A stretch of DNA of 64,000 bases from a virus, in IMG/VR virus record IMGVR_UViG_3300038701_002504, positions 45,509-109,508 of that record; one strand, 5' to 3'. The translations under genes and the position numbers were made by a program. The notes below the pieces were generated by a model. The model made no database searches. It was not told the DNA's origin and saw nothing but the letters and a program-made list of their open reading frames with translations. Every line of letters starts with the position of its first letter. The stretch's first letter is position 1. This document shows positions 1 through 64,000 of this stretch, piece by piece.

Positions 1-1
1 T

Positions 2-712
2 GTTCTGCGATTTGAACAATACAATAGAGAAACACCAAGCAGTTCTATCAACTCCAACACAACCGCCATCATAAATTTACCTATGCCGATGCAAATTCCT
101 GATAATATGTCAATGAAATCCGGTGCTGTTGATATGGACTTTACTGAAAACGTTGGCGCATTATATGAAGCAGCATCAGGAACTTCTGTTGCAGACTTAA
201 AAGCCAAAATTGGTGGCGTATTTAATGGAAATACGAACAAAAATTTAGCTCGTGCTGCTGCTCTTGTTCCTGCAATTGTGAGTGATGACCGTAGAACTGC
301 TGCTTCAATCGTCGGCGGTGTGGTGAAAAATCCTCACACAACCGCGTTCTTTGATGGTGTAAACCTACGTGGCTATTTTCTCAACTGGAGATTTTCTCCA
401 AGATCACAACAAGAATCAGATGAACTAAAGAGAATTATTGATACAATCAGAGAAAGAATTCACCCTGCCGAAACATTGGGCGGTTATGCATTGGATTATC
501 CTGATCTTGTATATGTTGATTTTGAAGGCGAGTCAAAAGAATATTTACCTAAATTCTATCGTTCATTCATCAGTGAAGTTACAGTAAATAGTTCTGTTGG
601 CGAAGGTATGGCATTTTATAAATCAGGCGCTCCAATTGTTGTGGAACTTGGTTTACGTCTGAACGAAACAAACATCGTTACTCGTGACGTTCTTTCAAGA
701 GGAAGTTTCTAA
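2..712 (+). CDS. Baseplate tail-tube cap protein, gp48/gp54-like (5' end missing)
   Basis: The reading frame is open from base 2, so the gene begins outside the window. The visible part (about 236 codons) has an N-terminal stretch with EQYNRETPSS, a middle with NWRFSPRSQQESDEL, and a C-terminus ending TRDVLSRGSF. The middle resembles the 'WDLTPRSTEDL' segment of T4 gp48, and the end resembles the gp48 C-terminus. In T4, gp48 and gp54 sit on the hub and start tail-tube polymerisation. The stop overlaps the gp53 start as TAATG, which implies translational coupling. Which of gp48 or gp54 it represents cannot be decided here. Confidence 0.7.
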   Translation, partial: VLRFEQYNRETPSSSINSNTTAIINLPMPMQIPDNMSMKSGAVDMDFTENVGALYEAASGTSVADLKAKIGGVFNGNTNKNLARAAALVPAIVSDDRRTAASIVGGVVKNPHTTAFFDGVNLRGYFLNWRFSPRSQQESDELKRIIDTIRERIHPAETLGGYALDYPDLVYVDFEGESKEYLPKFYRSFISEVTVNSSVGEGMAFYKSGAPIVVELGLRLNETNIVTRDVLSRGSF

Positions 713-1257
713 TGGATATCTTTAAATTTTTCCCACAGATCACATATAATGGAAAGTCTTCTCGTAATATTATTTCAAAGTCTGCGTTTGTGAAGAATGT
801 TCTGGAAAGATATAAGATCTATTACCCATACACAATCAAAGATGGTGAAAGACCGGATACAATTGCATTTGACTATTACGGACAGTCATCCTATGAATGG
901 CTGGTGTGTTATCCCAACAACATTATAGACATTCATTCAGACTGGCCGAAGTCCTATGCCGAGTTCTACAGGTATCTGAACACTTCATATGGTGATATCA
1001 ATACCACTAAAACAACAGTACACCATTACAAATATACAGGAATTAACGATACTCCAGCTTCTGAAATTGCGAGAAAGACATGGTTTATCACTCCATATTC
1101 ATGGTCTAAACTCTCTACTGAAGAAAAAACTGGTTGGGAAGCTGTATATCTATATGACTATGAAATGGAATTAAATGAAAGAAAGAGAAATATAAAGCTT
1201 CTTTCAAATGAGTATCTTCCACAGATCAATCGTGAAGTGAGAGAATTGTACTCGTAA
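712..1257 (+). CDS. gp53: Baseplate wedge protein gp53
   Basis: This 181-residue protein is close to the length of T4 gp53 (196). It keeps the family pattern of an N-terminal FFPQITYNG segment, then YTIKDGERPDTIAFDYYG and YEWLVCYPNN, which parallels the 'RPEEEWANAIYGNPNLYWVLLMCNDN' region of T4. gp53 joins neighbouring wedges around the hub during baseplate assembly. It is coupled to its neighbours by TAATG junctions on both sides. Its place between a tube-cap gene and gp27 supports the call. Confidence 0.85.
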   Translation: MDIFKFFPQITYNGKSSRNIISKSAFVKNVLERYKIYYPYTIKDGERPDTIAFDYYGQSSYEWLVCYPNNIIDIHSDWPKSYAEFYRYLNTSYGDINTTKTTVHHYKYTGINDTPASEIARKTWFITPYSWSKLSTEEKTGWEAVYLYDYEMELNERKRNIKLLSNEYLPQINREVRELYS

Positions 1258-2612
1258 TGGAAGCTTTAACACAGATTGAAGAAGTTGTTTTATACAAGTT
1301 TGGATATAATCCTATATCTTTAACAAATGATTTCATAAACATTGCTCCACAGACTTTGGAAGTGAATATTTTTGACAGTATATTCTCACCTGTTGTGAGA
1401 GCAGAAATCGTGGTGAATGACGCAATTGGTCTCTTTACTAACTTTCCTCTTACTGGTGAAGAGATTGTAAAGATATCAATTAAAAATGATGATTATAGCA
1501 GAACCGAATTCTTTGTAATTGATTTAATTAAAGAAATTGAAATATCGGATGATAACAGAGTTGCAACCTATAATATGAATCTGGTAAGCATGGAATCATG
1601 GGCAAATGCTCGTAGAACAGTTCAGAAAGCATATAATATGCCTCTGATGGAGGCTGCTGGCGAAATTTATAATGAATACATTATTAAAGAATTAAAGAAA
1701 ATTCTTCCATATTACGAACCAAAGCCATTTAATGAAGGTTTATCTGATGAAAGCACGAAGCTCACAATCATACCAAACCTAAATCCATTTGCTGCAATCA
1801 ATATGTTGGCTAAGTTGATTGAGCCTGCAAAGGATTCTCCTCTTACATCATATATGTTTTATCAGAACGTGGATGGATATCACCTGAAATCTTTACAGGA
1901 AATGTTTGATGATATGAGAGCATATGCGCAACGTAAGTTAGCTTATGAGAACAAATACAGATATACATCAGATGACATTCCAGGTAATGATAAATTCTCG
2001 AATGATGGGCGAATTGTTTCAAATATTGTATTCAATAAGAGACATTCTCCTCTTCAGAAGATTCAACTGGGTTATTTTCAGAATAAATTATTTGAAATAA
2101 ACATTGCTCAGAAGGGTTATCATATCACTGAAACAAAACCTGATGAGATTGAACGAATTTCTGCGCATCGTCTAAATACAACAAAATATGAAGCACTCAC
2201 TCCAATATTTGAAGGCGAAGAGTATTCAAACCGCACAAGATACGCAGTTACCACACAAAAAGAAAACGATCTCTCTTTTCCTGTATCGGAAAGAAGAAAT
2301 CGTTGGGGTAGAGATTTGATATCTCATATTGCAATGTCACAGATTGATTTGACTATCACAATTGATGGTAATCCTGATCTAAAACCAGGCGGATTGATTT
2401 ATCTAGAAGTTGCAAAAGCACATGGCTTCAATGAGAATGAGGAAGACGATCTGATATCTGGTTATTTTCTTATAACAGAAAAAAGGGATGTTGTATCGCA
2501 AACTGGGCAATACAAATCATCCCTTCGAATTCAGAAAGATTCTTACGAATCAGATGTGAATAGACCTTCTGAATATAAAGTTGGTGTAGAGAAAGAATTA
2601 TTCTATTTCTAG
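1257..2612 (+). CDS. gp27: Baseplate central hub protein gp27-like
   Basis: This 451-residue protein is somewhat longer than T4 gp27 (391). The N-terminal FDSIFSPVVRAEIVVNDA and TGEEIVKISI segments and the C-terminal KPGGLIYLEVA and GYFLITEKRD segments fit the tube-like domains of gp27 hub proteins. gp27 forms the trimeric ring that connects the tail tube to the gp5 spike. It is the last gene of this plus-strand run, and its 3' end overlaps the convergent minus-strand gene by 4 bases with no visible terminator. The assignment is by pattern and position. Confidence 0.75.
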   Translation: MEALTQIEEVVLYKFGYNPISLTNDFINIAPQTLEVNIFDSIFSPVVRAEIVVNDAIGLFTNFPLTGEEIVKISIKNDDYSRTEFFVIDLIKEIEISDDNRVATYNMNLVSMESWANARRTVQKAYNMPLMEAAGEIYNEYIIKELKKILPYYEPKPFNEGLSDESTKLTIIPNLNPFAAINMLAKLIEPAKDSPLTSYMFYQNVDGYHLKSLQEMFDDMRAYAQRKLAYENKYRYTSDDIPGNDKFSNDGRIVSNIVFNKRHSPLQKIQLGYFQNKLFEINIAQKGYHITETKPDEIERISAHRLNTTKYEALTPIFEGEEYSNRTRYAVTTQKENDLSFPVSERRNRWGRDLISHIAMSQIDLTITIDGNPDLKPGGLIYLEVAKAHGFNENEEDDLISGYFLITEKRDVVSQTGQYKSSLRIQKDSYESDVNRPSEYKVGVEKELFYF

Positions 2613-3277
2613 TACGTAACTTTTAAGAACGTTGGGCAGTCACTTCTATTACAAACATATCCCATCACAGTTTGTAATGAAAGACCACATACTGAACAAG
2701 TACACGCACTTGTTTTATCATATGGTGGCCATGTAAATGGCGATGGAATACTTGGCGATGGAACAAGAGGCTTAATCTTCTTAGGTTTGTCTTTAATATC
2801 CATTACAACTTGATATATAGCATCCTCAAAGTTTTCTGTAATCAGAAGATGTTCCATATCATGATACTTCAAAGTTTCATAAACATTTGTGTAACGATAA
2901 TATAATTCAGGACACCAAACAAGAATTCTTTTATTTGAATTAATTGCTAAGCCAAGCTCGAGAAGAGTAATAGGACTTGTTGTATTCTCATCAAAGAAGA
3001 AAACAATTAGATCTGAGATTTCCTGAGCATTCAGCTCCCAATCAATCTGTTCACGAACTGCATCCACAGTTGCATCTGGATCCCAATTTTCTCTACGCGG
3101 ATTAAAAATGATCACATTATCACCGAATTTATTCTGTAGATTTTGTGCAAGAGATTTCTGCCAATTCTTTGCTCTGCCATTCTCAATTGAGCCAGCAAGA
3201 AAAACTTTTGTAGTGCTTTTTTCGTCACAGGCTTTCATGGCCTTGAATGTTAATTTTGTTTCAGGTGTGAGTATCAT
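2609..3277 (-). CDS. Nucleoside 2-deoxyribosyltransferase-like protein with C-terminal zinc ribbon
   Basis: The 222-residue product begins with a nucleoside 2-deoxyribosyltransferase-like fold: KVFLAGSIENGRAKNWQ near residues 24-40, then SDLIVFFFDENTTSPITLLE with an acidic residue where the catalytic Glu lies in this family. Such enzymes move deoxyribose between bases, so a role in nucleotide salvage is likely. The last 35 residues hold CTCSVCG and CNRSDC, a four-cysteine zinc-ribbon-like module not needed for the enzyme. A good Shine-Dalgarno sequence (AAGGAAAC) precedes the ATG. It is the distal gene of the 5.5-2.6 kb early operon. Confidence 0.65.
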   Translation of the reverse strand: MILTPETKLTFKAMKACDEKSTTKVFLAGSIENGRAKNWQKSLAQNLQNKFGDNVIIFNPRRENWDPDATVDAVREQIDWELNAQEISDLIVFFFDENTTSPITLLELGLAINSNKRILVWCPELYYRYTNVYETLKYHDMEHLLITENFEDAIYQVVMDIKDKPKKIKPLVPSPSIPSPFTWPPYDKTSACTCSVCGLSLQTVMGYVCNRSDCPTFLKVTY

Positions 3278-3509
3278 TTGTTTCCTTTATTGTGATTTTC
3301 CCAGTTTTGACCAACCATCCTAAATATGTTTGCATTGGTCCTACAGCAGTGAATGTATCAATCATAGTTCGTTTTGAATATACATCCCTAAATTCGTGAT
3401 GGAAGTTTAATAAACTTGATGCAACAAAAATAGGATCAATACACTCCTGTGCTTCCTCTAATGTGATTTTTTTCTCTTCAGGCTTTTTGAAATATTTGAA
3501 AATATTCAT
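3261..3509 (-). CDS. Small hypothetical protein, 82 aa
   Basis: Family not recognised. The protein starts with a basic MNIFKYFKKPEEKK segment, and the rest looks helical with a central FASSLLNFHHEFRD-like region. The start has GAGGGACGA upstream. It overlaps the deoxyribosyltransferase-like gene by 17 bases and the preceding gene by 4 bases, typical of a coupled early operon. No catalytic motif or membrane segment is visible. Confidence 0.6.
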   Translation of the reverse strand: MNIFKYFKKPEEKKITLEEAQECIDPIFVASSLLNFHHEFRDVYSKRTMIDTFTAVGPMQTYLGWLVKTGKITIKETNDTHT

Positions 3510-3751
3510 TCGTCCCTCACATATGCTAAATATGATTCAGCAAAATCTTCTTCCATAGAATCTGTCACAAGACTGTATAGAACATCGCTTTCTACACGAA
3601 TATTTATCGGCCTATCGTCTTCATATAGTTGATAATCAGCGATGATAGGCGAATATTCAACGCCATCATCGTCTTCAAGTGTGAGAGTGATATTATACAC
3701 TTCATCATCGATCTGAATATCAGTGTAATAATCTTTTGTGAAATAACCCAT
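3506..3751 (-). CDS. Small acidic hypothetical protein, 81 aa
   Basis: Family not recognised. The protein is strongly acidic (TLEDDDGVEYS, SMEEDFAES) and probably rich in beta strands, with no membrane segment. It is the next gene after the DUF1737 gene, separated by one base from that gene's stop, and overlaps the following gene by 4 bases. The spacing supports expression as part of the early operon. Confidence 0.6.
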   Translation of the reverse strand: MGYFTKDYYTDIQIDDEVYNITLTLEDDDGVEYSPIIADYQLYEDDRPINIRVESDVLYSLVTDSMEEDFAESYLAYVRDE

Positions 3752-3752
3752 C

Positions 3753-3914
3753 TTACTCTTCCTTTACTACTGCTTGAGCATACAAATCCCGGTAACCATT
3801 CGTATGCGATACCGAAACACCACCATGTAATTTATATCCATAATCATTCACCCACATTAACACCTGTTTTTCCAGAGAAAGTGTGCTATATGCTGTTAAT
3901 ACACGATATTTCAT
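3753..3914 (-). CDS. DUF1737-family small protein, 53 aa
   Basis: Reading the minus strand by eye gives a 53-codon gene that begins MKYRVLTAYSTLSLEKQV and continues with GYKLHGGVSV and YRDLYAQAVVK. This matches the DUF1737 pattern (YRV-T-S-LE-QVN, GW-L-GG-S, AQA-VK). The family is common in bacteria and phages and has no known function. The start overlaps the upstream stop as TAATG, and the stop lies one base from the next ATG. Confidence 0.8.
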   Translation of the reverse strand: MKYRVLTAYSTLSLEKQVLMWVNDYGYKLHGGVSVSHTNGYRDLYAQAVVKEE

Positions 3915-4117
3915 TACATTGCTTCCTTGTCAATATATGTAATCACAATATCCTGACCAGGAACACTTCGCATTGAGGCAAAGATGTAATCAGGGTTATC
4001 CTTTTCAAACTCAGCAATAAGAATATCATTCTCCTCTTCTGTGTTCTTCAGAGGAAGAGTAAGGCTTTTCATAGTGTCATTTTTCAGAAGTTCAAAAAAT
4101 TCTTTTGAAAAAGTCAT
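3914..4117 (-). CDS. Small hypothetical protein, 67 aa
   Basis: Family not recognised. It has a charged, mixed alpha/beta composition with EFFELLKNDTMKSLTLP at the N-terminus and PGQDIVITYIDKE at the C-terminus. Its last codons make a TAATG junction with the DUF1737 gene, so the two are probably coupled. No motif or membrane segment was seen. Confidence 0.6.
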   Translation of the reverse strand: MTFSKEFFELLKNDTMKSLTLPLKNTEEENDILIAEFEKDNPDYIFASMRSVPGQDIVITYIDKEAM

Positions 4118-4139
4118 GGCTTATATCTTTCTTAGATTA

Positions 4140-4304
4140 TTAATCATAGAGTTCATTGAGCAAATCCTCATTATCTATCCGTAAATTTCTCATTTTACTT
4201 TCAATTTGCTGAAGTAATAATAGAGCTTCGTCAATGTCGTCATCGTCATACATTGCTTCGATGATTAAATCACGTAGTTTCTTTTCAGGACTTTCAATCA
4301 ACAT
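4140..4304 (-). CDS. Very small acidic helical protein, 54 aa
   Basis: A 54-codon frame begins MLIESPEKKLRDLIIEAMYD and ends with a run of acidic and leucine residues (DEALLLLQQIESK). It fits exactly between two operon genes, with its ATG following the upstream stop directly (TAAATG). The sequence would form amphipathic helices, perhaps a short coiled coil. The family is not recognised. The fit in the operon is the main evidence that it is real. Confidence 0.6.
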   Translation of the reverse strand: MLIESPEKKLRDLIIEAMYDDDDIDEALLLLQQIESKMRNLRIDNEDLLNELYD

Positions 4305-4619
4305 TTAAACCTCACTTAAAAACAAAACTTCTTCAGAAATCTTATATGCCAACACATCGATTTGATCATAATGAGATTTTAAAATATTCATAATTTTAAT
4401 AATTTCATCTCGAGTGCAAGCGATGCGTACTGGGATCATTCTTTCACGATATTCTATACCAGTTGTTTGATCCTGCCATATGCCAATAGATGGTGTATAG
4501 ATAGTCAAACCTTTAGAAATAGATTTTACACGTCTATCCCATTCACGATGATGACGGGTTCTGAAAGGTTTACCTTCATTTGATATAGTAGGTACCATTA
4601 TTTCCCATAAAGCTTTCAT
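4305..4619 (-). CDS. Conserved-looking hypothetical protein, 104 aa
   Basis: Family not named. The N-terminus MKALWEIMVPTISNEGKPFRTRHH, followed by REWDRRVKSISKGLTI and later IPVRIACTRDEI, looks like a compact phage accessory protein that I recall among T4-type phages without a function. It lies one base from the preceding gene and touches the next one. No membrane segment or metal motif is visible. Confidence 0.55.
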   Translation of the reverse strand: MKALWEIMVPTISNEGKPFRTRHHREWDRRVKSISKGLTIYTPSIGIWQDQTTGIEYRERMIPVRIACTRDEIIKIMNILKSHYDQIDVLAYKISEEVLFLSEV

Positions 4620-4620
4620 T

Positions 4621-4866
4621 TCAATCCCCAGTAAATTCTAATGGGATTTCTTCTTCAAGATCATTCATATATCTCCAACACAGGATTTCTGTTGAAAAAT
4701 CCCATTCAAAGAGACCATCAATAATAACCATATATCCATTGCTGATTTTAACACTCTTATACACAGCAAATCGACTTTTATGTCTAGGCTCTGCTAGATA
4801 AATGAGTACATTTTCACCATCAGGTGGTTTCTGATCTTTGAATTTGATCCATGGAGAATTAGACAT
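4621..4866 (-). CDS. DUF551-like small protein, 81 aa
   Basis: The opening SPWIKFKDQKPPDGENVLIY fits the DUF551 pattern (W-, P-, ge-Vlvy), common in phages and of unknown function. The rest contains GLFEWDFSTEILCWRYM, comparable to the late tryptophan part of the family. The gene touches the upstream gene directly. Confidence 0.55.
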   Translation of the reverse strand: MSNSPWIKFKDQKPPDGENVLIYLAEPRHKSRFAVYKSVKISNGYMVIIDGLFEWDFSTEILCWRYMNDLEEEIPLEFTGD

Positions 4867-5313
4867 TTAGTTTCCAAACTTATCTTTAAGGCGCTCATAT
4901 TCCGCCTTTTCTTTTTCCTCTTTGAATTTTGCAGCTGCATCATCCTTTGCTTTTTCTTCAAGTTCCTTGATTTGAAGAAGTTCTTTTTTAATACGTTCTT
5001 CTTTTTCATAACAAGTTGGATCGCCCAGATAGGACTGTGGAAAGATGACATATATAGTATCGCCGCCGCCCTGATTGCTCCAATAAAATCGAACTACAAC
5101 CACTTCTTTATTTGGTGGATAATTCACATTACACTCAGGATAATATCCAGGGTCACCAAATATTTTTAAGTCATAAGAATCAAACCCATAGCGCCTCGAA
5201 TCTATATCAGATCCAGTTCGAATCTTATAGATTTTTGCTGCAATATTTGATAATTCAACCCCAATTTGATTGATTTTTTCTTCAGCCTTTAGAATTTCAT
5301 TCGCAGTAACCAT
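4867..5313 (-). CDS. Hypothetical protein with charged coiled-coil tail, 148 aa
   Basis: The start chosen is the ATG at 5313, which has AAGGAGAATTGTT in front, rather than the longer frame from 5370, whose extra residues overlap the previous gene. The protein has a central part with FYWSNQGGGDTIYVIFPQSY and a C-terminal 45-residue stretch rich in Lys, Glu and Ala that would form a coiled coil. Family not recognised. It is part of the early operon. Confidence 0.55.
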   Translation of the reverse strand: MVTANEILKAEEKINQIGVELSNIAAKIYKIRTGSDIDSRRYGFDSYDLKIFGDPGYYPECNVNYPPNKEVVVVRFYWSNQGGGDTIYVIFPQSYLGDPTCYEKEERIKKELLQIKELEEKAKDDAAAKFKEEKEKAEYERLKDKFGN

Positions 5314-5324
5314 AACAATTCTCC

Positions 5325-5522
5325 TTAGTCTGGATCGTCCAAAACCTGAACTAAAGTTTCGTATTCCCAAGTGCTTCTACCATATGATGGTACTAAAACA
5401 TGATCTCGATAATATTCGGCTTTTTCTTGACAAGAAAAAACACCGACAACACCACCACCACTATCTATAACTTCGTTGTAGACGTCACAAACAGGGTAGC
5501 TAAATAATATCCATACTATCAT
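5325..5522 (-). CDS. Small hypothetical protein, 65 aa, first gene of early operon
   Basis: The 65-residue product starts with a hydrophobic MIVWILFSYPV and then GGGVVGVFSCQEKAEYY, which is reminiscent of short phage proteins that report on codes or residues but is not a named family. AAGGAGAGACGTTATG gives it a strong ribosome site. It is the first gene after the early promoter at 5547-5574. Confidence 0.55.
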   Translation of the reverse strand: MIVWILFSYPVCDVYNEVIDSGGGVVGVFSCQEKAEYYRDHVLVPSYGRSTWEYETLVQVLDDPD

Positions 5523-5546
5523 AACGTCTCTCCTTCATTTAACTTT

Positions 5547-5574
5547 AATATATACAAATTTCTCGACATGTACA
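5547..5574 (-). promoter_or_regulatory. Early promoter for the 5.5-2.6 kb minus operon
   Basis: On the minus strand TGTACA (5574-5569) and TATATT (5552-5547) are separated by 16 bases, and GAGAAA lies in the spacer as in the other early promoters of the window. It lies directly upstream of the gene at 5522. Confidence 0.7.
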
Positions 5575-5575
5575 C

Positions 5576-5583
5576 AATAAATA
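5576..5583 (+). promoter_or_regulatory. Late promoter variant upstream of gp5-like gene
   Basis: AATAAATA lies 18 bases before the ATG at 5601. It differs from the T4 late consensus TATAAATA in the first base only. The same variant plus AATAAAAGG leader precedes the spanin genes. It is back to back with the early promoter at 5547-5574. Confidence 0.6.
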
Positions 5584-5600
5584 TCAATAAAAGGATAAAA

Positions 5601-6500
5601 ATGAATTTCTATGGAGATAATGTCCGCCATTGGGTGGGCATCGTAAAAGAAAAAGTTGATGAGACATATGTAAAGGTACGTATATTCGGAATTCATCCTC
5701 TGGAAGAATCTGAATTAAGCTCATCTGACTTACCACTCGCTGTTGTGCTTTATCCTACAACAGGAGCACAGATGGGCTTTGGTAATGTATCTCATAATTT
5801 AGAACCTGACACATGGGTGATGGGTATCTCTCTGGATGATACATTTATGCAGCCAATTATTACTGGAGTGATACAGGGAACTGATTATTCAATGTCTACA
5901 TCGTCTTCGGGCGGCGGTGTTTTTCCTAATGATGAAAACTACACCGGTAATGGCGAAAATCCAAATGTAGATACGACCGCTGTCACAAATATTCCAGGTG
6001 GTTCTAATATAGAAAAGACTTATAATTATGTGTATTCGAAACTCACTGCGGAAGGATCGTCGAATGATCCACATCTTCATGCGTCTGCACTTGTTGGTGT
6101 TCTACGTCTAGAGACCACTAATATAAATCCTGCTGTAGTAGGCGGCTATAAAGGAAGAGCATGGGGTATATGTCAATGGTTAGGAAGTCGTAGAGTTAAA
6201 TTATTTAAAAAATACGGAAGAACAAAGAGATTAGATCATCAGTTGGATTTTATGTGGTGGGAATTGAATGGTGATGAAGCACGAGCAAAAAGAAGATGGC
6301 TTTCAGCAACAAACCTTCCTGATGCTGTCGCAGGTTTTGCAGCATTTGAAAGAAATGAGAACTGGGATTTAAAGACGGCACAAGTGAAGCGAGGTCACCC
6401 CAATTTTAAGAAACAGTTAAGATATGCGTATGAAGTTTACAATACAATCAGTCATACGAAATATCCACAGGAAAATTCTGCATATAGAGGACCACAATGA
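5601..6500 (+). CDS. gp5: Baseplate hub protein with tail lysozyme, gp5-like
   Basis: The start at 5601 has AAAGGATAAAA in front; the earlier in-frame ATG at 5568 lies inside the promoter region. Residues 1-100 form an OB-fold-like gp5 N-terminal domain (HWVGIVKEKVDETYVKVRIFG). A low-complexity Ser/Gly linker follows. Residues about 140-285 match the phage tail lysozyme family (Phage_lysozyme2): VLRLET with a candidate catalytic Glu, GRAWGICQWLGSRR and QLDFMWWEL. It would cut peptidoglycan glycan strands during tail penetration. Unlike T4 gp5, the C-terminal beta-helix is a separate gene, which overlaps this one by 4 bases. Confidence 0.85.
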   Translation: MNFYGDNVRHWVGIVKEKVDETYVKVRIFGIHPLEESELSSSDLPLAVVLYPTTGAQMGFGNVSHNLEPDTWVMGISLDDTFMQPIITGVIQGTDYSMSTSSSGGGVFPNDENYTGNGENPNVDTTAVTNIPGGSNIEKTYNYVYSKLTAEGSSNDPHLHASALVGVLRLETTNINPAVVGGYKGRAWGICQWLGSRRVKLFKKYGRTKRLDHQLDFMWWELNGDEARAKRRWLSATNLPDAVAGFAAFERNENWDLKTAQVKRGHPNFKKQLRYAYEVYNTISHTKYPQENSAYRGPQ

Positions 6501-8386
6501 CGCGTAAAAAAATCAAAGAGAACACAGCGATTGGTAATGGGTTAGATCCAAGTTCTTCAAACATAACAAATGCATCTTCACCTTTAAGATCACAAGTTTC
6601 TACTGGATCACGCAATCCACATTACGAAGAAGAAAGTGAATCAGCTACATCATTGATGGGGCCAGGAGACGGTGTTCCACAGGTTGGTGGATCCATATTA
6701 AGCCAAAAATATGGTTGGGTTGGAGCATCTGGAACTTCAATAGTGATGGATGATACTCCAGGTAATGAAACGGTTGAAATTACACATCATTCCGGTGCAA
6801 CAGTAAGAATAGATCCTGATGGTTCTGTATTTCTAGTATCTTCTTCATCAAAAGGAATTGGTGTATCTGCTCCATATGGTGATGCTTACATGAGCGCTGC
6901 TGGAGATATTGTGTTGAAAGGCTCCTCTCTTTCATTTGATACAACCGGTGATGCTACATTCTCTGTTGGTGGAACTTTTAATCTCGTATGTGATGCTTAT
7001 AAACTTACAACAAATGTGATGGATGAAACAATAGATGGTTCAGCTTCTCGTTCTGTTACAAATGATGATTCGGAAGTGATTGGAGGCATTCAAAGATCTA
7101 CTGTTGCTGGAGATCGTATGCAACAAACAACAGGTAAAAATCTTACACATGTTGGAGGAGATAACAGTACAAACGTAAATGGTAAAGAAACAATTGATGT
7201 AATGGGTGATAGAGATATCGCTGTTGGTGGAGATGCACAATATTCTGCTGTTGGAACACAGAAAATAGTATCTGAGGGAGATGCTTTCCTTAGTTCTTCT
7301 GGTAATTCGAAAGTGTTGGCTGGCGCTGATGCTGTTGTTGCCGGTGCAACTGAAGCGAGAGTACTTGGTGGATCTTCTGTGAAAGTTTCTGCTCCCACTG
7401 CAATTATGTCGGGTGATGCAACAAAGGTAACAGCAACAGGAACTATTAACGTAACAGGTGGTCTATCTGCGAAGGTATCTGCACCTGATGCTTCAGTTCA
7501 TGGTAATGCCATTACTCTTGGTACTGGAAATCTAATCGCTCCTGAACCATCAGGTTCTCCATCTGCTTCTATTGGTGCGGCTGAGACCGTTGATGGCCCA
7601 GATGATACTGAAGCAACATGTGAATCTTCTGAAGCACAGATTGTTCCAGCAAATGATATTGTTGATTCACTTACATCAACTAGAAAATATCCGCAATTCC
7701 CAGGAAATGGATATCGTATGTCTGCTGATGCTGGATCGATTTACACAGTATCGCATGACAGTTCGCCAGGAGCTGAGGAAGTATACAGCTCCTATTCTTC
7801 ACAAAATTATGGCAACGCAAATCCAGCTTCTATGGAGTCATATGGTTCTGTTCCAGAAATCGATAATGGATCTAGACGTGAAGGTATTACGGGAACAGAA
7901 CCAGGAATATCAGTGCCTGGTAAACATAATAATTCTTCTAAGATTTCAAGATTCTTTACGCTTGGCGCTTTGGTAAATGCTAAACATTCACATAGAATTC
8001 CTCCTAGTGTTTATGAAAATGTAGTAAAGAACCACATCTATGCTGCGTATAATGTGCTGGATCCAATTAAAGAAAGATTTCCTAACATTATTATCACGTC
8101 TGCATATAGAGGAAATAGTTCTAATCATAGAACAGGTCTCGCAATTGATTTGGTTGTGGAATCTCGTTCATTAGATCAACATGCTGAAATTGCACGATTT
8201 GTAAGAGATAATCTACCAGTAGATCAGGTTTTCCTTGAAAGAAATACATCAGGGAGAACTCATGTTCATATACGCGCATCAAGATCTGGTGCTACTCCAA
8301 CTGTATTAACATGCGGCGATCCTCGTTGTAGATCCAGAACATCAGGAATATCTATTGAATATTTAAGAAAAAAGGGCGTTAGATAA
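6497..8386 (+). CDS. Central spike beta-helix protein with C-terminal M15 peptidase
   Basis: This 629-residue protein carries a gp5C/VgrG-like repeat region (about residues 60-350) with many short GGD, GN and SVTV-like beta turns, as in the needle of T4 gp5. After a Ser-rich linker the last 130 residues form a zinc D-Ala-D-Ala carboxypeptidase-like (M15) domain: YRGNSSNHRTGLAIDL gives His544 and Asp551, VFLERN gives a Glu, and HVH gives the third ligand near 589-591. Such enzymes cut peptidoglycan cross-links. With the preceding lysozyme this gives the spike two different wall-cleaving activities. It ends in TAATG coupling to the next gene. Confidence 0.75.
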   Translation: MTRKKIKENTAIGNGLDPSSSNITNASSPLRSQVSTGSRNPHYEEESESATSLMGPGDGVPQVGGSILSQKYGWVGASGTSIVMDDTPGNETVEITHHSGATVRIDPDGSVFLVSSSSKGIGVSAPYGDAYMSAAGDIVLKGSSLSFDTTGDATFSVGGTFNLVCDAYKLTTNVMDETIDGSASRSVTNDDSEVIGGIQRSTVAGDRMQQTTGKNLTHVGGDNSTNVNGKETIDVMGDRDIAVGGDAQYSAVGTQKIVSEGDAFLSSSGNSKVLAGADAVVAGATEARVLGGSSVKVSAPTAIMSGDATKVTATGTINVTGGLSAKVSAPDASVHGNAITLGTGNLIAPEPSGSPSASIGAAETVDGPDDTEATCESSEAQIVPANDIVDSLTSTRKYPQFPGNGYRMSADAGSIYTVSHDSSPGAEEVYSSYSSQNYGNANPASMESYGSVPEIDNGSRREGITGTEPGISVPGKHNNSSKISRFFTLGALVNAKHSHRIPPSVYENVVKNHIYAAYNVLDPIKERFPNIIITSAYRGNSSNHRTGLAIDLVVESRSLDQHAEIARFVRDNLPVDQVFLERNTSGRTHVHIRASRSGATPTVLTCGDPRCRSRTSGISIEYLRKKGVR

Positions 8387-9627
8387 TGGCTGAACAAGAT
8401 CCTTCGCGTGGTACGGTAAACGATACATCAACTGTAGTTCTGGACGCGGACACTCTGGCAGATGTACAGCGTGGTAAAATAAAGAGACCTGAATTCTACG
8501 GAGATATGTCAATGTCTGCGATGGGTTTCGGTAATTTCCAACAAGCTGTAAGCACCGCCGGAACATATTTTAATTTTGCAAAAAATATAGCCGACAGTTT
8601 GACTGATGCAAGATCTGCTGATGATCGAGTATTTCGTCTCACAAGAGATGAATATACACAGATTGAAAAGAAAGCTGCAAGCATCTCGAGATTCGGTTCT
8701 GTTCCATATGAAACAATACTTACCTTTATTACGATTCTTTGCTTGGTTGATAATAAAGTTGATATGGAAAAGATATCCTCAGTGCTTGAAATAGAGGAAT
8801 TGAACGAGAGTGTGATACGTAAACCATATCTTATCATAGAAATACGAGACCTTTATAAGATTGTTTACATGGCTTCTGCTCTGGATTCGTTGATAAAACT
8901 CTTTAATCGTTATCTCACAGCATCACAGGCAACAGCACAGAATATTAATAGTGACGATATATCAGACTTATTTTCAAATATTGGTTCACTTCTGGGAGGT
9001 CTTTCTGGAGGTGGAGCGTCTTCAAAATTAGCGAATATGACCGGATCTGAGGATGCCCTGGGTCACTTTATGTCAGAATTGCTGGAAGGAAAGAGAATTC
9101 CGATGCCAGTGATCGCAAAGAACCCAATGAAACAATCACCATCATATACAGGTCAGGCTCTATTTGGAGAGTCTCCAACCCCACTTTCATTGATGGATAT
9201 TACTGAAGTTTTTAATAAGAAAATTGCTGTCTTTCCTAAACCTTCAAATGGTGCAGGTATGAGTTCATTTGGTATGCAGAATTTCTCTTCTCTTTCAGGT
9301 TCTATGAACTTATCAACAATGATCAGTAAGCTGAATTTTGGCGGAAGCACACCTACTCCAGGTTCTTATATTGATAAACAGATTACTGCGATTGGCGAAA
9401 AGATAAAACTTATGACAGGTGTGAAGGATACTGAAACATTTGAATTAAATCGAGCTGATGTGGCAATTCCAATGCAGATTGCAATGTCAGCATCTAATTG
9501 TGGATTGGATAAGACTCCATTTGCTACGAAGTCGTTTCAGAATGGTTGGCAATTGTCAAATCATATAAATAATTTCATGCAAAATAACAATCCCGATTTC
9601 TTCAAAATAATTAAAGGTCTATCATAA
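8386..9627 (+). CDS. Baseplate-associated virion protein of unknown function, 413 aa
   Basis: Family not recognised. The protein has an acidic N-terminus, a hydrophobic helix PYETILTFITILCLVDN near residue 108, a Gly/Ser-rich stretch (SNIGSLLGGLSGGGASS) near 205, and a Ser/Gly/Met-rich second half. It sits between the spike and gp25 genes and is coupled to both neighbours, so a baseplate or hub role is likely. The composition suggests it may be a tape-measure-like or hub-filling protein, but this is inference only. Confidence 0.5.
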   Translation: MAEQDPSRGTVNDTSTVVLDADTLADVQRGKIKRPEFYGDMSMSAMGFGNFQQAVSTAGTYFNFAKNIADSLTDARSADDRVFRLTRDEYTQIEKKAASISRFGSVPYETILTFITILCLVDNKVDMEKISSVLEIEELNESVIRKPYLIIEIRDLYKIVYMASALDSLIKLFNRYLTASQATAQNINSDDISDLFSNIGSLLGGLSGGGASSKLANMTGSEDALGHFMSELLEGKRIPMPVIAKNPMKQSPSYTGQALFGESPTPLSLMDITEVFNKKIAVFPKPSNGAGMSSFGMQNFSSLSGSMNLSTMISKLNFGGSTPTPGSYIDKQITAIGEKIKLMTGVKDTETFELNRADVAIPMQIAMSASNCGLDKTPFATKSFQNGWQLSNHINNFMQNNNPDFFKIIKGLS

Positions 9628-9628
9628 A

Positions 9629-10801
9629 ATGCAACCATATTCACTAATGCATAATCTATCCTTTAAAATGTTATTGGAGAATCGTATTGATTTTCTTCAG
9701 AAGTACTATGAAGATAAAGTATCTAAACATGGGTTTAGATTTAATATGCCCATGTGGGCTTCAATACTAAATGCCGATCCTACAAATAAAAAGATTTATC
9801 TTCAGTGGATCATTAATCAAGTATTCAATATGGGAAATGATAGACTTTATGATGAGGATCTTTATAAAGTAACAGATGCTTTGATCATTTATGATCGTAT
9901 CAAAAGACAATTCTCTAAGAAAGACATTAATCAATATAAGACTTATAGAGAATTGGTGAATGAAGCTGATAATCTTTCAGATAATAAATCTGGTAAAGAA
10001 ATTAAAAAAGATGAAATGAAAAAAGCTCTAGAGCAGTCAAAAATTGTATATAAAGGCTCAGATGGAAGCATCATCATTCCATATACAAAGGAAGCTTCTT
10101 GTATTCTTGGTCGTGGTACTAAATGGTGTACTGCTGCTACTGGTTCAAAGAATTTTTTCCAAGCATATAATAAAGATGGCCCTCTGTATGTTATTGAATA
10201 TAAAAGTAAGAAATATCAATTTCATTTAGAATCTAATTCATATATGGATGAAAGAGACTATGAAATTAATGAAGATGAGCCTGTCGTTGCTTGGTTTTTC
10301 AATAAAATACCTATAAAGAATATATTGGACGCAGCTCGTATAGAAGCGAATGGCATTCTTAAATGGTATCCCAGCGCATCAAAACAAATACAGTTAGTCG
10401 CTGTGAAAGCTTCTCCATATTCAATATCATACATTCAAAATCCATCTGAAGATGTACAGCTTGCTGCTGTTAGATCAGAAGTTGAATGTATAGATCATTT
10501 CAAACCAACCGAAAAGGTTCAACTATATGCTGTTAAGACAGAACCTACAAATATTATGTATATAGAAAATCCAACTGAAGTTGTGCAGGAATATGTTGTA
10601 AGAAAAATATTCGCTAAAAAGAGCATTACGCCTTTAAATCTCACATTTTTTCCAAAAGAAGAAAAAGTGAGTGAAAAAATAAAGGAACTCTGTATATCAC
10701 TGGAATCCAATAGTATATTTAGATTGTTTCGTCCATCAGAAAACCTTAAACGGTTTTATGAAAAGAAAACTGGTAAACTTTACATTAATGGCGGAAAATA
10801 A
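9629..10801 (+). CDS. Unknown protein with GTKWCTA motif and tandem 25-residue repeats
   Basis: Residues about 140-215 hold a domain with ILGRGTKWCTAATGSKN and PLYVIEYKSKKYQFHLES, seen in uncharacterised phage proteins. Residues about 250-325 contain three tandem repeats of the pattern AV-x-P-x-I-x-x-I-x-NP(S/T)E-x-VQ, similar to DUF4116-type helical repeats. The N-terminus (LSFKMLLENR) resembles, weakly, the leader on other candidate internal proteins here. It lies in the baseplate operon one base before gp25. Enzymatic or ligand-binding function is unknown. AAAGG lies 13 bases before the ATG. Confidence 0.5.
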   Translation: MQPYSLMHNLSFKMLLENRIDFLQKYYEDKVSKHGFRFNMPMWASILNADPTNKKIYLQWIINQVFNMGNDRLYDEDLYKVTDALIIYDRIKRQFSKKDINQYKTYRELVNEADNLSDNKSGKEIKKDEMKKALEQSKIVYKGSDGSIIIPYTKEASCILGRGTKWCTAATGSKNFFQAYNKDGPLYVIEYKSKKYQFHLESNSYMDERDYEINEDEPVVAWFFNKIPIKNILDAARIEANGILKWYPSASKQIQLVAVKASPYSISYIQNPSEDVQLAAVRSEVECIDHFKPTEKVQLYAVKTEPTNIMYIENPTEVVQEYVVRKIFAKKSITPLNLTFFPKEEKVSEKIKELCISLESNSIFRLFRPSENLKRFYEKKTGKLYINGGK

Positions 10802-11188
10802 ATGAGACAAGTAATATACAGAGACCTTAAAAAGTCATTCGACAAACATCCTGTGAGTAATGATCTTCTCACAATATCCGAAGAGGATGCTGTAAAAGAC
10901 TCTATTATGAATATTGTCTTCACATCTCCGTATGAGAGATATCGTAATCCAAGATTTGGCGCAGGAATTCCTGCTGATTTGTTTGAAAATTTGAGCCCAC
11001 AGACCGAATACCAAGTAAAGAACCGTATTGAGAATGCAATTAATACATACGAGCCACGTGCTATTCTTCAGAATGTTGCTGTTGCAGCAAATCTAGATCA
11101 GAATAATTATGTTGTGAGTATTCAATTCCGCGTGAGAAACAGTTTTGAAATTATTACTGTACAGAATATTCTAAGGAGAATACGATGA
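10802..11188 (+). CDS. gp25: Baseplate wedge protein gp25
   Basis: The product is 128 residues against 132 in T4. It shows the family pattern: SIMNIVFTSPYERYRNPRFGAG, then LFENLSP, then an EPRAIL motif and a C-terminal strand IQFRVRNSFE. gp25 binds gp6 and the tail sheath at the baseplate core and starts sheath polymerisation. The start follows the preceding stop directly (TAAATG), and the end overlaps the next gene by 4 bases. Confidence 0.9.
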   Translation: MRQVIYRDLKKSFDKHPVSNDLLTISEEDAVKDSIMNIVFTSPYERYRNPRFGAGIPADLFENLSPQTEYQVKNRIENAINTYEPRAILQNVAVAANLDQNNYVVSIQFRVRNSFEIITVQNILRRIR

Positions 11189-11625
11189 CATTTAAAGAGT
11201 ATCTAACAGAGCTATTCGACAGACCTGCCAAAATCTATACACTTGCTGATAATTTGACGGACAGGGAAGCCATATTCACTGTTGGAAATAACAAGTACAG
11301 TATATATTTAAGTAAGGAACCCATCAGAAAAATCGTATGGAACGTAACATTTGCTATTATAGAAATAGATGGTATGCCTGTGGGTGGTATAGATAGCATT
11401 AAAACAACAAATCTGAATGTTGATAAAAATGTTGTATTCGCAACAGTAATTAAGTTTATTGAGTCACATCACAGAAAAGAAGATACATATAAATTTACCA
11501 CATGGAAGATTGAAAAGTCGCGCATTAGACTTTATGATACATTATCCAAAAGATTGGCAAAAAAATATAATATGAAAGTAGAGAAATCAGTATTTGGAAA
11601 TGTTATTGAATGGCAATTGTCATAA
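11185..11625 (+). CDS. Unknown protein with possible capsid-targeting leader, 146 aa
   Basis: Family not recognised. The first residues MTFKEYLTELFD resemble the short leader of T4 internal head proteins, with LTE as a possible gp21 cleavage site. The remainder looks globular and basic toward the C-terminus (LSKRLAKKYNMKVEKS). It overlaps gp25 by 4 bases and is followed by a late promoter for gp6. Its product may be virion cargo rather than a baseplate part, but this is inference from about ten residues. Confidence 0.45.
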   Translation: MTFKEYLTELFDRPAKIYTLADNLTDREAIFTVGNNKYSIYLSKEPIRKIVWNVTFAIIEIDGMPVGGIDSIKTTNLNVDKNVVFATVIKFIESHHRKEDTYKFTTWKIEKSRIRLYDTLSKRLAKKYNMKVEKSVFGNVIEWQLS

Positions 11626-11628
11626 ATA
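11621..11628 (+). promoter_or_regulatory. Late promoter variant upstream of gp6
   Basis: CATAAATA lies 18 bases upstream of the gp6 ATG and is followed by AATAATAAAAAGGG, the same layout as the leader of the spanin genes. Confidence 0.6.
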
Positions 11629-11645
11629 ATAATAAAAAGGGTTAA

Positions 11646-13451
11646 ATGGCAAACTTTCTATCTACATCAGACCTAAATGCTGAGTCTCTGAAGACTAATT
11701 TTATTACTTATCTACAGTCGCAGGATAAGTTTAAAGATTACGATTTCACTGGTTCTAACATGTCTGTTCTCATCGACATTCTGATGCAGAATACAATGTA
11801 TAACAATCACTATTTGAATATGATGGGCGCTGAATCTTATCTTGACTCAGCGCAACTTCGTGAATCGATTGTATCTCGTGCAAAGGAACTGAACTATGTT
11901 CCTCGTTCAAGAACGGCTTCTCGCGCAGTCATTACAGTTGAAATCTTTCCTGAAGACTCTCCTAACTCTATATTGATTCCAAAGGGATATGTTTTCAAAT
12001 CCACAATTAATAACGAGACATATTACTTTCACACACGCCAGAATTACACGATTACGAAATCAAATGACAGATATGTTCTATCAAATATTGAAATATTTGA
12101 AGGGTATGCTGTGCAGGAATTCTTCTCTGTAGTATCTGAAATTGGAACAGATGGTTACACAACTTATTCTTCATCACATGTGATTAATTCAGAGAACTGT
12201 GATACAAACTCTCTGGATGTATACGTTACATTAAACGGCGTAAGAACAAAGTTTGAAAGAGCAACCTCATTATATGGTCTTACATCAGAATCAAATGTAT
12301 ACTTCCTTCAGGGATATAAAGATAATTTTTATGAAGTTGTTTTCGGTGATGGTGTATTTGGTAAAGCAATTGCTACAGGAACTGAAGTTGATATTACATA
12401 CACTGATACTCTAGGACCGGGCGCAAATGGTATCTCTGTTTTTTCTAAAACAACATCAATTTCAGGCTATTCATCTGTAAGCATTACAACAACCACAACT
12501 TCATATGGTGGTGGAGATGCTGAAACAAATGAGAATATAAAGTTTAATTCGGTTCGTCATTTTCAGACACAGGAAAGAGCTGTTATTGAGAATGATTATC
12601 GAAACCTTGTAATTACTAACTTCCCTGAAATACAGGCTGTGAATGTATATGGCGGCGAAAATGATAATCAATACGGTAAAGTAATTGTTTGCGTAAAGCC
12701 ATTTAATACTACAAAGATTTCAGACTCGTTAAAAAATCGTATCACACAATTTCTTGAAAGTAAAAATCTTGTAACGGAACCTGTTATTAAAGAACTCGAA
12801 TATTTCTATATTAAAGTTGATGCTGCTGTAAGATATATTCGAAACAATACTACAAGCACTGAGGGCGAACTGAAATCTACTGTTATTTCCAAACTATTGG
12901 AATTGAATGACAACCGTTTCAATAAATTTAATCAGAGCGTATATTCATCATTCTTATCACGTACAATCGATGAGTCTGATCTCGCGATTACAAGCAACAG
13001 TCTCTTTCTTAAAATCATCAAGAAATTGTTTCCTGTTCCGAATGTAGAAACAACATATATTCTTGAATTTGACAATGCGTTACCTGATTTTGGTTCTGCT
13101 GATAAAGCAGGTCAGACATTTCCGTCCAACCACCCAGCAATGATTGAATCAAGCAAGTTTACCTATACTATGAATGGAACCGACTACGAAGCATGGGTTC
13201 AGGACAACGGAGCTGGAATATTAGGTGTATACACATATGACAGTGAGGGAATTAAAGTTAGGTTGAAAGTTGTTGGAACAGTTGATTATTCAATTGGTAA
13301 ATGTGTGATGACTCTGGCAATTAAAGGATACACGGGAAATGTTTCTGTGTATGCGAAACCAAGATCACGTGATATTATTATTTCAAAGAATAAATTCATT
13401 ATACTTGATTCCGCAGACTTTAATATAACGATGGTTGCAGATGCTGAATAA
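11646..13451 (+). CDS. gp6: Baseplate wedge protein gp6
   Basis: This 601-residue protein (T4 gp6: 660) has the baseplate J/gp6 architecture: an N-terminal helical part with SNMSVLIDILMQNTMYNNHY and SYLDSAQLRESIVSRAKELN, then a beta domain with GDGVFGKAIATGTEVDITY near residue 238 and GPGANG, then YGGGDAETNENIKFN. gp6 forms the inner wedge ring and transmits the contraction signal. AAAAAGGG precedes the ATG. Confidence 0.92.
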   Translation: MANFLSTSDLNAESLKTNFITYLQSQDKFKDYDFTGSNMSVLIDILMQNTMYNNHYLNMMGAESYLDSAQLRESIVSRAKELNYVPRSRTASRAVITVEIFPEDSPNSILIPKGYVFKSTINNETYYFHTRQNYTITKSNDRYVLSNIEIFEGYAVQEFFSVVSEIGTDGYTTYSSSHVINSENCDTNSLDVYVTLNGVRTKFERATSLYGLTSESNVYFLQGYKDNFYEVVFGDGVFGKAIATGTEVDITYTDTLGPGANGISVFSKTTSISGYSSVSITTTTTSYGGGDAETNENIKFNSVRHFQTQERAVIENDYRNLVITNFPEIQAVNVYGGENDNQYGKVIVCVKPFNTTKISDSLKNRITQFLESKNLVTEPVIKELEYFYIKVDAAVRYIRNNTTSTEGELKSTVISKLLELNDNRFNKFNQSVYSSFLSRTIDESDLAITSNSLFLKIIKKLFPVPNVETTYILEFDNALPDFGSADKAGQTFPSNHPAMIESSKFTYTMNGTDYEAWVQDNGAGILGVYTYDSEGIKVRLKVVGTVDYSIGKCVMTLAIKGYTGNVSVYAKPRSRDIIISKNKFIILDSADFNITMVADAE

Positions 13452-14991
13452 AACATCTATTACAGATAAAGTAAAATCTCAATTCCCTGAATTCTATAAT
13501 GAATATGGGCTCAGTTTTATTGACTTCATTCAACTGTATTATCAGTGGATGGAAGCAAGAAAGTATACAGGACCAACGAAAGACGTTCCATCTCTCTTAG
13601 ATATTGATGAAACAACTGAATTGTTTCTTGAATTCTTTAAAAAACAGTATATGGCAGGTCTTCCTGAGAAAATTATCGGTAACCAGAGATTTCTTCAGAA
13701 GCATATATTAGATCTTTATAGAGCAAAGGGAAGTGAAGAAGGTTTTAGACTTTTATTTAGACTTCTATATAATAAAGAAATCGATATATACATACCTGGA
13801 AAAGATATATTTAAACCTTCTCACGGTAAATGGCAACGAAAAAGATATATTCAAATCTCTAGTGAACCTATCTCATCAACATTTGAGGGTAAAACTATTA
13901 CTGGAGAAATATCACAGGCTACAGCTGTTGTAGAATCATATGATAGAGTGAATTATAATGGTATTACAAATCATATTCTTTGGCTTTCATCAATTGAAGG
14001 AAGCTTTCTTGTAAATGAAAGAGTTTATGTTGATTTTGATGATATTGAAAGTTGCCCTGTTATAAAAGGATCTGTGATAGGATTCAATATTCTAAACTCT
14101 CATATTAATTTCAATGTTGGAGATATTGTAACATATTCTGAAGATACAAATCTAAAATTTTCTGTATCTGCATTGGATGTTATCGAATTGAATGGTATTC
14201 TTGAACCAGTAGTTCTTAAGATTGGTGATGGTTACCGTGAAGGCGAAATTACAACAGCATACACGCCGCGTGGAGCAAATGGATCTGGTGCTGAAATAGG
14301 ATATTTTTTACGTCCATCAGGTGTGTATCGGTTATTCTCTGATGAACCATTGGCTCCTTATGCAAATACAGATTTGGATGCTTTGGATTATGATATGCCA
14401 TCTGATGATGTTGATGATGTTGACTCTATCATTGCTGATGCGTTACTCTTTACAAATACAGAATTTAAAGAATTATATGGAGCATACACTATCGCTGGGT
14501 CTGGTTATGATGATGTTGTTGACATATATCCTGTTGATGAAGATGTTGTGAGACTGGAATGGGAAGTATCTCCTGGTGAATATTACGGAAATAACGCTAT
14601 AGTTGAAGGTTATCCTGCATTTGGAACCAACAGAGCTTTAACTCTTGAATTGGTTAATTCGTCTTTCAACTATAGCGAACCTCTCTTTATAACATTAAAT
14701 AATGGTATTCGTGAAATATATGGACAGCTTATAATTGGAGCTATTGGCATCGCTGAAGGATATTATAGTGATACAAACAGCTTTATCAGTGCTGATAAAT
14801 ATCTGCAGGATAGTTATTATTACCAAGAATATTCTTATGATATCAAGATTGATGAATTATTTACTCAATACTTTGACATATTAATTAAAACAATCCACCC
14901 ATCTGGTAAGAAACCGTTTGGTAATCCTCGTATCATATCAACATATAATTTTGAACCAGATATAGAAACCATTTTTGAAGAAGTAAGATAA
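13441..14991 (+). CDS. Baseplate wedge protein, gp7-like
   Basis: The ATG at 13441, overlapping the end of gp6 by 11 bases, is preferred; an in-frame TTG lies two codons earlier. The N-terminal 130 residues (FIDFIQLYYQWMEA, LLDIDETTELFLEFFKKQY, YRAKGSEEGFRLLFRLLYN) match a conserved module of T4-type virion proteins that lies between gp6 and gp8. The rest is beta-rich with many Tyr, Asp and Gly. At 516 residues it is half the length of T4 gp7, so only position and the N-terminal module support the gp7 label. Confidence 0.6.
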   Translation: MLNKTSITDKVKSQFPEFYNEYGLSFIDFIQLYYQWMEARKYTGPTKDVPSLLDIDETTELFLEFFKKQYMAGLPEKIIGNQRFLQKHILDLYRAKGSEEGFRLLFRLLYNKEIDIYIPGKDIFKPSHGKWQRKRYIQISSEPISSTFEGKTITGEISQATAVVESYDRVNYNGITNHILWLSSIEGSFLVNERVYVDFDDIESCPVIKGSVIGFNILNSHINFNVGDIVTYSEDTNLKFSVSALDVIELNGILEPVVLKIGDGYREGEITTAYTPRGANGSGAEIGYFLRPSGVYRLFSDEPLAPYANTDLDALDYDMPSDDVDDVDSIIADALLFTNTEFKELYGAYTIAGSGYDDVVDIYPVDEDVVRLEWEVSPGEYYGNNAIVEGYPAFGTNRALTLELVNSSFNYSEPLFITLNNGIREIYGQLIIGAIGIAEGYYSDTNSFISADKYLQDSYYYQEYSYDIKIDELFTQYFDILIKTIHPSGKKPFGNPRIISTYNFEPDIETIFEEVR

Positions 14992-16439
14992 TGACAAACA
15001 ATATACGAACAAGCAAATATTTAATTGAAAAAATAACAGCTGACGTTGATGCAGGAAAATTTTATATTGTAATAGGAAATCATTCCGGTGTATCTTCTAA
15101 TGTAGTAAATTATTCATATAATAATATTGAAGATGTGAAAACAAAGAACATATTTGGTAAAAAAGTGAAATCAGCCGACTGTTCTCCTGTGATTCCAAGT
15201 ATAACATGGATCTCTGGTACTGTTTATGAGAGAGCTGATAATCACACCAATAATAATTTTTATGTGTTGAACCAAAATGATGATGTGTTCAAATGTATAT
15301 GGAATAATGGTGGAGAAGCATCTACTTCAGAACCAATTACAAAATCTGAAACATATCTTACAACAGCCGATGGGTATATTTGGAAATATATGTACACAAT
15401 TTCATCCGGTGATATGAGCAAATTTGCATTCACAGGTTATATTCCAGTTTCTTCAAATGCTTCTATTGTGAATACCGCGGTAAATGAGAGTATTGATTAT
15501 ATTGAAGTTTTGAATGGTGGTCAGAATTATTCTGTTCATAACTCTGGAACCATACAACAGAACATTGGATCCAACGTATATCGAATTGCAAATACTGCAT
15601 CTGATATATTAAATGTTTATGTTGGATCTTCATTATATGTTGAGAACGGAACATCAGCTGGTCTTTTGAAAACAATTTCTGGCTCATTTTCAAATAGTAG
15701 TGGTAAATATATATCATTTTCAAGTAATACTACACTTTCAACAGACTCAGAGTATATCATATCACCACGTGTTGTTGTTGAATCTCATAGCGGAAGCGGA
15801 TTTGAGGCATATTCAACCATTACAGAAAATAATACAGTAGATAAGATTGTTATCATTAATAATGGAAGTGATTATGTAAATCCAACAGTATCGCTTTATA
15901 CAACTGCAACAGTTACAGCTGCAAATTTAAATATCATCACGTCTCCACAGAACGGACATGGTTATGATCCTGTTGAAGAGCTTGGAGCTACGCGTCTCGT
16001 ATTTACATCGAATTTTCTATTAGCTGAGGATACAACATTACCTGAAAGTAATTTTTCATATTATAACACATCTCTCGTATATGCTCCAAATACAGCAGTA
16101 GCAGCACAGAATACAGCATCATGGGGAGCTTCATTTGATGTGAATGCCACATTCTCTACTGATGACTTTATCACAGGAGACACTTCATCTGCAAAGGGAA
16201 TTGTGTATTGGGCAAACACTTCTCATGTGAAATTAAACACAATCATTGGAACATTCTCAAATAATGAGATAATTTTTAATCAAAGCGGCGTGAATTCTAC
16301 AATAAATATAATTAAAGATAAGGATGTAGAGACTTCTTCAGGCAAATTACTTCAATATACTATACATGAAGATGGAATTCACAGAAGTTTAAACATATCG
16401 GAAAATATAAAATATATTTTTAAATTAGAAAGTAATTGA
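14991..16439 (+). CDS. gp8: Baseplate wedge protein gp8-like
   Basis: The product has 482 residues against 334 in T4 gp8. The gp8 signature is in the first 160 residues: AGKFYIVIGNHSG, SAD..PVIPSITWISGTVYERAD, then TTADGYIWKYMYTISSGDMSKF and YIPV. The extra C-terminal part is rich in Ser, Thr and Asn beta strands. gp8 bridges gp6, gp7 and gp10 in the wedge. The start is coupled to the preceding stop (TAATG), and the stop is coupled to the next ATG (TGATG). Confidence 0.8.
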   Translation: MTNNIRTSKYLIEKITADVDAGKFYIVIGNHSGVSSNVVNYSYNNIEDVKTKNIFGKKVKSADCSPVIPSITWISGTVYERADNHTNNNFYVLNQNDDVFKCIWNNGGEASTSEPITKSETYLTTADGYIWKYMYTISSGDMSKFAFTGYIPVSSNASIVNTAVNESIDYIEVLNGGQNYSVHNSGTIQQNIGSNVYRIANTASDILNVYVGSSLYVENGTSAGLLKTISGSFSNSSGKYISFSSNTTLSTDSEYIISPRVVVESHSGSGFEAYSTITENNTVDKIVIINNGSDYVNPTVSLYTTATVTAANLNIITSPQNGHGYDPVEELGATRLVFTSNFLLAEDTTLPESNFSYYNTSLVYAPNTAVAAQNTASWGASFDVNATFSTDDFITGDTSSAKGIVYWANTSHVKLNTIIGTFSNNEIIFNQSGVNSTINIIKDKDVETSSGKLLQYTIHEDGIHRSLNISENIKYIFKLESN

Positions 16440-19400
16440 TGACAAATAAAATTAACACTAACTTAAATATTTCTCCATATTGGGATGACTTCGATGAAGA
16501 CAAACAGTATGTGAGAATCTTATTTAAGCCATCTGTTGCTGTTCAAACACGTGAACTAAATCAAATTCAGACTATACTTCAAAATCAGATTTCACGATTT
16601 GGTTCACATATATTTAAAGACGGCTCCATTGTGAATGGTGTTGCTATCACATATAACAATGCGCAGAAATATGTCCGCGTAAAGAACTTATTTAATGCAA
16701 ATAACGAACGTGATTTAAATGAAATCGCAAATACATATCTTATTACTTCTAATACCGGTGTGCGAGCTGTTCCTACTCTTGTTGTAAAGGGATTTGAAAC
16801 TCAATATCCAGATACAAACGTTCTATACATCAAATATATTTCAACAGGTAAAGATGTATCAAACAATGACGTAACAGAATTCCTTTCAGGCGAAACTCTT
16901 TCAATATATGATGAAAATCAGTTAAAAATTGGTTCATTGGATTCTAATAATTTAGTTGATAGCATTGATGTGTTAACTGCGAATGCGTCAATCACTGTAA
17001 CAGGCAATGCTTATGCAATTACATGTTCTGATGGTATCGTTTATCAGAAGGGATATTTTTCTAAAGTATTACCACAAACTGTTCTGGTTAAAAAATATGA
17101 TACAAATACAGCAAACTATGCTGTTGGTTTTGATACTTCTGAAAGCACTGTTACAACAGCGCAAGACTCTAGCTTGTTTGATAATGCAATTGGAGCTCCT
17201 AATGAAGCTGCTCCCGGCGCAGATAGACTGAAGCTTACTCCATCTCTTATATCTGTAAATAAAGATGAAATATCATCTAACTCTTCATTCTTTCCTATTG
17301 TTGAATTCAATGATAGTATGCCAGTTGAAGAAAATACAGATCCACAATACGACATACTTGGAGATGCTCTTGCTAAAACTGTATGGGAAGAATCTGGTGA
17401 CTATGTTATCAAGCCTTTCCCAGTTGAAACACTTACTCACGCAAATTCACAGCTTATGTATTATGAAGTGTCTCCTGGTATCGGATATGTACAGGGGCGT
17501 AGAGTAGAACTTATTGGTGCTAAAAAAATCGCTACAACACGCGCTGTAGATACAGATGAAGGTCAAGCCCAGATTATTACTTCAAACTACGGTAACTATG
17601 TCATTGTTGATGAATATCTCGGTAATTTTGACATTAATGATATCGCCACAGTTTCAATCTATGATACGGCTCAGGATGCCGTATCTTCTGTTTCAGGTGC
17701 TGGTTCTGCTCCTACAGGAAATCTGATTGGTACAGCAAATATAAGATCTACTGTTTATGATAATGGTAGAAAAGGAACTCCCTCAGCTCAGTATAGATTG
17801 TATGTATTCAACATTGTGATGAATAGCGGCAAGTCGTTTTCAAATGATGCTAAATCTTTTTATATTGACGGTTCCTTCGGTAAAGCAAAAGCCGATATTG
17901 TACTTGAAAGTTCTAAAGCAGTTATCAAGGATAGTTTGAAAAATACTCTTCTTTTCGATATTGGTATTGACTCAATCAAAAGACTTACTGATAAGAATGG
18001 GGTGAATGATACACAGTTCATTATCAGAGACACTATTAGTGCGACACTTCAGTCAAATGGTTTTGCAACATTCACATTGAATACTCCATACGCTGGTGGT
18101 TCTGAAAGAATTAATTATTCTACAGGAACTCTATCTGATACAAATGAACTTAATTTTGACATCACTCTTTCAGCAGAAGCTTATTCAGCGAATGCAAGTG
18201 GAACATTAACAGCAGCGGGTACAACAGCAACAGGAACTGGCACATCTTTTACAACTGTTTTTGGTGTTGATGATTTCATTAGAATTCCTTCATCTGGGGC
18301 TGTGAGAAGAGTTACCGCAATTGCAAATAATACTTCTATGACTTTGAATGCATCACTTACAGAAACTGATGAGGCGTTCCAAAAATATTGGCCTGAAGGA
18401 ACTGTTCTTGATGTATCCGGTGCCAATGGTTCAATTAACGTTCTTTCAAATACACAGTTCTCTGTTTCTACAGATGTTGAGACTGCTGGTGGATCTGGAA
18501 CACAGACAATTCACGCAAATCTTCCAGTTCTAAGATCTACAGCAGTAGGTATTAAAAAGGAAATCAAAAAAGATACATATGTAAAGATTGACTGTTCATC
18601 AGCTGGTGTAATCGGACCATTTAATCTTGGTCTTGTTGACGTTACAAAACTTAAAAATGTATATGTTGGTACTGATTATCTTGACACAAACCCAGATAGA
18701 TCTGTTTGGTTTGAATTAAATACAGGTCAAACAGCAAACACATATGAACACGCTAAATTAGTTGTGAAGCCAGAATTTAAGAGCATGCTTTCAACCGCAA
18801 GTAGAATTCTTGTAAAATTAGACCATTTTGTTGCAAATACAACAGCTGGTGCAGGATTCTTCTCAGTTGATTCATACCCAATTAAAGGCGAAGCCGATAC
18901 ATCAAACTCAACTAACATTGATATTGGTGATATCCCAACAATCGGCGGTCTGGACACAAGAAGATATATTGATTACAGACTACAGCGTTATAATACAGCA
19001 AATACAGCCACAACAATTGGTGGAGCAACTGTAAACCCTGCTGCAGCAAATACATCGTTTATTAAAGTTTCAACTGGATCATATATACCAGATCCAGATA
19101 GCAACTTCCAAGCTGATATTGAATATTATCTACCTCGTATAGATCTATTGTCTATTACAAAGAATGGTGATTTGGTTGTGAATAATGGAAGAGCATCGCT
19201 TACTCCAAAATCACCAAAACCTTCAGATGACTCTATGGAAATTGCGAATATCTATGTGCCTGGATATCCTTCACTCACAACAAGAGAAGGGGAAGCATTC
19301 AATAGAACCGATATCAAAACTAAGATTAATCTGGTATACAATGTAGGTCATACTATGAAAGACATTGGTACTCTGAAAGAAAGAATTAAGAGACTTGAAT

Positions 19401-22156
19401 ATTACTCTGTTCTAAACTTGCTAGAACAATCAGCAAAAGATCTTACAATTTCAGACGAAAATGGATTGGATAGATTTAAGAATGGATTCTTCGCTGAACC
19501 GTTCATGAGTCATAAACTCGGCAATGTTTCAGATTTTGAGTATAAAATTGCTATAGATGCTGATAATAAATTAGCTAGACCATTTTTCGAGAAACACTCA
19601 ATTGATTATACACTGAATTCAGCTAATTCTACAAATATTCAAGTAAGTGGATCAAAGGTTACTCTTCCATATACTTCTGTTGAATACATCAAACAACCAT
19701 ATGCTACAAAATTCAGAAATTGTACTGAGAGTGTGTGGCAGTGGAATGGCTCTATATCTCTATATCCTGAATACGACCATCATAAAAATGAATCATCTAT
19801 TCCTGCTGTCAATGTGAATATTGATTTGGCTACACCGTTTGAACAGTTTGCTGCGTCACCATTTGGAACTACTTTTGGTGATTGGAGAACGGTAAATCAA
19901 TCAACTCGTACAGACGTGTCAATATTAGGAAACACTCAAGTCACCTCAAGCACAACATCAACTAATCAACAAAGATCACAGTCTATTCTAAATGTTGATG
20001 TAAGTTCACAAACTTATAACTTCGGTTCATTTGTAAAAGATATATCATTAAACCCATATATGAGAAGCCGCGAAATTGCGTTTGTTGTTACAGGTCTTAA
20101 ACCAAATACTAGAATGTATGCGTTTTTTGATAGCGAACCTGTAAGTTTATACTGTGGTCAGGGTGTTCTATCCGGCGTATCATCAGTATTAGAAGGTCAG
20201 GAAAATAGAATAGTGAGCAGAACCAACTCTTTTGGTTCTCCTATGTTAACAGATTCCGCAGGTAACTTATACGGTATATTTAGAATTCCCGACAATATGT
20301 TTAGAGTTGGGGATAGAGAGTTTGTAATATGTAATGTTGACAATCTAGAAACTGGAACAGATGCGATATTATCAGCAGCTAGAGCAATTTATACTGCTTC
20401 AAATCTTTCAGTATCTACTCAACAAATATCTCTTAATACTAGAACTCCTTCATTGTCTACATCTGTGGGTATTAACACTAGAGTTCTTACCGATACTATC
20501 ACAAACACAGGAAATCTTAATAATGGCTTTGGTGGCATTAATGGTGGCGGTGCTGCTGGTGGCGACGGCGCCGATCCAATATCACAGTCGTTCCTTGTGA
20601 CAACTCCAAATTCGACAGTTATGTTTTTGGATAAAGTTGGAGTGTATTTTAAGAGTAAAGATCCTACACTTGGCGTTACTGTTTATATTACAGAAATGGC
20701 GAATGGATATCCAAATTCAAGCAAAATTATAGCGAAAAAATATCTTCCAGCAGCATCAGTGAATGTATCAGATGATGCATCTCTTGAAACAGTATTCAAT
20801 TTTGATGATGTAATTGCTCTTACACGTGGTATGTATTATGCATTCCAGGTAAAACCAGATGGTGATTCGCCTGAATATACTATTTGGATGTCTGAAATTG
20901 GCGGAAAAGATATTGCTTCAAATCAACAAGTATTCTCAAACCCATATGTTGGAGTAGCATTTATTTCTGCTAATATGAACACATGGACAGCAATACAGAC
21001 AGAGGATATTAAATTCAATATCTACAGAGCTTCATTCACATCTCTATCTGGTACTGCGTATTTTGAAAACGAAGACGATGATTATATCACTGTCGATGGT
21101 TTAAATAAAGCAAACTCATCAGTTGCAGTTGAAGTTGGAGATATTGTTTATTCTGCCAACTCAACTGGTGGTCTACTCACAGCGAACACAGATCCGGTTG
21201 GATATATCCAAAGGGTTGATGAAGCAAGAAATTCTATCATAATTGATAAATCGAATGGATTGTTTGAAGCAAATACACCTCTTCAAATTCATAGAGAATT
21301 TATGAATGATCAGGAAACTCTGAATGCAAACACCCTTATTGCAACAGGAAATATTGTATCTATCGATAATAAATCATATTCAATTATAGTACCTCGCTTT
21401 GCTACGATCGCACCCGCTGGATCAAGTCTTGAATATTCATATAAGGGTACTGATGAATCGCTTATTGTTGACTCAGTGTATTACAGTGTTGTTCCTGAAA
21501 ACGATAATGAAAAGTTTGATAAACTTAGAAATATTGTAAGTAAATCAAACGAAGTAGCTGATATGTCTTCAGCAAAATCATCACGATTCAATATCATATT
21601 ATCAAGCGATAATGATTATGTATCTCCAGTTATTGATATGACTCGTAAGTCTTCGTATGTAATTGAGAATATCATAAACAATGATTCTACTGACGAGCAT
21701 ACACGTTATGGTAATGCTTTAACAAAATATATTAGCAGAGGGATTACATTAGAAGAAGGACAAGATGCTGAAGATATTGAAATATATGTTGGAGCATATC
21801 GTCCTGTAGGTTCAAATATTGAATTGTATGTCAAATTCTTAAATAATGAAGATTATGAAAGCATAAACGATAAGGTTTGGACTAAAATGTCATTCAAATC
21901 TGGAGAGTTTACTTATTCTTCAACAGGCAACGTAAAAGACTTTAGAGAGTATAAATTCGGTCTCCCAATCGCTGTTGGAGAAGATTATACAGCTTTTGCA
22001 AATACTGACAATAACAACATCATTCAATACACAGATGCGAATGGATCAGTGTATGTCGGATATAAATCATTCATGATTAAAGTTGTTCTATTGTCTGATA
22101 ATAAAGTAAAAGTTCCAATGCTGTCAGATTTGAGAGCTATTTGTCTTCAGATTTAA
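16439..22156 (+). CDS. Giant DUF4815 virion protein, 1905 aa
   Basis: This is the largest gene of the window. The N-terminus LNISPYWDDFDEDKQYVRILFKP and AVQTRELNQIQTILQNQISRFG is the hallmark of the DUF4815 family found in marine T4-type phages, where it occupies the gp10 region. The long middle is beta-rich, with a Gly-rich loop (FGGINGGGAAGGDGADPIS, near residue 1370) before an IgG-like stretch. It probably forms the outer baseplate to which fibres attach. The ATG at 16439 overlaps the gp8 stop; an in-frame TTG one codon earlier is less likely. Confidence 0.75.
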   Translation: MTNKINTNLNISPYWDDFDEDKQYVRILFKPSVAVQTRELNQIQTILQNQISRFGSHIFKDGSIVNGVAITYNNAQKYVRVKNLFNANNERDLNEIANTYLITSNTGVRAVPTLVVKGFETQYPDTNVLYIKYISTGKDVSNNDVTEFLSGETLSIYDENQLKIGSLDSNNLVDSIDVLTANASITVTGNAYAITCSDGIVYQKGYFSKVLPQTVLVKKYDTNTANYAVGFDTSESTVTTAQDSSLFDNAIGAPNEAAPGADRLKLTPSLISVNKDEISSNSSFFPIVEFNDSMPVEENTDPQYDILGDALAKTVWEESGDYVIKPFPVETLTHANSQLMYYEVSPGIGYVQGRRVELIGAKKIATTRAVDTDEGQAQIITSNYGNYVIVDEYLGNFDINDIATVSIYDTAQDAVSSVSGAGSAPTGNLIGTANIRSTVYDNGRKGTPSAQYRLYVFNIVMNSGKSFSNDAKSFYIDGSFGKAKADIVLESSKAVIKDSLKNTLLFDIGIDSIKRLTDKNGVNDTQFIIRDTISATLQSNGFATFTLNTPYAGGSERINYSTGTLSDTNELNFDITLSAEAYSANASGTLTAAGTTATGTGTSFTTVFGVDDFIRIPSSGAVRRVTAIANNTSMTLNASLTETDEAFQKYWPEGTVLDVSGANGSINVLSNTQFSVSTDVETAGGSGTQTIHANLPVLRSTAVGIKKEIKKDTYVKIDCSSAGVIGPFNLGLVDVTKLKNVYVGTDYLDTNPDRSVWFELNTGQTANTYEHAKLVVKPEFKSMLSTASRILVKLDHFVANTTAGAGFFSVDSYPIKGEADTSNSTNIDIGDIPTIGGLDTRRYIDYRLQRYNTANTATTIGGATVNPAAANTSFIKVSTGSYIPDPDSNFQADIEYYLPRIDLLSITKNGDLVVNNGRASLTPKSPKPSDDSMEIANIYVPGYPSLTTREGEAFNRTDIKTKINLVYNVGHTMKDIGTLKERIKRLEYYSVLNLLEQSAKDLTISDENGLDRFKNGFFAEPFMSHKLGNVSDFEYKIAIDADNKLARPFFEKHSIDYTLNSANSTNIQVSGSKVTLPYTSVEYIKQPYATKFRNCTESVWQWNGSISLYPEYDHHKNESSIPAVNVNIDLATPFEQFAASPFGTTFGDWRTVNQSTRTDVSILGNTQVTSSTTSTNQQRSQSILNVDVSSQTYNFGSFVKDISLNPYMRSREIAFVVTGLKPNTRMYAFFDSEPVSLYCGQGVLSGVSSVLEGQENRIVSRTNSFGSPMLTDSAGNLYGIFRIPDNMFRVGDREFVICNVDNLETGTDAILSAARAIYTASNLSVSTQQISLNTRTPSLSTSVGINTRVLTDTITNTGNLNNGFGGINGGGAAGGDGADPISQSFLVTTPNSTVMFLDKVGVYFKSKDPTLGVTVYITEMANGYPNSSKIIAKKYLPAASVNVSDDASLETVFNFDDVIALTRGMYYAFQVKPDGDSPEYTIWMSEIGGKDIASNQQVFSNPYVGVAFISANMNTWTAIQTEDIKFNIYRASFTSLSGTAYFENEDDDYITVDGLNKANSSVAVEVGDIVYSANSTGGLLTANTDPVGYIQRVDEARNSIIIDKSNGLFEANTPLQIHREFMNDQETLNANTLIATGNIVSIDNKSYSIIVPRFATIAPAGSSLEYSYKGTDESLIVDSVYYSVVPENDNEKFDKLRNIVSKSNEVADMSSAKSSRFNIILSSDNDYVSPVIDMTRKSSYVIENIINNDSTDEHTRYGNALTKYISRGITLEEGQDAEDIEIYVGAYRPVGSNIELYVKFLNNEDYESINDKVWTKMSFKSGEFTYSSTGNVKDFREYKFGLPIAVGEDYTAFANTDNNNIIQYTDANGSVYVGYKSFMIKVVLLSDNKVKVPMLSDLRAICLQI

Positions 22157-22167
22157 GGAAAATGGAT

Positions 22168-22341
22168 ATGAAAGATCAGTTTATAAAAAGATCAGATGAG
22201 AATCCTGGAGCTATATTGAATACTGATACGGAAGGCTTAAAGCAATACAAAAAACTTAAAAATTCAAGAAGGATTCTTGAAGATGAGATAAATATATTAA
22301 AAGAAGAATTAAGAATGATTAAGGAAATGCTTACTAAATGA
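22168..22341 (+). CDS. Small coiled-coil virion-operon protein, 57 aa
   Basis: The ATG at 22168 is 8 bases after AAGGA and is preferred over 22162. The start MKDQFIKRSDENPGAILNTD is a pattern I recall as conserved in marine T4-type phages, and the rest (NSRRILEDEINILKEELRMIKEML) is a heptad coiled coil. It overlaps the next gene as ATGA. It could be a small trimeric connector for the fibre genes that follow, which is inferred from position. Confidence 0.6.
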   Translation: MKDQFIKRSDENPGAILNTDTEGLKQYKKLKNSRRILEDEINILKEELRMIKEMLTK

Positions 22342-22934
22342 CAACTCGTTATTCAAATATTGTTATTGCAACAGATAACTTTTCCACATGGATTGAGAGA
22401 ACAAACCAGATTCTTTATGCTCTGGATACGATAGTTGTCACAACAAATTCGAACACGGCCGTTGGAAATTCGGCCATTACTGGAACATTTACTTCAAATA
22501 ATATTTTCACAAATGAAATATCAGGTGGATCTTTTGGTAATACTCAACCACTTGTAATATCAACCAATACTTCTATTAGTGGAACGTTATCTACAAATGG
22601 AGCGGTTGTTTTAAGTTCTACACTTACAGTTGGCGGAATTTTAACTGTAAATGCAAATACTTCAGTCAACGGAGATTTATCTTCAACTGGAAACACTTCT
22701 ATTGGTGGAGCATTAACCGTTGGAAATACTCTATCGGTAAATACTGCTACGGTAAGTAACACATCACATGATTTCTTTCTATCTGGAACTGGTAATACAG
22801 TTTTTAAGAATGATGCATCGGGATTTAGAACTTCACTGGATGTTTATTCAAAAAATGAAGCAAATACAATCATAAATAACAAGACAGCAGAAGTAGATGC
22901 TTCTGCAATCGCTTACGCAATCGCACTAGGATAA
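22338..22934 (+). CDS. Tail-fibre-like protein with beta repeats, 198 aa
   Basis: The N-terminus FSTWIERTNQILYALDT resembles the attachment region of fibre proteins in T4-type marine phages. Residues 40-150 are tandem short repeats around T-x-S-I-x-G-x-L-T-V, a pattern that folds as a triple beta-helix shaft. The C-terminus has YSKNEANTIINNK, a motif also present in the fibre at 25896 as YTKAEVDAEY. It is probably a shaft segment of a tail fibre. Confidence 0.6.
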   Translation: MTTRYSNIVIATDNFSTWIERTNQILYALDTIVVTTNSNTAVGNSAITGTFTSNNIFTNEISGGSFGNTQPLVISTNTSISGTLSTNGAVVLSSTLTVGGILTVNANTSVNGDLSSTGNTSIGGALTVGNTLSVNTATVSNTSHDFFLSGTGNTVFKNDASGFRTSLDVYSKNEANTIINNKTAEVDASAIAYAIALG

Positions 22935-22937
22935 TAA

Positions 22938-23270
22938 ATGGCAAACAATTTCAAAAGATATGCTTCAAGGGATGTAGGAACGGTTGCTGCTACTGTCGGT
23001 TCTTATACTGTTGCTGCAAACACACAAACAACTGCTATTGGTCTAACACTAGCAAATATCTCTAACTCTGCAATCACGGTAACAGCAATGCACAATGATG
23101 GTGCAAATGATACTCACATTGTTAAAGACGCAACACTACCTGCTGGTGGTGCACTGATTGTGATTGGTGGCAATCAGAAGTTGGTTATGGAGACAGGTGA
23201 TTCAATCAAGGTAAGTGCATCTGCAAATACTTCTGTTGATGCTATTCTTTCTGTTTTGGAGATAACATAA
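22938..23270 (+). CDS. Small beta-sandwich virion protein, 110 aa
   Basis: A short protein of Ala, Thr, Val and Gly strands with SYTVAANTQTTAIGLTLANIS and LPAGGALIVIGGNQKLVMETGDSI, which fits a jelly-roll or Ig-like virion protein. Proteins of this size sit in the fibre region of many T4-type phages. No exact homologue is claimed. Its position between fibre genes suggests a fibre or decoration role. Confidence 0.55.
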   Translation: MANNFKRYASRDVGTVAATVGSYTVAANTQTTAIGLTLANISNSAITVTAMHNDGANDTHIVKDATLPAGGALIVIGGNQKLVMETGDSIKVSASANTSVDAILSVLEIT

Positions 23271-23271
23271 T

Positions 23272-24348
23272 ATGTCATTTATTGGTAATCCATATCAGCC
23301 TCTAAGATTAGATCAATCTGTTCTGGACACTAAGCAGAATAAGACTTCATCAGAAAATCTTGATATGAATGGATTTGGAATATCCGGTGTTGGTAGTATC
23401 AACGGCGGCTCTCTGTCAGGCTTCCGTAACCGCCTGATCAATCCTTTGTTTCAAGTTGATATTGAAGGCAATGCTGCTGCTGTGACGACGAGCGGACACG
23501 TTGTTGAAGGATGGATTATTTCACATACCAACAGCGTCACAACACAAACACTAAGCCGTGTGACCGGAGACAGCGTTCCGTATGCTTTGCGCTATGCTGT
23601 CACGACAGGTAGCGATGCCAGCATTGCTGCATCCGAGTATGCGTTTATTCAAACTGCAGTCGAAGGGTACGACATTTCAGATGCTCTGTGGGGGACGGCA
23701 GACGCAAAGTCGATATGGATTAGTGGGCGCGTCAAGGCTCCGACAACAGGGACGTACTGCATCAGCCTTCGCAACTCTGCTGGCAACCGCTCTTACGTAT
23801 TTGAGGTTTCTTGCACAGCAGGAACATGGGTTAACTTTGAAAAGGAAATCCCCGGCGACACATCTGGTACGTGGATCAAAACAAACAGTGTTGGACTGAC
23901 TATTACATTTGTTGTTGCAGTAGGCTCGACGTTCCAAACGACAGCAGACACTTGGGCAAGCGGCTTGTACTTCGCCACTGTTAATCAAGCCAACGGCCTC
24001 GCAACCAACGGTAACATCTACGAAATCGAGAACATCCGCGTAAGCGTAGGTGGTCCGATCCCGACTGAATGGCGTCCGTATCAGGTCGATGAAGCGCATT
24101 GCATGAGATACTTTGAGAAGAATGTGACGGCGATATATGGATCATACTCAACGGTCGTTAATCAGAGCTACACTCGTTGGTCTTTTAAGGTCAGAAAGCG
24201 GGTTGTCCCCACTATTGCTAATGGCGCAGCGGCCACATCTACCGCTGATAACATTACAGTGGATGGTTTTAATGTATACGGCGTATCTACAGGTAACGGA
24301 TATGCTGCCGTTGGTGGGTCTGCAACAGCTTCAGCTAGGCTCATCTAA
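23272..24348 (+). CDS. Tail fibre / adhesin paralogue A, 358 aa
   Basis: The first 50 residues (AT-rich DNA) form a phage-specific attachment segment, and from NRLINPLFQVDIEGNAA the protein is a receptor-binding-like domain that recurs in the gene at 24926. Shared blocks include DSVPYALRYAVTTGSD, TAVEGYDISDALWGT and SYVFEVSCTAGTWVNFEKE. The fold looks like a carbohydrate-binding module of the kind found in fibres of many phages. The DNA of the shared domain is clearly richer in G and C than the rest of the genome, suggesting acquisition. It is followed by a DUF4376-like gene. Confidence 0.65.
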   Translation: MSFIGNPYQPLRLDQSVLDTKQNKTSSENLDMNGFGISGVGSINGGSLSGFRNRLINPLFQVDIEGNAAAVTTSGHVVEGWIISHTNSVTTQTLSRVTGDSVPYALRYAVTTGSDASIAASEYAFIQTAVEGYDISDALWGTADAKSIWISGRVKAPTTGTYCISLRNSAGNRSYVFEVSCTAGTWVNFEKEIPGDTSGTWIKTNSVGLTITFVVAVGSTFQTTADTWASGLYFATVNQANGLATNGNIYEIENIRVSVGGPIPTEWRPYQVDEAHCMRYFEKNVTAIYGSYSTVVNQSYTRWSFKVRKRVVPTIANGAAATSTADNITVDGFNVYGVSTGNGYAAVGGSATASARLI

Positions 24349-24384
24349 TGAACACCAGAATTTTATATAAACAAGGAAACTAAA

Positions 24385-24915
24385 ATGAATATTACATCAA
24401 AGAAATGGACTAGTCCAGATCAAACTACAATCGAAGCTGTCATTGATGGTGTGACAATGTTCATACCGAATGATATGGCAAACATGCACCGTCAAGCAAT
24501 TGAAGAAGATGTCAATAATGGTGGCGATCCGATTGCGGATTATACTCCACCAGCACCGACAAGTTCTGATGTTAACACCGAGAGAAATAGCAGAATTGAA
24601 GCAGGTTTCACATTCGGCGGCAAGGTATATGACTTTGATCCGAAGTCAAAAGCAAATATCTCTGGTGCTGCTTTGAATGCATTCATGGCAATTGTAGGTG
24701 GTGCACAGGTCGGTGATCTGAGATGGCACGGCGGATCATCTGATTTTGCTTGGATTGCACAGGACAATTCCTTGACGACAATGGATGCTCAAACAGTTGT
24801 TGCATTTGGTCAAGCTGCTGCTGCACATGAAACAGCACACATTTTTGCTGCAAGAGCATTGAAAGAATCCGATCCAATTCCAACTGATTATGCAGATGAT
24901 GTGAATTGGCCATAA
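24385..24915 (+). CDS. DUF4376-like protein, possible fibre chaperone, 176 aa
   Basis: Residues about 65-175 fit DUF4376: VNTERNSRIEAGFTFGGKVYDFD, then a helical segment, and an end PIPTDYADDVNWP. DUF4376 proteins sit after tail fibres and are thought to act as fibre assembly partners. AAGGAAACTAAA provides the ribosome site. It is followed by a second fibre gene and has a partner at 26766 with the same VNTERxxRI and DPIPxDYxDD landmarks. Confidence 0.6.
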   Translation: MNITSKKWTSPDQTTIEAVIDGVTMFIPNDMANMHRQAIEEDVNNGGDPIADYTPPAPTSSDVNTERNSRIEAGFTFGGKVYDFDPKSKANISGAALNAFMAIVGGAQVGDLRWHGGSSDFAWIAQDNSLTTMDAQTVVAFGQAAAAHETAHIFAARALKESDPIPTDYADDVNWP

Positions 24916-24925
24916 GGGGAACTAA

Positions 24926-25879
24926 GTGACTAAGATAGTACAAAATCTAGACAGACTCAATGAAGTAACAGCAAGCGGTTTGAATTTATTCGAGAATAGA
25001 CTGATCAATCCTTTGTTTCAGGTGGACATTGAAGGCAATGCTGCTGGCGTGACGACGAGCGGAAAACATGTTGTTGAGGGTTGGATTACATTGTTCAACA
25101 ACGACGTCACCGCACAGACAACAAGCCGTGTCACAGGCAATAGCGTACCTTATGCGCTACGATACACGGTTACAACAGGCTCAGATACTAGCATTACTAC
25201 AGGACAGTATGCGGCGATTATGACTGCGGCTGAAGGCTACGATATTTCAGACGCGATGTGGGGAACATCCGACGCAAAGTCAGTTTGGGTATCTGGTAGG
25301 ATCAAGGCCCCAACGACAGGGACGTATTGTGTTGCACTCGAAAACGCTGGTAATGATCGCTCTTATGTCTTCGAGGTTTCCTGCACGGCGGGGACATGGG
25401 TTAACTTTGAAAAGGAAATTCCCGGAGATACAAGTGGAACATGGGACAAAACAAACGGACGAGGGCTTCTAGTCGTCTTCACTATCGCCGCAAGTTCTGC
25501 ATCACACACGACCTCTGACACATGGGCCGCAGGTGACTTTATCGCCACTTCCAACCAAGAAAATGGTCTTGCAACTAACGGTAACGCTTATGAAATCGAA
25601 GATATTCGCGTTTCAGTCAGCAAGCCAATCAAGACTGAATGGCGTCCGTATGCGCTCGATCTGGCGCATTGTGAGAGGTATTATGAAAGTCAAGCACTCT
25701 TTGTGACAACTTCCTCTAAAGCTGGTACTTGGCGAAAGCAAAAAAGGGCCACGCCGACTGCTTCTGGTGGTGGTGGTGCAGGCTTCACCACATCAGGTGT
25801 TTTGACACAAGATGCATTTAGCTACCTACAGACAACACCTGCATATCAAACTATTTACGGTAATGCGAGGCTAATCTAA
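24926..25879 (+). CDS. Tail fibre / adhesin paralogue B, 317 aa
   Basis: The start is GTG with AAGGGGA upstream. From residue 20 onward the protein follows paralogue A closely (NRLINPLFQVDIEGNAA, SVPYALRYTVTTGSD, EKEIPGDTSGTWDKTN, TEWRPYALDLAHCERYYE), whereas the last 80 residues differ. The N-terminal anchor is short. The common domain is GC-richer than the late genes. Two copies side by side with different tails suggest alternative or combined receptor specificity. Confidence 0.65.
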   Translation: MTKIVQNLDRLNEVTASGLNLFENRLINPLFQVDIEGNAAGVTTSGKHVVEGWITLFNNDVTAQTTSRVTGNSVPYALRYTVTTGSDTSITTGQYAAIMTAAEGYDISDAMWGTSDAKSVWVSGRIKAPTTGTYCVALENAGNDRSYVFEVSCTAGTWVNFEKEIPGDTSGTWDKTNGRGLLVVFTIAASSASHTTSDTWAAGDFIATSNQENGLATNGNAYEIEDIRVSVSKPIKTEWRPYALDLAHCERYYESQALFVTTSSKAGTWRKQKRATPTASGGGGAGFTTSGVLTQDAFSYLQTTPAYQTIYGNARLI

Positions 25880-25895
25880 TGAACAAGGAAAATCA

Positions 25896-26762
25896 ATGAG
25901 TTATTTAGGAAATAGCCCACAAACAGTTACCACGGTCGATTATCAGTTCATTGCAACTGCTGGTCAAACTGTATTCACTGGCAACGACTCTGATGGTAAG
26001 ATACTCGCATTTGAATTAGGCAATGTTGATGTGTTTGTCAACGGTTTTCTAATGTCATCAGATGATTATACTGAAACAACTGGTACAATCACTTTGAATG
26101 ATGCTAGAGACGCAAGTGACGTTGTACTAATCAGAGCAAAGGGTACTTATTCATCTACTGATCATTATACCAAAGCGGAAGTGGATGCTGAATATTTAAA
26201 TTTCAGTTCTGATCTGGTCCCTGATGCTGACGGAACTCGCGACCTTGGCGCACCCTCGTTCGAGTTCGCGGAAGTCCACGCCAGAAAGCATTTCTCTGCC
26301 GGGAATGAGCTTATTCGCATTCTCGACATTGATGCCTACAGAGACGACGCGACTTACACCACTTCGTCCACAACGTCTTTTGCCGCCTCTGGCTGTACTG
26401 CCATCAACACCCGTACACCACTTACCGACACCTCAAGCATTAAGTTTAGCTCGAGCGCAGTAGTGCGTCATGTCCCTTCCGGGGATGACTTTGGAGTGCG
26501 AGCAAGACTGGAATACTTCGATGGAGCAAATTGGTATGGAGTCCCAAACAGTAATCTGCCTCGTCCATTGCTTGTAAATTGGACAGGTGGGTCGCCGATA
26601 ATGGATTGGGATATTTCTGCTGGTGGGATTCTTACAAATGCTCAGAAGCGGTTGGATACTGGCGCTTGGCTCGTAAGGTGGAAATTTTCCAGCATCTATG
26701 CGGGGGTGTCCTCGATGTTTGAAGCATCAACACTTATCACTGAGTTTGAACCGGGGGCTTAA
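25896..26762 (+). CDS. Tail fibre protein, chimeric, 288 aa
   Basis: Residues 1-105 contain the fibre head module QFIATAGQTVFTGND, VDVFVNGFLMSSDDYTE and YTKAEVDAEYLN, common in T4-type and marine phage fibres. From about residue 108 (DLVPDADGTRDLG) both sequence and base composition change to a GC-richer segment that continues into the next gene. The C-terminal part is probably a receptor-binding domain. AAGGAAAATCA precedes the ATG. Confidence 0.6.
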   Translation: MSYLGNSPQTVTTVDYQFIATAGQTVFTGNDSDGKILAFELGNVDVFVNGFLMSSDDYTETTGTITLNDARDASDVVLIRAKGTYSSTDHYTKAEVDAEYLNFSSDLVPDADGTRDLGAPSFEFAEVHARKHFSAGNELIRILDIDAYRDDATYTTSSTTSFAASGCTAINTRTPLTDTSSIKFSSSAVVRHVPSGDDFGVRARLEYFDGANWYGVPNSNLPRPLLVNWTGGSPIMDWDISAGGILTNAQKRLDTGAWLVRWKFSSIYAGVSSMFEASTLITEFEPGA

Positions 26763-26765
26763 CAA

Positions 26766-27287
26766 ATGACCAGCTACACACAAGCAGCGGCAGAAGTCCT
26801 TGGCCATAACGAATTCAGCGTCGAGACGAAAGACGGCGTGCAGACAATCGTACTGTTTGCAGGTGGCAATCCCTCTTCGCAGCAAAAAGCTGACATCGAC
26901 GCGCTTTGGCAGACCGATGCGTATCAGAACCCAGCTCCCTCATCTGATAACGTAAATACAGAACGCGAAAGAAGAATCATTGAAGGCACGCTTATCAATA
27001 TTACAGGATACGGCGATGTTAATCTAGAAGGCAGAGCTATTGATAGAAGTAATCTATCTGATCTTGCATTTGCAGCTTCTCTTAGAATTTCAATAGGTGA
27101 TACAACAACCACAACACCTTTTAGAGATAAAGATAATGTTAGTCATGATCTAACACCTCCAAATATCATCGAACTCTGGACAAAGGCCAGTGCTTATGTA
27201 TCTTTTCTTTATGAAAAATCATGGGAAATAAAAGCAATGGACCCTATTCCAGATGATTATACAGATGATAGTTACTGGAGTGTCTAA
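26766..27287 (+). CDS. DUF4376-like fibre chaperone candidate, chimeric, 173 aa
   Basis: The first 60 codons are GC-rich and encode TSYTQAAAEVLGHNEFSVET; from SSDNVNTERERRIIEG the DNA becomes AT-rich. The second half fits DUF4376 and ends DPIPDDYTDDSYW like the gene at 24385. The composition break falls just before the VNTERxxRI block shared by the two genes, which suggests recombination in or near this homology. Confidence 0.55.
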   Translation: MTSYTQAAAEVLGHNEFSVETKDGVQTIVLFAGGNPSSQQKADIDALWQTDAYQNPAPSSDNVNTERERRIIEGTLINITGYGDVNLEGRAIDRSNLSDLAFAASLRISIGDTTTTTPFRDKDNVSHDLTPPNIIELWTKASAYVSFLYEKSWEIKAMDPIPDDYTDDSYWSV

Positions 27288-27634
27288 TGAGCCTTTACAC
27301 AAACAAACTTCCAGTTGTTGCTCTTGGCGACAACACTTATATGACTGATATGCCTATCATCTGGGAAATCGGTAGAAAAGGTTCGGGCTTGAGATATATA
27401 GTTCCAGCAGGTTTTAGGTTTGATGTTTCAATTCCCAAGCTATTTCAGTGGGCATTCAATCCCAACGACAAACGATTTCTGAAAGCCGCCGCCCTACATG
27501 ATCACATGCTTGTAAATGAATGGTCACGTATTGAAGCCGCCGCCGTCTTTCATGAAGCATTGAAAGCCGATCAAGTTGAAAAGTGGAAGAGATTTTCAAT
27601 GTTTATAGCAGTTGTTATCTGGAAATATAAATAA
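27287..27634 (+). CDS. DUF1353 protein, 115 aa
   Basis: The pattern FRFDVSIPKLFQW, KRFLKAAALHDHML and EAAAVFHEAL matches DUF1353 (F-tDlaSiP, HD-Ly, aD-vF-eal). The family is frequent in phages near structural or lysis genes; its function is unknown. The start is coupled to the preceding stop (TAATG), and the final codons overlap the late promoter of the next gene. Confidence 0.75.
   Translation: MSLYTNKLPVVALGDNTYMTDMPIIWEIGRKGSGLRYIVPAGFRFDVSIPKLFQWAFNPNDKRFLKAAALHDHMLVNEWSRIEAAAVFHEALKADQVEKWKRFSMFIAVVIWKYK
27626..27633 (+). promoter_or_regulatory. Late promoter TATAAATA for the 27.65 kb gene and gp13
   Basis: Exact T4 late consensus 17 bases before the ATG at 27650, at the end of the DUF1353 gene. 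Confidence 0.75.
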
Positions 27635-27649
27635 AATAAAGGAAACAAA

Positions 27650-27907
27650 ATGGCACGCAAACCAAAAACTCAAAAAACAGAAGATTTTATCTTTCCTAAA
27701 AGAGATGAAAAACGTAAAACCGAAGTAACAACATTACCGCTTACAGGTGAAGAAGTTCTTGTTCTCCTAAATAAGAAGGGCTTGAAAACTGGTAAATCTT
27801 TGGATGATAAATTGACAAAAACCGCAATCAAATTTTTCCAAAAAACAAACGGTTTAAAAATTACTTCTGATATAAATGACGAAACTCTGGCCAAATTGAA
27901 AGGCTAA
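27650..27907 (+). CDS. Small peptidoglycan-binding-like protein, 85 aa
   Basis: The basic N-terminus (MARKPKTQKTEDFIFPKRDEK) precedes a 50-residue module: LTGEEVLVLLNKKGL, LDDKLTKTAIKFFQK and INDETLAKL. This resembles the PG_binding_1 fold (two repeats of helix plus 'FQ...GL'). The gene lies just before gp13 and is probably a virion or neck-associated factor. No enzymatic domain is attached. Confidence 0.5.
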   Translation: MARKPKTQKTEDFIFPKRDEKRKTEVTTLPLTGEEVLVLLNKKGLKTGKSLDDKLTKTAIKFFQKTNGLKITSDINDETLAKLKG

Positions 27908-27910
27908 TAT

Positions 27911-28660
27911 ATGTCAACATCGCGTCCTGCAACACGAGCTGAATTTAAAGAATTTATGCTTAGACAGCTTGGTAAACCTGTTATTGAAATCAATGTGGAT
28001 AATGACCAAGTTGAGGACGCTGTAGAAATTGCTCTTTCATATTATATAGACCATCACTTCGATGGAGCATTTCCTACTTTTCTTAAATTACAGCTAACTG
28101 CTGATAATGTTGCAAATGGTTATATCGACATACCTGAAGAAGTCGTTGCAATTCGTCGTGTAATGCCTCTGGGTGGTTCTTCTGGCATATCAAATATATT
28201 CTCATATGATTATCAATTTACACAATCATTAAGCAATGAATTAGCTTCTTCATATTCACTCATTCCATATTTTACAATGAGAATGCAATATGAACAGATT
28301 CAGGAAATGTTAATTGGTCAGTTTCCAATCCGTTATTCTAAACATTTTAATAAGCTTTATCTGGATTGTAATAAATCTAAATTGGCTGAGGGTAATTATA
28401 TTGTTGCTGAAGCCTATACAGCTATCAATCCAGAAACACAAACAGATATATGGAATGATAGAATTCTTCAAAGACATGCGACAGCATTATTGAAGAAAAC
28501 ATGGGGACAGAGCATGTCTAAATATGAAGGTGTACAACTACCTGGTGGTCTCACAATGAATGGTCGACAAATATACGATGATGCTATCACCGAATTGCAA
28601 CAAATTGAAGATGACTACATTACGAATTATTCGCTTCCACCGGAAGATTTGATAATGTAG
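27911..28660 (+). CDS. gp13: Neck protein gp13
   Basis: This 249-residue protein (T4 gp13: 309) has the family opening TRAEFKEFMLRQLGKPVIEINVDNDQVEDAVEIALSYY split over its first 55 residues, then IDIPEEVVAIRRVMPL and NDRILQRHATALLKK. gp13 and gp14 close the packaged head and bind the tail. Its 3' end overlaps the convergent homing endonuclease gene by 34 bases. Confidence 0.9.
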   Translation: MSTSRPATRAEFKEFMLRQLGKPVIEINVDNDQVEDAVEIALSYYIDHHFDGAFPTFLKLQLTADNVANGYIDIPEEVVAIRRVMPLGGSSGISNIFSYDYQFTQSLSNELASSYSLIPYFTMRMQYEQIQEMLIGQFPIRYSKHFNKLYLDCNKSKLAEGNYIVAEAYTAINPETQTDIWNDRILQRHATALLKKTWGQSMSKYEGVQLPGGLTMNGRQIYDDAITELQQIEDDYITNYSLPPEDLIM

Positions 28661-30104
28661 GACTTTTGTCCACAATCGTAAATTTTCTTCCAGCCTCTAT
28701 CTCTCATATAAGAATCTTCTGTTTCGTCTTCTTTTATATCCACAAATTTATGTCTTTGGGTTTGATATCTTGAAAGAGTTTGTATTCCGTTGTGATTTTT
28801 CCACCATATATATGATGGCGGACTAGTTTTAAAGAAAGAAAACCCATTTTTTTCATAAGAATTTCCAGAGAAAAATCTTCTTTGTGTATATGATATAATA
28901 GATTTTTCTGGATGATTTTTAATAAAATGATTTAAGAGTTTACTCATTCCTCCAATAACTATTGTATCTTTTAACGAACACATTCTATGTAATTCATAAT
29001 CAAAACTTTTATTATATCTAGATTTACCAAATGTGAGAAGATACACAAGCTCATCCTGTAAATACAATCCATAGCAAATTGAACTACCCGCATTATATCC
29101 CTGTATATGATTATCATTTAAAAACTGTTTATAAGATTTTACTTCTTTAATAACACAATTTCTAGCATATATTTTTCTCTGGTTTAGATTACAATGAGAT
29201 TTGATCATACTTTTTATAATATCAAATTTTTGCCCATCCATAATCTCATGTTCCATAAGGTGAATTAATCTAATTCCCTTTTCTTCACATAATTTAGTTT
29301 TGTTTAAATGATATTCTTTATTGTCTGAGTGCCAATTTAGTCCATTTACTTCTATGGCTAATTTTTTACTTGGAATATAGAAATCTAATTCTAATGGAGA
29401 TATAACTTTTCTTATATTTGAAACAAAATCAATATTTAATTCCTTTAGAAATTCTTTCATTCTAAATTCTGGTTCAGATCTGTTTCGTGGAAGTTTAACT
29501 CCATTTTCACGAAGATTTTCACATATGTAACTTCTGCTAAGTCCCAATTCATCTGATAACATTGAACTTGTATATTTCTTATCTACTTTATCCTGAACCC
29601 ATTCTTCATTTGATAATAATTCTAAAGAAGTTTTGTTATTAGAACTCCATTTATTTTTTATTAATCTTTTGAATCTTTCAGATATATATATTCATTCGTA
29701 TATGTTTTCTGTACATAATCGCCAAATAGTGAAGATCCTATCTTACATATATCATCAAGTCTCATATCAGTATTTTCATATAGATGAATACAATGTTGAA
29801 AATTTTCTTCAAATTTTTTAAGTTTTTTTTCACGTCTCCTATCATTGGCAGATGACCCGAAATTATATTTTCTACAATTAATACTGCATGTTTCTGAATA
29901 ACCGCCATTATAGAATTTTAGATTATTACCGCAATGGCACTTTGGTGGTGTCTCAGCATCTATTGAAGCTAAATAAATAGATTCACGTATATCTAGACCT
30001 TGATAGTTATTTGGTATATCTTCATCCATTATTAGGGAAATCTTTTTACTTGATACTCTTTTCTTATTGCGTTTAAGTTCTACACACTCAAAAAATGAAT
30101 TCAT
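28627..30104 (-). pseudogene. Frameshifted homing endonuclease (Vsr/EDxHD-like) with N-terminal zinc finger
   Basis: Two minus frames, 30104-29661 and 29691-28627, read as one protein if two bases are skipped in a run of TA at 29683-29691. The upstream part has PPKCHCGNNLKFYNGGYSETCS, a zinc ribbon. The joined middle reads NEYISERFKRLIKNKW and then NNKTSLELLSNEEWVQDK, a helix-turn-helix-like stretch. The downstream part has ELDFYIPSKKLAIEVNGLNWHS, the signature of Vsr-fold phage homing endonucleases. It lies between gp13 and gp14 in reverse orientation. As read, the protein is interrupted; a sequencing error or programmed slippage is possible. Confidence 0.8.
29683..29691. repeat. TA dinucleotide run at the endonuclease frameshift
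   Basis: Removing one TA unit from the run restores one open frame of the flanking endonuclease. This is the likely slippage site. Confidence 0.7.
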
Positions 30105-30127
30105 TCTAAACCCTTATTTCAATATAT

Positions 30128-30135
30128 TATAAATA
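30128..30135 (+). promoter_or_regulatory. Late promoter TATAAATA for gp14
   Basis: Exact late consensus 34 bases before the gp14 ATG. It lies 9 bases from an opposite-strand late promoter. Confidence 0.75.
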
Positions 30136-30144
30136 ATCATATAA

Positions 30145-30152
30145 TATTTATA
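30145..30152 (-). promoter_or_regulatory. Minus-strand late promoter for the frameshifted endonuclease
   Basis: TATAAATA on the minus strand lies 40 bases before the ATG at 30104, divergent from the gp14 promoter. Confidence 0.6.
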
Positions 30153-30169
30153 AGGAAATGTACATATAG

Positions 30170-30799
30170 ATGGCCACAAATAGTTACTTTAACCAATTCA
30201 GCTCAAATACAGAACAAACTCTCATTGAAAATCTCATTGTAGAGGCGATCAAAATTTATGGTCATGATATGTATTATCTTCCACGTACTGGTGTGAATAA
30301 AGATGCTACTCTGAATGAATGGGAATACAGTGAATTTAATACAGCTCTACCATGTGAATTCTATATTAAGTCAAGTTCTTCATTCGAAGGGCAGGGTCAG
30401 CTTCTTGAAAAATTTGGCTTACAGATTAAAGATCAATTAACTCTGCAAATTTCTGTTCGTTCTTTTAATGAATTTATTAAACCTACAACAGGTGAAGAAA
30501 GACCTTTGGAAGGTGATTTGATCTACATCCCAATGATTAAAGCTCTTTATGAAGTGAATTATCTGGACAAAGCTGTAACATTCTTTCAATTGGGATCTCT
30601 TCAGAGTTATGACATTGTTCTAGAACTTTATGAATCAAACAATGATAAATTTGCCACAGGCATCGCTGCGATAGATGACACTTACAATGCTATAAACAAT
30701 ATTGTAAATGATCCATTTGATCAGGGCGACAACCTGGAGACAGAAGGCGAGACCGTTCTGGACTTTACTGAGAAGAATCCGTTTACAGATTTATACTAG
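30170..30799 (+). CDS. gp14: Neck protein gp14
   Basis: This 209-residue protein (T4: 256) opens TNSYFNQFSSNTEQTLIENLIVEA and has GHDMYYLPRT and FGLQIKDQLTLQISVRSF, as in gp14 neck proteins. gp14 works with gp13 at the connector to accept the tail. The gene has its own late promoter because the endonuclease insertion separates it from gp13. Its end overlaps the convergent DUF4031 gene by 17 bases. Confidence 0.88.
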   Translation: MATNSYFNQFSSNTEQTLIENLIVEAIKIYGHDMYYLPRTGVNKDATLNEWEYSEFNTALPCEFYIKSSSSFEGQGQLLEKFGLQIKDQLTLQISVRSFNEFIKPTTGEERPLEGDLIYIPMIKALYEVNYLDKAVTFFQLGSLQSYDIVLELYESNNDKFATGIAAIDDTYNAINNIVNDPFDQGDNLETEGETVLDFTEKNPFTDLY

Positions 30800-31076
30800 G
30801 TTTCGCTTTTAAAATTGGTGGTATTAAAGAAAAAATTTCACCTTTAGGTTTTGTCATAGGTTGATGATTTATGATTAGAAAAATTGTCTGTGATGATACA
30901 ACTTCACACTTCTCCATTATTTCTTGAATACGTCTCTTTGGAATATCATAATGAGGTTTATCTCCTCCATGATACCAACAACGTTTAATATTTAGTATGC
31001 GTGCCATTTCATGTAGATTTTCCACAGAATATGGCACGCATACTAAATGTCGTTTATTGTCGCAATAGAATTTCAC
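30783..31076 (-). CDS. DUF4031 protein, 97 aa
   Basis: MKFYCDNKRHLVCVPYSVENLHEMA followed by LNIKRCWYHGGDKPHYDIPKRR fits DUF4031 (yCD-H-c-PYS-LH-MA, HYD-P). The function of the family is unknown; its short form is common in phages. It is the second gene of a two-gene early island set between gp14 and gp15 and overlaps the first by 4 bases. Confidence 0.75.
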   Translation of the reverse strand: MKFYCDNKRHLVCVPYSVENLHEMARILNIKRCWYHGGDKPHYDIPKRRIQEIMEKCEVVSSQTIFLIINHQPMTKPKGEIFSLIPPILKAKPSINL

Positions 31077-31309
31077 AGAAAACTCATGTAATACTTTGAT
31101 CCATTATAAACTTCATCTCGCATGAATTCGGGAAGCGTAATAAGAAACTCCTCAACATACATTGTATCAATCATATCTTCAACATTTTGAAAATCGGTAT
31201 TCCTATTGTTGATAAGATACATTGCAACTGCATATCGGCATTTTTCTGTGGTTTCAATTTCATCAACCGAATCGAAATCCATGAATACATATTTTTGCAG
31301 ATCTTCCAT
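31073..31309 (-). CDS. Small acidic hypothetical protein, 78 aa
   Basis: The start at 31309 has GGAGATATGAA before it; the longer frame from 31360 would run into the early promoter. The protein begins MEDLQKYVFMDFDSVDEIET and is acidic and helical, without a recognisable family. It is the first gene of the island between gp14 and gp15. Confidence 0.55.
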   Translation of the reverse strand: MEDLQKYVFMDFDSVDEIETTEKCRYAVAMYLINNRNTDFQNVEDMIDTMYVEEFLITLPEFMRDEVYNGSKYYMSFL

Positions 31310-31338
31310 TTCATATCTCCATTTGTTCCGATAAGAAT

Positions 31339-31366
31339 AATATACACTATTTCTCAACAATGTAAA
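31339..31366 (-). promoter_or_regulatory. Early promoter of the gp14-gp15 island
   Basis: TTTACA (31366-31361), 16-base spacer with GAGAAATAGTG, then TATATT (31344-31339). The downstream leader has TTATCGGAACAAATGGAGA, shared with other early leaders. Confidence 0.75.
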
Positions 31367-31367
31367 C

Positions 31368-31375
31368 TATAAATA
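31368..31375 (+). promoter_or_regulatory. Late promoter TATAAATA for gp15
   Basis: Exact late consensus starting 2 bases from the early -35 element on the other strand; the gp15 ATG is 20 bases downstream. Confidence 0.75.
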
Positions 31376-31395
31376 AATAAAAAATAGGATTTATT

Positions 31396-32184
31396 ATGGC
31401 ATCAACATCACCGGGTTATTTTTATCATTCGTTAATTAAAAAAGCTATCCAAATTTTTGGTAGCAGGTTTAATGACATCCAGATCAAGAGAATGAACACT
31501 GATGATACAGTTGAGCAGACTTTATCAGTTCCTATCCAATATGGTCCTATTCAGAAATATCTAGCTCGTATACAGGGTGATAGAGATAACAAAAGAAATG
31601 TGAATGCGATCTTTCCTCGTATGGCATTTGAAATAACGGGTTTTCAACGAGATGCATTAAGAAAAATAAATCCAACTGAAAAATTAAATTATGGTGTAAA
31701 TAGCGGTTATGTTCCAGTTCCATATGATATTCAATTTCAGCTAAATGTAGTAAGCATTAATGCTGAGGATGGTCTGAAGATTGTTGAACAGATTATTCCA
31801 TATTTTAACCCACAACTTGGTCTATCTGCCAAACTGATGGACGGATATGATAAAGTTTTTAATATTCCACTTGTATTAGATTCTGTAAATATGACAGATA
31901 CATATGAAGGTGACTTTATGTCCAGAAGAGCCATCATATGGCAATTGGATTTCACATTAAAATATTATTTCATTGGTCCGGTTACAGAATCTAAGTTGAT
32001 TAAGTTTGTAAAGGTGAATACATACTCAACTCCTGAAATGGATGAGATTGATGAATTTTACACAGCACAACCAGGTCTTACTGCGAATGGACAGCCTACA
32101 ACTGACATTAATGAAACGGTTGCTTATACATTGATTAATGAGGACGATGATTATGGATTTATTTTTCAAAGGAATCCTGAATGA
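31396..32184 (+). CDS. gp15: Tail sheath stabiliser / completion protein gp15
   Basis: This 262-residue protein is close to T4 gp15 (272). Typical segments are GYFYHSLIKKAIQIFGSRFNDI, PIQYGPIQKYLARIQGD, FPRMAFEITGF and LEWQLDFTLKYYFIGP-like WQLDFTLKYYFIGPV near residue 190. gp15 caps the finished tail and joins it to the neck. It overlaps the next gene by 4 bases. Confidence 0.9.
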   Translation: MASTSPGYFYHSLIKKAIQIFGSRFNDIQIKRMNTDDTVEQTLSVPIQYGPIQKYLARIQGDRDNKRNVNAIFPRMAFEITGFQRDALRKINPTEKLNYGVNSGYVPVPYDIQFQLNVVSINAEDGLKIVEQIIPYFNPQLGLSAKLMDGYDKVFNIPLVLDSVNMTDTYEGDFMSRRAIIWQLDFTLKYYFIGPVTESKLIKFVKVNTYSTPEMDEIDEFYTAQPGLTANGQPTTDINETVAYTLINEDDDYGFIFQRNPE

Positions 32185-32738
32185 ATAGCTTTAAACAATT
32201 CCTAGAAGAAGGTCGCGATGCTCCTTTATATCATGCATTATACGATGAATATGCTGTTTCAGCGATAAAACACAATCATCTTTTAGCTAAATCTGTGCAT
32301 AATATAAAGTTGGATATCAAACAGAATAGACTTAACAGATTTAGAGAAGCAAAAGTTATATCCCTCACCAGAAATTTAAGATTTGCTCTGAGATGGGCCG
32401 GCGGTGGAAGAGTTGATGGAGAATATAAAGTAATTTTCGAATTAGATCAAAGAAAACTAACTCAAAATTATAAACTTATTTCATATAACTTCTTTGCTAA
32501 TTATGGAAAACATCCAACAAGAAAAGGTGATAATGAATTAGGGATGGATGAATATAACTTTCCAAAAAATCAATATGAAGAATCAATAATTGGTGATGTA
32601 AAAAATTTAAATAAATATTTAACAAAAATAATGTTTGTTGATGTTTCAAATGTTAAAAAAGAAAACGAATATATGAAAATACTATTGAAACACCCACTAG
32701 CATGGGATATGAAAACAAAAAGGTTTATAAATGGCTAA
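32181..32738 (+). CDS. ADP-ribosyltransferase-like protein with capsid-targeting-like leader (copy 1)
   Basis: The first residues MNSFKQFLEEG match the T4 internal-protein leader type (for example MKTYQEFIAE), with LEE before Gly as a possible gp21 cut. The rest follows the His-Tyr-Glu ADP-ribosyltransferase layout: DAPLYHA, then ISLTRNLRFALRW, then VIFELDQRKLTQNYK, then YEESIIGDVKNLNKYLTKI with a candidate catalytic Glu. T4 Alt is an injected ADP-ribosyltransferase with such a leader. This copy has Ala where copy 2 has Thr after YHA, and no clear Tyr in the second motif. It lies between gp15 and gp16 with 4- and 8-base overlaps. Confidence 0.5.
   Translation: MNSFKQFLEEGRDAPLYHALYDEYAVSAIKHNHLLAKSVHNIKLDIKQNRLNRFREAKVISLTRNLRFALRWAGGGRVDGEYKVIFELDQRKLTQNYKLISYNFFANYGKHPTRKGDNELGMDEYNFPKNQYEESIIGDVKNLNKYLTKIMFVDVSNVKKENEYMKILLKHPLAWDMKTKRFING
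32205..32236. repeat. Direct repeat, copy 1 (start of ART-like gene 1)
   Basis: A 32-base segment is identical to 33164-33195; over a wider 47 bases there are two mismatches. It encodes the EEGRDAPLYHA part of both paralogues. Confidence 0.9.
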
Positions 32739-33147
32739 TGATCCAGTCTATGACAAATTAAATTTGAGACCTATATCAAACAAGTCTATTGAATTGGTGC
32801 CTCTTGATAAAAACAAAGGCGAACAACTTTCAGATGATTTAGATGAAGCTCGCACAAATACGAGACATCTTATCAATGTCGGTGAAGAAGCTTTGAAAGA
32901 ACTTCAGGATCTTTCGTCACAATCTCAAGATCCAAAGGCATATAGAGAACTTTCTGTTCTGATCAAAGTGATGTTAGATGCAAATAAATCACTTGTTGAT
33001 ACCGCGCGAGCTAGAAAAGAAATCGTCGTTGATGCGGATAAAGTTGTGAGTGATAATCCACAAACAGTTACAAATAATCTTTATGTTGGAACTACAACAG
33101 ACGCTGTTGATATTCTTAAACAGAAGAGATCTATAAAAGATGACTAG
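32731..33147 (+). CDS. gp16: Terminase small subunit gp16
   Basis: This 138-residue protein (T4 gp16: 164) sits directly before gp17's neighbour. It is helical, with AYRELSVLIKVMLDANKSLVDTA and a C-terminus QTVTNNLYVGTTTDAVDIL, the pattern of T4-type small terminases. gp16 forms a ring that regulates gp17 cutting and packaging. In this phage it is flanked by the two ART-like genes, overlapping both by 8 bases. Confidence 0.8.
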   Translation: MANDPVYDKLNLRPISNKSIELVPLDKNKGEQLSDDLDEARTNTRHLINVGEEALKELQDLSSQSQDPKAYRELSVLIKVMLDANKSLVDTARARKEIVVDADKVVSDNPQTVTNNLYVGTTTDAVDILKQKRSIKDD

Positions 33148-33652
33148 TTTTAAACAATTTCTTGAAGAAGGTCGCGATGCTCCTTTATATCATGCCACGA
33201 GACTTGATAATATAGATAGCATTATTCAAGCCGGTTTAAAACCTACTTCATCCCACTTCAGAAAAAAGCTAGGTTTAAATAGAAAAGAAAATGATTCTAC
33301 TTCAACTCATGGAATATCATTTACAAGAGATTTTAAAATAGCTCATAGATATGGCCAACATTATTTTGTTCAAAGATCATATGTTATATTTAAATTTGAT
33401 CAGAGAAAACTTACACAAAGATATAAATCTATTCCTGTTGATTATTTTTCTGATATGAGATCTAAAAAGATTTATGACAAAAGTAATCCAGATTTAAGCA
33501 CTCGTAGATTTTTTGAAGCTGAAAAATTTATCATAACGAAAAATCCCATACCATTATCATTTGCGACAGAAATATTTGTTCCTCAGGATATATCTGAACA
33601 ATATTTAAAACTAATACAAGATACACATTTGAAAGTAACATATTTTAAATGA
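33140..33652 (+). CDS. ADP-ribosyltransferase-like protein with capsid-targeting-like leader (copy 2)
   Basis: MTSFKQFLEEGRDAPLYHAT shares a near-identical start with copy 1. Later motifs are NIDSIIQAGLKP, HGISFTRDFKIAHRYG (with a Tyr), VIFKFDQRKLTQRYK and FEAEKFIITKNPIPLSFATEIFV (candidate Glu). This gives a fuller His-Tyr-Glu set than copy 1. Such small transferases are frequent, unassigned genes in T4-type phages. The leader suggests packaging in the head and injection. It overlaps gp16 and gp17 by 8 and 4 bases. Confidence 0.55.
   Translation: MTSFKQFLEEGRDAPLYHATRLDNIDSIIQAGLKPTSSHFRKKLGLNRKENDSTSTHGISFTRDFKIAHRYGQHYFVQRSYVIFKFDQRKLTQRYKSIPVDYFSDMRSKKIYDKSNPDLSTRRFFEAEKFIITKNPIPLSFATEIFVPQDISEQYLKLIQDTHLKVTYFK
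33164..33195. repeat. Direct repeat, copy 2 (start of ART-like gene 2)
   Basis: Identical to 32205-32236. Confidence 0.9.
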
Positions 33653-35265
33653 CAGATAACATTGGTTATAACAGAAATCCCAATCTTCCTAAAGCTGGAG
33701 TCGAAAAACAATTCACTGATCATGAGTGGTCTGAGCTTGAAAAATGTATGGACGATCCAGTTTATTTTGCGAAGACATATTTTAAAATTGTTCATGTTGA
33801 TCATGGACTGATACCATTCGATTTATACGATTATCAGGAAAAAGCAATTCGTATTTTTCAAAATCATAGAAATATGATTATGTGTGCATCACGTCAATGT
33901 GGTAAGACCTCATTTGCGACAGTTGTACTTCTTCATACAGCGCTTTTTAATAAAAACAAACTTATAGCCATTCTTGCTAACAAAGCAGCCACATCAAAAG
34001 AAATTCTAGAAAGAGTAAAAAGAGCATATGAATATCTGCCTTCATTCTTAAAGGGCGGTGTAAAAGAATGGAATAAAGGATCTGTTGAATTTGAAAATGG
34101 ATCCAAAATTATGGCTGAAGCATCTTCATCCGATAACATTCGTGGTAAATCTGTATTCTTACTTTATATCGACGAACATGCCTTTATTGAGAATTGGGAT
34201 GAGTTCTCTGCGTCTGTTTTACCTACACTTTCATCAGGTAAAACAACGAAGATGATATTCACATCAACTCCACATGGTCTGAATCACTTTTATTATTATG
34301 TTGAAGGAGCTAGACAAAAGAAAAATGGTTTTGGATATATTGAAGTTCCGTGGTGGGAAGTTCCTGGACGAGATGAAGAATGGAAAGAGAAGACTCTCCA
34401 TGGAGAGTTAAATGGTGATCAGCAAAAATTCGACCAAGAATACGCCTTGGAATTTATTGGTTCTTCTGGAACTCTGATTTCTGGTGCTGCTCTTAAAATT
34501 ATGCAATATCAAAATCCACTTGTTACAAATCCGCATCTTTATCAATATAAAGAAAAGGATGGAAATCATCAATATATTATGACGGTGGACACATCGCGCG
34601 GAAAGGGATTAGACTATTCAACCTTTCACGTAATTGATGTTTCTACAGAGCCATATGAGTCTGTATGCGTATATAGAAACAATATGGCAACACCTACGGA
34701 CTTCGCTGATGTGTGTTATCAAATGGCAACATATTATAATAACGCTTTTATTCTCGTTGAACTCAATGACCTGGGGTCACAGGTAGCTGACATTCTTTTT
34801 GATTATGAGATGGATCTTATCTTTACGAAAACAAAGGGACGTCTGGGTAAGCAAGTTTCATATGAATCTGGTGCTGATAGAGGAATTGTGACAACACACG
34901 GTTCTAAGTCAGAAGGTTGTTCTATGCTTAAACTTTTGATAGAACAGAACAAACTTAAAATATGTGATAAAAATACAATTGAAGAATTGAAAACATTTTC
35001 ATCAAAAGGCAAAGGATGGGAGGCTGAACCAGGAAAACATGATGACCTTGTAATGTGTCTTGTTCTTTTTTCTTGGTTAGCTTCAGCAGGCTTTATTGAT
35101 CAGCTTACAGATGATTCTATTATGGCTAAATTACGTGAAAAAACGGAAGAAGACCTTGAATCCGATCTTCTTCCGTTTGGTATTATGATAGATGGTCATG
35201 ATGATTTCGAAGAGATCATTGATCCTGAAACTCTTCGAAATCCTTTGAACGATCTATTTAATTAA
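33649..35265 (+). CDS. gp17: Terminase large subunit gp17
   Basis: This 538-residue packaging motor (T4: 610) has Walker A ASRQCGKTSFA at residues 80-90, Walker B VFLLYIDEHAFI near 166-177 with the Glu one position downstream, and the motor coupling motif FTSTPHG. The C-terminal nuclease shows MTVDTSRGKGLDYS with its first catalytic Asp, and HDDLVM near the end. It uses ATP to drive DNA into the prohead and cuts the concatemer. Its stop overlaps the convergent minus gene by 4 bases. Confidence 0.95.
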   Translation: MTDNIGYNRNPNLPKAGVEKQFTDHEWSELEKCMDDPVYFAKTYFKIVHVDHGLIPFDLYDYQEKAIRIFQNHRNMIMCASRQCGKTSFATVVLLHTALFNKNKLIAILANKAATSKEILERVKRAYEYLPSFLKGGVKEWNKGSVEFENGSKIMAEASSSDNIRGKSVFLLYIDEHAFIENWDEFSASVLPTLSSGKTTKMIFTSTPHGLNHFYYYVEGARQKKNGFGYIEVPWWEVPGRDEEWKEKTLHGELNGDQQKFDQEYALEFIGSSGTLISGAALKIMQYQNPLVTNPHLYQYKEKDGNHQYIMTVDTSRGKGLDYSTFHVIDVSTEPYESVCVYRNNMATPTDFADVCYQMATYYNNAFILVELNDLGSQVADILFDYEMDLIFTKTKGRLGKQVSYESGADRGIVTTHGSKSEGCSMLKLLIEQNKLKICDKNTIEELKTFSSKGKGWEAEPGKHDDLVMCLVLFSWLASAGFIDQLTDDSIMAKLREKTEEDLESDLLPFGIMIDGHDDFEEIIDPETLRNPLNDLFN

Positions 35266-35609
35266 GCTGCACGCTTTCCAAGATATGCGCGAATTGTCTG
35301 TTCATCACAAACCCAACGCTTGCCGTCCTTCATGTAAACAAAAGGCCGCTTCCAAGAACGCTGCTTGAAATCCACAAGCTTGATACCATTCCGTTCTGGA
35401 ACAATGTTGTAAAGCTTGCAAAGATTCTCAATCTGAGAGCTTTGAGCTTCCTTTGCCTTTTCAGTTTCAGCGATCTTCACCTTCATTGTGAGAGAGACAC
35501 TATCAAACTTTCCGCCTTCAGATGTAATGGTAAGTCCACGAGCTTTCGCAAATTCCTGAAGTTCTGCGATGATGTCCTTCGAGATCGTAGTTGCAGCTTT
35601 CTTGTCCAT
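35262..35609 (-). CDS. Conserved-looking hypothetical protein, 115 aa
   Basis: Family not recognised. It starts with a helical TTISKDIIAELQEFAKARGLTI, has SVSLTMKVKIAETEKAK in the middle, and ends QRSWKRPFVYMKDGKRWVCDE, a basic and aromatic tail. The ATG has GGAG 8 bases upstream. It forms a single-gene early unit with its own promoter at 35642-35669, placed between gp17 and gp18. Confidence 0.6.
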   Translation of the reverse strand: MDKKAATTISKDIIAELQEFAKARGLTITSEGGKFDSVSLTMKVKIAETEKAKEAQSSQIENLCKLYNIVPERNGIKLVDFKQRSWKRPFVYMKDGKRWVCDEQTIRAYLGKRAA

Positions 35610-35641
35610 GAGAGTGTCTCCATGTTTGTTTCGATAATGGT

Positions 35642-35669
35642 ACTATACACTATTTCTAGGATATGTACA
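35642..35669 (-). promoter_or_regulatory. Early promoter of the gene at 35609
   Basis: TGTACA (35669-35664), 16-base spacer with AGAAATAGTG, TATAGT (35647-35642). Downstream leader ATTATCGAAACAAACATGGAGA matches other early leaders. Confidence 0.75.
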
Positions 35670-35687
35670 TATCTTTTTTGAAAAAAG

Positions 35688-35846
35688 TTATAGGTTTTTT
35701 GTCCATGAAATTTCAAAAGTTAAAAACATGAGAATAACAACCAGAAGCACATAAAGAAACGGCTGGCTCAATGCAACTGAAATTAGATATGTTGCGATCA
35801 ACTTTCCGATAAATCCACCGATGTCGATTTTATATGTCACTTTCAT
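35688..35846 (-). CDS. Small membrane protein, 52 aa
   Basis: The start at 35846 has GAAGGAGATCTGAA before it; the longer frame upstream covers promoter DNA. MKVTYKIDIGGFIGKLIATYLIS is followed by LYVLLVVILMFLTFEI, giving one or two membrane helices. No family is recognised. It may act on the host membrane in early infection, which is inference. Confidence 0.55.
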   Translation of the reverse strand: MKVTYKIDIGGFIGKLIATYLISVALSQPFLYVLLVVILMFLTFEISWTKNL

Positions 35847-35894
35847 TTCAGATCTCCTTCTCATCGTTATTATTATCTCCGTTTCGTTAATTAT

Positions 35895-35923
35895 CTTATA
35901 AAACATATCCCATGCTTTGTAAA
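35895..35923 (-). promoter_or_regulatory. Early promoter of the small membrane protein gene
   Basis: TTTACA (35923-35918), 17-base spacer, TATAAG (35900-35895). The spacer lacks the GAGAAATAGTG core, so it is a weaker member of the set. Confidence 0.5.
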
Positions 35924-35933
35924 CTGTATTTTT

Positions 35934-35941
35934 TATAAATA
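35934..35941 (+). promoter_or_regulatory. Late promoter TATAAATA for gp18
   Basis: Exact late consensus 29 bases before the gp18 ATG. The 45 bases before gp18 and before gp19 are nearly the same sequence (ATCAATAAAATATAAAAGGAGAAGAAA). Confidence 0.8.
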
Positions 35942-35970
35942 TCAATAAAATATAAAAGGAGAAGAAACAA

Positions 35971-37971
35971 ATGGCATTCAGTATTTCACCAGCCGTGACT
36001 GTGCGTGAATTTGACTTGAGCGGGTACATTTCTAATGTATCAATTACTATAGGAGCGATGGCCGGAGTATTTAGATGGGGACCTGTTGACGATGCTGGTT
36101 TAGTTTCATCTGAACAAGCCCTTGTTGCTCGTTATGGTAAACCAAATTCAAATAACTTTGAAACATTTTACACAGCATCAAACTATCTTGCTTATTCTGA
36201 TAAATTATACGTATCAAGAGCTTCTGACGCAGCCGCATATAACGCTGGAGCAGGTTCAGGTGCTATTGCGAACACTCAGATCAAAAATGAAACCGATTTT
36301 AATAATAATGCTAACACTCTTCCAGCTGCTTCATATTTCTTTGCAAAATATCCTGGAGCAATTGGTAACAGCCTTAAAGTTTCTGTATGTGATTCTGCAA
36401 ACGCATATGGAGAAACAATCACCCCATCAACAGCAAATCTTGAAATTGATTTCGTTGTAAATAGCAATGTTGCTACAATTACAGTGACAGGTGCTAATAC
36501 TGCTGATGCTGAAACTCAGGCTAACACAGTCCTAAATCAGTTGCAGGTTGGAGATATTATCACAGCAGGTAATACAACAATCGGTAAACAGTTCCTTAAG
36601 ATTTCTACACTTGGAACAATTTCTTCAAACGGTGCCGTTGCAACTTTTGATGTGAATACAACAACAAAATACACATTAAGCTCAAACAACACTCTTGAAT
36701 CAGTAAAAAGAAACTGGGAATATTACAACTCTGTTGATCTTACACCAGGAACTTCTCCATATGTTGAAGCACGTGGCGGCGTAGGCGACCAGATGCATGT
36801 TATAGTTGTTGATGAGGATGGAGAATTCACAGGACAACCAGGTCAGATTCTTGAAGTATTTGAAAATGTTTCTCGTGCTACAGACGCAAGAGGTGAACAG
36901 GGTGGTTCAATCTATTACAAAGATGTGATTAATAACTCATCTAAATTCCTTTGGGCAACAAATGATAGAGCTGGATCAGTTTCAAACACATCAATCAATA
37001 TGACAGCTGTTGATACTCAGCCATTCACAGCTTCAATGAGTGGTGGTACAGATTCTCTTTCTGAATCTGCGATTCCTCTTGTTGATCTTGCTCGCTCATA
37101 TGATCTATACAAATCATCTGAAAAGTTTGATATCTCTGTTATTCTAACAGGTAAATCAGTTGGTGGTGTACATGGTGAAGGACTTGGTAATTACATTATT
37201 GACAATATTGTTGAAGCTCGTAAAGATTGTGTGGTAGTTCTATCACCTCAATTTGATGATGTTGTGAACAACCCTTATCAGGAAGCCGAAGCAATTGTTC
37301 AGTTTAGACAAGCTCTACGTTCAACATCATATGCATTCCTAGATTCTGGTTACAAATACCAGTACGACAGATATAATGATGTTTATCGTTGGATTCCATT
37401 AAACGGCGATATTGCTGGAACATTCTCAAGAACTGACGTTGATCGTGATCCTTGGTGGTCACCTGCTGGATACAATCGTGGTAATATCAAAAATGTTACT
37501 AAGCTTGCTTACAACCCAGATAAAGCTGATAGAGATATTCTTTACAAGAATTCAATTAACCCAGTTTTCCAGAGTGGTAATAGAGGACCAGTTCTATTCG
37601 GAGATAAAACTCTTCTAGCGAAGACTTCTGCTTTCGATAGAATTAACGTTCGTAGATTGTTCATTGTTCTTGAAAAAGCAATTGCAACTGCTGCACAAGA
37701 TCTTCTATTCGAATTCAATGATGCATTCACAAGAACACAGTTCAGAAACCTTGTAGTGCCTTACCTAAGAAATATTCAGGGCCGTAGAGGTATCTACGAA
37801 TTCAGAGTTGTTTGTGATGAAACTAACAACACAGGCGAAATTATCGATAATAACCAATTCGTTGGTGATATCTATATCAAACCTGCTAAGTCAATCAACG
37901 AAATTCAATTGAACTTCGTAGCAGTAAGAACTGCTGTTGACTTCGAAGAAGTTATCGGCAGATTCGGTTAA
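35971..37971 (+). CDS. gp18: Tail sheath protein gp18
   Basis: This 666-residue protein (T4: 659) starts SISPAVTVREFDLSGYI and has GVFRWGPVDDAGLVSSEQALVARYG. The C-terminal sheath core has PVLFGDKTLLAKTSAFDRINVRRLF, a FNDAFTRTQFRNLV segment and GIYEFRVVCDETNN, all classical for phage sheath proteins. It forms the contractile outer tail tube. AAAGGAGAAGAAACAA precedes the ATG, and a strong terminator follows. Confidence 0.95.
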   Translation: MAFSISPAVTVREFDLSGYISNVSITIGAMAGVFRWGPVDDAGLVSSEQALVARYGKPNSNNFETFYTASNYLAYSDKLYVSRASDAAAYNAGAGSGAIANTQIKNETDFNNNANTLPAASYFFAKYPGAIGNSLKVSVCDSANAYGETITPSTANLEIDFVVNSNVATITVTGANTADAETQANTVLNQLQVGDIITAGNTTIGKQFLKISTLGTISSNGAVATFDVNTTTKYTLSSNNTLESVKRNWEYYNSVDLTPGTSPYVEARGGVGDQMHVIVVDEDGEFTGQPGQILEVFENVSRATDARGEQGGSIYYKDVINNSSKFLWATNDRAGSVSNTSINMTAVDTQPFTASMSGGTDSLSESAIPLVDLARSYDLYKSSEKFDISVILTGKSVGGVHGEGLGNYIIDNIVEARKDCVVVLSPQFDDVVNNPYQEAEAIVQFRQALRSTSYAFLDSGYKYQYDRYNDVYRWIPLNGDIAGTFSRTDVDRDPWWSPAGYNRGNIKNVTKLAYNPDKADRDILYKNSINPVFQSGNRGPVLFGDKTLLAKTSAFDRINVRRLFIVLEKAIATAAQDLLFEFNDAFTRTQFRNLVVPYLRNIQGRRGIYEFRVVCDETNNTGEIIDNNQFVGDIYIKPAKSINEIQLNFVAVRTAVDFEEVIGRFG

Positions 37972-37994
37972 TTTCTTCAATATATAAATTAAAA

Positions 37995-38017
37995 GGGGCT
38001 AATTAGCCCCTTTTTTT
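37995..38017 (+). terminator. Intrinsic terminator after gp18
   Basis: GGGGCT / AGCCCC stem with an AATT loop followed by seven Ts. The complement also has AAAA before the stem, so it can stop the convergent minus transcript weakly. Confidence 0.85.
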
Positions 38018-38567
38018 ATTCTCTTCCTTCTAAAAGTTTATCAACCCACCATTGTGGTGCGTCACCCAAATCTACTCCATTTGCTTCATCTACATCACAC
38101 ACAACATATTCATGTCCCAATGATTTGAGATATTTTCCACCGGCACCAGGATCACAAACAGCAACCACATGTCTCATCTGCCTAATAGTCCACAACCATC
38201 TCTTAGTTGATTTATTTGGATTGTTGGAAAGAAGTGCTACACATGAATAACCCATCGATGTAAGACGTGTCGCATTGAATATTCCCTCAACAACAAACAA
38301 AGTCTTTGATAAATCCCATGATTCTAAACCCCAAACGCTTACTGCATCTTTATTTCGATAAGTGTAGTATCTTCCTTTTAAATCATTCTTCTGAACTTTT
38401 TCTCCATTTGGACGATAAGTTTGATATCCAACTAAATGTCCCGATAAATTCCATAGAGGAAATGTCGCACAATATTCATCCTCATCCAGCCATACTTTAT
38501 GATGGGAGAGGTCCAAATATCTGGATTTCAAATGTTCTTCAAGTTTTGACATTTGGACCTCTCCCAT
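38016..38567 (-). CDS. TOPRIM-domain protein (primase-like fragment)
   Basis: The 183-residue product has an N-terminal part with CATFPLWNLSGHLVGYQTYRPNG, like the substrate-facing part of phage primases, then a TOPRIM fold: TLFVVEGIFNATRLTSMGYS with the conserved Glu near residue 95, and VVAVCDPGAGGKYLKSLG. The second acidic motif, usually DxD, reads DPG here, so catalytic activity is uncertain. There is no helicase or zinc domain. Two starts are possible, 38567 (overlapping the upstream stop) and 38552 (GGGAGAGG before it). A 17-bp inverted repeat covers both. Confidence 0.65.
   Translation of the reverse strand: MGEVQMSKLEEHLKSRYLDLSHHKVWLDEDEYCATFPLWNLSGHLVGYQTYRPNGEKVQKNDLKGRYYTYRNKDAVSVWGLESWDLSKTLFVVEGIFNATRLTSMGYSCVALLSNNPNKSTKRWLWTIRQMRHVVAVCDPGAGGKYLKSLGHEYVVCDVDEANGVDLGDAPQWWVDKLLEGRE
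38502..38567. promoter_or_regulatory. Perfect 17-bp inverted repeat over the TOPRIM gene start
   Basis: ATGGGAGAGGTCCAAAT at 38502-38518 is the exact reverse complement of 38551-38567, with a 32-base loop. In the minus-strand mRNA the hairpin would contain the ribosome site GGGAGAGG and both candidate start codons. Confidence 0.75.
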
Positions 38568-38722
38568 TAATCCTTCTCTGCTTTTCTTACAGCGCCATAT
38601 ACAACTACAAGAACAGCATTGACAAATGCTAGAATAAGACCTATTATTGTTATTTCAGTGAATGCTAATGTAAGCATATAGCCAAAAAGACAGCCCTGAA
38701 TAATTAGAATAATATTACTCAT
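38567..38722 (-). CDS. Small membrane protein, 51 aa
   Basis: Start at 38722 (ATGGAGAAAGAAA before it). MSNIILIIQGCLFGYMLTLAFTEITIIGLILAFVNAVLVVVYG gives two membrane helices, followed by a basic tail RKAEKD. No family recognised. It is the first gene after the early promoter at 38754-38781 and is coupled to the TOPRIM gene by TAATG. Confidence 0.6.
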   Translation of the reverse strand: MSNIILIIQGCLFGYMLTLAFTEITIIGLILAFVNAVLVVVYGAVRKAEKD

Positions 38723-38753
38723 TTTCTTTCTCCATGTTTGTTTCGATAATGAT

Positions 38754-38781
38754 ACTATACACCGTTTCTCAGCAATGTAAA
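38754..38781 (-). promoter_or_regulatory. Early promoter of the gp18-gp19 island
   Basis: TTTACA, 16-base spacer with GAGAAACGGTG, TATAGT; the leader has ATTATCGAAACAAACATGGAGA as at 35642. Confidence 0.75.
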
Positions 38782-38791
38782 CCATATTTTT

Positions 38792-38799
38792 TATAAATA
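38792..38799 (+). promoter_or_regulatory. Late promoter TATAAATA for gp19
   Basis: Exact late consensus 25 bases before the gp19 ATG and back to back with the early promoter. Confidence 0.8.
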
Positions 38800-38824
38800 T
38801 CAATAAAATATAAAAGGAGAAGAA

Positions 38825-39373
38825 ATGGCATTTAATATTAACGAAATGCGTGCTGGTTTAGTTGGTGGTGGAGCTCGTCCTTCGCTTTTTGAAGTTATCA
38901 TTACAAACCCAATTTCATCAATTGCCGATATCCGCGTGCCTATTATGTGTAAAGCTACACAGTTACCAGGTCATACAATTGGTAAGATTGAAGTTCCATA
39001 TTTTGGTCGTAAAATTCCTATTCCAGGCGACAGAATTGTACAGGATTGGACTGTTACAATCATCAATGATGAAACTTTTGATGTTAGAAACGCACTTGAA
39101 ACTTGGTCAAATGCTATGAATTCTCAACAAGGGAACGTTGCAACCAGAGGAAGTTCTCCGTCTCTTTATACATCACAGGCATCTGTAAGACAGTTTGGTA
39201 AAGACGGAAGTGTTCTTCGTATTTATGAACTGAATGGAATATTCCCAATGGATATTTCTCCAATTGATCTGTCATGGGAATCAATTGATGTTATTGAAGA
39301 ATTCCAGGTTACATGGGCAGTTTCCGATTTTGCTGTGGTTGGTGGATCTTCCGGCGACGCTGGCGGCATCTGA
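38825..39373 (+). CDS. gp19: Tail tube protein gp19
   Basis: This 182-residue protein (T4: 163) has LVGGGARPSLFEVIITNP, CKATQLPGHTIGKIEVPYFGRKIPIPGDR and DWTVTIINDETFDVRNALE, the standard tail-tube pattern. Hexamer rings of gp19 form the tube through which DNA and cargo pass. It has its own late promoter and a weak terminator. Confidence 0.93.
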   Translation: MAFNINEMRAGLVGGGARPSLFEVIITNPISSIADIRVPIMCKATQLPGHTIGKIEVPYFGRKIPIPGDRIVQDWTVTIINDETFDVRNALETWSNAMNSQQGNVATRGSSPSLYTSQASVRQFGKDGSVLRIYELNGIFPMDISPIDLSWESIDVIEEFQVTWAVSDFAVVGGSSGDAGGI

Positions 39374-39392
39374 TATTACCTAATTTTATAAA

Positions 39393-39415
39393 ATGGGGCT
39401 TGGAATAGGCCCCAT
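39393..39415 (+). terminator. Hairpin after gp19
   Basis: ATGGGGC / GCCCCAT stem with a 9-base loop, followed by a mixed AT tract rather than a clean T run. It may be a terminator or an mRNA end stabiliser. Confidence 0.6.
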
Positions 39416-39422
39416 ATTATTT

Positions 39423-39430
39423 TATAAATA
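39423..39430 (+). promoter_or_regulatory. Late promoter TATAAATA for gp20
   Basis: Exact late consensus 22 bases before the gp20 ATG. Confidence 0.8.
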
Positions 39431-39452
39431 ATAATAAAATAAGGATTTTACT

Positions 39453-41153
39453 ATGGAACTTTTCGGATGGAAAATAGAAAAAAAGGAAGAAGAAAAAGAG
39501 ACTAAATCTCCTTTTCCTATGCTTGATGATGAAGGCTCTCTCATCATCGAAAAAAATTGGGTACCTGGTGCAGACCATGATGCCTATGCTGTTGCTACAA
39601 ATTTTGATGATGTGGTTTCTTCTGAAAGCGAGCTTATCACAAAATATAGAGAGATGTCTCAGCTGCCCGAAGTTGATTATGCTGTCGACGACATCATTAA
39701 TGAATTGATGTCTGTTGAAAAAGCAAATGATATTGTTGATATTGACCTTGATGAACTTGAATATTCTAAAGGTGTCAAAAACAAAATAACCGACGAATTC
39801 AATCACATTTTAACTCTATTGGATTTCAATAATTCTGCATATGAAATAGCGCGTAATTGGTACGTTGATGGTCGTTTAACGTACGAAATTATTGTCGATG
39901 AAAAAGATTATGTTAAGAATGGTATTAAAGAAGTTCGCTATATCGATCCAAGAACCATTAGAAAAATTAAAGAAATTAAGAACTCTCAGGGTAGAGCAAA
40001 TGCCATTTTAAAACAGTTAGCGGATGAATATTACATTTATTCACCAACTGGCTTTGGTAGACAGTCATTTAATACCGGAAGTATTTCAGGAACTGATGTT
40101 GTTAAAATGTCAGATGATTCTGTCGTTCATGTGACATCAGGAATTATGAACCATAATAAGACAATGGTTCAATCACATCTTCACAAAGCAATTCGTCCTC
40201 TTAATCAGTTGCGTGCACTAGAAGATGCTTCTATCATTTATCGTATATCTCGTGCACCTGAAAGAAGAATTTTCTATATTGACGTTGGTAACTTGCCTAA
40301 AGGTAAAGCCGAACAACACCTTCAAAATATTGCTCAGAAATATAAAAATAAACTTGTATATGATGGTAAAACTGGCGAAATACGAGATGACCGCAAATTT
40401 ATGACGATGACTGAGGATTATTTCCTTCCTCGTCGTTCTGATGGTAAAGCAACTGAAATCACAACGCTTCCAGGTGGTCAGAATCTTGGCGAATTAGAAG
40501 AAGTTAATTATTTCCTGAATAAATTCTATAGATCTCTTAATCTTCCAATTTCTCGTCTTGAAAGCCAAAGTGGATTCCAATTTGGTAGACAAACTGAAAT
40601 TTCTCGGGATGAATTAAAATTTGCTAAGTTTGTTGCGAGACTAAGAAAAAGATTTGCTCAGTTGTTCATTAAGCTTTTGAGAAGACAATTAGTGTTGAAA
40701 AATATTATGACTGCTGAAGAATTTGATAGTATTAAAAACAATATATCATTTGAATTTTCTGCCGACAACCTTATTGCTGAAAATAAAGAACAAGAAGTTC
40801 TAGCAGGTAGACTTGATATCCTGAATAATATTGACACTTATAAGGGTGTATACTTTTCTAAACAATTCATTCTTCGTAATGTTCTTCGTATGTCTCAGGA
40901 AGATATTGATGAGATGGAACAACAGATCGGAAAAGAAAAGAAAACAAATGAATATGACGAGGATAATCAGCTTAAATCATATAATGCTGATCCGAATGCA
41001 ATTGCACAAATGAACATGCAACAGGACCAACAAGATCACAGCCAAGAAGTTGAAAAAGATTCTCTAGAACATAAAAAGAAAATCGACAAAGAACTCCTTA
41101 AAAAAGGTTTAAATCCTAATCAACAAACACAATCTCAGGAAGAAAATGAATGA
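39453..41153 (+). CDS. gp20: Portal protein gp20
   Basis: This 566-residue protein (T4: 524) shows YREMSQLPEVDYAVDDIINE near residue 66, EVRYIDPRTIRKIKE near 163, APERRIFYIDVGNLPKGKAEQ near 269 and KFYRSLNLPISRLES near 353. These are typical T4 portal segments. The dodecamer is the DNA channel of the head and the start point of head assembly. The Gln-rich, charged C-terminus is extended compared with T4. It is followed by three candidate internal or core genes. Confidence 0.93.
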   Translation: MELFGWKIEKKEEEKETKSPFPMLDDEGSLIIEKNWVPGADHDAYAVATNFDDVVSSESELITKYREMSQLPEVDYAVDDIINELMSVEKANDIVDIDLDELEYSKGVKNKITDEFNHILTLLDFNNSAYEIARNWYVDGRLTYEIIVDEKDYVKNGIKEVRYIDPRTIRKIKEIKNSQGRANAILKQLADEYYIYSPTGFGRQSFNTGSISGTDVVKMSDDSVVHVTSGIMNHNKTMVQSHLHKAIRPLNQLRALEDASIIYRISRAPERRIFYIDVGNLPKGKAEQHLQNIAQKYKNKLVYDGKTGEIRDDRKFMTMTEDYFLPRRSDGKATEITTLPGGQNLGELEEVNYFLNKFYRSLNLPISRLESQSGFQFGRQTEISRDELKFAKFVARLRKRFAQLFIKLLRRQLVLKNIMTAEEFDSIKNNISFEFSADNLIAENKEQEVLAGRLDILNNIDTYKGVYFSKQFILRNVLRMSQEDIDEMEQQIGKEKKTNEYDEDNQLKSYNADPNAIAQMNMQQDQQDHSQEVEKDSLEHKKKIDKELLKKGLNPNQQTQSQEENE

Positions 41154-41461
41154 TAAAATTTAAAAATTTTCTTTTTGAGTATGAAGATTATTATTCTAAA
41201 GACAAATCAGTCGGCTCCGGTTTAAAACGTAAAAAATATAAAAACAAAAAACCAGGTAGATGGGCAAAACGTATTGGATCCGGAGTAGGAGCTGCAATTG
41301 GTGGGGCTGTTGGATTTGCGGCACGAGGAAATTATGGATTAGCAGGTGGTGCTGCAGCTGGTGGTGCAATTGGTTATAAAGCTGGAGAGGCTGCATCAAA
41401 CGCAAAAAGAAGAATTGCTGCAAATGCTTATGTTAAAAGAAGAAAAAAGCGTAATAGCTAA
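41150..41461 (+). CDS. Candidate internal head protein with glycine zipper, 103 aa
   Basis: The leader MIKFKNFLFEYED resembles a T4 capsid-targeting sequence, with LFE as a possible gp21 cut. A very basic stretch follows (GLKRKKYKNKKPGRWAKR), then a glycine-zipper segment (GAAIGGAVGFAARGNYG) from about residue 45 to 82, then another basic tail (KRRKKRNS). No named family. The composition, DNA-binding plus membrane-active, would suit a packaged and ejected protein. It overlaps gp20 by 4 bases. Confidence 0.55.
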   Translation: MIKFKNFLFEYEDYYSKDKSVGSGLKRKKYKNKKPGRWAKRIGSGVGAAIGGAVGFAARGNYGLAGGAAAGGAIGYKAGEAASNAKRRIAANAYVKRRKKRNS

Positions 41462-41465
41462 TTAA

Positions 41466-41473
41466 TATAAATA
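41466..41473 (+). promoter_or_regulatory. Late promoter TATAAATA for the gp67-like gene
   Basis: Exact late consensus 20 bases before the ATG at 41494, which is preceded by AAAGGAGATATAA. Confidence 0.75.
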
Positions 41474-41493
41474 TTATTAAAAAGGAGATATAA

Positions 41494-42072
41494 ATGTCAC
41501 TAGAAAAGTTACTTGTTGCGATAAAAGAAGGTAATTATGTTCAAGCTAAGGATGCTTTCTATCAAGAAGTGAATGAAAGAGTTAGCAATAAAATTGATGA
41601 AAAAAGATCTTCTATTTTAGAAGGCGAAGATAAAGAAGAATCAGAAGAAGAATCTGATGATGACGATGAAGAAGATGAAAACGACGACGACGATGATGAC
41701 AGTATAAAGGAATCTCTTTATTCTATGTCTGAATCTGAAATGAATTCATTTGTTGATTCATTGAATGAAACTGAATTAAATGTTCTATTATCTATTATTG
41801 AGTCTGACGAATATTTAATGGAAGGTATCGGTTCTAAAATTAAATCTGGTCTAAAAAAGACAGGTAATTTGGTAAAAAGAACTGCAGTTGGAACAGCTAA
41901 AGATGTAGCAAGAAATCTTGGACGTGGTGCAGCTGTTGCTGCGGGCGGAGCTGCTGGTATGGCAGCGGGTGGAATTCCTGGAGCAGTTGCTGGCGGAGTT
42001 GCTGGTAACATGGCATATCAAGCTGGAAAAGATACACTAAAAAAGAAATTGGCGGCTAGAAACAAAAAATGA
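41494..42072 (+). CDS. Prohead core protein gp67-like, fused to a glycine-zipper domain
   Basis: The first 70 residues follow T4 gp67: LEKLLVAIKEGNYVQAKDAFYQEV, then KIDEKRSSILEGED and a run of Asp and Glu. T4 gp67 ends there, at 80 residues. Here the protein continues to 192: a second acidic part, YLMEGIGSK with LME as a likely gp21 site, a basic stretch and a long Gly/Ala zipper (AAVAAGGAAGMAAGGIPGAV), ending basic. If cleaved, it would leave a small basic, hydrophobic fragment in the head. It lies between gp20 and gp21, as in T4. Confidence 0.65.
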   Translation: MSLEKLLVAIKEGNYVQAKDAFYQEVNERVSNKIDEKRSSILEGEDKEESEEESDDDDEEDENDDDDDDSIKESLYSMSESEMNSFVDSLNETELNVLLSIIESDEYLMEGIGSKIKSGLKKTGNLVKRTAVGTAKDVARNLGRGAAVAAGGAAGMAAGGIPGAVAGGVAGNMAYQAGKDTLKKKLAARNKK

Positions 42073-42428
42073 AAAAGATAACAGAAGGCATTTTAAATAA
42101 AAATTACGTTCAGGCTAAGGATGCCTTCTACGAAGAAGTTGACAGAAGAATCAACGAAAAAATAGAAGAAAAAAGAATTCAAATCCTTTCTGAAAAGAAA
42201 TGGAAACATTCTGGTCTTGCTGGTACAATTGGTGGTATTGCCGGTACAGTAGCCGGTGCAGGAACATTAAATCCTGCTCTTGCTGTTGCTGGTGGTGCAG
42301 CGGGTCTTGCCGCTGGAGAAGCTGGAGAGTATGCAGCTAAAAAAGTAGGTAGATTTGTTAAAAATAAATACCTTAGAAGAAAAAGAAAAAAAGCACAAGC
42401 TCTAAAGGTGAAAAACAATGGTAGATAA
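42069..42428 (+). CDS. gp67-like paralogue with glycine zipper, 119 aa
   Basis: The start NKNYVQAKDAFYEEVDRRINEK repeats that of the preceding gene, showing a tandem duplication, but the acidic region is missing. ILSEKKW gives a possible gp21 site (LSE), after which comes a Gly/Ala zipper (GTIGGIAGTVAGAG and VAGGAAGLAAGEAGE) and a strongly basic tail (RRKRKKAQALKVK). It overlaps both neighbours. The role is probably core component plus internal protein, by inference. Confidence 0.6.
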   Translation: MKKITEGILNKNYVQAKDAFYEEVDRRINEKIEEKRIQILSEKKWKHSGLAGTIGGIAGTVAGAGTLNPALAVAGGAAGLAAGEAGEYAAKKVGRFVKNKYLRRKRKKAQALKVKNNGR

Positions 42429-43803
42429 GCAGAAGACAATCGGCGGCAAAAAAGCATTTAAAGATATGTTTGGTGATCCTAAGATCTATCAAATTGACGA
42501 TCATGGGATTGAAGATCAGAAGGCCAAAAAAGATAAATCTCGTAAAGCTGATAAAGCTCCAGTTGCTGAGGGTATTAATGGTGAATGGACCAAGGAACGT
42601 TCACGCAGAGAAGATGAAAATATTAAAGCTGTAAAGAAGACATATGGCGATTTCAGAACTACTGTTGGAAAAAATTCAAAAGAGAAGATGAAAGAAATTG
42701 CTGCTTCTATGAATGAATCATGGGTTGTGACTATGCCTATATCTGATCCTGATAAAACTGGCAAAGAGATCAACAAAAGATTTATAGACCGCGGAATAGA
42801 TTATCAGGATATGGGATGGGACAAGCAAGGTAATCTTACTGTTGAATTTGATGATGAAAAAGAAGCAAAACGTGCTGCAATGATTTTAAAATCTTTCAGA
42901 CATTCTTCAAAAAATCAAATGCCTAAAGTTATGAAAGAATCTCTTTCTGATCTTAAATCTATGTATGCCTCATCAATACCTGAAATCGTCGATGAGATCA
43001 AAGAATTGTCATCAACTCTTATAGATTATTACATGGATCAAGAACAGGAATGGGCTGATACAAATGTTGCACCAGCTCCTGGTATGTATCTGGATTGGAA
43101 GGGTATCTATAGAGGTCTTGAAGATTTAAGAGATATTATGCTTTGTGCTGCACCAGATGAACTTGTTGGTATCGATGGAACAGATGATATGAATGAGTCT
43201 GCAAACGACTCAATGAGACAAAAAGTTATGTCAGCAATTGCAGCAGATATAAGAAAAACTAATGAAAAATTCAAAACTAAAAAAGATGTTGAAAGATATT
43301 TAGATTTCACCGGCGGCGACATCATTACTAAAATAACAAAGAATGATGATGATTTCAATAATATGCTTCAGTATGCTTCTGAAAAATTATCAAAGAATCT
43401 TAGAGAATCTAATCTCCATGAGATTTCAAAAGAAAGAAAAGATTCTTATGTAAAAAGATCTGCAACTGATGCCGGCTTAGCTAATTTTGGTAAAAGACAA
43501 TCTGATAAACCAGATGAAAAAAAGAAATTTGGTGATGTAGAAAGAAAAAGAAGAGCAGGTCTAAATTTAGCTCTTGCTAAAGGCGGTGACAAGCCTGTTT
43601 ATAAAAAAGAATCGCTTGATGAAGCATTCTCATCTGGATCATTGAAACTGATGGATGGATCAACATATAATTTAACATCAGACGAAGCAAAAGCTTTAAA
43701 TAAAGTGATGTCTTCAACAAAAGAAAAAGATCGTATGACAAAAAGAATCACTAAAAGTAAAAGTGATTTGAAGTCTATGATAGAATTTTCAAAGGAAGTG
43801 TAA
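42418..43803 (+). CDS. Prohead core / internal protein at the gp68 position, 461 aa
   Basis: The gene is between gp67-like genes and gp21, where T4 has gp68, but it is three times longer than T4 gp68 (141). It is rich in Lys, Asp, Glu and Ser. Near residue 340 it has LHEISKERKDSYVKRSATDA, a motif that recurs in virion proteins of unrelated phages. Segment ESWVVTMPISDPDK followed by VEFDDEKEAKRAAMIL may be a small ferredoxin-like fold. Several L-x-E sites could be gp21 cuts. A scaffold or internal polyprotein is the best guess. Confidence 0.5.
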   Translation: MVDKQKTIGGKKAFKDMFGDPKIYQIDDHGIEDQKAKKDKSRKADKAPVAEGINGEWTKERSRREDENIKAVKKTYGDFRTTVGKNSKEKMKEIAASMNESWVVTMPISDPDKTGKEINKRFIDRGIDYQDMGWDKQGNLTVEFDDEKEAKRAAMILKSFRHSSKNQMPKVMKESLSDLKSMYASSIPEIVDEIKELSSTLIDYYMDQEQEWADTNVAPAPGMYLDWKGIYRGLEDLRDIMLCAAPDELVGIDGTDDMNESANDSMRQKVMSAIAADIRKTNEKFKTKKDVERYLDFTGGDIITKITKNDDDFNNMLQYASEKLSKNLRESNLHEISKERKDSYVKRSATDAGLANFGKRQSDKPDEKKKFGDVERKRRAGLNLALAKGGDKPVYKKESLDEAFSSGSLKLMDGSTYNLTSDEAKALNKVMSSTKEKDRMTKRITKSKSDLKSMIEFSKEV

Positions 43804-44444
43804 TGAAACTTATAACAGAACAAAACTTTGATGTGAACTATATTAGAGAAAATCTAGAGGAAGGTAGAAAACCTACCTTATGGATCGAAGGAATTTTCAT
43901 GCAGGGGGACATTAAAAACCGTAATGGTAGAATTTATCCTGCTACAATTCTTGAAAGACAAATGAACTATTATGTTGAAAATTTCGTCTCAAAACATAGA
44001 TCGCTTGGAGAATTAAATCACCCAAATGGACCAACAATCAATCTTGATAAAGTATCTCATATGATTACTGAAATGAGACGTGATGGTTCTGATTTCTATG
44101 GTAAAGCAAAAATACTTGATACTCCAATGGGTAATATTGCGCGTTCATTAATTGATGAAGGTGCTTCTCTGGGAGTTTCAACAAGAGGTCTAGGATCTGT
44201 TAAACAATCTGGTGGTGCTATGGTTGTTCAAGAAGATTTTGTTCTGAATACAGTTGATATCGTTTCTCAGCCTTCTGCTATGGATGCGTGGGTAAATGGA
44301 ATCATGGAAGGGGTGGAATGGATCTGGGATGGTGATACTTTGAAAGAAGTAACATTAAATGAAATTAAAAAAGATTTAGACAAGCCACTATTAACTGAAG
44401 CACAAGTGTTAAGAAATTGGAAGAAATTTCTCAAAACGCTATAA
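43803..44444 (+). CDS. gp21: Prohead protease gp21
   Basis: The 213-residue product equals T4 gp21 (212). The serine protease pattern is clear: HRSLGELNHP with His73, and GASLGVSTRGLGSV with Ser126; DFVLNTVDIVSQPSA follows. It cuts core, capsid and internal proteins after (L/I)-x-E during head maturation, and it probably cuts its own N- and C-terminus (LTE near the end). It sits directly before the scaffold and capsid genes. Confidence 0.93.
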   Translation: MKLITEQNFDVNYIRENLEEGRKPTLWIEGIFMQGDIKNRNGRIYPATILERQMNYYVENFVSKHRSLGELNHPNGPTINLDKVSHMITEMRRDGSDFYGKAKILDTPMGNIARSLIDEGASLGVSTRGLGSVKQSGGAMVVQEDFVLNTVDIVSQPSAMDAWVNGIMEGVEWIWDGDTLKEVTLNEIKKDLDKPLLTEAQVLRNWKKFLKTL

Positions 44445-44446
44445 TT

Positions 44447-44454
44447 TATAAATA
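44447..44454 (+). promoter_or_regulatory. Late promoter TATAAATA for gp22
   Basis: Exact late consensus 28 bases before the gp22 ATG. Confidence 0.8.
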
Positions 44455-44482
44455 ATAAAAAATAAAAAATAGGAGTGATAAA

Positions 44483-45334
44483 ATGGACAAGATTAAAAAT
44501 ACTCACGATTCTGGTGAAGCTGAAGTTGATAAAGTAACAGGCTCTCACAAAAGACCAAAGGATAAGAATGTTGGCGACAAAAATGCTGACACTTCAGCTG
44601 CTGAAAAGGTTCAGACAATGCCATCTGGTGCTGTAAGAAAAGAAGATCTTGATATTCTTTTTGATGGTACTGAATTATCTGAAGAATTCCAGGAACAAGC
44701 TTTTGTTCTTTTTGAAGGCGCAGTTTCCGCAAAAATTGAATCTTTGAAAGAAGCTATGGAAGCAGAATTTGAAGAAAAACTTGCTGAAAGCGTTGAGTCT
44801 TATGAAGACAAACTTTCAGATTTCATTGATATCTTTGTAGAAAATTACATGCAGGAAAATGAGCTTGCAATTGAAAATGGTATTAAAGCTGAAATTGCTG
44901 AATCACTTCTTGATGGACTAAAAAATCTATTCGTAGAACATAATGTTGAAATCGATGAAGACAAAGTTGAAATTGTTGAAGCCCTTTCAGAAAGAGTTGC
45001 AGAACTTGAAGGCGCTTTAAATGAAGCCCTTGAAAGCAAGGTAACAACTCAGAAACTTATTGAAAATTTCGAAAAAGAACGTATTCTCGCTGAAATGACA
45101 TCTGATATGGATGAAGTTTCTAAGGATAGAATTAAGAAACTTACAGAAAATATCTCATTCAAAGATGCGACAAGCTTTGAAGCTTCTGTAAACATTCTTA
45201 AAGAATCTGTGTCTTCTAAGAAGACTGTTGTTAAAGAAGACATGCTGAATGAAGAAGTAGCTGTAACAGATGGTTTAACTGAAAAAGTTATTGATCCAAA
45301 AATGGCTGCAATTCTAAAAGCTCTTAGAGACTAA
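44483..45334 (+). CDS. gp22: Scaffold (prohead core) protein gp22
   Basis: The 283-residue protein (T4: 269) is almost wholly helical and acidic. Typical parts are LSEEFQEQAFVLFEGAVSAKI near residue 70, MEAEFEEKLAESVESYEDKLSDF and a long helix VEALSERVAELEGALNEAL. The scaffold shapes the prohead and is then degraded by gp21; several L-x-E sites are present. The C-terminus VIDPKMAAILKALRD is typical of the family. Confidence 0.9.
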   Translation: MDKIKNTHDSGEAEVDKVTGSHKRPKDKNVGDKNADTSAAEKVQTMPSGAVRKEDLDILFDGTELSEEFQEQAFVLFEGAVSAKIESLKEAMEAEFEEKLAESVESYEDKLSDFIDIFVENYMQENELAIENGIKAEIAESLLDGLKNLFVEHNVEIDEDKVEIVEALSERVAELEGALNEALESKVTTQKLIENFEKERILAEMTSDMDEVSKDRIKKLTENISFKDATSFEASVNILKESVSSKKTVVKEDMLNEEVAVTDGLTEKVIDPKMAAILKALRD

Positions 45335-45350
45335 TAGAAATTTCGAAATT

Positions 45351-45358
45351 TATAAATA
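45351..45358 (+). promoter_or_regulatory. Late promoter TATAAATA for gp23
   Basis: Exact late consensus 28 bases before the gp23 ATG, followed by AAAGGAGACTACGTTA. Confidence 0.8.
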
Positions 45359-45385
45359 ATAATAAAAATAAAGGAGACTACGTTA

Positions 45386-46696
45386 ATGTCAATGGTTAAA
45401 AAAGAAATTATCGCAAAGTGGGAAGATGTTCTTAATGAATCATCTGCCGGTTGCCCAGCAATCACAAATCCAGAAATTGCTGCTGTAACAGCTCAGCTTT
45501 TGGAAAACACTGATAAAGCTTATTCATCAGGTCTTTTTGAAAATGTTCCTTCAGGACTTTCAGAAGCAGCACCTACTTCTAACACAGGTAACGTAAAGAA
45601 TTACGACCCTGTTCTTATCTCACTTCTAAGACGTGCGGCTCCTAAGCTTATCGGATATGAAATCATGGGAACTCAGGCTATGACTGGACCAACTGGCCAG
45701 ATCTTCGCAATGAGATCACGTTACACTTCAAACACAGGTGCGGAAGCATTCTACAATGAAGCAAATACAGGTTTCTCAACAATTAATGGTGGTAACACTG
45801 AAATCGTTGGTGATGCAGGTCTTAACCTAGGTACAACTCCAACAGGTAATGCTGAAACATATAACGCTGCTGGCGCTATGTCTCTTGCACAGGCTGAAGC
45901 ACTTGGTACTTCAGGTAATGCTGCTTTCGCTGAAATGACAGTGACAATCGAACAGCTTTCTGTTACTGCTGGATCACGTAAGCTAAAGGCTCACTACACA
46001 CATGAATTCGCACAGGACTTGAAGGCTATTCACGGACTTGAAGCTGAAAAAGAACTTTCAAACGTTCTTTCAACAGAACTTGTTTCTGAAATTAACCGTC
46101 AGCTTGTAAGAACATGTTATCTAACATCTTCAGCTGGTGCTACTTCTGGTACCACAACAGCTGGTATTTTCGATCTTGACACTGACTCAAACGGTCGTTG
46201 GATGGGTGAAAAGTTCGCAGGACTACACTTCTTTATTGACCTAGAAGCTAACGCTATCGCTAAGTCAACACGTAGAGGTAAGGGTAATGTTCTTATTACT
46301 TCTTCAAACGTAGCTTCTGCCCTTCAGATGGCTGGAGTTCTTAAGTTCAATGATGCTGCTGCTTCATTAACTATCGATGACACCGGTGTTTCATACGCAG
46401 GTATGATTAACAATAAGATCAAAGTGTTCATTGATCCATATGCAACATCAGATTATATCGTTCTTGGATATAAGGGTGCCAACAGCTGGGATGCTGGTAT
46501 GTACTACTGCCCTTACACACCTCTACAGATGGTAAGAGCAACTGAAACTGGATCACTTACACCAGTAATTGGTTTCCAGACAAGATACGGACTTGTAGCT
46601 AACCCATTCTCAAGAGGAGCAACTGCTTCTGACGGGTCAATGATGGCTAACAGTAACGTGTATTACAGAAGAACTGCTATCGCAAATATTCAGTAA
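45386..46696 (+). CDS. gp23: Major capsid protein gp23
   Basis: This HK97-fold capsid protein has 436 residues, shorter than T4 gp23 (521). The N-terminal part has GLSEAAPTSN near residue 57, where L-S-E before Ala fits the gp21 maturation cut. Then come DPVLISLLRRAAPKLIGYEIMGTQAMTGPTG, HYTHEFAQDLKAIHGLEAEKEL and GANSWDAGMYYCPYTPLQM, all diagnostic gp23 segments. Codons look optimised compared with the rest (frequent CTT, GCT, AAG and TTC). No gp24 vertex gene follows; a terminator does. Confidence 0.95.
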   Translation: MSMVKKEIIAKWEDVLNESSAGCPAITNPEIAAVTAQLLENTDKAYSSGLFENVPSGLSEAAPTSNTGNVKNYDPVLISLLRRAAPKLIGYEIMGTQAMTGPTGQIFAMRSRYTSNTGAEAFYNEANTGFSTINGGNTEIVGDAGLNLGTTPTGNAETYNAAGAMSLAQAEALGTSGNAAFAEMTVTIEQLSVTAGSRKLKAHYTHEFAQDLKAIHGLEAEKELSNVLSTELVSEINRQLVRTCYLTSSAGATSGTTTAGIFDLDTDSNGRWMGEKFAGLHFFIDLEANAIAKSTRRGKGNVLITSSNVASALQMAGVLKFNDAAASLTIDDTGVSYAGMINNKIKVFIDPYATSDYIVLGYKGANSWDAGMYYCPYTPLQMVRATETGSLTPVIGFQTRYGLVANPFSRGATASDGSMMANSNVYYRRTAIANIQ

Positions 46697-46724
46697 TAAT
46701 AACCATAACATAAAAACAAATTCA

Positions 46725-46747
46725 GGGAGCTTCGGCTCCCTTTTTTT
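46725..46747 (+). terminator. Intrinsic terminator after gp23
   Basis: GGGAGC-TTCG-GCTCCC stem with a UUCG tetraloop followed by seven Ts, 28 bases after the gp23 stop and ahead of the convergent minus genes. Confidence 0.9.
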
Positions 46748-47051
46748 ATTCCTGACCGTAATCCATTTCACTATGCTTCAATGTGAATCCTACGCCTGAT
46801 TGATCAATTTCTGTTCGTGTATTTACCTTACATTCAACAGACCAAGTTCCATCCTTCTTCACAATCTTAAATGATTCATCATTAGCTTCATAAGACCAAT
46901 ATTGTTCATCACCATAATCAAAAATTTCATGTAACTCTGTCATAATGCAACGTGACATATCATATGGATAACCACGAGAAAATTCATACATATCACCGTC
47001 GCTAATTGTAGCGACCGATGAAAAAGCTAAAACAAGAATTGTATTAAACAT
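46746..47051 (-). CDS. Small protein with signal peptide, 101 aa
   Basis: The start at 47051 is preceded by GGAGTTTCACAA. MFNTILVLAFSSVATISDGD looks like a signal peptide, so export to the periplasm is likely. The mature part is rich in Tyr, Asp and Glu (YDMSRCIMTELHEIFDYGD) and has two Cys residues. No family recognised. It is the last gene of the minus operon starting at 48664 and overlaps the previous gene by 8 bases. Confidence 0.55.
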   Translation of the reverse strand: MFNTILVLAFSSVATISDGDMYEFSRGYPYDMSRCIMTELHEIFDYGDEQYWSYEANDESFKIVKKDGTWSVECKVNTRTEIDQSGVGFTLKHSEMDYGQE

Positions 47052-47220
47052 TTGTGAAACTCCATTTAATTCTATTTTTTGATAGATCACTTAATTGATC
47101 TTTTGTAATGTCCTTTATGATGAATGTGCTATCGGTAAAGGACATTATCTGAACATTTTTAAGTGTGCTACAGACCTTATAGAGGTCCCTGGATGACACT
47201 TCAATAGTCACTTTAATCAT
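47044..47220 (-). CDS. Small hypothetical protein, 58 aa
   Basis: The ATG at 47220 is used; the longer frame would need a TTG. MIKVTIEVSSRDLYKVCSTL followed by SFTDSTFIIKDITKDQLSDL suggests a small beta-alpha-beta fold. No family recognised. It overlaps both neighbours by 8 bases. Confidence 0.5.
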   Translation of the reverse strand: MIKVTIEVSSRDLYKVCSTLKNVQIMSFTDSTFIIKDITKDQLSDLSKNRIKWSFTNV

Positions 47221-47437
47221 TATCAATCTCTTTTCTAATTCTATTCAGAGTATACCGGGTTACCTTATAACCTTCACTCTGTAATTTTAGAATTTCATTA
47301 TATAGATCTTTTGGATTGTTATATTTTGATTGAAAATGTGGAAGGCTTTCTTCCTCACAATTAGCAATTATATTGTAATGTATACCATCATTCCAAATAT
47401 ACATGTCACTGTCATTTCCAAATCGTGAATATGCCAT
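47213..47437 (-). CDS. Small hypothetical protein, 74 aa
   Basis: Family not recognised. MAYSRFGNDSDMYIWNDGIHY, then NPKDLYNEILKLQSEGYKV, suggests a strand-rich half and a helical half. It has AGGGAGAATGTT before the start and lies 12 bases from the gene upstream. Confidence 0.55.
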   Translation of the reverse strand: MAYSRFGNDSDMYIWNDGIHYNIIANCEEESLPHFQSKYNNPKDLYNEILKLQSEGYKVTRYTLNRIRKEIDND

Positions 47438-47449
47438 AACATTCTCCCT

Positions 47450-47656
47450 TCAAACTTCGCTTAAGGTGATTCCAATATCAGAAGGATTAATACCATCAGG
47501 AAAATTAAGCACTACCGAAGGATATCCTTCATTCATTTGAACATAATCAAATTCTTCATAATCATCAGATAGAATATAATTACAATCTTCTTCATTAAAC
47601 CATCGAATACTAGCAGAACCGTCGCCGCCATCAAAAATAATTCCATAAACTTTCAT
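47450..47656 (-). CDS. Small acidic hypothetical protein, 68 aa
   Basis: Family not recognised. The protein is acidic (DDYEEFDYVQMNEGYPS), begins MKVYGIIFDGGDGSASIRWF, and probably forms a small beta domain. AGGAGAAAATATT precedes the ATG. It is the first gene after the terminator at 47675-47703, so it depends on read-through from 48664 or on a promoter I did not identify. Confidence 0.55.
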   Translation of the reverse strand: MKVYGIIFDGGDGSASIRWFNEEDCNYILSDDYEEFDYVQMNEGYPSVVLNFPDGINPSDIGITLSEV

Positions 47657-47674
47657 AATATTTTCTCCTAAATA

Positions 47675-47703
47675 GAGGGCTAGAGAAAATTTCTCTAGCC
47701 CTC
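47675..47703 (-). terminator. Long hairpin after the DUF932 gene
   Basis: A perfect 14-base inverted repeat (GAGGGCTAGAGAAA and its complement) with a one-base nominal loop. In the minus transcript it is followed by CTATTTAGG rather than a T run, so it may be a partial terminator or processing site. Confidence 0.65.
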
Positions 47704-47710
47704 ATTTTGA

Positions 47711-48664
47711 TTAAGATGCTTCAGCCATTTCGATAGCGGTGTTAAGTGCTACATGCTTGCGATTGGCATTACTTCCATACCATGCGGACTTCAGACGAGT
47801 GTCTGCAGAGCGACCAAGAAGATGGTCAGTAGCATATGTAACCGCGTTATAGGCATTCCACCAGCTACCTGGCTTGAACTCTGCGCCTGGTTGAGTATCA
47901 ACAATTTCAAGCACCTGACGGGCAGGGCGAGAAAGCTCAGGCTTATCCAGATCGACATTGAAGACACGCTTCAGAAACACATTGAATGTTTCATCGGTGT
48001 ACTTCTTACTACCCAGATATTCTGCAGCTTCCTTGTACTTTGCCATCTTTTCCTTGGAAATTCCAAGAGTTTCCTTCACAGCTTCAGCACTAAATACTGC
48101 TCGGTGATTGATGGAAACCTGAGATGCTGACTTCGTATTAATTGCAAGAGTGAGAGTGTTATTGCAAACAACTCGAATTGGTGTGAAGCGCACATCGATC
48201 GACTTGCCATACTTATGAGGATTTGTAAAGAGAAGATAGCTTTCAACATCATCCTTACCGAAGACTGTGAAACCTTCATTCATCTTAGCAAGAGCCCATA
48301 CAATGCGACCATCTTCGAGGGCTCCAGCAGTATGCATCTGCATCTTGCCTTCGTTCACAAAATCATAGAAGAAGCCGAAAGCTTCAGCATTCTGAACTGG
48401 GTTCCAACCAGGACCGACAATATCAAGAACCTTGCTGTCGCGATCACGTACAAGAGCTTCGCGACCGGTGTTGATATACTTTCCATTTACATTTGCATAT
48501 GTTGGAACACGTTCAACTGACCAATCAAGCTGTGCAGCTTCAAGCATCTGTTCAGGAGTGAGATCAGCTGGAACTTTACGACCAAGGCCATGCCATGGAG
48601 TTTCTCCAGCATAGGCAATTGATGCACCATTTTCAGTGATTTCAATCTTATGACATTCTTGCAT
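47711..48664 (-). CDS. DUF932 (TIGR03299) phage/plasmid protein, 317 aa
   Basis: The start ENGASIAYAGETPWHGLGRKV and AAQLDWSVERVP, the middle DVRFTPIRVVCNNTLTLAI and the end WWNAYNAVTYATDHLLGRSADTRL match the DUF932 family common to phages and plasmids. The function is unknown; roles in replication or anti-host action have been suggested elsewhere. AAGGAGAATACC precedes the ATG. It uses more G and C than its neighbours. It is the first gene of an early unit. Confidence 0.85.
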   Translation of the reverse strand: MQECHKIEITENGASIAYAGETPWHGLGRKVPADLTPEQMLEAAQLDWSVERVPTYANVNGKYINTGREALVRDRDSKVLDIVGPGWNPVQNAEAFGFFYDFVNEGKMQMHTAGALEDGRIVWALAKMNEGFTVFGKDDVESYLLFTNPHKYGKSIDVRFTPIRVVCNNTLTLAINTKSASQVSINHRAVFSAEAVKETLGISKEKMAKYKEAAEYLGSKKYTDETFNVFLKRVFNVDLDKPELSRPARQVLEIVDTQPGAEFKPGSWWNAYNAVTYATDHLLGRSADTRLKSAWYGSNANRKHVALNTAIEMAEAS

Positions 48665-48692
48665 GGTATTCTCCTTCGTTGTTAATAATGAG

Positions 48693-48720
48693 AATATATA
48701 CTATTTCTCAGTAATGTAAA
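48693..48720 (-). promoter_or_regulatory. Early promoter of the DUF932 operon
   Basis: TTTACA (48720-48715), 16-base spacer with GAGAAATAGTA, TATATT (48698-48693). Confidence 0.75.
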
Positions 48721-48738
48721 CAACAAATTTGAAAAAAG

Positions 48739-49050
48739 TTATTTTTTCTTTGTGAACTTAAACGTGGCTTCGTATGACTCATTATAGGCCGGTTTGTCAT
48801 AATAAACCGCCCATCCAGCTTCGATATAAATTTCTTCAATATCGAGCCATTTATTATCAAAAATATCTCGTCTTGACGTATTAGGTTGAATCTCTAATAT
48901 TTTATCTATAAGATTGTCTTGGCGAATTATAGCATACCCACTTGAGAAATGTTTTGCTATCATATAGTTCACAGCTTCAAATACGAAATCAGGAATTATC
49001 TTTTCTTTTTTAAATTCCGTTACTTGATCTGGGGTAATGGGTTTTGTCAT
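48739..49050 (-). CDS. Conserved-looking phage protein, 103 aa
   Basis: Family without a function: ITPDQVTEFKKEKIIPDFVFEA, then FSSGYAIIRQDNLIDKI and GWAVYYDKPAYNES. This pattern occurs as a hypothetical protein in many phages of Gram-negative bacteria. It overlaps the phosphoesterase gene by 4 bases. Confidence 0.6.
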   Translation of the reverse strand: MTKPITPDQVTEFKKEKIIPDFVFEAVNYMIAKHFSSGYAIIRQDNLIDKILEIQPNTSRRDIFDNKWLDIEEIYIEAGWAVYYDKPAYNESYEATFKFTKKK

Positions 49051-49562
49051 TTTCCATACTTTCCTACAATATCATCTAGAAGAATCGGCCTGTAACCGGT
49101 TTTTTCAACAGACACATTAATATGTGAAGAAGATGGTGCATCATTCTGGTGAATGTGTCCATGAACATTATATTTAGCTTTACGAATTTCTGACTGATGA
49201 ATAGGAACATGTGTTAACAGAATATCATGCTCTTTAAATAATCTCCATAACATCATTTTTTGGAAATGTTTCTGTAGAACTCTGGATTTAATTTCATCAT
49301 GATTACCAACAATCAATCTTTTCTTTCCATTTAATCGAGAAAGAATATCATCTGCAGCATCATCAGGACCAAAATACACATCACCTAAATGGTACACATG
49401 ATCTTCAGGCCCAACAGTGTCATTCCAACTTCTAATCATAAATTCATTCATATCAGATACATTTTTAAAACCAGGTCTGACGGGATATCCTCCTTCATCA
49501 GTAAATTTAAGAATGTTCGCATGATTGAAATGTGTATCTGATATCACAAAAATTTTTGTCAT
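49047..49562 (-). CDS. Metallophosphoesterase, 171 aa
   Basis: All metal-binding blocks of the calcineurin-like family are seen: FVISDTHFNH (Asp9, His11), YHLGDVYFG, LIVGNHDE, LLTHVPIH and NVHGHIHQN. The length fits the small phage form. The substrate is unknown; nucleotides or phosphoproteins are possible. It overlaps the next gene by 4 bases and lies in the operon after the spanins. Confidence 0.88.
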   Translation of the reverse strand: MTKIFVISDTHFNHANILKFTDEGGYPVRPGFKNVSDMNEFMIRSWNDTVGPEDHVYHLGDVYFGPDDAADDILSRLNGKKRLIVGNHDEIKSRVLQKHFQKMMLWRLFKEHDILLTHVPIHQSEIRKAKYNVHGHIHQNDAPSSSHINVSVEKTGYRPILLDDIVGKYGK

Positions 49563-49572
49563 TTTTCACTTT

Positions 49573-49767
49573 CTATATATTTGATATAACTATATCTTTT
49601 TCATTAATAATTATCTGTTTTTTATTCTTTAAATATTCTAAATGTAAAATTGAATCACCATATTTCCAATGAATAAATTGGACTAGCAAATAATACGGAA
49701 ATGGACCATGATCATTTATAAGAGATAAAATCTCAGCATTTATTTGTTTTTCAGTTTGTTTTAACAT
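49573..49767 (-). CDS. Small hypothetical protein, about 64 aa
   Basis: Family not recognised. MLKQTEKQINAEILSLINDH, then FPYYLLVQFIHWKYGDS and LEYLKNKKQIIINEKDIVI suggest a small alpha/beta protein. A start at 49767 avoids overlap with the spanin gene, although its ribosome site is weak (GAAAGAAAT); the frame is open to 49827. Confidence 0.5.
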   Translation of the reverse strand: MLKQTEKQINAEILSLINDHGPFPYYLLVQFIHWKYGDSILHLEYLKNKKQIIINEKDIVISNI

Positions 49768-49786
49768 ATTTCTTTCGCAATGTAAA

Positions 49787-50053
49787 CTAAATTGTTTTAG
49801 CTTTCTCAACAAACTTTCTAATTTCATTCATGTTAATGCCACATATCTTATTATATCTATAAAGTTTTTCTATCACATCTGCTACTTGTTGATTTGTTAA
49901 AGTTTCAGGATCAGGAAGTTTTCCTAACTGGGGACAGTTATATAATGTTGATGGCGGAGTTATAACAACTGTATCTATTGCGGGTAAATTTCTGCTTGCC
50001 GATTGACATGCTGACAGAACAATAACTGATAATATAAGCATTAGGTATTTCAT
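49787..50053 (-). CDS. Outer-membrane spanin lipoprotein (Rz1-like), 88 aa
   Basis: MKYLMLILSVIVLSACQSA is a lipoprotein signal with an LSAC lipobox, so the mature protein would be anchored at Cys16 in the outer membrane. The mature part has a Pro-containing segment (TPPSTLYNCPQLGKLPDPE) and a helical end. The gene overlaps the inner-membrane partner by 4 bases, as in many two-component spanins. The pair would fuse inner and outer membranes at lysis. Confidence 0.7.
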   Translation of the reverse strand: MKYLMLILSVIVLSACQSASRNLPAIDTVVITPPSTLYNCPQLGKLPDPETLTNQQVADVIEKLYRYNKICGINMNEIRKFVEKAKTI

Positions 50054-50403
50054 TTGTTCAGCCTTCTGAATAATTCCTTTATTGATTTGGGAGCTTGATC
50101 TTTAGAATCTTCTCCCAAATCAACTGTTACATTTTCTAATGTTTCCTCTAAGACTTTTAGTTCCTGATCACGTATAGCAATGTGTTGGTCTTTTAAATTG
50201 TTTATAAGTTCAGTTCTTACTATAGTTTGTCTTTGTGTCTCTATAATTACTGATTGGCTTTCAATTATAGAGTCTTTTTCTCCATTTTCTTTGATTGTTG
50301 AAAACAGAACCCATAAGATAATAAAAATCACAACAGCTATGACAATATAAGCTATATATTTTATCATATCCGGTGAAATAAATTTAAATAGTAGAGATAA
50401 CAT
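50050..50403 (-). CDS. Inner-membrane spanin (Rz-like), 117 aa
   Basis: One N-terminal membrane helix (YIAYIVIAVVIFIILWVLFS, residues 16-35) is followed by a long periplasmic coiled coil (ENGEKDSIIESQSVIIETQ onward), the classical i-spanin layout. The C-terminus is basic (KSIKELFRRLNK). It is coupled to the o-spanin gene. A late-type promoter lies just upstream, as expected for a lysis function, though its neighbours are early replication genes. Confidence 0.7.
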   Translation of the reverse strand: MLSLLFKFISPDMIKYIAYIVIAVVIFIILWVLFSTIKENGEKDSIIESQSVIIETQRQTIVRTELINNLKDQHIAIRDQELKVLEETLENVTVDLGEDSKDQAPKSIKELFRRLNK

Positions 50404-50420
50404 TTGTAGCCTTTTATTAT

Positions 50421-50428
50421 TATTTATT
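50421..50428 (-). promoter_or_regulatory. Late promoter variant for the spanin genes
   Basis: AATAAATA on the minus strand followed by ATAATAAAAGG, 17 bases before the ATG at 50403. It lies at the very end of gp41 and copies the gp5 and gp6 promoter layout. Confidence 0.6.
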
Positions 50429-51779
50429 GAAAGACTTCTGCAAATTTGCTTTTTAAATTATCCAAATTAGTGCTAATAGTTTCATCTAGTGGATCTTCTA
50501 TTTTTGTTATTTTATTCTGTTCTTCAGAATTAAACAATCTCATTTTTGGTCTATCAACTCCTACTAAGAATGATGGTTTGATAGAAATAGGACCGTATCT
50601 ATTTTTCAATTGTTTGAACTTTAACATGTTGATTTTTTCAAGCTCTTCTGTAGCGATAATAGCTAAGAATAAATCCAGTGCGTGGACAAGACCCATTGAT
50701 TCGGATGTCTCAGTCATGTCAAAGTCATTTGATTTTAGGCCATCACGATTTACCTGAGTAGCTGTCCATCCAACCATATTATATTCTACACAAAGGCCTC
50801 GTAATTCTTCACCAATTGATTTAACATATTCATACATTCCTTTGTTTGATTTATGTCTAAAGCTTGACATAATGTTAACATAATCAACAATCAAAACATC
50901 GGGAATAAAATTCTTCTTTAATTTCAATTCGCTTAAAAGATGACGAATATGTCCAACGTGAGCTGTTGATGTTGGATATTCTTTGATTATAAGTTTACCA
51001 TGAATTTTGCTCTGTAGAGAATTTATCTTTCTCATAAAGTCGTCATGGCCAATATCAGCAATATGATTAATATCTATATCGAATAGATTTGCGTCAATTC
51101 TTTTGGAAATTTCTTCTTCTGCCATTTCCATTGTGACATATAGAACATTGTATCCCTGCGCGATATATGATGCAGCAAAATGACATAAAGCCATAGACTT
51201 TCCTACACCAGTACCAGCAAGCAGACAGTTCAGAGTTTTGCGTAGAACACCGCCCTGTGTAATCAGATTTAATAACTCTAAATCATATGCAATTTTATTT
51301 AGTTTTCTGCTATAAAATTCGTGACGTTCTTCAGCATCATTGAAATAATCATGTCCAATATGATTATCAAATGAAATGCTTAGTGCCTTTTTAAGAATTT
51401 CTGGAATTTCACCACGATCTTCACTTTCAGATTTATTGACAGCTTCCAACAGAGCATTTGATAAAGCTCTATCTTTACAGAACTGTTCAGTTTTTTCAAG
51501 AAGCCATTCATCATCATACACATCATCTGTTGATGATATTGATTTAATAGTTGTAACAGCGTCTTGATAAATTTTTTCTGGAAGATTTTTGTTCTCTAAT
51601 TCTGAAAGGAGAACATTTCTTGACGGTAGAATTCTATATTTTTTACTATAATCACTAATTAGATGATGAACTATTTGGTGGCGATCTGCCTCAAAATATT
51701 CTGTTTGAATATGAGGAGTTGCAACTTTTGAGAAATGTTCGTTTCTCAAAAGTTGCGATAAGATGATGTCATCTATCAT
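50424..51779 (-). CDS. gp41: Replicative DNA helicase gp41 (DnaB-type)
   Basis: The 451-residue protein (T4: 475) has an N-terminal helical domain, then the RecA-like core with Walker A LAGTGVGKSMAL near residues 187-198, VLYVTMEMAEEEISKRID, Walker B FIPDVLIVDYVNIM near 290 and GWTATQVNRDG. It unwinds DNA on the lagging strand and moves 5' to 3' as a hexamer. It follows UvsX, as in T4-type phages. Confidence 0.93.
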   Translation of the reverse strand: MIDDIILSQLLRNEHFSKVATPHIQTEYFEADRHQIVHHLISDYSKKYRILPSRNVLLSELENKNLPEKIYQDAVTTIKSISSTDDVYDDEWLLEKTEQFCKDRALSNALLEAVNKSESEDRGEIPEILKKALSISFDNHIGHDYFNDAEERHEFYSRKLNKIAYDLELLNLITQGGVLRKTLNCLLAGTGVGKSMALCHFAASYIAQGYNVLYVTMEMAEEEISKRIDANLFDIDINHIADIGHDDFMRKINSLQSKIHGKLIIKEYPTSTAHVGHIRHLLSELKLKKNFIPDVLIVDYVNIMSSFRHKSNKGMYEYVKSIGEELRGLCVEYNMVGWTATQVNRDGLKSNDFDMTETSESMGLVHALDLFLAIIATEELEKINMLKFKQLKNRYGPISIKPSFLVGVDRPKMRLFNSEEQNKITKIEDPLDETISTNLDNLKSKFAEVFQ

Positions 51780-51785
51780 AAATAC

Positions 51786-52877
51786 TTATTCCTCTTCTGA
51801 TTGCGTAAACTTATTTATGCTCTCCTGATCATCTTCCTCTGAAATAAGCTTACCATATGAGACTTTATATTTCTTTTCAACATATTCTTTGAATTTTGGA
51901 TTCTTAATCATAGATTCCCACAACTTAGAATCATATTCTACTTCTTTTCTCTTATATTTCACATCTTCAAGAACTTCACCAGTTTCTTGATCAATAAGAC
52001 AATATGACTGAGTACTCACCTTTGATATGAATTCTCCTTCAACCGCAAGATCAAGAAGACCGGACCATCTCTTAATACCACCCTCAAATCCAACAGTAAT
52101 AGGAATTTTTGATTTTTCTTTCACATAACGAGATTTCTCAACATTAATGATGAAGTTATAACCATTGAGTTCTGTTCCATCTTTATCCTGTTGTCTACCA
52201 AGAATGTAAACATTATCAGCTGCTAACATTGTTCCTTGGCCACCGGATACGACCTTTTTACTATACATTTCCATTGTATCATAAGTATGTTGTACAACAT
52301 GCATGGGCATGTTCTTGATGCGAAGATGTGGAGTAACAATTCTGAAGAGAGACTTATTCTCCTTAGCACGTGTCATATCTGCTGCAGAGTTTTCTTTTAA
52401 TGCATCTGCTGCTTCTTTCTTTGAAGCCAGATTACCCAACGAATCCACCATGATAAAGACATTGTCTTTTTCTTCAATTGCATCTAATTTCTTAGCAATA
52501 TCAAACTTCAACTCTTCATAGTTCATAATAGGAATATGAACAACTCTGTTAGGATCAATTCCTACAGCTTCAAAATATGAAGGAGGTGTACCGAACTCAG
52601 AGTCATAGCATAAAATACATGCTTCTGGATCATCGATCTTCGCGTCAAGATATGCCTTTGCAGAAATCAATGTGAATAGTGATTTAAAATGTCTTGATGG
52701 ACCACACCAAGCTGTCACTCCTGCTGATACGCCGCCATCTAACATTCCAGATAATGCAACATTTATCATTGGAACTTGTGTAGGATAAAAATCTCTTCTA
52801 TTGTATGTCACACTGTCGGAAAGCATTCCTGAATGTTTTAATGATGATTCTTTTAATAGTTTGTCTCTTAGACCCAT
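51786..52877 (-). CDS. uvsX: RecA-like recombinase UvsX
   Basis: The 363-residue product (T4: about 391) has Walker A WCGPSRHFKS at 58-66 and Walker B NVFIMVDSLGN. Further RecA-type parts are MPMHVVQHTYDTMEMYSKKVVSGGQG, with a DNA-binding loop, and the acidic C-terminus (EEDDQESINKFTQSEEE). UvsX pairs and exchanges strands and starts recombination-dependent replication. The start is coupled to the preceding stop (TAATG). Confidence 0.93.
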   Translation of the reverse strand: MGLRDKLLKESSLKHSGMLSDSVTYNRRDFYPTQVPMINVALSGMLDGGVSAGVTAWCGPSRHFKSLFTLISAKAYLDAKIDDPEACILCYDSEFGTPPSYFEAVGIDPNRVVHIPIMNYEELKFDIAKKLDAIEEKDNVFIMVDSLGNLASKKEAADALKENSAADMTRAKENKSLFRIVTPHLRIKNMPMHVVQHTYDTMEMYSKKVVSGGQGTMLAADNVYILGRQQDKDGTELNGYNFIINVEKSRYVKEKSKIPITVGFEGGIKRWSGLLDLAVEGEFISKVSTQSYCLIDQETGEVLEDVKYKRKEVEYDSKLWESMIKNPKFKEYVEKKYKVSYGKLISEEDDQESINKFTQSEEE

Positions 52878-53092
52878 TATTTCTCCATTGTCTTTTCTAA
52901 TTTATTGATAAAAGCATCAATTTGTTTATGTCGTTTGTCGCCTGGCCAATTGATTATATTGGAATCTTTATCGCCTTTCAAATTTTCCAGAAAGGTCTTC
53001 ATCATCTCAAACATTTCCGATGTTCGATCAATTGGTTTAAAATCTTCTTCTGATTGGAATGTAAATCCAAAATCGTTAATATCTTCACTCAT
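52877..53092 (-). CDS. Small acidic protein upstream of uvsX, 71 aa
   Basis: The pattern INDFGFTFQSEEDF, a helical middle and NIINWPGDKRHKQIDAFINKLE matches a small protein that I recall between gp43 and uvsX in many T4-type phages; it has no known function. It overlaps the polymerase fragment by 8 bases and touches uvsX. It may be a replisome or recombination partner, by position. Confidence 0.6.
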   Translation of the reverse strand: MSEDINDFGFTFQSEEDFKPIDRTSEMFEMMKTFLENLKGDKDSNIINWPGDKRHKQIDAFINKLEKTMEK

Positions 53093-54878
53093 AAAATTGA
53101 CTCATATCAGATTTATTTTCTAATGAAATGCCGGCTGGATTTGCTAGCGATGTGATTGGTTTAATGAAGGTTTTTTCAAACTGTCTATCATAATCTATGA
53201 ATTGATCCAATCCAAACTCTTCTGGTAACTCATCTAAAGACGATATAACATCTTCACGTATAGGATTAGGCAATTTCAAATATGTGAATTTAATCTTATC
53301 ACCACTTTGAATTTTCATATATGTCTTATCTAGATCATGATCCTCTAACAGTTTGTTATATAGTAAAGAACCTCTTACATGAAGCGGTGTTCCTTTCGTA
53401 TATAGAGTATTTATATCACTATATTTCGAAACGCCATTTACTCCGCCTGGATTTGCAACTTTTTCAAATGGAAGTGAATAAAATTCTTCTCTACATTTTT
53501 CGATAAATGACAAAAGTCCATCTTTGTCATTGTTAAGAATTATTGGTATACTATTTTTGATATAATTTCTACATACTTCAGGAGTTGAAGATTTAACAGC
53601 TTCAATACCCTTCATCTTAATTTTCATTTCAGAATAGAATACACCTTCATTGAAGAATACGCCCATCACATAGTTCTTTGACTTACGCCAAATTACCTGA
53701 GCAATCACTTCAAGCTTCATATGTAATTTTTTCTGATATGCATTTGTTACTGAATATAGATCTTCCATAGCAGCTTGGATGACGTGTTCTTCAAGATGTT
53801 TTGAAAAATTTGATAAGAATTTAACAATTTCTTCTCTTTCACCACCATTCGGGAATGCTTTCTTAACAACGCCTTCCATATTAAAGTATGCTGAGTCTGT
53901 ATCTACAGCGATAATATAATCCACATTGTCCGTCTTTAACATCTTATTTAGATATATATTAGCGTATTTCTCAACATATTTAGAAGCCAATTGGCCACTT
54001 AGTGTAATAGACTCTGCAATGTCGTAGCTAAACCAACGTGAATACGGATTCGCAAGTCCTCCATAGAAGGCATTCGCGAAAATTTTAGTTGCTAATTGTT
54101 GGTTGTTAAATTCAACAACACGTGATTTTGTCTTTTTATATTCTTCCTTTAATTTGGCATCATCTGGATTTGTTGAAAGTTTTTTCTTAATTTCTTCAAG
54201 CTTCTGTTCTTCGAGAAGCATGATGTCTTTATATTCTTTTCGTTTCGCAAAAACTTCTTCCATGATTTCAGCAAAGAATGATTTTTTAGCTCGAGAAAAA
54301 ACTGTGCCTTTTGCAGTAATGCACATATTATTTTCCAGAAGTTTTTCTTTAATCTCATCATAAACTCTATCATTGATAATTCTATCTGGATTGTCAACAT
54401 TGTCGAATTTATCAAGTTTACCCATATAAGCATCTGGAGAAATATTATATGTCATAATAATATGTGGATAAAGTGATGTGAAGTCATATGACATAACATA
54501 TGGATACAAACCAGGAATCACTTCCTTCACATATCCACCAGCAATAATTCTGGAAAGCTCGCTACTTTCGGCTTTTTTATGTGGAATTACAACTTTATAA
54601 TCCATCATTTTATTATGAATCACAACATCACAGGGTTTCACAGTCGCGAACGCGTCATGTAGGTTTGTTCGAGTAAAATGTGATAATGAGAAAATGAGTT
54701 CAATAAATTTCAACTCATGTTCAAGTTCTTCAACTCGAACAATATCGATTATGTTGTATGTATATGCCATAGCATATGATTCTTTATCGGCTTCTGCTTC
54801 TACTTTTTCTAATAATTTTTGTAAATCTTCAGTAGAAATTGTTTTTATATCTAAATTTAATATTTCTTCTATATTCAT
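53085..54878 (-). CDS. gp43: DNA polymerase gp43, C-terminal fragment (Exo III motif plus polymerase domain)
   Basis: 597 residues. The third exonuclease motif AYTYNIIDIVRVEELE (Tyr41, Asp45) is here, away from Exo I and II, so the gene is broken inside the exonuclease domain. Polymerase motif A is MSYDFTSLYPHII (near 130-140), motif B KIFANAFYGGLAN (265-277) and motif C VDTDSAY (325-331); all key residues are present. The first 35 residues are an extra helical segment not found in T4. The ribosome site is weak. It must assemble with the N-terminal fragment for proofreading. Confidence 0.93.
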   Translation of the reverse strand: MNIEEILNLDIKTISTEDLQKLLEKVEAEADKESYAMAYTYNIIDIVRVEELEHELKFIELIFSLSHFTRTNLHDAFATVKPCDVVIHNKMMDYKVVIPHKKAESSELSRIIAGGYVKEVIPGLYPYVMSYDFTSLYPHIIMTYNISPDAYMGKLDKFDNVDNPDRIINDRVYDEIKEKLLENNMCITAKGTVFSRAKKSFFAEIMEEVFAKRKEYKDIMLLEEQKLEEIKKKLSTNPDDAKLKEEYKKTKSRVVEFNNQQLATKIFANAFYGGLANPYSRWFSYDIAESITLSGQLASKYVEKYANIYLNKMLKTDNVDYIIAVDTDSAYFNMEGVVKKAFPNGGEREEIVKFLSNFSKHLEEHVIQAAMEDLYSVTNAYQKKLHMKLEVIAQVIWRKSKNYVMGVFFNEGVFYSEMKIKMKGIEAVKSSTPEVCRNYIKNSIPIILNNDKDGLLSFIEKCREEFYSLPFEKVANPGGVNGVSKYSDINTLYTKGTPLHVRGSLLYNKLLEDHDLDKTYMKIQSGDKIKFTYLKLPNPIREDVISSLDELPEEFGLDQFIDYDRQFEKTFIKPITSLANPAGISLENKSDMSQFYE

Positions 54879-54910
54879 CTTTATTTTATCTTTCTGGAAA
54901 TCAACGATAT

Positions 54911-54924
54911 TATAAATATTTATA
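54911..54924. promoter_or_regulatory. Palindromic bidirectional late promoter
   Basis: TATAAATATTTATA contains a plus-strand TATAAATA (54911-54918) 26 bases before the HNH gene and a minus-strand TATAAATA (54924-54917) 39 bases before the polymerase C-fragment. Confidence 0.65.
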
Positions 54925-54943
54925 TAACATTAAGGATAGAGTA

Positions 54944-55660
54944 ATGAAAGAATTTATTAATTTTTCACATGATAACAATAACATAAAATCTAATAAATAT
55001 TTTAAATGGTATATCCAAATTATATTTAATTCCATTTATTCTAATAGACCTTTATTTCATAGAGAATATGAAAAACACCATATTCTTCCTAAAAGCTGTG
55101 GTGGAAGCAACGAAATAAATAATATATGTATTTTAACATATAAAGAACATTATATATGTCACTTATTGCTAACTAAATTTCTTCTTAAATATGAACATAA
55201 GCGAAATATGCAATTTGCACTACATACTTTTTTTCATTTTGATAAAAATAGAGTTTTAGCCTCAAAAAGATCCTTAATATATGAAAATCATAAAAAATTA
55301 TATAGTAAATATCTTTCTGAGAGAGAACCATCAAATGTTAGAGAAGAAATATATACTTTTAAAAACAAAAAAACCCATCAAATTTTTATAGGGCGACCAA
55401 TAGATTTTATAAAATTTTCAGGTTTAACCCATCAAGAAATGAATCATCTACAAAATGTTTATAATAAAAAAGCTTCATATAAACATATAAAAAATTGGGG
55501 TATTTTTTTAGATGATAAACAAATTTTTTCTTATGAGATTCCATATAAGAAAAGAAAACATCCTACAATTAAATGTGAGTTTTGTGGCAAAGTCACAGCA
55601 AAATTTAATTATGTAAGATGGCATGGAAAAAACTGTAAATCACTTATCAGTCCTGTTTAA
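54944..55660 (+). CDS. HNH homing endonuclease inserted in gp43
   Basis: 238 residues from the ATG with AAGGATAGAGTA before it. The HNH core is YEKHHILPKSCGGSNEINN and LTYKEHYICHLLL, with the His-His, Asn and His residues in place. The C-terminus has CEFCGKVTAKFNYVRWHGKNC, a small zinc-binding DNA-recognition motif. It is free-standing, antisense to the polymerase, and its 3' end overlaps that of the N-terminal polymerase fragment by 21 bases. It is expressed late from its own promoter. Confidence 0.9.
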   Translation: MKEFINFSHDNNNIKSNKYFKWYIQIIFNSIYSNRPLFHREYEKHHILPKSCGGSNEINNICILTYKEHYICHLLLTKFLLKYEHKRNMQFALHTFFHFDKNRVLASKRSLIYENHKKLYSKYLSEREPSNVREEIYTFKNKKTHQIFIGRPIDFIKFSGLTHQEMNHLQNVYNKKASYKHIKNWGIFLDDKQIFSYEIPYKKRKHPTIKCEFCGKVTAKFNYVRWHGKNCKSLISPV

Positions 55661-56656
55661 TAGTTCATCTTTTATTTTATCTCTCATATAACACAACTTT
55701 TCTAGTTTTATCATATCTTTAATATTTTTATTTTTATCGTATTTAAATACTTTTGATCCTTCCAATAGTTTATGTAGCTGTGTCATTTCGCCAGCTTTAA
55801 GCTTTTTCTTATCCAAAACAACATGCGAAATGTAATCTAATTTAAATGACTCAGAGTTTTTAAATGAGAACTTTTTATAACACTCCATATAGTCAAGAGT
55901 TGGAATGCCAATGATATCATATTGTGTTTGTTCTCTACCATACATCATAAAAGTACTTTCTTCTATGATGCCAAAAGGTGATAGAGATTTAGCAAAATCT
56001 TCACCAAACAATCTCATCAATCTTCGAATAAGATACACATGGTCGTAGCCGTTAATGTTCCAACCAGTGATAACATCCATTTTGAGACGTTGCCACGTCT
56101 CTACAAATTTAAGCAGAAGATCGCGTTCATTATCACATTTAATGTATATCACATTTTTTGTGACGCCTTCACGGTCAAGAATTTCTTGAATAGGCTCAGC
56201 ATCCTTAAGACCAAAGCAATACAACTCATTGTCAGACATCACACCGATTGAGATTGACGTGATCTCTTTATTTGCTGTTTTGATGTCGGCATAACCACCA
56301 TCAGAGTCAGTTTCAATATCGTAATTACCGATACGAATTACACTATTATCAGATTGGAGATCTTTATAATTGTCATAGATCCATACATAATCGAAGTATG
56401 TAGATCCATATAGGTTATATCCATCAATTCCTTCATGATCACGAATAAACTGACGAGCTTCGAATGGCGATTTAAATTGCTTTTTCTCAACATAATTTCC
56501 ATCCATGTTTTTGTATGGAGTTTTTTCCACCGAAGGAATAAACATATATGGATGTATTTTAATCTCTTCGTTAAATTTAATGCCGCCCTCATAATATGAA
56601 ATTAATAATTTCGATTTCGATTGCTTAAAAAATGTGTAAAATTTACTTTTTGACAA
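55640..56656 (-). CDS. gp43: DNA polymerase gp43, N-terminal fragment (Exo I and Exo II motifs)
   Basis: 338 residues. Exo I is GNYDIETDSDG (Asp113, Glu115), and Exo II is ITGWNINGYDHVYLIRR with Asp205. GIPTLDYMECYKKFSFKNSE matches the T4/RB69 segment before the break. It ends in an extra helical stretch (KDMIKLEKLCYMRDKIK) not in T4. The start appears to be TTG, with AAGGATAAAA before it; no ATG gives a better start. The two fragments together total 935 residues against 898 in T4. Confidence 0.92.
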   Translation of the reverse strand: MSKSKFYTFFKQSKSKLLISYYEGGIKFNEEIKIHPYMFIPSVEKTPYKNMDGNYVEKKQFKSPFEARQFIRDHEGIDGYNLYGSTYFDYVWIYDNYKDLQSDNSVIRIGNYDIETDSDGGYADIKTANKEITSISIGVMSDNELYCFGLKDAEPIQEILDREGVTKNVIYIKCDNERDLLLKFVETWQRLKMDVITGWNINGYDHVYLIRRLMRLFGEDFAKSLSPFGIIEESTFMMYGREQTQYDIIGIPTLDYMECYKKFSFKNSESFKLDYISHVVLDKKKLKAGEMTQLHKLLEGSKVFKYDKNKNIKDMIKLEKLCYMRDKIKDELLNRTDK

Positions 56657-56674
56657 ATTTTATCCTTATAATTT

Positions 56675-56682
56675 TATAAATA
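56675..56682 (+). promoter_or_regulatory. Late promoter TATAAATA for the GIY-YIG gene
   Basis: Exact late consensus 55 bases before the ATG at 56738. Confidence 0.65.
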
Positions 56683-56737
56683 ATATGAGTCGCGGATTGC
56701 AGTCCCACTCATTCTAACACTTAAGGGAGTATCAGCT

Positions 56738-57451
56738 ATGAGTATTTATACAGTATATCAAACTACTAATCTTGTAAACAACAAATTTTATATTGGTGTT
56801 CATAAAACAGATGATCCGCATGATGATTATTTGGGTTCTGGGAGACTGATAACTAGAGCAATAAAGAAGTATGGACAAGAAAACTTTGTGAAAAAGATTC
56901 TATTTATTTTTGATAATAGAGAAGATGCTTATGATAAAGAGAAAGAGCTTGTTAATATAATACTGCTTGAAAATTCATTATGTTATAATATGAAGGAAGG
57001 TGGGATAGGAGGAAAACATTCCAAAGAATCACGAGAAAATATATCAAAAGCCCAAATAGGTAAAAAACGTAATAGTGAGGCATGTGCTAATATATCAAAA
57101 GCTTTAAAGGGTAGAAAAATATCTAACAAACATAAAGAAAAACTATCAAAAGCAGCTAAAGATAGAAAATATACTAGAGAATTTTCAGAAGCTATGTCAA
57201 AGGCATTAAAGGGTAATGTTTTAGTATCCATGTCTCATTTAAAGTATCACTATAAGTTGATAGACCCAAGCGGAAATATTCAACTTGTTGAAACTGGATT
57301 AGTAAAATGGTTAAATGAAAACAATATGCCATTAAACTCAATAGCAGTTTTAAATAAGGCCTCTGGAAAAATTATATCCAGAGGCATTTTTAAAGGATGG
57401 ATATCAATTAAGTATTTAATTCCTCCAGATCATAGCCAAGATACATTCTGA
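56738..57451 (+). CDS. GIY-YIG homing endonuclease (Seg-like)
   Basis: 237 residues. The catalytic domain has YTVYQTTNLVNNKFYIGVHKT (VYQ for GIY, YIG intact), YLGSGRLITRAIKKYGQENF and a DKEKELVN segment with the Glu. Residues 90-165 carry repeated SKAxxGKK-type modules (NUMOD3-like DNA-binding motifs) such as NISKAQIGKKRNSE and MSKALKGN. It lies antisense just upstream of the polymerase gene. Its 3' end overlaps that of the gene at 58028 by 44 bases. Confidence 0.9.
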   Translation: MSIYTVYQTTNLVNNKFYIGVHKTDDPHDDYLGSGRLITRAIKKYGQENFVKKILFIFDNREDAYDKEKELVNIILLENSLCYNMKEGGIGGKHSKESRENISKAQIGKKRNSEACANISKALKGRKISNKHKEKLSKAAKDRKYTREFSEAMSKALKGNVLVSMSHLKYHYKLIDPSGNIQLVETGLVKWLNENNMPLNSIAVLNKASGKIISRGIFKGWISIKYLIPPDHSQDTF

Positions 57452-58028
57452 CATATTTATACAGCGTAACCAAATCATTAATTTCGAAAGCTGTAAAATT
57501 ATGTTTACGCTGCATATATCCGGGACATGTAATACACATATAAGCATCACCGTAGATTGATTGAGGGACATTGTCTGGGATACTCTTCACAATGAAGATG
57601 ACCTTGTCCTTGATTTTCTGTTGTGTCATATTTCCAATATTCCACTTGCGAGTCCATGAAGAATCAAACCCGGTGATATTCTTCACATCGCCCTTCACAA
57701 AAATACGATCTGATCCAACATAAATCTCTTCGGGGGGAGCATTTGCGATAAAGTCTTTCTTGTATTCAATCGCTTCATCATTGGAAATATTGTCAATAAG
57801 AATATGACTTTCCCAACCTTCAAAATTGGTATTGATAAGCGACATCATAAATCCACTTTTCAAACCGCGAGCATCTCCGCCTTCAAGCATTTGCTTATGT
57901 AGATGTTTTGCTCGGGAATAATTTGATGACATTGATGAGGATTGCTTCACTGTATCTGTGTTGTAAATACCAACATAATACAGATTTCGCGATGGGTTTG
58001 TGTGGAGAACGACTGATTGAAGTTTCAT
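57408..58028 (-). CDS. Hypothetical protein, 206 aa (possible degenerate GIY-YIG fold)
   Basis: Not confidently recognised. PSRNLYYVGIYNTDTVKQSS, followed by a helix and EGWESHILIDNISNDEAIEYKKDFI, has a layout like a GIY-YIG domain (YYVG, then EA-E helix), but the catalytic Arg/Glu are not obvious. Similar proteins with early promoters occur in phages. It is the first gene after the early promoter at 58055-58082, upstream of the polymerase. Confidence 0.5.
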   Translation of the reverse strand: MKLQSVVLHTNPSRNLYYVGIYNTDTVKQSSSMSSNYSRAKHLHKQMLEGGDARGLKSGFMMSLINTNFEGWESHILIDNISNDEAIEYKKDFIANAPPEEIYVGSDRIFVKGDVKNITGFDSSWTRKWNIGNMTQQKIKDKVIFIVKSIPDNVPQSIYGDAYMCITCPGYMQRKHNFTAFEINDLVTLYKYVRMYLGYDLEELNT

Positions 58029-58054
58029 AGTGATTTTCCTCTGTTGATAATGAT

Positions 58055-58082
58055 AATATACACTATTTTAAGAGGATGTACA
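58055..58082 (-). promoter_or_regulatory. Early promoter of the replication operon
   Basis: TGTACA (58082-58077), 16-base spacer ending AATAGTG, TATATT (58060-58055). It is the only clear early promoter ahead of the polymerase, uvsX and gp41 genes. Confidence 0.72.
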
Positions 58083-58523
58083 CTAAATTCTTTCAAAAAT
58101 TACACCAGTTTCTTTATACATTGCTGATGAATGTTCGAATGATTCACGCCATTTTTCAGGCAATTCGTGATCTCCAGGAAATGTGTAAAACACTTTTTTA
58201 ATTCCTGATTGAATGATTGCTTTCGCACAATCACAACACGTTGGAAGACCGTAGACATAAATCTCAGAACCTTCTAATTGAACACCATTTTTAGCAGCAT
58301 TAAGGATCGCATTTAATTCTGCGTGAATCACATACCGATATTTAATATCTCTATCATCTAGGCGAGCATTATCCTCAATACCTTCGGGAAATCCATTATA
58401 GCCTGTTGAAATGATTCTGCGATCTTTTACAATTACAGCTCCAATTCGAGTTGATGGATCCTTCGACCAAGTTGAAACTTGCATCGCGATCTTCATAAAT
58501 CTGGTATCCCATTTGGTGATCAT
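58083..58523 (-). CDS. dCMP deaminase
   Basis: 146 residues with the zinc site HAELNAILNAAKNG (His67, catalytic Glu69) and LPTCCDCAKAI (Cys96 and Cys99). SKDPSTRIGAVIV and GYNGFPEGIED are family landmarks. It makes dUMP from dCMP, feeding thymidylate synthesis. It overlaps the next gene by 4 bases. Confidence 0.9.
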   Translation of the reverse strand: MITKWDTRFMKIAMQVSTWSKDPSTRIGAVIVKDRRIISTGYNGFPEGIEDNARLDDRDIKYRYVIHAELNAILNAAKNGVQLEGSEIYVYGLPTCCDCAKAIIQSGIKKVFYTFPGDHELPEKWRESFEHSSAMYKETGVIFERI

Positions 58524-58858
58524 AATTTCGACCTCATCTCAACAATTCTTTTATCAATATCAGCTATTTTATATTTTGCTTCTTCTAAAGAAGTTGACTC
58601 TTCAACTTCTTTATCAAAATCATTTACTAACTCTGTTATATAAAAAATATCATCACTTGAAATTATTCTTTTTATGACAAGAAATTCTTGTATAACTTTT
58701 TTAGTTTCATGTTTGACAATATCACACGTCATAGGTTCTTGTTTTACTTTAACACGAAATATATTATCATATGGATCTCTAGAGTCAACGCCTTTTAATT
58801 GCCATGAAATTTTAAATCCTGATTTTAATGGAATCATGTTTATGTAAAAATCACTCAC
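58520..58858 (-). CDS. Hypothetical protein, 112 aa
   Basis: Family not recognised. The start is GTG overlapping the thymidylate-synthase-like gene by 4 bases. FYINMIPLKSGFKISWQLKG and a C-terminal charged helix (YKIADIDKRIVEMRSK) are visible. No enzymatic motif seen. It lies between two nucleotide-metabolism genes. Confidence 0.5.
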   Translation of the reverse strand: MSDFYINMIPLKSGFKISWQLKGVDSRDPYDNIFRVKVKQEPMTCDIVKHETKKVIQEFLVIKRIISSDDIFYITELVNDFDKEVEESTSLEEAKYKIADIDKRIVEMRSKL

Positions 58859-59520
58859 TTTAAGTAATCCTCAATCATATTGAAATGGCGTTCATACACA
58901 TGAAGCGAAGATGTCTGCCAATAGATATTACCCTTATCAACTTCAAGATCATCACACATCATATTTAGAACATGATCTTGCCAATATCTATCATTACGAT
59001 ATCCGAAAACCACATCACAGGAGCGCATCTGTACGGTTGCATGTAGCTTATCATCGCGAATGACATAATTCACTGCATTAGTGCAAATAAAATCGTTCTT
59101 GCCATTTTCTTTATACTCTTCCCAAATAGATGGTCGATTATAAACCATTGTAGCTCTTCGAGAATCACGATTTGTTTGTAATTCAAAGACTGCTTCAGCA
59201 TACTGAGAAAAATAAATTGGTGAAAAAATCAATTTACCATAATTAGAATTGATATTACCATATTCATCCGCAGAATATTGCCAGGCTTTTGGTGGTTCTT
59301 TATTTGAATAGATATCATTGATATTTGTTGAAAGAGAGTGATACCAAAAAATCTCTTTTTCCATATAATCACGGTTCAATTCACCGAAAATTGATTCTTC
59401 ATCAGCAAGAAATGATGTTCCAACAAGCTCAATTGTCTTTTGTCCTGTTTTGTCCATCACGAATTCATTATTTTGATATTTAGACGCAAGTAGTCTTCTA
59501 ATGTCTTTCACGTTATACAT
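58855..59520 (-). CDS. Thymidylate-synthase-like enzyme (possible pyrimidine hydroxymethylase)
   Basis: 221 residues, shorter than bacterial ThyA (264) and near T4 gp42 (246). SRRATMVYNRPSIWEE, DFICTNAVNYVI with Cys146 in the place of the active-site Cys, and MRSCDVVFGYRND (Arg-Ser-x-Asp phosphate block) are visible. The usual PPCH context is replaced by FICT, and the loop after RSCDV is altered. It may methylate or hydroxymethylate dUMP or dCMP. The neighbourhood supports nucleotide modification. Confidence 0.65.
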   Translation of the reverse strand: MYNVKDIRRLLASKYQNNEFVMDKTGQKTIELVGTSFLADEESIFGELNRDYMEKEIFWYHSLSTNINDIYSNKEPPKAWQYSADEYGNINSNYGKLIFSPIYFSQYAEAVFELQTNRDSRRATMVYNRPSIWEEYKENGKNDFICTNAVNYVIRDDKLHATVQMRSCDVVFGYRNDRYWQDHVLNMMCDDLEVDKGNIYWQTSSLHVYERHFNMIEDYLK

Positions 59521-59529
59521 TAATTCTCC

Positions 59530-59910
59530 TTATGAATTTCTGCTATTTTTAGTACTGCCGAAGCGTCCTCTTGAACTGTTAAGTTCCTCAGTTGTAGGAT
59601 GAGGATGAGGATGAGTATATTGTTCTTGTCCATCAATTTTACCACGCTGCCAAGCAACACCGAATGATGCGTAATTAATTAAATCCTTTAAAGAATCTTC
59701 AATACCTTCAAAGTTTGCTTGTTCACCACCTTCAGTAAGAGATATAATACGCAAATATTTAGCATTGATAATATCCATAATTGAATCCAATCCACGAGGA
59801 TAATACATTGCCTGTTTCACGCGTGAATTGGGATTCTGGTAATCTTTTCCTTTGCGAATTTGGAGTTCAATACATTCGCGAAGAACTTTCACAGATTCAT
59901 TTTCTTCCAT
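59530..59910 (-). CDS. DUF1599 / nucleotide-modification-associated domain 1 protein
   Basis: 126 residues. The pattern LRECIELQIRKGKDYQNP, then NAKYLRIISLTE, and SLKDLINYASFGVAW fits DUF1599, which has been described as a nucleotide-modification-associated domain. It may act with the synthase-like enzyme. The C-terminus is polar with HPHPHP. The gene is 9 bases from its neighbour. Confidence 0.65.
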   Translation of the reverse strand: MEENESVKVLRECIELQIRKGKDYQNPNSRVKQAMYYPRGLDSIMDIINAKYLRIISLTEGGEQANFEGIEDSLKDLINYASFGVAWQRGKIDGQEQYTHPHPHPTTEELNSSRGRFGSTKNSRNS

Positions 59911-59919
59911 AATGTCTCC

Positions 59920-60054
59920 TTAAATATAACGGCCAGCAATACGTGGAATATCTGAACGATTAATTCCAATATCCTTCAGTTCACGATCACTAAGTGACAT
60001 CAATTCATTTCGTGTATTGCGCACACGTTTCATGCGTTCAAAAAATTTTAACAT
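59920..60054 (-). CDS. DUF1127 small protein, 44 aa
   Basis: Read by eye: MLKFFERMKRVRNTRNELMS, then LSDRELKDIGINRSDI. This is the DUF1127 (YjiS-like) pattern of small Arg-rich proteins frequent in alpha- and gammaproteobacteria, which in some bacteria affect RNA or phosphate metabolism. AAGGAAATCATAT precedes the ATG. It overlaps the upstream gene by 7 bases. Confidence 0.85.
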   Translation of the reverse strand: MLKFFERMKRVRNTRNELMSLSDRELKDIGINRSDIPRIAGRYI

Positions 60055-60542
60055 ATATGATTTCCTTCTTTTTGATTTTCTACATAGGTATTTATACAGT
60101 TAATGCAATCTGACTCGTATTCAATATTACCATATTGATCCTTGATTGTGTAACGATATATCTTTTCTTCTTTACATTTTGAAACATTTGGAATTTTTTT
60201 GAAATTGCCGGCCCAATAACTAAAAGTTTTGTTATATTCACCTTTAATTTTATAATTGGTATTTCCATATGATGATTTTAAAACTTCATATACAGGATAG
60301 TTTTTAAACTTATGAAGATATCGATATTCATTCGTGAGACATTTCACATAAAAGAGCGGCTCATCCACAACATCGATAACTGGATCAGCATCAAAAAAGT
60401 TTACAGGATATTTGCGAACAACATTATCTAAATATACATTGTAATATTTTTTACTATAGTTACTGACAACATACAATTCATTTCTTAAAATCATACCATC
60501 AGCAGAATTTCTAACAGCATAGACTGCGATTTTTTTAGACAT
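60048..60542 (-). CDS. Hypothetical protein, 164 aa
   Basis: Family not recognised. The protein is rich in Tyr, Asn and Lys, starts KKIAVYAVRNSADGMILRNE, and ends with a Cys cluster (CINCINTYV, IC). It overlaps both neighbours by 7-8 bases. A beta-rich fold is likely. Confidence 0.5.
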   Translation of the reverse strand: MSKKIAVYAVRNSADGMILRNELYVVSNYSKKYYNVYLDNVVRKYPVNFFDADPVIDVVDEPLFYVKCLTNEYRYLHKFKNYPVYEVLKSSYGNTNYKIKGEYNKTFSYWAGNFKKIPNVSKCKEEKIYRYTIKDQYGNIEYESDCINCINTYVENQKEGNHIC

Positions 60543-60681
60543 TAATTAGCCTTTCATCTACAATTTTGATTGAAGGATCGAAAGAAAACAACATATTCTT
60601 CCATTCAACAATGTCCTTCTTAATATTCACAGGAAAAACAGCTTTCATTTTTTTATTGTTTACTACAAAATCAATTTCCAT
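60535..60681 (-). CDS. Very small basic protein, 48 aa
   Basis: Read by eye: MEIDFVVNNKKMKAVFPVNI, then a helix around KDIVEWKNMLFSFDPS. AAGGAGTGCGTA precedes the ATG, and the stop overlaps the next start by 8 bases. Family not recognised. It is the first gene after the promoter at 60705-60733. Confidence 0.6.
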   Translation of the reverse strand: MEIDFVVNNKKMKAVFPVNIKKDIVEWKNMLFSFDPSIKIVDERLINV

Positions 60682-60704
60682 TACGCACTCCTTATTAGAT
60701 AATT

Positions 60705-60733
60705 ATTCTATCATATTATTCATGCATTGTAAA
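60705..60733 (-). promoter_or_regulatory. Early promoter of the 60.7-58.1 kb operon
   Basis: TTTACA (60733-60728), 17-base spacer, TAGAAT (60710-60705). It differs more from the set than the others. Confidence 0.55.
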
Positions 60734-60736
60734 TAG

Positions 60737-60760
60737 AAATAAGGGCCGAAGCCCTTATTT
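60737..60760 (-). terminator. Intrinsic terminator after the 61148 gene
   Basis: A 10-base perfect stem (AAATAAGGGC / GCCCTTATTT) with a TTCG loop in the minus-strand mRNA, followed by CTATTT. It is directly upstream of the next promoter. Confidence 0.8.
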
Positions 60761-60782
60761 ATCTTATCTTTTAAGTACTGTA

Positions 60783-61148
60783 TCAGTCACCGGTTTCAAT
60801 TCTGACCGTTTTAACTCCGTCTGTTACAACAATAACACCATTTGCATCGACATCTACAACTGGCCGTTCTCTAAACTCGTGAAGATTAAGAAGATCTTTT
60901 CGATAATCTTGGCCCTTGTATTCAAAGATACCAATTAAACCGGCATCAACAGGATAATCAAATCCATCACTTCCTCGATATACTCCATCTCCATAAAGTG
61001 TTGATACAGCATCAACATCATTATCTTCAAATTTATAAGACGACAAATCATTTTCGAAAAAGTTTGTCTCTAATAGACAAGACATCCATTTATTATAGTC
61101 ATTGAAGATATTATTGTAACACGGATCGCCGATAAGATACTTCTTCAT
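60783..61148 (-). CDS. Small phage protein with GDPCY start, 121 aa
   Basis: MKKYLIGDPCYNNIFNDYNKW, then STLYGDGVYRGSDGFDYPVD and AGLIGIFEYKG, is a pattern seen in phage proteins of unknown function. The second half ends VVTDGVKTVRIETG. AAGGAGATTATATC precedes the ATG. It is 26 bases after the preceding gene. Confidence 0.6.
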   Translation of the reverse strand: MKKYLIGDPCYNNIFNDYNKWMSCLLETNFFENDLSSYKFEDNDVDAVSTLYGDGVYRGSDGFDYPVDAGLIGIFEYKGQDYRKDLLNLHEFRERPVVDVDANGVIVVTDGVKTVRIETGD

Positions 61149-61174
61149 GATATAATCTCCTTGTTAACTGATGA

Positions 61175-61417
61175 TTAGAAGAGATGCTTTGTAGCATTCC
61201 ACTTCTTAGCAAAGCCGAGATAACCACGAGCCTTACCAGTTACATCATACTTGTTGTTTGGACGACCACGTCCATCACCTTCCTTCACACGAAGGATTTC
61301 AACGAAGCCTTCCTTTTCCAGAGTGCGAAGATGGTAATAAGAAGGAAACTTGCCTTCCTGGATACCCTTGAGAGTGTTCACCATCCAAACCTTGTTGAGA
61401 GTCTTTGACTTGTTCAT
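61175..61417 (-). CDS. Small basic protein, possible DNA-binding winged helix, 80 aa
   Basis: The start at 61417 follows GGAGATTATATC. LNKVWMVNTLKGIQEGKFPS, YHLRTLEKEGFVEI and RGRPNNKYDVTGKARGYLG look like a winged-helix transcription-regulator-type domain (helix, recognition helix and a GRGRP wing). It may be an early regulator. Family not named. Confidence 0.55.
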   Translation of the reverse strand: MNKSKTLNKVWMVNTLKGIQEGKFPSYYHLRTLEKEGFVEILRVKEGDGRGRPNNKYDVTGKARGYLGFAKKWNATKHLF

Positions 61418-61447
61418 GATATAATCTCCATTTGTTTCGATAAGAAT

Positions 61448-61476
61448 AATATACACAAAATTCAAACAAATGTAAA
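61448..61476 (-). promoter_or_regulatory. Early promoter of the 61417 gene
   Basis: TTTACA (61476-61471), 17-base spacer, TATATT (61453-61448), and leader TTATCGAAACAAATGGAGA shared with other early genes. Confidence 0.7.
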
Positions 61477-61484
61477 CTGTTATT

Positions 61485-62168
61485 TTAGATTTTTATGTCA
61501 ATAAATTCATTTACGTTTAGACATATGAAACGAGTATCAAGCAATGACATATCAAAAGATGAGTGCCAATGCCCGAAACACCAAAGTTTAGGTTTATGGT
61601 TTTCCCACATATTCTGAAAAGCTCTACGAGTGAGACTTTTATCAGGAAGTTTAGTCATATTATTCACTCTACATAATACGTTTGAAACTTCTTCAGGACA
61701 TTCATGAGTAATCATAATTGTTGGTTTTACTCTCATATATTCATCGAAAAAATGTAGAAACTCTGAATAAGAGCATTCTTCATCTGGCCACCATGAAACT
61801 CCCTCTGTTCGATATGCTCTATCGATTGAAGCAGCACCACCGATATACATGATTGTTTCATCGCCTACATATTCAACAGTTCCATCTTCAATGTAATTTG
61901 GTTGTTCTCTGCATACTGCGGGATTGTCGTGATTTCCGCGAATAAATCTATATCGAATATCAGTTACTTCATTTGGAACAAAACCCATTCCATAATCGCC
62001 AACCTGTACAACATTTTCGGCATCGCCTATGATACGCTTATATGAACCAAAATTACCGTGAATATCTCCTACTAATCTAATATCATAGGCATCTTCACAA
62101 TAATCGCATACTGTTCCTTGATAGCATAAATCATGTTGATTTACACATTTATAATCTGTTGGTATCAT
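61485..62168 (-). CDS. Metallophosphoesterase with N-terminal Cys/His segment, 227 aa
   Basis: The family blocks are RLVGDIHGN, VQVGDYGMG, FIRGNHDNP, MITHECPEE and WCFGHWHSS. The first 30 residues contain C-x5-C-x6-C-x2-C (CVNQHDLCYQGTVCDYC), a possible zinc-binding addition. It belongs to a second phosphoesterase type in the window; the substrate is unknown. The stop of the following upstream gene touches its ATG. Confidence 0.88.
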   Translation of the reverse strand: MIPTDYKCVNQHDLCYQGTVCDYCEDAYDIRLVGDIHGNFGSYKRIIGDAENVVQVGDYGMGFVPNEVTDIRYRFIRGNHDNPAVCREQPNYIEDGTVEYVGDETIMYIGGAASIDRAYRTEGVSWWPDEECSYSEFLHFFDEYMRVKPTIMITHECPEEVSNVLCRVNNMTKLPDKSLTRRAFQNMWENHKPKLWCFGHWHSSFDMSLLDTRFICLNVNEFIDIKI

Positions 62169-62354
62169 TTACCATCCTTGTCTTTTATCTGCTGCTCTGC
62201 GAATTGATCGTTCTTGCATTATGAGTTCGTTTTCATCTTCTTTTAATTGTTTATAATATGGTCGCATATCTTTTAATGGTGCTTCCCCACATAAAGAACA
62301 TCCAGCTAACCATTCTCCACATAGAGAACATATGAAAGTGCCATCTGTTATCAT
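62169..62354 (-). CDS. Small zinc-finger-like protein, 61 aa
   Basis: The start at 62354 (ATG) is used. MITDGTFICSLCGEWLAGCSLCGEA has two CxxC pairs, followed by a helical, charged tail KEDENELIMQERSIRRAADK. No named family. It overlaps the synthetase-like gene by 4 bases. Confidence 0.55.
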   Translation of the reverse strand: MITDGTFICSLCGEWLAGCSLCGEAPLKDMRPYYKQLKEDENELIMQERSIRRAADKRQGW

Positions 62355-62917
62355 GATAAGTAACAAGCTTGTGAAAATCTTGGTTCAGCTAAACCAGTAC
62401 CATAAAGAAATGTGTAATTCACGTCATTATGCTTTATAGATCTTCTACCATAGGAGCCAACTTCAATTCCATTAATATTGATGTCCCAAGATTCTGGCCC
62501 AGTTTTAACTATAATAGGATCAACATTAAATTCTGCTGTCATAACGTCTTTAACACAATCCATCATTTTAAATAATGCTTCATTTGAAATAATATCATTT
62601 CTAAACAATTCAATTTTCATAAATTGCATCTTGTTTAAATCTGTAAAATCCTGTTCCATTCGAAAACATGGGGTACATGTTTGATATTTTCCATATAATT
62701 TATTGAAGTTTGATATGAATGATTGTTCTCCGGAACCAATTAGTGCAAATTCACCTTCTACTCCTGACATATTCACATGAATAATACCACTTTCAGCAGC
62801 AGTAGTTCTTATCATATCTGTGTTTTCAATCCAATTAGTTTCAATATATTTAAAACCATATGATTTGTACATATCAATAGCATATGCTAGTCTACTATAA
62901 CTAATCGCGGTGTCCAT
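62351..62917 (-). CDS. Minimal class II aminoacyl-tRNA-synthetase-like core, 188 aa
   Basis: Motif 2 of class II synthetases is clear: PCFRMEQ at 83-89, followed by a loop and MQFMKIELF. Motif 3 is YGTGLAEPRF with Arg180. GEFALIGSGEQSFI near 55-68 fits the region before motif 2. There is no anticodon-binding domain, and motif 1 is not evident. It could be a free-standing synthetase fragment that activates a small acid and transfers it to a protein or nucleotide, as some paralogues do. It overlaps the MazG-like gene by 17 bases. Confidence 0.6.
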   Translation of the reverse strand: MDTAISYSRLAYAIDMYKSYGFKYIETNWIENTDMIRTTAAESGIIHVNMSGVEGEFALIGSGEQSFISNFNKLYGKYQTCTPCFRMEQDFTDLNKMQFMKIELFRNDIISNEALFKMMDCVKDVMTAEFNVDPIIVKTGPESWDININGIEVGSYGRRSIKHNDVNYTFLYGTGLAEPRFSQACYLS

Positions 62918-63161
62918 TTATAAAAGCCCTTTTTGTAATATGTGACATAATCTTTAAATCTTCCATTGTCATTTCTGGAAAAGATAATGCCAAATATGCT
63001 TCAATAGCACCATACAGATCTGATAATTCTACCAACTGCATAATGCTACATGACTGTTCTTCAGCGTCTTGGAGCTCTAAAACCTCTTCCAAGATTTTAG
63101 AGCTCATTCCATAAACACCTTTAGGAATTTCAATTAAATGATATCCTGGTTTTTTCATCAT
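62901..63161 (-). CDS. MazG-like nucleotide pyrophosphohydrolase, 86 aa
   Basis: The core ILEEVLELQDAEEQS and QLVELSDLYGAIEAYLAL, with the Glu and Asp metal ligands (EExxE, ELSD), and ITKRAFINGHRD fit the all-alpha MazG/dUTPase-like fold. It would hydrolyse a nucleotide to a monophosphate, perhaps dCTP or dUTP, by analogy. The ATG lies 4 bases inside the RNA ligase gene. Confidence 0.75.
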   Translation of the reverse strand: MMKKPGYHLIEIPKGVYGMSSKILEEVLELQDAEEQSCSIMQLVELSDLYGAIEAYLALSFPEMTMEDLKIMSHITKRAFINGHRD

Positions 63162-64000
63162 TCCTCACTTAATCCAACATCAAAAAACCATTTACGAGCT
63201 TGTGTTGAAATTTCCTTGTTTACATCTTTGCTTTCAAGATTGTTGCCTACAATCGTATCGGCTTCTTCTTTCATTACATCTCCTACGATCCAACGCAGAA
63301 AGTGAGGTGTTGACTTTACATCAATAGGATGATTCATTTCACGAAGAAATTCAATACCCTGACGAAGCCTCGCTTCAGTGAGAGCATATGAAACAAACCC
63401 CTGAACCTTTTCAATCTTTTCAATATCAACAGGAGCAAGTGTTTTCACCTTCGAAACAGAGTGTTTTTCGCCCTTCACCTTGAAAATATAGGACATGTGT
63501 CCAGTAGTCCACACGATACCCTCACCTACACCATTTGAAATACCAAAATATTTAGCAACAGGACATTCGGCTTCGACGACCTCTGTATATTCAATAATCT
63601 GGTTTTGAATAGATTGTGGATTCTCAAAATCAATAACAGCGGTCCATGTTCCGAATGTATCTACTGAATATATGTCCTTTCCATTATTAAAATGCGATAG
63701 AACATCAATTGATCCAAATGATTTGTCATCATTATCGTTTGCAAACATAATTGCAAATGGAAAGAACATTTTATGTTCAATTTGAGATACACCCACACCG
63801 GCCTGAACACCCGGTCCTGCCCATTCACCGAATAGAACAACGTATGTTCTATCAGTCATAAACATTTTAAATTTTTCTCTGAAATGATTTTCGTTGGCTT
63901 TTACCCATAGAGCAAAACCATTGTTATCATTGTCGACAGTTAGAATACGATTCCGCGATTGTGCGTGAATTTCTCCAGTGCTGGTATTGAAAACCACTTT
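63158..64000 (-). CDS. RNA ligase (Rnl2-type), N-terminus beyond window
   Basis: The frame is open to the window edge, so the start and the nucleotidyl-lysine motif (KxxG) lie outside. Visible parts are AQSRNRILTVDNDNNGFALW, VVLFGEWAGPGVQAGVGV (motif III region), EGIVWTTG (motif IV) and FKVKGEKHSVSKVK (motif V), ending in a helical C-terminal part. It seals RNA nicks, probably repairing host defence cuts in tRNA. It is the proximal gene of the 64.0-61.5 kb operon. Confidence 0.85.
   Translation of the reverse strand, partial: KVVFNTSTGEIHAQSRNRILTVDNDNNGFALWVKANENHFREKFKMFMTDRTYVVLFGEWAGPGVQAGVGVSQIEHKMFFPFAIMFANDNDDKSFGSIDVLSHFNNGKDIYSVDTFGTWTAVIDFENPQSIQNQIIEYTEVVEAECPVAKYFGISNGVGEGIVWTTGHMSYIFKVKGEKHSVSKVKTLAPVDIEKIEKVQGFVSYALTEARLRQGIEFLREMNHPIDVKSTPHFLRWIVGDVMKEEADTIVGNNLESKDVNKEISTQARKWFFDVGLSEE

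Follow-up and report, generated by a model that had tools for sequence, protein, structure and literature searches.

T4 is the model for infection by contractile-tailed phages, and its gp67 belongs to the prohead core and is required for the shape of the head. To our knowledge, no dedicated internal membrane-acting ejection peptides have been established for T4. Other proteins enter its head by means of a capsid-targeting sequence (CTS). In T4 IPIII, positions 4 and 7 of this leader serve capsid targeting and positions 8 and 10 serve processing, and the prohead protease gp21 cleaves at the motif L/I-x-E (PMC9026906). The CTS proteins stay in the T4 head and are then ejected, whereas the fragments of gp67 and gp68 mostly leave the prohead (PMC9026906, PMC9958956). 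A glycine zipper with a membrane function is found in the type VI secretion effector Tde1, which depends on it both for permeabilising the inner membrane and for crossing it (PMC10240207).

Three genes between gp20 and gp21

The record studied here belongs to a T4-type phage (109.5 kb, linear). The window, that is, the whole stretch of 64,000 nucleotides that was analysed, covers its positions 45509-109508. The head genes are arranged in the order gp19, gp20, ORF1, ORF2, ORF3, a 461-residue gene, gp21, gp22, gp23 (Table 1); the first-pass annotation, made from the DNA alone, had the coordinates and reading frames of ORF1-3 exactly. The late-promoter match found ahead of ORF2, TATAAATA, also precedes gp19, gp20, gp22 and gp23. 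Adjacent genes overlap, by ATGA at the gp20/ORF1 and ORF2/ORF3 junctions and by 11 nt between ORF3 and the next gene, and codon usage in ORF1-3 is normal for the phage (CAI 0.69-0.73 in frame vs 0.32-0.42 out of frame). Could the arrangement be an assembly artefact? This is unlikely given the intact frames, the normal codon usage and the natural gene overlaps.

Table 1. Features of the head-gene region and CTS-led paralogues (positions are those of the window unless another locus is named; a slash marks a predicted cut)
Feature	Position	Strand	Remarks
gp20 portal protein	39453..41153	+	context gene
ORF1	41150..41461	+	103 aa
CTS of ORF1	41150..41179	+	predicted gp21 site LFE/Y; pattern positions 4, 7, 8, 10
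Late-promoter match TATAAATA, T4-type	41466..41473	+	28 nt upstream of ORF2
ORF2	41494..42072	+	192 aa
Predicted ORF2 fragment, residues 111-192	41824..42069	+	pI 11.3; no further [LI]xE
ORF3	42069..42428	+	119 aa
Predicted ORF3 fragment, residues 43-119	42195..42425	+	77 aa; pI about 11; no further [LI]xE
ORF4	42418..43803	+	461 aa; at T4 gene 68 position; counterparts in L090, L158
gp21 prohead protease	43803..44444	+	Peptidase_S77, E=5.9e-38
CTS-led paralogues	window 32181-32738, 33140-33652; L168 14045-14641; L169 18772-19398, 19767 onward; L170 350-3988 (contig 38772-44000)		

Elsewhere in the window, the DNA polymerase gene appears from the translations to be split into two minus-strand ORFs of 597 and 338 aa (53085-56656). 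An HNH-like ORF lies between them on the plus strand (54839-55660), and a GIY-YIG-like ORF follows at 56738.

The leader of ORF1

ORF1 consists of the leader MIKFKNFLFE, a basic linker, a glycine zipper (about residues 42-81) and a basic tail, RIAANAYVKRRKKRNS. The leader-type N-terminus that had been proposed for it holds up: all four CTS determinants are present (F4, F7, L8 and E10), and the leader ends in L/I-x-E. Starts with the CTS pattern number 12 in the 109-kb contig, compared with a mean of 0.24 and a maximum of 2 in shuffled proteins, so these leaders are not due to chance. Beyond residue 10 the protein is basic (pI 10.7, net +19). It carries the zipper motif without belonging to a curated glycine-zipper Pfam family (PF13488 and others); Gly-zipper_Omp scores 17.1 bits, under its cut-off of 25.

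The gp67 N-termini of ORF2 and ORF3

ORF2 is made up of a gp67 N-terminus (residues 1-43, ILE/G), an acidic tract (44-70), a helical linker (71-110, LME/G) and a basic glycine-zipper domain (111-192). ORF3 has a second gp67 N-terminus (1-42, LSE/K), followed by a zipper and a basic tail. The first-pass annotation had seen leader or gp67-like N-termini on the three genes, and the PHROG 1064 profile ('prohead', gp67 family) supports the gp67 type with matches to ORF2 (E=9e-10) and ORF3 (E=1.5e-4); Pfam GP67 (PF17634) gives 17.1 bits on ORF2, below its cut-off of 27. The ILE of ORF2 and the LSE of ORF3 sit where T4 gp67 has LIE/G, at the end of its N-terminal helix. The DNA encoding the two N-termini agrees at 58 of 75 aligned positions, so they look like duplicates.

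T4 gp67 ends with its acidic tract and, as had been pointed out, lacks a zipper or basic C-terminal domain. ORF2 runs on for about 120 residues after the acidic tract, and ORF3 has no such tract. Since neither ends in an acidic tract, both are derivatives of gp67 rather than plain gp67. No match to the gp68 profile (PHROG 1049) was obtained, and the alignment of the ORF2 linker with T4 gp68 is weak (15 of 1000 shuffles were as good). Two gp67-like proteins with differing C-terminal parts are also encoded in each of four other gp20-gp21 intervals (L020, L039, L041, L049); the joining of a gp67 N-terminus to new C-termini is therefore not unique to this phage. These intervals suggest that the gp67 N-terminus is a module that can be reused.

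The zipper parts

The zipper with its basic stretches, described at first pass for each of the three genes, was recovered on all of them. Among 7,841 ORFs from 1.9 Mb of retrieved DNA, only nine have zippers this strong, and three of the nine are ORF1-3. (Most of what a looser scan picked up was the Gly-rich region near the N-terminus of major capsid proteins; these hits were judged false.) When the zipper parts were compared with one another, the likeness of ORF1 to ORF2 and to ORF3 beat 500 of 500 shuffles in each case, and that of ORF2 to ORF3 beat 498 of 500. This likeness exceeds what composition gives and suggests that one zipper module was copied among the three genes.

Searches of phage records and IMG/VR found no homologues of any of the three proteins. 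The sequence matches in the PDB were weak and probably compositional (for example, an OmpA-family protein with ORF1, E=0.006); matches of ORF1-3 to pore and zipper families were also weak and could be compositional. AlphaFold2 yielded no usable model (mean pLDDT 47 for ORF2 and 54 for ORF3; pTM < 0.3). Hydrophobicity is marginal, the best 19-residue Kyte-Doolittle means being 1.1-1.3. On an unweighted insertion scale, the most favourable segments of 19 residues have values of +4.6 to +7.0 and so are not clear transmembrane helices. With hydrophobicity this modest, membrane insertion is possible rather than confidently predicted.

Predicted cleavage sites and fragments

LFE in ORF1 (residues 8-10), LME in ORF2 (108-110) and LSE in ORF3 (40-42) had been named as gp21 sites. 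All three are present, but the motif is common: the three proteins contain 12 [LI]xE in all, seven of them in ORF2 and four in ORF3. The motif alone is accordingly weak evidence, and the exact cuts are uncertain. No [LI]xE lies downstream of the last site in any of the proteins, and the basic zipper fragments left by gp21 would therefore be intact. The predicted lengths are 93 aa (ORF1), 82 aa (ORF2) and 77 aa (ORF3), with pI 10.7-11.3 (the ORF3 value, 11.2, was computed on residues 44-119) and net charges of +14 to +19. By homology, core targeting and gp21 processing of ORF1-3 are likely.

Distribution among relatives

Among relatives with a complete interval, L090 (portal 74% identical) and L158 (gp21 75% identical) come closest; L158 is a contig of 186 kb that forms part of a Hyphomicrobiales MAG. 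In both, the interval contains a single plain acidic gp67 of 70-71 aa and, behind it, the 461-aa gene's counterpart; zippers are absent. Nor was a zipper found outside the window in a survey of 119 distinct gp20-gp21 intervals, a few of which are copies of the window's own and some 115 of which are others. The first-pass annotation knew of no such set in other T4-type phages; consistent with this, the zipper is absent from the gp20-gp21 interval of every other locus examined. As the nearest relatives have no zipper genes, the zippers are, on this comparison, a recent, lineage-specific gain, and the virus apparently acquired this new set of head-loaded proteins not long ago.

The nearest cultivated relative, Rhizobium phage RHph_I1_18 (portal 56% identical), likewise has no zipper in its gp20-gp21 interval. 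It does encode a zipper protein, QIG70833.1 (EVB91_282; L083 5992-6414), between gp21 and gp22. This protein has no other match in the phage collection, and in comparisons with ORF1, ORF2 and ORF3 respectively 0, 1 and 4 of 500 shuffles were as alike.

Other CTS-led proteins

The phage has at least 12 CTS-led paralogues that begin M..FKQ[FY]LEEGRDAPLYH[GA]T, and a tandem cluster at contig 38772-44000 holds the majority. The paralogues have in common H18, S64-x-x-R67, D84-Q85 and E116-E117, a set reminiscent of ADP-ribosyltransferases; matches to PARP and DarT are weak and were obtained with one paralogue only. The paralogues are possibly a battery of injected Alt-like enzymes, and this family is perhaps more interesting than the zipper trio itself. 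Members also occur in L158 (five), L090 (one) and RHph_I1_18 (one). Since L158 has five members and no zippers, the zippers are not needed to deliver the family, which weakens the idea that the two are linked.

Two further starts of this kind were seen. A CTS-led protein (MISFKDYLKE) at L168 13070-13558 has an RNA ligase PHROG match (phrog_755, E=8e-20); it may be an RNA ligase or a protein of 2H phosphoesterase type that is packaged in the capsid. The ORF at window 11185-11625 has a CTS-like start, MTFKEYLTE, and matches PHROGs of unknown function (phrog_16075, E=6.5e-9).

Proposed role

What might the three proteins do? The reading that we prefer, tentatively and at somewhat under an even chance, is that ORF1-3 are late head-core proteins, each of which joins a T4-type loading tag to a small basic glycine-zipper cargo, the tag being the CTS in ORF1, the gp67 N-terminal core-binding segment in ORF2 and a duplicate copy of that segment in ORF3. 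The tag would place the proteins in the prohead core, and gp21 would cut behind L/I-x-E, setting free whole basic zipper peptides of about 77-93 aa; packaging and cleavage are what we infer from homology. The subsequent steps are speculative. At least the CTS-borne peptide of ORF1 would stay in the mature head, and perhaps also those of ORF2 and ORF3, since they are basic and may bind DNA. The retained peptides would pass down the tail tube together with the DNA and, once at the host inner membrane, make it easier for the DNA and for co-packaged proteins to get through.

The observed basis of this proposal is the genes themselves, their tags, sites and charge, the zipper pattern and its lineage-specific gain. 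The CTS match, the gp67 profiles, the placement of ILE/G and LSE/K, the lack of further [LI]xE in the zipper parts, the position between gp20 and gp21, the late promoter and the mutual likeness of the zipper parts argue for it, as do the need of Tde1 for its zipper and the RHph_I1_18 zipper protein, which lies in the same gene cluster with its zipper behind [LI]xE motifs. Against it stand the frequency of [LI]xE, the weak hydrophobicity, the weak family matches, the CTS-led family of L158, which has no zippers beside it, and the loss of most gp67 and gp68 fragments from T4 heads. Because those fragments mostly leave, retention of the ORF2 and ORF3 fragments is not a given; the T4 CTS proteins stay, so that retention and ejection can be proposed most safely for the ORF1 peptide. 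The first-pass annotation had the anatomy right, but its claims for function (membrane-active fragments serving as an ejected pore or DNA-compaction set) exceeded the evidence, the zippers being only marginally hydrophobic.

The main rival, which we think unlikely, is a membrane anchor for head assembly. The gp67 part would sit in the core and the zipper in the membrane near the portal; a gp21 cut between them would release the prohead, and the zippers would stay in the dying host. T4 proheads are indeed built and matured at the inner membrane and come away from it during maturation by gp21 (PMC9026906), the genes stand directly behind the portal gene, and the cut sites of ORF2 and ORF3 fall between core part and zipper. 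However, the CTS of ORF1 marks cargo that is kept inside the head, close relatives build heads without zippers, and the zipper segments are weakly hydrophobic. It is also improbable that the proteins are a DNA-binding filler with no membrane role, in which the basic tails would neutralise packaged DNA and the Gly/Ala zipper would drive self-association. The pI and net charge of the fragments would suit such a filler, as would the precedent of T4 gp68, whose basic tail exists without a zipper, but DNA binding does not need a zipper of such strength, otherwise nearly absent from the sampled loci. An injected antibacterial or counter-defence effector unrelated to DNA entry, such as a membrane-depolarising or superinfection-exclusion peptide, is very unlikely: although the phage has many other CTS-led proteins and injected internal proteins typically turn over in a lineage-specific way (PMC9026906), two of the three proteins use the tag of gp67, which is scaffold-type and not a known carrier of injected effectors.

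A stronger statement of the proposal that the zipper peptides are retained and ejected would be that the gp67 N-terminus became a cargo tag, and that duplicated gp67 copies and the CTS together deliver gp21-released peptides as an ejected membrane-permeabilising set, the T4-type counterpart of the podovirus ejection proteins. We consider this conceivable but rather doubtful. If the gp67 and CTS tags do carry zipper peptides, head cargo could be renewed by simple fusion to a scaffold tag, and the gp67 tag would join the CTS as a second natural signal for loading the capsid.

Comparison with known systems

A membrane role has a good analogue in the zipper of Agrobacterium Tde1, which like those of ORF1-3 has repeated GxxxG in a short segment. 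Tde1 reaches its target through a contractile injector; it is no head protein but a DNase effector, and the likeness is an analogy only. QIG70833.1 of RHph_I1_18 resembles ORF1-3 in belonging to the head-core cluster and in having its zipper behind several [LI]xE motifs. It differs in lying after gp21, in having neither a gp67 nor a CTS start, in being present as a single copy and in being more hydrophobic.

Among T4 proteins, gp68 is like ORF1-3 in having a strongly basic tail (pI 12) behind its last [LI]xE motif, so core proteins with a basic C-terminal part are no novelty as such; unlike ORF1-3, gp68 has no zipper. With gp67 the proteins share the position behind gp20 and an N-terminal helical segment ending in [LI]xE, and ORF2 shares the acidic tract as well; ORF2 is extended by a linker and a basic zipper, whereas ORF3 has a zipper instead of the acidic tract. 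IPI-IPIII have, like ORF1, a ten-residue leader (aromatic at 4 and 7, L8, E10) followed by a basic protein. No sequence similarity was found between ORF1 and the T4 internal proteins, and the mature part of ORF1 is a glycine zipper. The trio is a real, non-random, lineage-specific variant of the T4-type core and internal proteins.
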